A DNA stretch of 20,340 nucleotides from a virus. The stretch is from the IMG/VR virus record IMGVR_UViG_3300009068_000242, positions 1 through 20,340 of that record, one strand, 5' to 3'. Made by a program: the position numbers and the translations under genes. Under the pieces are notes generated by a model. The model searched no databases, was not told the origin of the DNA, and saw nothing but the letters and a program-made list of their open reading frames with translations. Every line of letters starts with the position of its first letter. The first letter of the stretch is position 1. This document shows, piece after piece, positions 1 through 20,340 of this stretch.

Positions 1-1374
1 AGTCACAATCACGGCAGCAATCACTTCTTTCTTTGCTGTGGCACGAGCCTTTGGACTCATGTCTGCACCCACATTGCCTAAATAGTTTATTGCATCGGTT
101 AGTGCAACTACGGTCGCACCAAACACAGGAATGCTGGCTATCTGTTGATCAACAACTATGTCATCGGCTTGAGCTGCCAGAAAGAGCTGTGCCAAAGCCT
201 CAACATATTCTGGCGAACCTGGTGTTGCTGTTTCTAAAGTTGCGTTGGCGGTGTCTATAAGTAAGGCAACATCTTCTGCGGTCAAAGTGGTTGGATCAAT
301 CTCGGCTGGATTGAGCTCTGTGATTGAAGGCAAAGGCTCAGGGTTGGCAGGTTGAGAAGTTGGCTCTTCCACAGGTGGGTCAGGGATAACCACAGGTGGC
401 AACACGACAGGTGGATTGACCACAGGCGGTTCGGGAACAATAGGCGGTTCGGGAACGACCGGTGGCTGTGGATCAACAGGCGGTTCAGGGTCAACAGGCG
501 GTTCAGGAATCACAGGTGGAGGCGTAGGTTGAATAACCACAGAAACACCCGTAGAAGCCACCACAGGGTCGCTGTAAGCCGAATAAACACCAAGCGAGTC
601 ATTATCCGACCTGACCTGCACAGAGACTTCTGTAGCCTCTGGCAAGCCAGTTATGTCAGCCGATGTTTCGCTGGCACTGATCCCCCAACCAGGATTGTCC
701 CCGTAAGTCCAAGTCACCGCATAATGCTCAATAGGCGTATCGGTTTCGGGAGCATCCCATTTCACATGGAGGGTCGTGCCTTCAGCGACCACGGTCACAT
801 TCTGCGGTGGAATCAAACTAGGCTGCACAGCAGTTGCAGGGTCTTGCGAATACGCTGAAGCCGGAATCGCTCCAGCCAAATCCCCGAACTGATACGACAG
901 GATGTTACAAGCACCGCCACCGTATTCATACCACCAAGCGTCTAAACGCTGGCTCACTCCAGCCACAAAGTCGTGTTGCACGGTTGATCCGCCACAGCCT
1001 TTTAGAGTCCAATCTTCAATAACAGGTTCGCCATCTAAAGATAAATAAAAGCCATCGTCAGCCCATGATTGCAGAGCTACAGAACCAGTCACAGGCAAGG
1101 TGAGATAACCGGTGTAATGGATAGCCACAAAGTCTCCTTGGCAACCAGCAACAATACCGCCTCCCCAGTCATCGTTAATGCTTGAAACGCTTGTCCACGC
1201 TGTATCTGTGGCACACGGAATCAGTTGATCCGTTATTTGATGGTCGGGAAGAGACCTCGGATCAAAGGTATAGACATCAACTTTCAAGCCTTCCACCGGA
1301 TCAGCAAACGCTGGCATTCCAGTAACAATTGAGAGCCATGCCGAGATTGCTAAAACAATCAAGCATCGCTTCAC
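1..1374 (-). CDS. Secreted PA14-FN3-proline-rich surface protein, 3' end beyond window
   Basis: The frame is open from a GTG at 1374 to base 1 (458 codons) and continues outside the window. The GTG has an AGGAG nine bases upstream, inside the end of the preceding gene, whose TAA is four bases away. Residues 1-24 form a Sec signal peptide: a Lys-Arg start, a hydrophobic core and an AFA|D cleavage site. Residues about 30-168 look like a PA14 domain, a beta-fold often sugar-binding, with the WADDGFYLSLDG signature at 104-115 and a YGGGA turn at 151-155. Residues about 188-275 resemble a fibronectin type III domain. Residues 282-350 are proline-rich repeats, then comes an Ala/Asp-rich alpha-helical region. 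A Sec signal is not expected on a virion fibre, so export to the host envelope is inferred. It could still be a receptor-binding or lysis-linked protein. The domain calls are good; the function is unknown. Confidence 0.8.
   Translation of the reverse strand, partial: MKRCLIVLAISAWLSIVTGMPAFADPVEGLKVDVYTFDPRSLPDHQITDQLIPCATDTAWTSVSSINDDWGGGIVAGCQGDFVAIHYTGYLTLPVTGSVALQSWADDGFYLSLDGEPVIEDWTLKGCGGSTVQHDFVAGVSQRLDAWWYEYGGGACNILSYQFGDLAGAIPASAYSQDPATAVQPSLIPPQNVTVVAEGTTLHVKWDAPETDTPIEHYAVTWTYGDNPGWGISASETSADITGLPEATEVSVQVRSDNDSLGVYSAYSDPVVASTGVSVVIQPTPPPVIPEPPVDPEPPVDPQPPVVPEPPIVPEPPVVNPPVVLPPVVIPDPPVEEPTSQPANPEPLPSITELNPAEIDPTTLTAEDVALLIDTANATLETATPGSPEYVEALAQLFLAAQADDIVVDQQIASIPVFGATVVALTDAINYLGNVGADMSPKARATAKKEVIAAVIVT
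367..507 (-). repeat. Proline-rich short repeat inside the PA14-FN3 protein
   Basis: Codons 290-336 of the secreted protein encode repeated PEPPVD, PQPPVV, PEPPIV and PDPPVE type units. At DNA level this is an imperfect 15-18 base tandem repeat built on GAACCGCCTGT. Such Pro-Glu-Pro stretches usually act as stiff stalks that hold a binding domain away from the wall or membrane. The repeat may vary in copy number by slippage. Confidence 0.8.
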
Positions 1375-1378
1375 TCGG

Positions 1379-1600
1379 TTATGCTCCTAAAGCCTTCACA
1401 ATAAAATAAACAAGGGTAGAGCTAAGACCTGCGGTCAAAACGCTGATTAGCCATGCTGACTGATAGCGAGCCTTTTCCAGCGACCTGATCCGTTCTTCAT
1501 GGTCTGCAACCACATTAAGTTTGTATTTAACTTCGGCTATGTCCTGGACTAGCTGTAAAAGTAAAGCCTGATTTGTTGGCGGTTTAACCTCGTCAGACAT
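1379..1600 (-). CDS. Small coiled-coil plus one-helix membrane protein, XhlA/holin-like
   Basis: This 73-residue protein has a charged N-terminal helix (about residues 10-45) with heptad-like hydrophobics, followed by one strong C-terminal membrane segment (about residues 49-69, LISVLTAGLSSTLVYFIVKA) and almost no tail. This is the layout of the XhlA family and of some one-helix holins, which work in host lysis. I chose the ATG at 1600 because it overlaps the TAA of the fibre gene (TAATG) and has GGAG ten bases upstream. A GTG at 1609 would sit too close to that GGAG. The gene lies between the last tail gene seen and a secreted surface protein, a usual place for lysis genes, but no lysin is in view. 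It could instead be a membrane partner of the secreted protein. Confidence 0.7.
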   Translation of the reverse strand: MSDEVKPPTNQALLLQLVQDIAEVKYKLNVVADHEERIRSLEKARYQSAWLISVLTAGLSSTLVYFIVKALGA

Positions 1601-2781
1601 TATGCCCACGCTCCGATTCCTGTGACCGATGATGACCCGACTGGAGTCACCTTAATAAACGAGCCATTCAAAATTGAGAAAGCCGAAGTGTTAGTTCCTG
1701 AAGCCTTTGCCTGTGGCGTCAGAGTTGTGGCAGCCGAAGTGCGAACTAAACCTTTGAAGATAAACGGAACGGTTTGAGAAGTTGCTGAAGTAGATGTGTA
1801 TGCCGTAAAGGAGTTGGATGACAGCAAATTATTAAGCGGTGTCGCTCCAGCAAGTCCTGATAAAGCGTTGCCTGTTGAAGAAGTTGGTGCTGACGAGAAG
1901 TTAAGAATCACGCTGTAAGCGTTGGATGTCACAGAGCTTTGAGTAAAGAAGATTTGACCAACAATCTCTATCTCATAAGTGGTTGAGGCGGTCAAAGCGA
2001 TTCCCACATTGAACATGGATTGAGCAGAGCTTGAACCAGCAGTCAAGGCTCGGTCGGAGCTAAGACCATAGAAGTGTCTTGCAGGCAATAAGGCTCGCCC
2101 ACCGTTTGTGGTGTTTGAGGCAGAAATGTTTGGTGTCAAATAAGCGACAGCACCATCGTATTCAACCGCACCACCGGTCGCAGTTGAAAGGTTTGTGCCT
2201 GACTGAAATCGCAAAGGTGCAAGCGAGGTAGTTCCAACAGCGGTCACCAAAGATGAGGTGAATGATCCGCTACTCAAAACCGAGCTGACCAGGTTTGAGG
2301 TTGCCGAGGTTCTTGAATCAGTAATGTTTGCTGACGAGATAGCGGTCGTAGCTGCGGCTACAGCGATGGTCGCTAAAAGAATAGAGTTTGACGGTGTTGA
2401 AGGTGCAACAGGTGATGCTGCTGCTGTTCCAGCGATGACCTGAAAAGCCACGGTGTTAGTTGAGCCTGAATAATAGGCATCTGAAACGGTAGCCACCACG
2501 ATGTCTCGTCTTGGCAAAGTTGGATCAGCGGTAGCAATAGATAAAACGGTGGTTGCATCGTTATAAGCCACATAGACGCCAGCGTTTGAAGTGCTGGAAA
2601 GAATGCCACACCAACCTGTAGCCACATTCACAGTCATGTTAGGTGTTGCCTGAGCGGTCACCTGCAAAGAAGAAGAACCAATAATGCCTGTGCTGGAAAT
2701 CCAGCTTTGTGTGGTCAGGCGGTCGTTTTCCGCTGGATGCGATCCGTTCTGCAGCCATGACGGTGGTGTGCGTAAAGCCAT
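1600..2781 (-). CDS. Minor tail / tail fibre protein
   Basis: This 393-residue protein is rich in Ser, Thr, Ala and Gly and has few charges, as in trimeric beta-structured fibres. Its first 150 or so residues match a recurring N-terminal type in phage minor tail proteins: a start like MALRTPPSWLQNGSHPAEND, then VYVAYND, an arginine-containing RRDIVVATV stretch, and a run ending NITDSR at about 150-155. The remainder (about 190-393) is probably the exposed head that meets the host surface; I recognise no enzyme motif. The ribosome site TAGGAG six bases before the ATG includes the TAG stop of the distal tail gene, so the two are translationally coupled. Fibre is the best call; the receptor is unknown. 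Confidence 0.75.
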   Translation of the reverse strand: MALRTPPSWLQNGSHPAENDRLTTQSWISSTGIIGSSSLQVTAQATPNMTVNVATGWCGILSSTSNAGVYVAYNDATTVLSIATADPTLPRRDIVVATVSDAYYSGSTNTVAFQVIAGTAAASPVAPSTPSNSILLATIAVAAATTAISSANITDSRTSATSNLVSSVLSSGSFTSSLVTAVGTTSLAPLRFQSGTNLSTATGGAVEYDGAVAYLTPNISASNTTNGGRALLPARHFYGLSSDRALTAGSSSAQSMFNVGIALTASTTYEIEIVGQIFFTQSSVTSNAYSVILNFSSAPTSSTGNALSGLAGATPLNNLLSSNSFTAYTSTSATSQTVPFIFKGLVRTSAATTLTPQAKASGTNTSAFSILNGSFIKVTPVGSSSVTGIGAWA

Positions 2782-2790
2782 TAAAGTCTC

Positions 2791-3642
2791 CTAAACATAA
2801 GCGGGTGAATAAACAACAGAAGCGGATGTGACACCTGCGGTAAAGGCTGTGCCAGTCAAAGTGAAAACCGTAGACCCAGGACTAGCCCCGAACCATTGGC
2901 TTGAGCCAGTCAAAAGGTTTCTGACCGGTGATCCATTGAGCAACACATTTCTGTTCTCTAAATCCAAGACTAGGCTATCAGTTGCCTGTAGTGTCACGGT
3001 AACAGCCAACGACTGGTTGGTGGTTTGATTGGTCAAAATCGGGTTGGTGATTGGCCCTGTGATTGTCACAGTTGGATAAGTTGTCCAAGTTCCCGAATTA
3101 ACTATTGTTAAAGCCGAAGCGTTAGAGCCACCACCGTAGCTCAAGTTATAGGTTCGGTTATAAGTGCGACCGCTCGGAGCGACTGGAGAGATAGAGCCAG
3201 TCGTAAAAGTCTGATCATAATATTTAGGGTTTGGTGCAAACATGGTGACCTGCACACGGATAAAACCATAAGTGTAATCAGGATCAACAAGAACACGCCT
3301 CGACCGCACTCTCGCATAAAGAACCTTGGAAGTATCGGTCGGTGCTAACTGAAAATAAAGAGCTGTAGTGCCAGACTGCTGAGGAACCATCGCCTGATTA
3401 AATAAAGCCAAATTCTGCTGTGCGTTCCTGGTTGCATCGCTGAAAATATTTATTGTAAAAGTGAGATTGCGACCAGACAGAAAGTCACGACCCGAAAACA
3501 TACCGTCGTTATAGCCACGGTTGTCATCTTGAACTCGTAGTTCTGGTAGCCCTAAACCATCCACATCCAAAATCTGGTATGGCGAACCTGCTCCACCAAA
3601 TACAAATGATCCAAACTGAAATGAGTAATAGTTAAGTGGCAT
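2791..3642 (-). CDS. Distal tail protein (Dit-like)
   Basis: The 283-residue product directly follows the tape measure gene, the standard place for the distal tail protein that closes the tail tube and anchors the baseplate. The N-terminal part (about 1-140) has Dit-like features: a short beta start, a GRNLTFTINIF strand near 57-67, and an aromatic, arginine-rich stretch (LYARVRSRRV) followed by FIRVQVTMFAPNPKYYD. The C-terminal half (about 150-283) looks like a beta-sandwich galectin-like lobe with NxT-rich loops. The ATG lies six bases after the tape measure TAG, with TAGG overlapping that stop as the ribosome site. Family assignment comes from pattern and position. No separate tail hub gene follows. 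Confidence 0.75.
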   Translation of the reverse strand: MPLNYYSFQFGSFVFGGAGSPYQILDVDGLGLPELRVQDDNRGYNDGMFSGRDFLSGRNLTFTINIFSDATRNAQQNLALFNQAMVPQQSGTTALYFQLAPTDTSKVLYARVRSRRVLVDPDYTYGFIRVQVTMFAPNPKYYDQTFTTGSISPVAPSGRTYNRTYNLSYGGGSNASALTIVNSGTWTTYPTVTITGPITNPILTNQTTNQSLAVTVTLQATDSLVLDLENRNVLLNGSPVRNLLTGSSQWFGASPGSTVFTLTGTAFTAGVTSASVVYSPAYV

Positions 3643-3648
3643 AGATAC

Positions 3649-5700
3649 CTAGTGTGTCGGGGAAGCCGGAATGGTTATGGGTTGAGGTAAGAATTGCTGG
3701 AACTTCTGCGTTGAGGCAGACGGAGTTACATAAGGCAAGCCAAACTTGACCTGATTGACCACGGTGGAGGCAATCTGCTCTGGTGTGGCTTCGGTAAGGG
3801 TTTGAATAATCACGGTCGGTGCAGGGTTCGGGTTCGGGTTTGGGTTCGGTGTAGGAGTTGGCGTTGGCTTAGGGTTAGCCTTTACAACCGTGTCCGTGAC
3901 CTTGCCTTTGAGGGTCATGAGAGTGGCGTTTAATGTTTCTGTGGCTACCTGCAGAGCGTCAGTCAGGTTCTGGGTCGCTTCAGCAAACATATCGGTCATG
4001 GTCGTTGCCACATCATTCACGCCATTCCTAGAAGCGTCTTGTGCAGCGTTATAAAGCTCTAAAATCTGATTGCGAACTTCCGGTGTTGCACCCATGATGG
4101 CTCTCGCCAACTCGTGACCAGCAACAGGCCCCAGACCCATAACTTCTTTCACAAAGTCGCTGGAGAAACCTGCACCAGCAATCTCTGCAATGTCCTGGGA
4201 GAAGGTGGTGATTCCGGCAAGTTTATCTTTCAAAGATTCAACAAGTGCATCCGCAGTCTTGTTACCTGCGGAGAACAGATCGCCAAGATTGATTTGAGTT
4301 GCCTGTCTAAAGACATCCCTAAAAGCGTTAATCTGGTTCTTTATCTCAGCAGCATAAGCATCGTTGGCTTCTTTAACCGCTTTATGGTAGTCCTTGCGAG
4401 CTTGCAGAATCTGCTTTTGAGTTTCTTTAAGAGCCTTTACCTGTTCGCTATCACCCGTGTTGGCTTTAGGTTTTGATCCCTTCTTGGATGTTGTCCCTGA
4501 GACTGTTGGAAGCAGACCAGCGTCAGATAAATCGCCAAGTTTCTCCATGGCAGAGTCATCCACCTTTGGAGCGATGACTGGCTCAACCTTGATGCCGAAC
4601 ATTGCCATGACACCGTCAATAACAGGTTTGAGGAATTGCCAAAGTGGCCCTAAAACTTCAAGCATCTTCTGGAAGGCTGCCACCAGGAAGTTGACCACAT
4701 TATCTAAGAGAAAACCTAGAACTTCGCCTAGTTTCTCCCAGTATGGAACAAGATAATTCACAATGATGTCAGACAAGAACATCAAAACAGGTACAAGAAT
4801 CTTATCCAGCAACTTAATAAGCGGAGGCAAGATGGAATTCAAAAGTGGCTTAATCACTTTGATAATCGCCTTGAATGCTGGCATAAGAGCATCCATGATT
4901 GCCGTGATCAAAGGCATAACAGCATCCACTACAATTGTGATAATTTCAGCCAAATCTTCAATCACCGGCATCAACGGTTTCAATATTTTCATGAAAGCAC
5001 GAAGCACAGGCATCAGAGCCTTGCCCAGAGTTTCTTGCATTTCTTGAAACATAATGCTCAGTTGTTTCATCGGATCAGCTTCGGCTGCGGCTTCGGCTGC
5101 TCCCTTAGTTTCTTTAGCCAAGTCACCCATGACATCTTTGGACTTCTTCAGCTCAGGGAACATTCTCACAAGTTGAGTTGTATTACCTGCGTGAGCCTTT
5201 GCTAGTGCATTTGCCACATCGCCAACAGGCTTACCCTTCGCAGCCGCGGCATCAAGAGCAATTCCAAGTAACGCTTGGCTCTGATCAGCATCACCAGTCA
5301 CACGCACCAAGTTGCCGAAGGCTGGTCTCAGCTCATCGTCAGCAACTCCGGTCAGGTCTTGCATCTTTTGAATCTGACCATCTATGGCTGTCATCTGTTC
5401 CTGGGTTGCACCAGTCGACTGTTGCAGTTGCAGGTGAAGCAGTTTCATTGACGAGGCATCATCGGCAGCAGCCTTGGCACTAGAAGTTAAAACTCCTGCG
5501 ACCGCAGCAAACCCTAACATTCCCTTGATAGATCCGGTGAGTTTCTTTAGACCACCATCCATGCCACCAAGTTGACCTGAGCTTTTATTAGCACTAGAGC
5601 CAATCTTCTTAAAGTCATCTTGCAGACCATTCATTTGAGACTTCAGTTTGGCTGTTTCTAACTGAATCTCTACAATCATCGGTGGGATTTCGCCAGCCAT
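3649..5700 (-). CDS. Tail tape measure protein
   Basis: At 683 residues this is the longest frame of the tail module and sits just after the chaperone and gp10-like genes. It sets tail length and is threaded through the tube before DNA ejection. Visible parts: a charged helical N-terminus; a hydrophobic segment at about 59-78; a long hydrophobic helical region (about 225-370) that includes 11-residue Pro-containing repeats; a Lys-rich coiled coil near 420-460; and a Pro-Thr/Pro-Asn tract at 609-629 before a C-terminal tail of 54 residues. By the usual 1.5 angstrom per residue rule the tail is about 100 nm. I see no lysozyme or peptidase motif. The start follows the previous TAA by one base, with AAGG six bases upstream. 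Confidence 0.9.
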   Translation of the reverse strand: MAGEIPPMIVEIQLETAKLKSQMNGLQDDFKKIGSSANKSSGQLGGMDGGLKKLTGSIKGMLGFAAVAGVLTSSAKAAADDASSMKLLHLQLQQSTGATQEQMTAIDGQIQKMQDLTGVADDELRPAFGNLVRVTGDADQSQALLGIALDAAAAKGKPVGDVANALAKAHAGNTTQLVRMFPELKKSKDVMGDLAKETKGAAEAAAEADPMKQLSIMFQEMQETLGKALMPVLRAFMKILKPLMPVIEDLAEIITIVVDAVMPLITAIMDALMPAFKAIIKVIKPLLNSILPPLIKLLDKILVPVLMFLSDIIVNYLVPYWEKLGEVLGFLLDNVVNFLVAAFQKMLEVLGPLWQFLKPVIDGVMAMFGIKVEPVIAPKVDDSAMEKLGDLSDAGLLPTVSGTTSKKGSKPKANTGDSEQVKALKETQKQILQARKDYHKAVKEANDAYAAEIKNQINAFRDVFRQATQINLGDLFSAGNKTADALVESLKDKLAGITTFSQDIAEIAGAGFSSDFVKEVMGLGPVAGHELARAIMGATPEVRNQILELYNAAQDASRNGVNDVATTMTDMFAEATQNLTDALQVATETLNATLMTLKGKVTDTVVKANPKPTPTPTPNPNPNPNPAPTVIIQTLTEATPEQIASTVVNQVKFGLPYVTPSASTQKFQQFLPQPITIPASPTH
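3814..3876 (-). repeat. Pro-Thr / Pro-Asn dipeptide tract in the tape measure
   Basis: Codons 609-629 of the tape measure read KPTPTPTP followed by NPNPNPNP, from a near-perfect 6-base tandem repeat (AACCCG/AACCCA on the coding strand). It separates the helical tape from the last 54 residues. A rigid, extended spacer is likely, and the DNA repeat is prone to slippage. Confidence 0.85.
4786..5013 (-). repeat. Eleven-residue (hendecad) repeats in the tape measure
   Basis: Tape measure residues 230-305 divide into about seven units of 11 residues, one of which has 10. Most begin Met-Pro or Lys-Pro and continue with hydrophobic residues: MPVLRAFMKIL, KPLMPVIEDLA, MPLITAIMDAL, MPAFKAIIKVI, KPLLNSILPPL. 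Prolines fall at 231, 242, 263, 274 and 285. Eleven-residue periodicity is known in tape measure proteins and fits a slightly right-handed coiled coil. The region is also hydrophobic enough to enter a membrane during DNA ejection. Confidence 0.7.
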
Positions 5701-5701
5701 G

Positions 5702-6151
5702 TTAACCCTTGTATCTACTTAAAAATGCTTGAAGAAATATTTTGCCTGCTTTGGCTCTAACCTTGCGAGCAGATGGTTCAAGATAAGGATACCTTGCACC
5801 TGATTTCCAGCGTGGATTACCTAGCTCCAGCGACCTAGCGTAAACCATGGTCGGAAATACTTTGTAGGCGTATCCTGGAAAACCGCCTGCCGGAGTGATT
5901 TGGAAACTGTCTCGCAAATGACCTGACCTGCGATTTGGCGGTGATCCGTTGCCACCAATGTGACCACTTGGCTTCCAAGAGCGACCACGCAGTGAGTGAG
6001 GGTTATTGTTCAGCAGTTTCTGGGTTTCATAAACCAGATTTATGGCAACCTGTTTCACACCGAAATCGGCAGCAGATTCCACCTTGTCTTCTCGGTTCTT
6101 GATGGCAGACAGAACCTGAGCCATGTTCTTAATGTGTATTGGATCACTCAT
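5702..6151 (-). CDS. HK97 gp10-like tail completion / neck protein
   Basis: This 149-residue basic protein resembles the HK97-gp10 family: an N-terminal helix, a central SxRGRSWKPSG and PPNRRSGHLRDS stretch (about 53-84), then YARSLELGNP (about 107-116), the family-typical Y-x-x-x-x-E-x-G segment, and an aromatic YPYLEPSARK end. Family members help join tail to head or seal the tail. The ATG overlaps the TGA of the frameshifted chaperone (TGATG), so translation of the two is coupled. Its place after the chaperones and before the tape measure is unusual: in most related phages it comes before the tail tube gene. The family call is good; the role is inferred. Confidence 0.8.
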   Translation of the reverse strand: MSDPIHIKNMAQVLSAIKNREDKVESAADFGVKQVAINLVYETQKLLNNNPHSLRGRSWKPSGHIGGNGSPPNRRSGHLRDSFQITPAGGFPGYAYKVFPTMVYARSLELGNPRWKSGARYPYLEPSARKVRAKAGKIFLQAFLSRYKG

Positions 6152-6680
6152 CAGCTCTGGTTCTTCTTAACTTCATCAACAATGTTGCCAATGGCAATAA
6201 TCCAATCAAGCGTGGCTGCTGGTTGCTCATCGACCTGAGTTGGTGTCCAGCCAAACCGCTCGGCAAGAATGAAATAAAGCCACTCAGCGTCAGGGTAATC
6301 AAAGTCACGATGTGCTTGACCACCCTGCACAATCCATTTTAGTCGTTGAAGTTTTCGCCAGTCGCTTTTGGGTCTGCTTCACCAGCATCCGTTTGAGCCA
6401 ACTGTGGGAAGATAGACGGCAACAAGCCCTGCACCCTGTTCTGCAACTCATCGTAATCAGGGATTGATAGCTCGCCTAAAGAATCTAATTTGGCACTAGG
6501 AATCAGCAGGTCAAAAGACCAGTCTTGGATCATGATGGCGATAATACGCTCCATCATTTCAATGCTGTTTCTGGTGTTTAGCTCGCCATCAATATAGATG
6601 GTTTTACGGTCTTTGTGCTTAAGAGATTTCGGGTCTCTAAAGGTTACGGTGTTGCCTGACGGCAGTTTTATGGTGTTCAT
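6151..6680 (-). CDS. Tail assembly chaperone, -1 frameshift product (lambda G-T type)
   Basis: Translation starts at 6680 and reads 105 codons to AAA at 6368-6366. It then slips back one base at CCCAAAA and reads AGC (6366-6364) onward to TGA at 6153-6151, giving a protein of about 176 residues. The added 71 residues include WLYFILAERFGWTPTQV and a C-terminal TLDWIIAIGNIVDEV stretch, typical of the T part of tail chaperones. This second frame has no start codon that would spare its conserved part, so frameshifting is the only good route. The longer form, made at low level, is thought to bring the tape measure together with tube subunits. The window for slippage is tight: a TGA in the -1 frame lies three codons upstream. 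The join is 6680..6366 plus 6366..6151. Confidence 0.8.
6339..6680 (-). CDS. Tail assembly chaperone, unshifted form (lambda G type)
   Basis: The 113-residue product begins MNTIKLPSGNTVTFRDPKSL, a beta-hairpin start common in tail chaperones of this class, followed by a mostly helical acidic body. It lies between the tail tube and tape measure genes, the conserved position for the G gene. The stop TAA is at 6341-6339, 25 bases after the slippery site. The start is clear: AGGAAGG five bases before the ATG, preceded by a second copy of the same purine run. It is present in assembly complexes but not expected in the finished virion. Confidence 0.85.
   Translation of the reverse strand: MNTIKLPSGNTVTFRDPKSLKHKDRKTIYIDGELNTRNSIEMMERIIAIMIQDWSFDLLIPSAKLDSLGELSIPDYDELQNRVQGLLPSIFPQLAQTDAGEADPKATGENFND
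6366..6372 (-). promoter_or_regulatory. CCCAAAA -1 programmed frameshift site
   Basis: In the zero frame the heptamer reads C CCA AAA. After a one-base backward slip the codons become CCC and AAA, so both tRNAs can re-pair well, as required for an X XXY YYZ site. It lies near the end of the first chaperone frame, with a -1 frame stop three codons upstream and the zero-frame stop nine codons downstream. CCCAAAA-type sites are among those reported for tail chaperone frameshifts. I see no strong stimulatory hairpin directly after it; a weak 5-bp stem (TGTGC/GCACA) lies about 50 bases downstream. Confidence 0.8.
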
Positions 6681-6683
6681 TTG

Positions 6684-6703
6684 TCCTTCCTAAGCCTTCC
6701 TAA
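6684..6703 (-). repeat. Tandem duplicated ribosome binding site before the tail chaperone
   Basis: Two adjacent 10-base units, TTAGGAAGGC and TTAGGAAGGA, precede the ATG at 6680. The second is at normal Shine-Dalgarno distance; the first is about ten bases too far. The loop of the hairpin just upstream contains GCCUUCC, complementary to the first unit and, over six bases, to the second. The spare copy may therefore be a decoy or part of a translational control structure. Confidence 0.75.
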
Positions 6704-6756
6704 AATAAGTGACAGCCACAAGACACAGGAAGGCGTTTGTCCCTTGTGACCGCCAC
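6702..6756 (-). terminator. Intrinsic terminator-like hairpin after the tail tube gene
   Basis: In the minus-strand RNA, 6756-6738 pairs with 6727-6709: 18 of 19 positions pair, four as G-U wobbles, with one G-G mismatch and a 10-base loop (AACGCCUUCC). It is followed by UUAUUUU (6708-6702). This has the form of a rho-independent terminator. The hairpin begins three bases after the tail tube stop codon. It would limit or tune read-through from the abundant tail tube gene into the low-copy chaperone and tape measure genes, and may also protect the 3' end of the tail tube message. Confidence 0.75.
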
Positions 6757-6759
6757 GCT

Positions 6760-7755
6760 TTACTGGTATGTGCCAGATGTGATGGCGTTCTTAATGCTCC
6801 ACTTGATTGGCGAGTATCCACCTGTTGTTCCAACATCGGTCGAGTTACCTAGACCAACAATGTCAACCACAATTTCAACATGGTCTTTGCCTCGGTCAAT
6901 AACCGCTGTGGTGTAGGCTCGCTTGGATAGCGTTGCCTGCACCTGTGTCAGGCTTGCACCTGTTCCCTGACTCCAGTTAATAACTAACGCTGGCAGGCTT
7001 GCTGAGTTTTGACTTAGGAACGCTGTGAGCTGTGTGTCATCTTCCATCACAAATCGCAACTGACCCTTGACCTCTAACGCACCAAGAAAGATGGTGTATG
7101 GATCTTGAGTGTTGGCAATACCGAAAATCGGGTCACCAGGTCGGCTCATCTGGATGTTGCCTTCCACCGCATTTGATACAGATGATCCACCAAGGGTCAC
7201 GGTAGCAGCCCAGACCGGTGTTGGCAGGACAGCGGTGAACGATGGTGTTGGTGTGCTTGGAACGCTGGAAGACCAGCCCGATGCCTTAGCTTCGTATTCC
7301 AAAAGACCGTCTGCACTAAAGTTCAAGGTGAAATCATGGATGCGACATCCAGGATAAGACCTGACGCTGGCAGCATAGAAGTCGGTCAAAGTGAAAGAAG
7401 TAGGTTGCACATTGCCACCGACCGCTGTTGAGTTTTCCAGCGAGATAGCGTGAGTGTATGGTGCAGAAGCACCGGTGGTGGTCACATCGCCAAGCAGACC
7501 AGCGATTGCCCATGGAATAGTGTCAGGGAATACTGATCCACCAAATTCAATTTCGCTGTGTTTGCGACCCTGAATGTAGTTGTAATCTTTCACATTTGCT
7601 CCACGCAGACCCTCATCCATAAGCGGAGCAATAATGTCGGTGGCTTTTAGCTTGCCGACAGCGACCGGAATGAATGCGGTCGGAGCTACTACTGTGCCTT
7701 CTGTGGCTTCTTTGGCAATACCTAAATAGGATCTTACGCTGGCTTGTGCGGTCAT
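6760..7755 (-). CDS. Major tail tube protein
   Basis: The 331-residue product starts with a short VRSYLGIAKEATEGT segment, followed by beta-strand-rich sequence with GRKHSEIEFGG near 63-73, a central SYPGCRIHDFTLNFSADGLLEYE stretch around 132-155, and a C-terminal IVVDIVGLGN strand. This is the pattern of the phage tail tube family that includes the large actinophage tail subunits. It polymerises into the tail tube around the tape measure. The ATG overlaps the TGA of the preceding 57-residue gene (ATGA). A strong terminator-like hairpin follows, suiting a gene needing the highest expression in the tail block. Position before the chaperone pair supports the call. Confidence 0.88.
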   Translation of the reverse strand: MTAQASVRSYLGIAKEATEGTVVAPTAFIPVAVGKLKATDIIAPLMDEGLRGANVKDYNYIQGRKHSEIEFGGSVFPDTIPWAIAGLLGDVTTTGASAPYTHAISLENSTAVGGNVQPTSFTLTDFYAASVRSYPGCRIHDFTLNFSADGLLEYEAKASGWSSSVPSTPTPSFTAVLPTPVWAATVTLGGSSVSNAVEGNIQMSRPGDPIFGIANTQDPYTIFLGALEVKGQLRFVMEDDTQLTAFLSQNSASLPALVINWSQGTGASLTQVQATLSKRAYTTAVIDRGKDHVEIVVDIVGLGNSTDVGTTGGYSPIKWSIKNAITSGTYQ

Positions 7756-7925
7756 TCGGTTGCTTCGCTTTCTTCAGTTGCTGTTGTGGTTTTTGATTTG
7801 GTGACAGGTGTTACACCTAGTGCAGTCAAACCTTCGGGTGCTTCAAAGATGTCACCCTGGTTGACCGTTAATCCTAAAGATGGAAAGTAAAGTTCGGACT
7901 CGCCATCGTACTGATATTTCGCCAT
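7752..7925 (-). CDS. Small acidic structural-region protein, 57 residues
   Basis: An ATG at 7925 has a strong TAGGAG six bases upstream, sharing its TAG with the stop of the preceding gene. The frame ends TGA at 7754-7752, overlapping the tail tube ATG (ATGA). The protein begins MAKYQYDGESELYFPSLGLT, continues with VNQGDIFEAPEG and ends in a Lys/Thr then Glu-rich tail. Short proteins with this MAKY...FPxLGxxVxxGDxFE pattern are common beside the tail terminator gene in actinobacterial phages. The fold suggests a small SH3-like beta barrel. Its role is unknown; a head-tail joining or tube-related function is inferred from position. The two coupled junctions make the gene secure despite its size. 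Confidence 0.8.
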   Translation of the reverse strand: MAKYQYDGESELYFPSLGLTVNQGDIFEAPEGLTALGVTPVTKSKTTTATEESEATE

Positions 7926-7934
7926 TTGTAACTC

Positions 7935-8423
7935 CTACGCTTGGATCATTTGTGTTACTGTGAATTCTATCGCAGCCCATATTTCGGTTGCTCCACCATC
8001 GTTGGTGGCTGGCTCACCGTAGGTCACGCTTATTTGTGGTTCGGCTGCCTGCCAAATCACATTGCCATCCTCTTGTCCTAGTCTATGACCACCTGCTCGC
8101 AAACGGTCTTTAACTGCATCCACAATCGCATCAAACTCATTCATAGCGTCTTGAGCGTAGTTCTGCATTGAGTGAAAGAACACTTGGAAATCAACCGTGT
8201 AGTCCACTCGTTTCCAACCAGAGTATGCTCCACCAACAGCGATGCGAATTTCGGACTCGTCACGGATAAAGACCACTCCGGCTGCTCTGCTGTATTCGCC
8301 TGCGGTTGAGTTCGCCTGAAAGTTGATTCGCTTAGGATGGCTCGTAAAGATTTGATTGAGGTGCGGAATGCTTGCACCTTCAACCCATGTGGCAACCGCG
8401 TCTCTGACCTGTTGTCTGCTCAT
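7935..8423 (-). CDS. Tail terminator / tail completion-like protein
   Basis: This 162-residue protein follows the head-tail adaptor gene and precedes the tail tube gene, where the tail terminator (lambda U type) usually lies. It has an N-terminal helix (RQQVRDAVATWVEG), a central beta segment (YTVDFQVFFHSM near 75-86), a helix (AMNEFDAIVDAVKDRLRAG near 92-110) and a final beta strand (EIWAAIEFTVTQMI), matching the helix-sheet-helix-sheet plan of that family. The ATG overlaps the TGA of the adaptor gene by four bases, with AGGA four bases upstream. Family call is by secondary structure and position, so moderate. Confidence 0.65.
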   Translation of the reverse strand: MSRQQVRDAVATWVEGASIPHLNQIFTSHPKRINFQANSTAGEYSRAAGVVFIRDESEIRIAVGGAYSGWKRVDYTVDFQVFFHSMQNYAQDAMNEFDAIVDAVKDRLRAGGHRLGQEDGNVIWQAAEPQISVTYGEPATNDGGATEIWAAIEFTVTQMIQA

Positions 8424-9313
8424 CTGATCCTGCGGAAAGGCTTAAGCAGTTCTTGAGCGTGAGCTATGTCGCTACCAACCATCTGCGAACCAGGAGTCTG
8501 CTGTCCTGGACTGTTGGTCACAGCCATGATCAGGCTGGCGTCTCCACGAATCTTCAGGTAAGCGGAGGTGACCAGAATGGTTGCCTCTTTGATGGCTGCA
8601 GGTAAAGCGGAAACTGAAACCCCTGAGTTATGTGCGTAAGCTAAAGGCGAAGCCAGCGGAATGGTTGTTGACCCGAAAGTGTAGTTTGAGGCAATAGTGA
8701 TGTTTTCGGTGGAAGCACCGTCAAAGATTTTAACGGTCTCGCCAGCAGTAAAACCTGTGCCATTCTTCACGGTGATTGAGGTCGCTCCGACAGAAGCCGA
8801 AGCCGAAGTCAGGGTGTTCCCGTAGCCATTCACATAATTATATTTAATAAAGACCTCTTGGCGTGAAGAGGTTGGAAAGCCAAAAGAAAGTGGCCCTTGC
8901 GAAGAATAGGTTAATGCTGTTCCAGCGTAAGGGAAGATAATCTCTTGCTCTTCAAACCATGCGACCGAGCAGTCGGTTGCTGCCACAAGGCTGTTTGGTG
9001 TCATACCCCACGAGAACGAAGTGAGAGCTACGACCGGAAAGAACTTAGGGTGGAAACGGATTGTGCCATCAGGCTTGAGTCTTGTTCTCTGCTGTTCCGA
9101 GTCCGCTGTCGCACCAATAATCTGGTTGCAGTACTGATCTATCCAAGAAGAGGCTCTGGTGATGGCGTTGGTGAGTTCTGCGTCTTGTGCAGCCTGATTA
9201 CCGCCAGCCACAATGTTGCCGTAATCCAAAGCGGTCGGAGCGTTCTTGAACTCGTCTAAAGATAGATAAGGACTAGACACTTCACGCTTGATTGGACTTA
9301 TACCGTTAGCCAT
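8420..9313 (-). CDS. Head-tail adaptor (gp6/Ad1-like) with inserted beta domain
   Basis: The 297-residue product has the adaptor layout: an N-terminal helical part (SLDEFKNAPTALDYGN, then LTNAITRASSWIDQYCNQII at about 47-66) and a C-terminal helical part (AAIKEATILVTSAYLKIRGDASLI). This protein forms the ring below the portal. Between them, about residues 165-236, lies a beta-rich insert with TSITVKNGTGFTAGETVKIF and ending SGVSVSALP; this insert type recurs in actinophage adaptors. The start overlaps the zinc-ribbon gene by eight bases, with a GGGG/GAG purine run upstream. Good call by fold pattern and position between capsid and tail genes. Confidence 0.75.
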   Translation of the reverse strand: MANGISPIKREVSSPYLSLDEFKNAPTALDYGNIVAGGNQAAQDAELTNAITRASSWIDQYCNQIIGATADSEQQRTRLKPDGTIRFHPKFFPVVALTSFSWGMTPNSLVAATDCSVAWFEEQEIIFPYAGTALTYSSQGPLSFGFPTSSRQEVFIKYNYVNGYGNTLTSASASVGATSITVKNGTGFTAGETVKIFDGASTENITIASNYTFGSTTIPLASPLAYAHNSGVSVSALPAAIKEATILVTSAYLKIRGDASLIMAVTNSPGQQTPGSQMVGSDIAHAQELLKPFRRIR

Positions 9314-9569
9314 TCTCTACCCCACATTTTGGACAGGTGTATTTGGTGAACACGCTGTTGAAACCGCAACCGGTGCAAGGCGATCCGTTCGCACCGAAAC
9401 CGAAAACACCTGTGGCTCTGGTGAAACCCTCGGCAACCATCTGCCTTGCGTGTTTCGGGTTATCAACCAGGATTGCACCAGACGCATCTGCGTTGTATTT
9501 GATTGTGCCTCGTTCGGTGGTCAAATCCACGCCTTTGACACCATCGTTTGGAACTAATAGTCGCTCCAC
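9306..9569 (-). CDS. Small zinc-ribbon protein after the capsid gene
   Basis: This 87-residue protein starts at GTG (9569) with GGGAAGG five bases upstream. Residues 1-55 form a small mixed fold with a VKGVDLTTERGTIKYNAD segment, and the C-terminus has two CxxC pairs (C65, C68, C79, C82), a standard zinc ribbon. I do not recognise a named family. Its place between major capsid and head-tail adaptor suggests a virion or assembly factor. A 19-bp RNA hairpin lies between the capsid stop and this gene, and its ribosome site can pair with part of that hairpin, so its output is probably held far below that of the capsid gene. Confidence 0.8.
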   Translation of the reverse strand: MERLLVPNDGVKGVDLTTERGTIKYNADASGAILVDNPKHARQMVAEGFTRATGVFGFGANGSPCTGCGFNSVFTKYTCPKCGVENG

Positions 9570-9573
9570 TTTT

Positions 9574-9596
9574 ACCTTCCCGTTAGTTAGAAAGGT
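9574..9596 (-). promoter_or_regulatory. Alternative hairpin masking the ribosome site of the zinc-ribbon gene
   Basis: In the minus-strand RNA, ACCUUUCU (9596-9589) can pair with GGGAAGGU (9581-9574), eight pairs including two G-U, around a seven-base loop (AACUAAC). The second arm is the Shine-Dalgarno of the gene starting at 9569. The first arm is the 3' arm of the larger hairpin upstream, so the two structures exclude each other. The larger 5' arm carries the same CGGGAAGGU nine-mer as the ribosome site. Regulation is inferred. Confidence 0.5.
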
Positions 9597-9630
9597 GGAG
9601 ATGCACCATCAGGCACATCCCCACCTTCCC
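9589..9630 (-). terminator. Long hairpin after the major capsid gene (attenuator or mRNA 3' end)
   Basis: The minus-strand RNA pairs 9630-9612 with 9607-9589: 19 pairs without mismatch, five of them G-U, around a UGAU loop. On the plus strand those five would be A-C mismatches, so the structure fits RNA copied from the minus strand. There is no good U-tract after it, so it may work as a weak terminator, an mRNA stabiliser or a translation control element rather than a classical terminator. It lies 15 bases after the capsid stop codon. Confidence 0.7.
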
Positions 9631-9645
9631 GAACCTGATCAGCGA

Positions 9646-11286
9646 TTAAGCTGACTTGATACCAGTTACTAGACCGTTCCAAGCCGGAGCGTATCCGACA
9701 AATGTTCCACGGTAGTAAGTTGAGAACTCGTAAGCGAACTGGGTTACAGGCCACTGGATTCCCATGTAGTCCTGAACATTCACGACTGCCCATACATCTG
9801 AAACCTCGGTGTCAGGGATTGGCAGGGTGTATGAAAGGACTGGAGCGACACCCTGAGTCAGCCAAGGGTGAACGGTTAGGTTCACTAGCTTGCCTGTGAT
9901 CTCGTTGTGTAGCCCACCGATAACTGCTCCACCGACATAATCGCCAGTCTCTGACTGGGTTAGGTTTAGACGGTAGTTGGCGGTTGATCCGTTCTTGATT
10001 GCGTCTGACAACTGCTTACGGTCTGCTCCGTTGAGAAGAATCTCGTCTGGGTCAGCCTTTACGCTGTCGTACAGAGTGCTGAACACGGTTTGGAATTCTG
10101 CACCAGGGTTAGCAGTTGAGAACTGTGAGTTGATCTCGTTAACTGTTCCGCCTGTGAAAATCTGAGCCAAGATACCGTCATAGCCTGTTGCGTATGCTGA
10201 GGTATCGCCTGTGATTGTCGATGCAAGAGTTCCGGTTGTGTTGAACACGAGGTTGTCGTTGGTGTTGACCAAAGAAGCTGATCCCTGAAGGACACCAGCC
10301 AATGAAGTAATGCGACCAACATAGCGAGCGTTTGCTGCACCTGTCGCAGTTCCAACATAAATCTTTGTGCCAAGAGCACCAGCGACATTGTTTACAGCAA
10401 TGGTCAAAACCTGACCTGCGGTGATTGCCTGAGATACGACTGTTGAAAGAACAGACTCACCGAAAGCACCTGCATCGCTGGTTGCGTAAACATAGTAGGT
10501 GGCTGCACCAAGACCGGTTTCACCAGTTGCTGCAGTTCTCGCACCAAGAGTTACGGTTGGAGCTGACAACGCACCAGACAAACCTGACGCTGTTCCTCTG
10601 CTGAATAGAAGCTGTCTTTCTTCCATAAGCATGGTTGCGTAAAGAGTGCTGGTTGATGATAGCTGGCGTAGATCCTGGTAACCCAAACCTGAGAAGTTAG
10701 CGTCAAAAGAAACGCTGTCAGAAAGTGAGTAACTGAAGTATGGCACGACAACATCGTCAGCGGTGTAGCTGATCTTTGGCCCACGCTCAAAAGCGATTGA
10801 ACCGAAGGTGTTGGTTGTTGACTCAGTGATACCAGGCCAGATGTTGCTCTGTCCGCCTGTGCCTGTACCGGTGTATCCGGTGATTCTCTTGATGCGGTGT
10901 GAAGTACCGACACCCTTCTTACGAGCAATCTTGTTGCGTAGCGGTGTAGGTCTTGGAGTCAGCAACTTGGCTGGTGCTTCAAGGTCGAACGCTGCGAACG
11001 AGCTAGATAGAGGGTTGGATAGAGTGATGTCCTTGATCATGTCTGCTGACGCTGAACGCTGTGCAGATAGAGCAGCATTCAAAGCACCGACAGCATCTGC
11101 GGTCAGAGATTTGTTTGCTACAAGAGATTCAATCTGTGATAGCGGGTCAACTGCAGGAGCCTGACCTGGGACATTACTTGCATAGGCAAGTGACTTGTTT
11201 AACTCAGCAATGTATTCTTCATGCAACTGAGCAGCCTTCTTTGGTGATGTTTCACCGAAAAGGTCTGAAGCCTTTGGAGTGTTCAT
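9646..11286 (-). CDS. Major capsid protein, HK97 fold with inserted beta domain
   Basis: The 546-residue product follows the protease gene and has an N-terminal helical region (about 1-100, with coiled-coil-like LHEEYIAELNKSL) of the kind cleaved or used as a scaffold, then a typical capsid core: PTPLRNKIARKKGVG near 113-127, an ITEST segment near 153-157, and a C-terminal DVWAVVNVQDYMGIQWP to FSTYYRGTFVGYAPAWN run. Residues about 240-340 look like an added Ig/FN3-like domain (AATYYVYATSDAGAFGES, then GTKIYVGTATGA). The ATG overlaps the protease stop (TAATG) and has a strong AAAGGA five bases upstream. A long hairpin follows. Family call is strong by order and pattern. Confidence 0.9.
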   Translation of the reverse strand: MNTPKASDLFGETSPKKAAQLHEEYIAELNKSLAYASNVPGQAPAVDPLSQIESLVANKSLTADAVGALNAALSAQRSASADMIKDITLSNPLSSSFAAFDLEAPAKLLTPRPTPLRNKIARKKGVGTSHRIKRITGYTGTGTGGQSNIWPGITESTTNTFGSIAFERGPKISYTADDVVVPYFSYSLSDSVSFDANFSGLGYQDLRQLSSTSTLYATMLMEERQLLFSRGTASGLSGALSAPTVTLGARTAATGETGLGAATYYVYATSDAGAFGESVLSTVVSQAITAGQVLTIAVNNVAGALGTKIYVGTATGAANARYVGRITSLAGVLQGSASLVNTNDNLVFNTTGTLASTITGDTSAYATGYDGILAQIFTGGTVNEINSQFSTANPGAEFQTVFSTLYDSVKADPDEILLNGADRKQLSDAIKNGSTANYRLNLTQSETGDYVGGAVIGGLHNEITGKLVNLTVHPWLTQGVAPVLSYTLPIPDTEVSDVWAVVNVQDYMGIQWPVTQFAYEFSTYYRGTFVGYAPAWNGLVTGIKSA

Positions 11287-12983
11287 TATTGTCCTTTCTC
11301 CGCTTCTGTACGGAGATCTTTAGCTAGTTCACGGTAGCCTTGTGCAAGCACAGGGTCTGAGGTGTTCTTCGCTTTGGTGAGATACTCGGCAGATTTGATT
11401 AGCAGTTCTGACGAGTCATTTGATTTGGTGGTTATAGTTGAGCGTTTCGGCCCACCTGCGATTACAGCCTTTTGAGCGGTTTCCAGATCACCCTGCAACT
11501 TTACTGCTTTCTCTTGCTCTGCCTTTAATGCAGATTGCAGAGAGGCAATCTCTTCGGTTACAGCTATTCTGGCTTTTGCTACTGCCTTATCAACGATGTC
11601 AGCAACCACGCTGTCATCTGCAGTTAATTCTAGTGGAGCAGATTTGATTGAGTCGCATTTGCAGTCCTCGGAGTCGCATCCCTTGGCTTCAGCACACTTG
11701 TCGCACTTGCAGGCACAGGTTACTTCCTGGTCGGCAGCCAAATAAATGTCATCGGCATCTTCACCGACCAACGCTGGATCAGGTGACGCCACTTCGCCTT
11801 CAGCAACTTCACCTGCATACCAGTGGAACAGGTGCTTGATAGCCTGCAACAATTCTTTAATGCTTTCACGCTCATCGCTACCCTGCTTCTGCTCGTTGGC
11901 TTCCACAATAATCAGGTCAGAGAGTGCCTCTCTAGCTCGGTCAAAGGTAGCCTGATCATATTTGACTAGGGTTGGCAGAATGCTTTTGACCTCGTTAATC
12001 AAATCAACTGCCTGAGCCTCTTCGCCTGTGATTTCCGGTTCGGTTGCTGGCTCGGTGGTTTCAACAACTGGTTCGCTGGTGGTTTCAACAACGACCGCCT
12101 TGTCATCCACGGTTGTTTCTTCGGTGACCTCATCGGTCTTGATAATCATGCGAGCCACTTCGGCTGGCGATGGAACGCTTTGCGGTACTGCCATAAGTTC
12201 TCCTGACTGTGATGCTTTGGCTAACATTAGTTTAGCGTTAGGGTTTGCAGGTCTGTCCACCAAGGAGACCTCAATGATCTGTCCGTCAACAATACGACCG
12301 TTGACCGCTTTCTCATCTCTGATTAGGCGTGGAGCTCTAATCCCGATACTGAAACCTTTGAGAACACCGGTCTCCACTTTCTTGACGCTGACTGGATCAA
12401 CAACAAGAGCGGTGATGTAGTGTCCATCGGCTTTGCTCTCGTAATCGGTTGCGACACCTGCAGCAATGTTGCTGTGCTGTTCACGGACATTGCCTCCCGA
12501 TTCAAACCAGTCTGGCATGGCTCGCTTCAACCAGGACTCGTCACAAATCTGGTTGTCTATGTCTAGGCTGTCATCGGTTGCCTTGCCATAAACCTTTAGA
12601 GTGCCATCGGCTTGTTTCTCTTGTTTAATGATTGCTGCATAGCTTGTTGCGAAATCGCTCATTGTTGTTTTGTCTTTCTTCTCTTCTTCTCTAAGAATAC
12701 CTTTAGCCCATGACCATCCTGCGTCTCCACCCCACAAGAGCCATGCGATGTATCCAGCAGAATCAACTCCCCACCCTTCGCCTTTCTTGTCCACCTCGTG
12801 ACGAGCGAAGTAGGAATTCATGCGTTTGATGGTGTCCAAAGAAATGTTTGCTCCATTGGATAGATCCCTTGCTCTGGCAACACCGACCGCTGTTCCTCCA
12901 CGGTTGTGTTTCGCTCTTAGCTCCAACCCTCGTTTGGCGTTGGATTGCACCTCTGCTGGTGGCTTGAAACTTGTGTCTGTCAT
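11286..12983 (-). CDS. Prohead protease / scaffold fusion with N-terminal accessory domain and Cys cluster
   Basis: This 565-residue protein has four parts. Residues about 5-97 match a domain found in many phage head proteins (SLDTIKRMNSYFARHEVDKK, then GYIAWLLWGGDAGWSWA). Residues about 113-258 are an HK97-type prohead protease with likely catalytic His170 (REQHS) and Ser212 (GFSIGI) and the LVDRPANPNA end. Residues 280-420 are an acidic linker plus helical stretch. Residues 423-443 hold seven cysteines. Residues about 455-510 form a coiled coil like a scaffold delta domain. It cleaves and scaffolds the capsid. The start abuts the previous TAA with AGG upstream. A second in-frame ATG at 12662 (Met108) could yield the protease without the first domain, but its ribosome site is weak. 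Confidence 0.88.
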   Translation of the reverse strand: MTDTSFKPPAEVQSNAKRGLELRAKHNRGGTAVGVARARDLSNGANISLDTIKRMNSYFARHEVDKKGEGWGVDSAGYIAWLLWGGDAGWSWAKGILREEEKKDKTTMSDFATSYAAIIKQEKQADGTLKVYGKATDDSLDIDNQICDESWLKRAMPDWFESGGNVREQHSNIAAGVATDYESKADGHYITALVVDPVSVKKVETGVLKGFSIGIRAPRLIRDEKAVNGRIVDGQIIEVSLVDRPANPNAKLMLAKASQSGELMAVPQSVPSPAEVARMIIKTDEVTEETTVDDKAVVVETTSEPVVETTEPATEPEITGEEAQAVDLINEVKSILPTLVKYDQATFDRAREALSDLIIVEANEQKQGSDERESIKELLQAIKHLFHWYAGEVAEGEVASPDPALVGEDADDIYLAADQEVTCACKCDKCAEAKGCDSEDCKCDSIKSAPLELTADDSVVADIVDKAVAKARIAVTEEIASLQSALKAEQEKAVKLQGDLETAQKAVIAGGPKRSTITTKSNDSSELLIKSAEYLTKAKNTSDPVLAQGYRELAKDLRTEAEKGQ

Positions 12984-13259
12984 TTAGCCTGAGAAGATAG
13001 CTGAAACATAGCCTGATGGGGATGTGGCACAAATAGCGTATAGCTCATCGCCAGCACACAGCCAGATTTGAACCGAGGCTGCGTTAGCCAGAGCGTTTCC
13101 AATAGTCGCTCCTGTGGCTGTGATACTTGAATCTCCAAGATAGATTGTTGCTCCGGTGTTGTTGTAAATCTGCACAGCCGTCTGTTGCACACCGACCGGA
13201 ATCTTCACCAAAAGGCGAGCGGTGGTGTTGACCTGTGTGTTGATGTGATTTAGAGCCAT
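12984..13259 (-). CDS. Small beta-rich virion protein, possible capsid decoration
   Basis: The 91-residue protein reads as alternating beta strands and turns: VQIYNNTGATIYLGDSS near 28-44, then AGDELYAICATSPSGYVSAIF at the end. Small proteins with a YNNTGxTIYLG motif and a G-D-x-L-Y-A-I end are common in phage structural modules and could be decoration or spike subunits, but I cannot name a characterised one. I placed the start at 13259, two bases after the MuF stop (TAACCATG); a longer form from 13313 would overlap the MuF gene by 52 bases. AGGA lies upstream at slightly long spacing. The stop directly abuts the protease ATG. Confidence 0.65.
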   Translation of the reverse strand: MALNHINTQVNTTARLLVKIPVGVQQTAVQIYNNTGATIYLGDSSITATGATIGNALANAASVQIWLCAGDELYAICATSPSGYVSAIFSG

Positions 13260-13261
13260 GG

Positions 13262-14500
13262 TTATCCAATCCTGATTGTGTAAGAAGCCGAAGATTGCTG
13301 ACCTAAAAGCCAAACCGCCAGCAACCGGTGATGCCCATCAATAATGATACTCTGCCCATTTACGACAGCTATCAAAGGCAAAGACCGGAAAGGCGTGATC
13401 GCCTGACCCATCGACTCAATATGTTTAGCGACCTTCTTGCGAGATAACCATCTATCTGTTGCCAGCAACTCGTCAAGGTCGTGAACCTCCACTTTGGCTT
13501 CGTTCCACAAGTTTGGATCAATGGTCGGCACAGCAACAACCTGCCACGGTGATTCAACAAACTTCTCTGGGTTTTCAAGTTCAGGGTGAGCTGGGTTAGG
13601 TAAAACCTCAAGCCGACTTAACGCTCTCGCAACTTCCCATGGCCCTGGAACTCCCTTAGTTATTTCGGCAGCCATCTCAATAAATTCCTGCTCACCGTCA
13701 TCATCGCCAGTAAACTCTGGCACAGGCATAAGGGTGCATCGGCAATTGGTGTGTGCAGGTGGCTCGCTCACGCCATCCCCGAACTCGTCACCGATAGCTC
13801 TACGCTCACCGTCAAACTCTGCACACAGGTCGCAAGGGTCAAGAGCCGACCATTCCATTTGCTCCACACCAAGTTCACGGTAGTTATCCATCGCACCGTT
13901 TGACATGGCTCGCTTCATTTCGGTGTTGGCTATCGTATAGGCTCGCACAGGATCAGCAACAATGTCTCGCAGGTTCTTCGCTAATTCTTGAGCAGAAGCA
14001 CCGGTCAGCAAAGCGTCAGCGAGCCTCGTGCCGATACGGTTGATTGTGGTGGCATTGAATCCCTTAATCGTGGCGTTAGCCTTAGCCAGCAATGACTGTA
14101 ATCCGCCTTTAGGTCGCACCAACAATTCTCCAAGGTTGCCACCAGGTTTCCACGCTGACCAGTCAATCTGTAGTTTGCTGAAAATGTCTTCGGCTTTAGG
14201 TGCTTTACGGACACGCTGAAACGCTACTGCTGCCTGAGCTGAATCTTCACCAAGCAGATAACCTGCACCATAAATCTTACGGAGAGCAACCAGAACATCC
14301 TGATCAGAGAACAGCACATGAACTGCAGCCCATTCTCTGGCTTGCTGTGGAGTTGTTTCACCGCCAGCCGGATGCGTGGCATTCCACTCTTCAACAATCT
14401 TGTCTATGTTGATAGCCGAAATGAAAGCATCCCGAAGATCCACAGAGTATCTAGCCGATGTTCTAGCTAACGCTCCGTCTACCCGATGCCAAAAGGTCAT
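13262..14500 (-). CDS. MuF-type minor head protein with C-terminal ParB-like domain
   Basis: The 412-residue product follows the portal gene, overlapping its TGA by four bases (ATGA). Residues 1-150 are helical; residues about 155-260 form the MuF core, with ANTEMKRAMSNGA at 191-203, DPCDLC at 221-226 and PPAHTNCRCTL at 247-257, the usual paired cysteines and HxxCRC motif. MuF proteins are minor capsid components ejected or bound near the portal. Residues about 337-412 look like a separate ParB-like/sulfiredoxin-fold domain: DLDELLATDRWLSRKKV, then an IIIDGHHRLLAVWLLG motif (386-400). MuF proteins often carry variable C-terminal effector domains, some toxic. Here the added domain may bind nucleotide or cut DNA; that function is inferred. 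Confidence 0.85.
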   Translation of the reverse strand: MTFWHRVDGALARTSARYSVDLRDAFISAINIDKIVEEWNATHPAGGETTPQQAREWAAVHVLFSDQDVLVALRKIYGAGYLLGEDSAQAAVAFQRVRKAPKAEDIFSKLQIDWSAWKPGGNLGELLVRPKGGLQSLLAKANATIKGFNATTINRIGTRLADALLTGASAQELAKNLRDIVADPVRAYTIANTEMKRAMSNGAMDNYRELGVEQMEWSALDPCDLCAEFDGERRAIGDEFGDGVSEPPAHTNCRCTLMPVPEFTGDDDGEQEFIEMAAEITKGVPGPWEVARALSRLEVLPNPAHPELENPEKFVESPWQVVAVPTIDPNLWNEAKVEVHDLDELLATDRWLSRKKVAKHIESMGQAITPFRSLPLIAVVNGQSIIIDGHHRLLAVWLLGQQSSASYTIRIG

Positions 14501-16386
14501 GAGATGTATCGCTCTGCAAACCAGCGAGCTCCGTCAAAGTCACCGAGAGCCACAAACTTGTTAAGGGTTTCAGCGTAGGTTGCAGGCATGGCGGTGAAGG
14601 TGAAAGGTCTGGTTGGTGACTTTCTAAGCCAGCGTATAAAAGCCTTAGATTCCTGGACAGCAGCCTTATGTGCCATAAGGTCTAGGCTCTCCTCGCTTTG
14701 ATCCACATCCTCTGGTGCTTCAGGTTCGGCTGGTGTTTCTTCGGTCGATGTTTCTTCGGCTGGAGACTCGTCTGGCAGTTCCTCCTGCGAATCGGCTGGC
14801 ACAGCAACCGAGGCTTCACCAGCATCGGTGGTGTCTATACCTCCTGTAGATACAGGGATCAGACCGTCATCGGTTAGAGTGAATAGCCCTGCACCAGCAA
14901 CAAACAAAGGCTGGTCGGCTAGAGGTGAATCTATAAGTGGCAGACCCTCTTCGGCTCTTGCCTCGTTCAAAGTCATGCGACCGCCACGGACTTTGTTGTC
15001 TAGGGTTTGAGCTAACATCTGTGAGTCGTTACGGTCAGAAGGCATAAACCGGAACTCTAGCTCTCTTGGCATACCCAGCCAAACATAAGACATTTGTGAA
15101 AGCATCCTGCCGACCCATTGAGATAGAGGGATCAGACCAATAACCTCGGATGAGGTGGCTTCGCCTGCCTGATGACCTGCACCGCCTAAACCGCTTGCTG
15201 GTGTGAAACCGATTTCGGTTGGCATAACACCGAAGTGACCACAAATGCTGGTCACCAGGAACTCGTCTAAAACATCGCTAAAGCGTTCAGCGTAACCATC
15301 CATCTGGACAGGGTCAAGTCCGGCAGGGAGCAGTCTGGCTCGTTTACGCTGTTCGGTTTGACCTGCAAGGTCATCGTTCAGGATGTTCTCGTAGGCTCGC
15401 AACAGATCAGGGTTATTGCCGAAGTTGGCGTCAGTCTTAAACATAAGTTCCGGCAACACGCCATCGGTGTATTCGGCTCGTAGCCATTGCTGTCTGCGAA
15501 GATAAATGTCTGCCAAAGGCAAGGCTCGCTCGACTGGGGACAGACCGTAAATGGTTGTGGTTCTGCGGTTGCGAATCATGTATTGAAGCTCATCGCTGGT
15601 GAACTCGCCATCCACATCTTCGCCTTCGGTTGGTGCAGCAAATTCGGAGCGTGGGAAACCGTAGAGAATCTGTTGGAACGCTGGCTGTGGCGGTAGCGGT
15701 CGCATACCACGGTCATCAATGAGCGGTTTGATTGTTGCACCGTCAAGCACCTGCAAGCCTCGCAGATCGCCTCCTACGGTCTTCTGTGGCCATACAGCCC
15801 ATGCGTCTAAAACCAGGATGTCCTCTAAAGCCATGTTGAGCCAGTCAGCGAAGATCAGTCCGTTGCTCAGGTCGGGAACTTCCCAGAACTGTTTGGCTCT
15901 TGAAATCTCGTCACCGAACTTATCTTTGGCAATGGACATGGCTCGTATCCGGTTCTTCTCACCAGAGTCTGCCATCACCTTTTCAACAGCGTCTTCGCCA
16001 AGAACGATGTCCCACTTCAGACCAATCATCTTTTGTTTCATGACTTCCACGCATCTGCGTAGGATGTCTATCTGCTCGGCTGCGGCTCTAAGCGTTTTGA
16101 ATGGAACAAGGCGTGTTTCAGTTATGTTTATGTTTTGAGCTACTTGATATTCATAGCGTCTTGGATCAGGTCTGCCATCCGGTCTGACTGGGTTGATAGA
16201 TCCTGGAATTAGAGGCAAACCTGGTGTGAACGGAACATTCGCTAGGTTCGGGTCTCTTGGCAAGGCTACGGTGTTGCCGTAGGAGCGTTGCTGTTGCATC
16301 TGCCATTCAGGGATTGGTGCAATCTCTGGTGAGGCTTTGGTGATTTGGTCTGCCACTCGTTTGGCAAAGTTGTCTAGTAGTCCCAT
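14497..16386 (-). CDS. Portal protein
   Basis: The 629-residue product is the portal ring subunit through which DNA enters and leaves. Features: an ITETRLVPFKTLRAAAEQID start to the wing, a stem-type YGLSPVERALPLADIYLRRQQ segment (about 289-309), MPTEIGF followed by a glycine-rich loop, and GGRMTLNEARAEEGLPLID, a hallmark of HK97-type portals. The last 140 or so residues are an acidic Glu/Pro/Thr linker and a basic FIRWLRKSPTRPFTF patch, longer than in minimal portals; this tail could contact scaffold or MuF. The ATG overlaps the TAA of the 68-residue gene (TAATG). The ribosome site is weak, so coupling matters. Confidence 0.92.
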   Translation of the reverse strand: MGLLDNFAKRVADQITKASPEIAPIPEWQMQQQRSYGNTVALPRDPNLANVPFTPGLPLIPGSINPVRPDGRPDPRRYEYQVAQNINITETRLVPFKTLRAAAEQIDILRRCVEVMKQKMIGLKWDIVLGEDAVEKVMADSGEKNRIRAMSIAKDKFGDEISRAKQFWEVPDLSNGLIFADWLNMALEDILVLDAWAVWPQKTVGGDLRGLQVLDGATIKPLIDDRGMRPLPPQPAFQQILYGFPRSEFAAPTEGEDVDGEFTSDELQYMIRNRRTTTIYGLSPVERALPLADIYLRRQQWLRAEYTDGVLPELMFKTDANFGNNPDLLRAYENILNDDLAGQTEQRKRARLLPAGLDPVQMDGYAERFSDVLDEFLVTSICGHFGVMPTEIGFTPASGLGGAGHQAGEATSSEVIGLIPLSQWVGRMLSQMSYVWLGMPRELEFRFMPSDRNDSQMLAQTLDNKVRGGRMTLNEARAEEGLPLIDSPLADQPLFVAGAGLFTLTDDGLIPVSTGGIDTTDAGEASVAVPADSQEELPDESPAEETSTEETPAEPEAPEDVDQSEESLDLMAHKAAVQESKAFIRWLRKSPTRPFTFTAMPATYAETLNKFVALGDFDGARWFAERYIS

Positions 16387-16592
16387 TATTTACCAATCAT
16401 GGCTTGGATTTCTTCATCAGTTAATCCTAACGCTTTGAGTTTTGCCTGAGCTGATTCTTTCGCTGTCTGCTGGTTGGAGGTTGATGGATCAGCAACTTCG
16501 GTTTGCTCCAGTATGTTGTGGAGTGGGTGTTCGTGTGTGTCATCGCAGTTTTCGCAGAAACCGCCTTCACCGTATGTGATGTTTAGTGCCAT
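16386..16592 (-). CDS. Small Cys/His (zinc-finger-like) head-region protein
   Basis: This 68-residue protein has a CENCDDTHEHPLH motif (C13, C16, H20, H22, H25) that could bind zinc, a flexible Ser/Thr/Gln linker, and a C-terminal helix ending LKALGLTDEEIQAMIGK. The latter end is common in small actinophage head proteins and may dock to portal or TerL. Both ends are TAATG overlaps with neighbours (fibre-like gene and portal), so it is surely translated. I do not recognise a named family. A role in portal or packaging assembly is inferred from place only. Confidence 0.75.
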   Translation of the reverse strand: MALNITYGEGGFCENCDDTHEHPLHNILEQTEVADPSTSNQQTAKESAQAKLKALGLTDEEIQAMIGK

Positions 16593-17356
16593 TAGAAACC
16601 TAACCAGATTGTGGGAACAAGTAAGGCTGTTCCGTTGTATGAGTATGTCGCTGGCAGACCGGTTTGACCTGACATCGTGAATCCTGTGGCATAGCTATTA
16701 CTTGGACTTGCTGTTGTGCCATAAGGTAATTGCCCTGTGAATGAGTAGCCTGTTGTTGCAGGGTCAAATCCGCCACCGCTAGATCCTGCAATCTGTAATG
16801 CCACCAGCCAATAAGTGCCAGCAGTTAAGGCTTGCGAAATAGTTATGGCTTTCCATCCTGATGTAGCGACAGACACCGTTCCTGCATCCAATAGTCTTGT
16901 TCCTGGTTTGTCGCTGGTCGCATCGTTATTGTAGATTCCTAAACGGATTACAGCACTAGCAGAACCTGTTTGCACATTCACGGCAATGCGAGTGGCTGTT
17001 GCTGATGTCCCAATAGAGAATGGTTGAGCATAAACTGTGCCATTAAGCGAGCCCCATGCACTTCCGCTTACTGTGTCATTAGGCAGCCAAGAATAGTAAT
17101 AACCTGAAACAGGTTTGATTGCCACCGTAGATGAAGATCCACCGCCACCACCAAAGGTGCTGACCGCTCCAGTCGCATCCACATATTTAGGCGTATTACT
17201 TGTGGTGTTCAACCAGGCGTCACCGTTTCTAGGGTTAGCCGGATCAGACGCCACATTCGGGAAAGTAAACCTGCGACCTAACTCCAACTTGGCAAGCCTG
17301 TTCTCAATACCAGAAATGATCCCTTGCAGGCTTGGTGGGAGATTTATGAAAGCCAT
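16592..17356 (-). CDS. Fibre-like virion appendage protein between terminase and portal
   Basis: The 254-residue protein has three visible parts: an N-terminal segment with a short helix (IISGIENRLAKLELG, 13-27) and NPRNGDAWLNTTSNTPKYV (41-59), a pattern that marks N-terminal anchors of phage fibres; a GGGGG hinge at 69-73; and a C-terminal beta-sandwich (about 80-254) with RIAVNVQTGSASAVIRLGIY and LTAGTYWLVAL, a domain seen on phage fibres and likely to bind sugar. The start at 17356 overlaps the TerL TAA (TAATG) with GGAG at good spacing; upstream codons to 17497 belong to TerL in another frame. A fibre-like gene here is unusual, and it may decorate the head rather than the tail. Confidence 0.8.
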   Translation of the reverse strand: MAFINLPPSLQGIISGIENRLAKLELGRRFTFPNVASDPANPRNGDAWLNTTSNTPKYVDATGAVSTFGGGGGSSSTVAIKPVSGYYYSWLPNDTVSGSAWGSLNGTVYAQPFSIGTSATATRIAVNVQTGSASAVIRLGIYNNDATSDKPGTRLLDAGTVSVATSGWKAITISQALTAGTYWLVALQIAGSSGGGFDPATTGYSFTGQLPYGTTASPSNSYATGFTMSGQTGLPATYSYNGTALLVPTIWLGF

Positions 17357-18699
17357 TAGTTCTCCAAAGAAGTGGAACAATAAGTGCAGATAACAGCCGA
17401 CCTTGTTATCGGCATCCTGCAAGACGGACAGAATTTCGCTAAAGACGCTAAACCCATAATACCTGACTGCGATTCCATCAGCTCGTGCATAGCCCACACC
17501 ATCGCATCCATACGGTCGGGGGAAGTGTTGGAGTCAGGCGTGTAGTTGCACATCTGATCTTCCAGCTCAGGGAGCAACCCAACATGGTGAGCTCTACGCT
17601 GTTCATACAAGGCTGCCACCGGTTCGGCTCGCACCAACTTACCTCTGGTCGCTGTCACCTTCTTGTAAGGCACAGACGGATCGACCTGCCGGAGGAGCAG
17701 TTCAATCATGTCTCCACCGTTGTTTGTTTCACCGATAACACGGTCAGCCTTATAGTCGTGGAAAGCCTGCACAGCGACCCTAGCCCACCGCTCTGGCGAA
17801 GTTCTTAGGGTCAGGTCTTTCAGCACATAATAATGTCCATCATTTGTCATGCCTGCAACCACGATGCCTGTCTCATCGGACTGATCACCAGAAGTGACCG
17901 CAGGGTCTATCGCCACAACGACACGCATCAACGGAGGGTATTCGGTGACTCGTTCCTGGTCTATCAATGCGTGAGTCCACAACGCTCCATCAACAGAATC
18001 AACAATCTCACCGTATAGCTCCTGCCTGCCGAGGCGTGTTCCCTCGTATCGGAGTCGCATTTCAGCGAGAGCGGTTTCAGCTAGGTTGGCAGCGTTATCA
18101 AATGTCGATCCACGCACAATCTCTATGCCTTCACGAGCGACCAAATCTTTAATAAGTTTCACCGGTCGAGGCGTTGTGGTGACCACGGTTTGTGGCTTAT
18201 CGCCAAGGCGTAAACCGAACTGGTACTGATCCCATGCGTCAGCGTATTTGAATGAAGCGAGCTCATCAAACCAGCCACCGTGGAACTGTGGCCCACGCAG
18301 ACGGTTCGGTTCTTCACCTGAATAGAGTTTGATTCGGCTTTTGTTGGTCAGCACAATCTCACCGATAGAACGGTTGTAGTCCTGCAGAGTTCCATACTCT
18401 CGTAGGATTTGCACCACACCGGAAACACCCTCGGCACAGGTATCTCTAGCGTCAGCGAAGGTCGGTGCAACAATCGCCCACCTGGTGTTGCGTTTCCGAG
18501 AAGCCTCAAAGGCAAGCCACTCGGCTGCCGACCTTGTTTTACCAAATCCACGACCAGCCAACAGCAACCAGACACGCCAGTCACCGTCAGATGGGATCTG
18601 ATTAGGTCTGGCTTGGAGGTGAGTCCATTTGACTCTGCGAGCTGCTATCAAGGAGCTCGACGAGCCTTCGGACTTCGGCATCAATGGTGTCACCGTCAT
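17356..18699 (-). CDS. terL: Terminase large subunit with C-terminal zinc ribbon
   Basis: The 447-residue motor protein has Walker A GRGFGKT (49-55), Walker B GGWFDE (141-146), coupling motif TTTPRP (174-179), and nuclease acidic residues D265 (VAIDPA), E324 (GETNNGGD) and D395/D398 (SPDRMDAM). It packages DNA into the prohead and cuts it. The last 25 residues add CPSC and CTYC pairs (C424, C427, C438, C441), a zinc ribbon not usual in this family. The start at 18699 gives a 98-base overlap with terS; ATG at 18681 or a later TTG at 18651 are alternatives, since no strong ribosome site marks any of them. The downstream gene begins in its stop codon. Confidence 0.95.
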   Translation of the reverse strand: MTVTPLMPKSEGSSSSLIAARRVKWTHLQARPNQIPSDGDWRVWLLLAGRGFGKTRSAAEWLAFEASRKRNTRWAIVAPTFADARDTCAEGVSGVVQILREYGTLQDYNRSIGEIVLTNKSRIKLYSGEEPNRLRGPQFHGGWFDELASFKYADAWDQYQFGLRLGDKPQTVVTTTPRPVKLIKDLVAREGIEIVRGSTFDNAANLAETALAEMRLRYEGTRLGRQELYGEIVDSVDGALWTHALIDQERVTEYPPLMRVVVAIDPAVTSGDQSDETGIVVAGMTNDGHYYVLKDLTLRTSPERWARVAVQAFHDYKADRVIGETNNGGDMIELLLRQVDPSVPYKKVTATRGKLVRAEPVAALYEQRRAHHVGLLPELEDQMCNYTPDSNTSPDRMDAMVWAMHELMESQSGIMGLASLAKFCPSCRMPITRSAVICTYCSTSLEN

Positions 18700-19057
18700 A
18701 ATTGGTCACTTCAATCTGCTGTCGTAGTGGCTGGTCTAGTCCAAGGAGTTTGGCTCTGCGTTCCTGGATTCTTATAAAAGCGTTTATGGCAGAAATGTCT
18801 CCCTGCATAACTTTAGACCAGATAGACGCTTGAGCCATGTCCAACCGGTCTTCTTCCATTTTGCGGATGGCTTCAATGTCATCTCGGACTATACGCTGGC
18901 AGGCTCTGGCGTACGCGTCTTGAGCGGAAGATCCGTGACGGTAGCCTGTCTGTTTGGCGATTAGATCCCATGTGAGGCCACCACGCCTGAGTTTGACTAC
19001 CTCGGCTTCTTTAGCTAGGACTTCCGGTTTTGGTAGCCTGCCTTTCGGTCGTGCCAT
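18602..19057 (-). CDS. terS: Terminase small subunit
   Basis: The 151-residue basic-start protein (MARPKGRLPK) has a helix-turn-helix in residues about 20-50 (VVKLRRGGLTWDLIAKQTGY), a long helical middle (QRIVRDDIEAIRKMEEDRLDMAQ), and FIRIQERRAKLLGLDQP near 93-109, the oligomerisation end typical of this family. It recognises the packaging site and directs the large subunit. It starts nine bases after the methyltransferase stop, with only a weak AGG upstream, and overlaps terL by 98 bases. Position directly before TerL makes the call firm. Confidence 0.88.
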   Translation of the reverse strand: MARPKGRLPKPEVLAKEAEVVKLRRGGLTWDLIAKQTGYRHGSSAQDAYARACQRIVRDDIEAIRKMEEDRLDMAQASIWSKVMQGDISAINAFIRIQERRAKLLGLDQPLRQQIEVTNYDGDTIDAEVRRLVELLDSSSQSQMDSPPSQT

Positions 19058-19066
19058 GGTTACAGC

Positions 19067-20269
19067 CTAACTTGTGGTTTCTGCGGTAATCAGTTCGGCT
19101 TTGAGTCCGGTCAAATCTTCCCATCGCTTTACGATGACATCGCAGTATTTCGGGTCGAGTTCCATCATGAAGCAGGAGCGGTTTAGTTTCTCTGCAGCAA
19201 TTAGGGTTGAGCCTGATCCACCGAATAGGTCGAGGACAGAGTCTTTCTGTTTGGTGCTGTTGGTCAACGCTCTGGCGATCAGTTCTATCGGCTTGGTGGT
19301 TGGATGGAGCTCAGATACTCTTGGTCGAGGTATGTTCCAAAGGTCGGTTTGTTTGCGGTCAACGACGGTTTGCAGTCTGCCTGCTCCTTCGCTCCAGCCG
19401 TACCAGATTGGCTCGTATTGTGTGTGGTAGTCCTTTCGGGATAGCACGAGAGCGTCTTTAGCCCAGATGATGGTTGATGACCAGTAGAAGCCTGCGTCTT
19501 GGAGTGATTTGTGGATTACAGGCCATTCTTGTGCTGACATGACCAGATAAATCAACGCACCAGGTTTGGTGTTTGTTTTCAGTTGGAGAGCGAATTGGTC
19601 GCAGAAACTGCCAAATTGGTCACCTAAATTGTCGTTTAGGATCTTGCGAGGCTTATAGTTTTGAATATTGCCTTCTTTGATGTCTCCGTAGTTTACATTC
19701 CATGGTGGATCAGTGAAAATGCAGTCGGCTAGTTCACCGTTCATGAGGAGGGTTACATCTTCGGCTTTTGTTGAATCTCCGCACATAAGGCGGTGGTTGC
19801 CGAGCTGATAAATGTCTCCGGCTTTGGTAATTGCTGGTTTGTCATCAAAGGTTAGGGGAATGTCATCGTCATCGCTTGGATCGATGAGTGGGTTGATTTC
19901 TTCAAAGCCGAAGGTTGAAACATCCCAGCCCATGCTGTCGAGGTCTATGAGTTGGTCTGCCAGGATTTTGGCATCCCAGTCTGCGAGTTCGGCTGTGCGG
20001 TTATCTGCGAGAGCGTAGGCTTTGGCTTTGTCGGGTGTCCAGTCCTCTGGGAGGCGTGTGGCGTCTATGTGTGTCCAGCCGAGCTCTTGTGCTGCCCTGA
20101 CTGTTCCGTTGCCTGCGATAATCACATTCTTGGCGGTGATAACGATGGGTTTGCGTTGACCGAACTGCTCAAGTGAGCCTGCAATGGCTTTGAGGTTCTT
20201 GCTGTCGTGGGTGCGAGCGTTCTCTGGGTCTGGTGTGAGATCCGCTATGGCTATCTTTTCAATGATCAT
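19067..20269 (-). CDS. ParB-like domain fused to beta-class DNA methyltransferase
   Basis: From the ATG at 20269 the protein has 400 residues. Residues 1-90 are ParB/Srx-like (LTPDPENARTH, then IIAGNGTVRAAQELGW at 50-65). Residues about 150-395 are a methyltransferase with the IV-then-I order of the beta class: TDPPWN at 186-191, HPTTKP at 322-327, DLFGGSGST at 347-355 and ELDPKYCDVIVKRWE at 370-384. It methylates adenine-N6 or cytosine-N4; the motif does not decide which. No partner restriction enzyme is in view, so it likely protects phage DNA or marks it for packaging. I chose 20269 because it overlaps the upstream stop (TAATG); an ATG at 20311 would lie fully inside the upstream gene and lacks a ribosome site. 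Confidence 0.9.
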   Translation of the reverse strand: MIIEKIAIADLTPDPENARTHDSKNLKAIAGSLEQFGQRKPIVITAKNVIIAGNGTVRAAQELGWTHIDATRLPEDWTPDKAKAYALADNRTAELADWDAKILADQLIDLDSMGWDVSTFGFEEINPLIDPSDDDDIPLTFDDKPAITKAGDIYQLGNHRLMCGDSTKAEDVTLLMNGELADCIFTDPPWNVNYGDIKEGNIQNYKPRKILNDNLGDQFGSFCDQFALQLKTNTKPGALIYLVMSAQEWPVIHKSLQDAGFYWSSTIIWAKDALVLSRKDYHTQYEPIWYGWSEGAGRLQTVVDRKQTDLWNIPRPRVSELHPTTKPIELIARALTNSTKQKDSVLDLFGGSGSTLIAAEKLNRSCFMMELDPKYCDVIVKRWEDLTGLKAELITAETTS

Positions 20270-20340
20270 TAGAACGGTAGGTTTTCGGTTGAGGTCATTG
20301 GTGGAGTCCATGAATCGGCTGTCGCTGAGGTTCTTTGGTC
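20269..20340 (-). CDS. C-terminal end of an upstream gene, partial
   Basis: The frame is open from the window edge at 20340 to a TAA at 20271-20269, encoding 23 residues ending TSTENLPF. The stop overlaps the methyltransferase ATG in a TAATG junction of the same kind used five times elsewhere here. The Glu-Asn-Leu-Pro-Phe end resembles the short acidic Pro-Phe tip of single-stranded DNA-binding proteins, but it is far too little to assign a family. The existence of the gene is likely; its identity is unknown. Confidence 0.55.
   Translation of the reverse strand, partial: DQRTSATADSWTPPMTSTENLPF

Follow-up and report, generated by a model that had tools for sequence, protein, structure and literature searches.

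A conserved two-gene unit of actinophages that may display exchangeable heads outside the infected cell

Exclusion proteins of the T5 Llp and TP-J34 Ltp type are small lipoproteins, built without a stalk, an exchangeable head, or a two-transmembrane partner. Unimolecular spanins, encoded in lysis cassettes, combine an N-terminal export signal, an extracytoplasmic stretch, and a C-terminal membrane segment. Proteins with two transmembrane (TM) segments and both termini inside (N-in/C-in) are common among holins. Pelagimyophages encode curli operons, from which CsgA and CsgB were reported to be missing and for which a role in sibling capture was proposed (PMC7029224). Another study of phage curli saw no clumping of infected cells and preferred a role in lysis (PMC9004378).

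The window analyzed here, meaning the whole stretch of DNA under study, is a linear IMG/VR fragment of 20,340 bp in which every gene lies on the minus strand. Its gene order begins with the packaging and head genes: ParB/N6-methyltransferase, small and large terminase, portal, a Mu-F-like protein, protease/scaffold, and capsid. These are followed by tail tube, tape measure, Dit, a 393-aa virion protein, a 76-aa TM protein, and finally the ORF for the stalk protein. As read from sequence, the ORF that heads the packaging genes (window 19067-20311) combines a ParB-like N-terminus with a DNA N6-methyltransferase domain. Between the large terminase and portal genes lies the gene for a 301-aa tail-like protein (phrog_21562/25864; window 16592-17497), an odd site for a tail or decoration gene. 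Two consecutive small ORFs preceding the tape measure (113 and 59 aa; window 6151-6680) resemble a tail assembly chaperone pair and may use a frameshift. The features of the stalk ORF and its neighbor are as follows.

1-1374, minus strand: ORF of the stalk protein (458 of ~480 aa), which begins with GTG at 1374 and runs off the contig before its 3' end
1303-1374, minus strand: Sec signal peptide MKRCLIVLAISAWLSIVTGMPAFA with predicted cleavage AFA|D, from sequence; kept in 111/111 relatives with a complete 5' end
841-1290, minus strand: PA14 domain (head) with four invariant Cys and an ADDGF motif; Pfam 1.9e-7
541-819, minus strand: FN3 domain, absent in many relatives; Pfam 8.9e-9, VIA-align Z ~15
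319-540, minus strand: proline-rich stalk, from sequence; the L004 model gives it a pLDDT of 43-52 (low confidence, disordered or extended)
1-318, minus strand: conserved helical C-terminal module, AQADDI..IPVFGA..NYLGNVGADMSP..KKEVIAAVIVT..., whose last 22 residues lie beyond the contig; complete in L002 and L004
1379-1609, minus strand: 76-aa protein with a C-terminal TM segment, a holin/haemolysin-like accessory that precedes the stalk gene; phrog_5225 match

A first-pass annotation had read the ORF as a Sec-exported protein composed of PA14 and FN3 domains, a proline-rich stalk, and a helical C-terminus. All of these elements are present. The PA14 and fn3 matches exceed their Pfam cut-offs (31.4 bits against 24, and 35.9 bits against 25, respectively). 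Moreover, an AlphaFold model of L004, a complete relative 80% identical to the window ORF, aligns with the PA14 domain of RsgI3 (6qe7; Z 16.8 over 136 residues, 2.2 A) and also with FN3 domains (Z ~15). The broader description, that of a secreted, stalked, probably sugar-binding protein encoded in an actinophage tail/lysis region, is likewise supported.

Signal peptides and TM segments were called by hydropathy rules. Under a lenient, stop-to-stop rule, a signal-peptide-like N-terminus is found in every one of the 111 family members whose 5' end is complete, versus 57 of 268 neighboring genes; a strict rule gives 85/108 versus 10/268, and the family members that fail it do so through start-codon or threshold artefacts. 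(In about a dozen members with coiled-coil stalks, including L150:1740-1887, L146:1749-1887, L131:1461-1611, and similar loci, the first ATG/GTG/TTG comes only after the signal, and the start codon is therefore probably unusual or misassigned.) The four PA14 cysteines are invariant (28/28), as expected for a head located outside the cytoplasm. Both features speak against a virion component, in which the protein would be an unusual tail or head decoration processed at the membrane. In the phage group of the window, the position of the gene directly after tail genes suggests such a role. However, the signal peptide is universal, the Cys pattern is of the disulphide type, the protein is paired with a two-TM protein (below), and other phage groups lack the tail-gene neighborhood, which together make a virion component highly improbable. 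The earlier argument that this is not the usual cytoplasm-assembled fiber is upheld, in that no relative lacking the signal was encountered among the 111.

Family conservation sits in the C-terminal ~85-130 residues. This module was identified at at least 280 viral loci (best-scoring matches, which are not independent of each other), in each case at the C-terminus of a protein that has an export signal. It comprises weakly hydrophobic helices, and the second has a mean KD of 1.66 (range, 1.06-2.23). The C-terminal helix attains a mean KD of at least 1.6 in 78 of 126 family members. The last eight residues are net positive in 128/128, and the C-terminus ends in R/K. The AlphaFold model of L004 has low confidence over this region.

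Two relatives, L004 and L002 (a complete protein of 480 aa, 97% identical), supplied the missing 3' end of the window ORF. Complete relatives are 476-480 aa long and end in ...AAVIVTQVATSAVAVASISSSSSIRRNK followed by the stop (also given as ...VIAAVIVTQVATSAVAVASISSSSSIRRNK). The first-pass annotation had suggested looking here for an LPXTG motif or a membrane anchor. The LPXTG motif is absent from both complete relatives, and a sortase anchor was rejected, despite the hydrophobic stretch and positive tail. With a mean KD of 1.66, anchoring by the stalk protein's own C-terminal helix is borderline. No lipobox was seen in the phage members, whose AFA|D-type signal lacks Cys.

A second gene may supply the membrane hold. 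The first-pass annotation missed it, as it did the exchange of heads and the copies on chromosomes described below. Directly 3' of the stalk gene is encoded a ~54-aa partner with two clear TM segments and a near-invariant core, QxWTLLGMxxAWxVLEGSAKxxxGxxI. Wherever a complete stalk gene is followed by at least 300 nt of sequence, the partner is present 3' of it (127/127), and in 87 cases it abuts or overlaps the stalk gene. The reverse search, starting from the partner, returned at least 597 loci, of which 81 (the 80 best viral loci and one chromosomal locus, partly overlapping the forward set) were examined. A stalk gene lies upstream in all 80 that have upstream sequence (77 detected by HMM, and three divergent). 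The partner proteins fall into 42 groups at ~85% similarity, so the pairing is not the property of one clone. Among the closest relatives of the window, the partner gene starts 148 nt past the stalk stop codon, and the window thus stops just short of it.

Actinomycetia phage DSL-LC01 encodes a 944-aa secreted FN3/beta-domain stalk protein (WJZ48438.1; L286:3708-6542) that apparently is fused to a partner-like two-TM hairpin. Its last 75 residues score 16.0 bits against the two-TM model; the highest score among 2000 shuffles was 5.4, and among holin-like controls it was 2.5. The match is remote and post hoc, and, taken as an apparent natural fusion of both genes, it would fit an anchor role. 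Strict reciprocal linkage together with this apparent fusion suggests that the stalk protein is retained at the membrane through its partner. Alternatively, the partner might act not as an anchor but as a holin or antiholin.

The head and the C-terminal module are separated by a stalk that is either Pro-rich or coiled-coil. Heads are of several types: PA14 (most often); PA14 plus FN3; a SUEL-like lectin (in L108, just under the Pfam cut-off); a GGDD beta domain; a Cys-rich mini-head; and other, uncharacterized heads. Some match no known family or fold; for the GGDD type, a search with a low-confidence model found no fold match in the PDB. Judging by their domain families, the heads probably bind sugar. 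Closely related loci differ in their heads: L119 and L121 have C-termini 93% and partners 91% identical, and unrelated heads; L178 and L185 have C-termini 92% identical, and again unrelated heads; and in the pair L024 and L058 (signals 93% and C-termini 92% identical) the head is missing. C-termini of 92-93% identity joined to unrelated or missing heads show head exchange between phages. One Cys-rich mini-head (CDIRVDDCWIEDNVCDFEFEDC) occurs in place of PA14 on two different backbones (L058:3446-4264 and L097:3563-4285), each of which retains its own signal peptide and its own C-terminus. These two headless or mini-head variants show that a large head is dispensable.

Head exchange would suit changing receptors, as would be needed for receptor masking or superinfection exclusion. 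Here, the displayed head would cover the receptor glycan, so that neither progeny nor competitors are absorbed by late infected cells and debris, an effect like that of Llp. Masking also fits the predicted surface location, the glycan-type heads, and the late, lysis-cassette position. However, head identity shows little correlation with that of the tape measure and minor tail genes (rho -0.01 to 0.13; 12 syntenic loci, non-independent pairs, receptor-binding protein unverified), and the phage members seen lack a lipobox whereas known exclusion proteins of this type are lipoproteins. Overall, masking seems rather unlikely. The adsorption block envisaged in the first-pass annotation keeps a place among several possible purposes, and the co-variation of head and tail genes, a weak test with n=12, does not favor it.

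The viruses that carry the pair are viruses of freshwater actinobacteria, and their hosts are Actinomycetota: of 30 long contigs, 21 encode WhiB, an actinobacterial marker. (Near the pair, 58 loci have a WhiB gene on the other strand, grouped as neighbor cluster 3, for example L073:1875-2174; neighbor clusters were formed by single-linkage BLAST.) Within three genes upstream and five downstream of the pair, an M23 peptidase and/or a holin-like TM gene is present at 110 of 131 loci, in varying order, and many of the remaining loci are incomplete. Pfam confirmed the M23 assignment in 5/5 tested, and the gene for the 76-aa TM protein was found in 12/12 family contigs tested. Large contigs (55-116 kb) carry the pair as well, often beside tRNA, RNR, thioredoxin, or terminase genes.

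The M23 endolysin and holin-like neighbors raise the question of a lysis factor. The pair might be a Gram-positive analogue of spanins or LysZ that links the membrane to outer glycans and breaks or loosens the envelope once holin and endolysin have acted, or the partner might be a two-TM holin regulated by the stalk as an external sensor. Further arguments for lysis come from co-variation of the C-terminus with the M23 gene (rho 0.81, owing in part to linkage), from the frequency of the two-TM N-in/C-in topology among holins, from the PA14 match to RsgI, a family of extracellular polysaccharide sensors, and from the LysZ precedent cited in PMC13056207. Against these stand the chromosomal pairs, distant from lysis genes; the many large phages that hold the pair amid RNR, thioredoxin, and tRNA genes; and the exchangeable heads, unexpected for a generic lysis factor. 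Overall, the lysis role seems rather unlikely as well.

Chromosomal pairs were found in four small-genome actinobacteria, amid host genes and away from lysis genes. By strict pattern, the C-terminal module was found in none and the partner in one of 84,980 bacterial and archaeal genomes. HMM searches were positive for 3 of 395 genomes of the class, plus one strong match in the family of G356; three partial matches (E ~1e-3) were left out of the count. A phage-exclusive family was rejected on the basis of these HMM matches in actinobacterial genomes. Clear stalk and two-TM pairs are present at L195:7012-8168, L283:6978-8629, and L284:8214-10678. At L285:8040-8581, the frame just upstream of the partner is a short ORF with the C-terminal module only, and a full-length paralogue is nearby. 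The L195 stalk protein has a possible lipobox (TAGC), and L284 and L285 encode Ala-rich coiled-coil stalks near glycosyltransferase-type genes.

The PA14 and FN3 domains are ordinary; the novelty lies in the architecture, in which a C-terminal module and a partner protein are obligately paired. Neither module nor partner has a confident match in Pfam, PHROGs, NCBIfam, or PADLOC: phrog_36579 and phrog_16956 (three members each) match weakly, DUF6463 and DUF6814 fall under the cut-off, NCBIfam gave one match below its cut-off, and PADLOC gave none. Isolated phages match the window protein only through PA14 and FN3, and none of the isolated phages and plasmids in the collection searched, which lacks records of the Planktophila-phage relatives, has the separate pair, the partner, or the C-terminal module. 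No described PA14 phage display or lysis protein, and no such module and partner pairing, was found in the open-access PMC literature. In function, the pair may yet prove to vary on a known theme of adhesion, exclusion, or lysis.

The best explanation, put forward tentatively, is an obligate two-gene display module of actinophages: a membrane-held stalk, encoded by the first gene, would show a sugar-binding head outside the infected cell. The stalk protein would be exported by Sec and lose its signal peptide, as the universal N-terminal sequence suggests. Its C-terminal module (two weakly hydrophobic helices and a positive end) would then be kept at the cytoplasmic membrane by the two-TM hairpin partner. 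The Pro-rich or coiled-coil stalk presumably spans the peptidoglycan and presents a glycan-binding head, which recombination exchanges between phages. Because the pair usually lies beside M23 endolysin and holin genes, the head probably appears late. Last and least certain, the infected cell might adhere to other host cells or to particles, with progeny then freed beside new hosts ("sibling capture"). Counting against this scheme are the heads outside known families and folds, the borderline hydropathy and low model confidence of the C-terminal module, the possible holin or antiholin nature of the partner, the dispensability of a large head, the remoteness of the fusion match, and the lack of clumping in the curli case. 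The two-gene unit is conserved across hundreds of actinophage contigs, and as a display module it would represent a new route to re-engineer the exterior of an infected Gram-positive cell.

Candidate purposes for display are adhesion ("sibling capture"), receptor masking, and help in lysis, with masking and lysis as close rivals. Pelagibacter phage HTVC008M bears on this choice. Its curli operon encodes AGE60352.1 (L287:3833-5158), annotated as hypothetical, which starts with a signal peptide and joins a PA14 domain to curlin repeats (Pfam 5.2e-8); the PA14 domain is 35% identical to that of L004 over 99 aa. This PA14-curlin fusion is a candidate for the fiber subunit reported missing from pelagimyophage curli operons. 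The same head type thus occurs on two devices in phages of dilute-water bacteria, which makes adhesion slightly the most likely purpose. A bolder proposal, speculative and itself somewhat unlikely, is that phages of unrelated streamlined aquatic bacteria independently built devices to display one PA14 head type, a stalk with its two-TM partner in actinophages and curli fibers in pelagimyophages, and use them to tether infected cells to other cells before lysis. If true, this would be a virus-encoded adhesion strategy for dilute waters.

Among known systems, the RsgI anti-sigma proteins of clostridia offer the closest solved PA14 fold and likewise tether an extracellular PA14 domain to the membrane; they are transmembrane anti-sigma factors with a cytoplasmic signaling domain, whereas the stalk protein would leave only a short positive tail inside. 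Superinfection-exclusion lipoproteins such as Ltp (PMC3952083) are, like the proposed display module, encoded by phages and exposed on the infected cell. With unimolecular spanins the stalk protein shares an export signal and a predicted extracytoplasmic stretch, and its C-terminal helix may correspond to their membrane segment; it differs in having no lipobox, a Gram-positive host without an outer membrane, and a large lectin head.

LysZ of corynephages is, like the stalk protein, an actinophage envelope protein encoded in the lysis region, with a proposed action on cell-envelope glycans. As described in PMC13056207, LysZ has 177 aa and a single TMD, is N-in/C-out and uncleaved, and is given no lectin head or two-TM partner. 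Membership of the stalk protein (350-480 aa, AxA-site signal) in the LysZ family was rejected on the basis of this architecture. The pelagimyophage curli operon (CsgF/CsgG) differs in its Gram-negative host, secretion through outer-membrane CsgG, and amyloid repeats, and has no Pro-rich stalk, C-terminal module, or two-TM partner. The two systems nevertheless have in common a streamlined aquatic host, a secreted and related PA14 head, genes for a surface structure, and a debated function.
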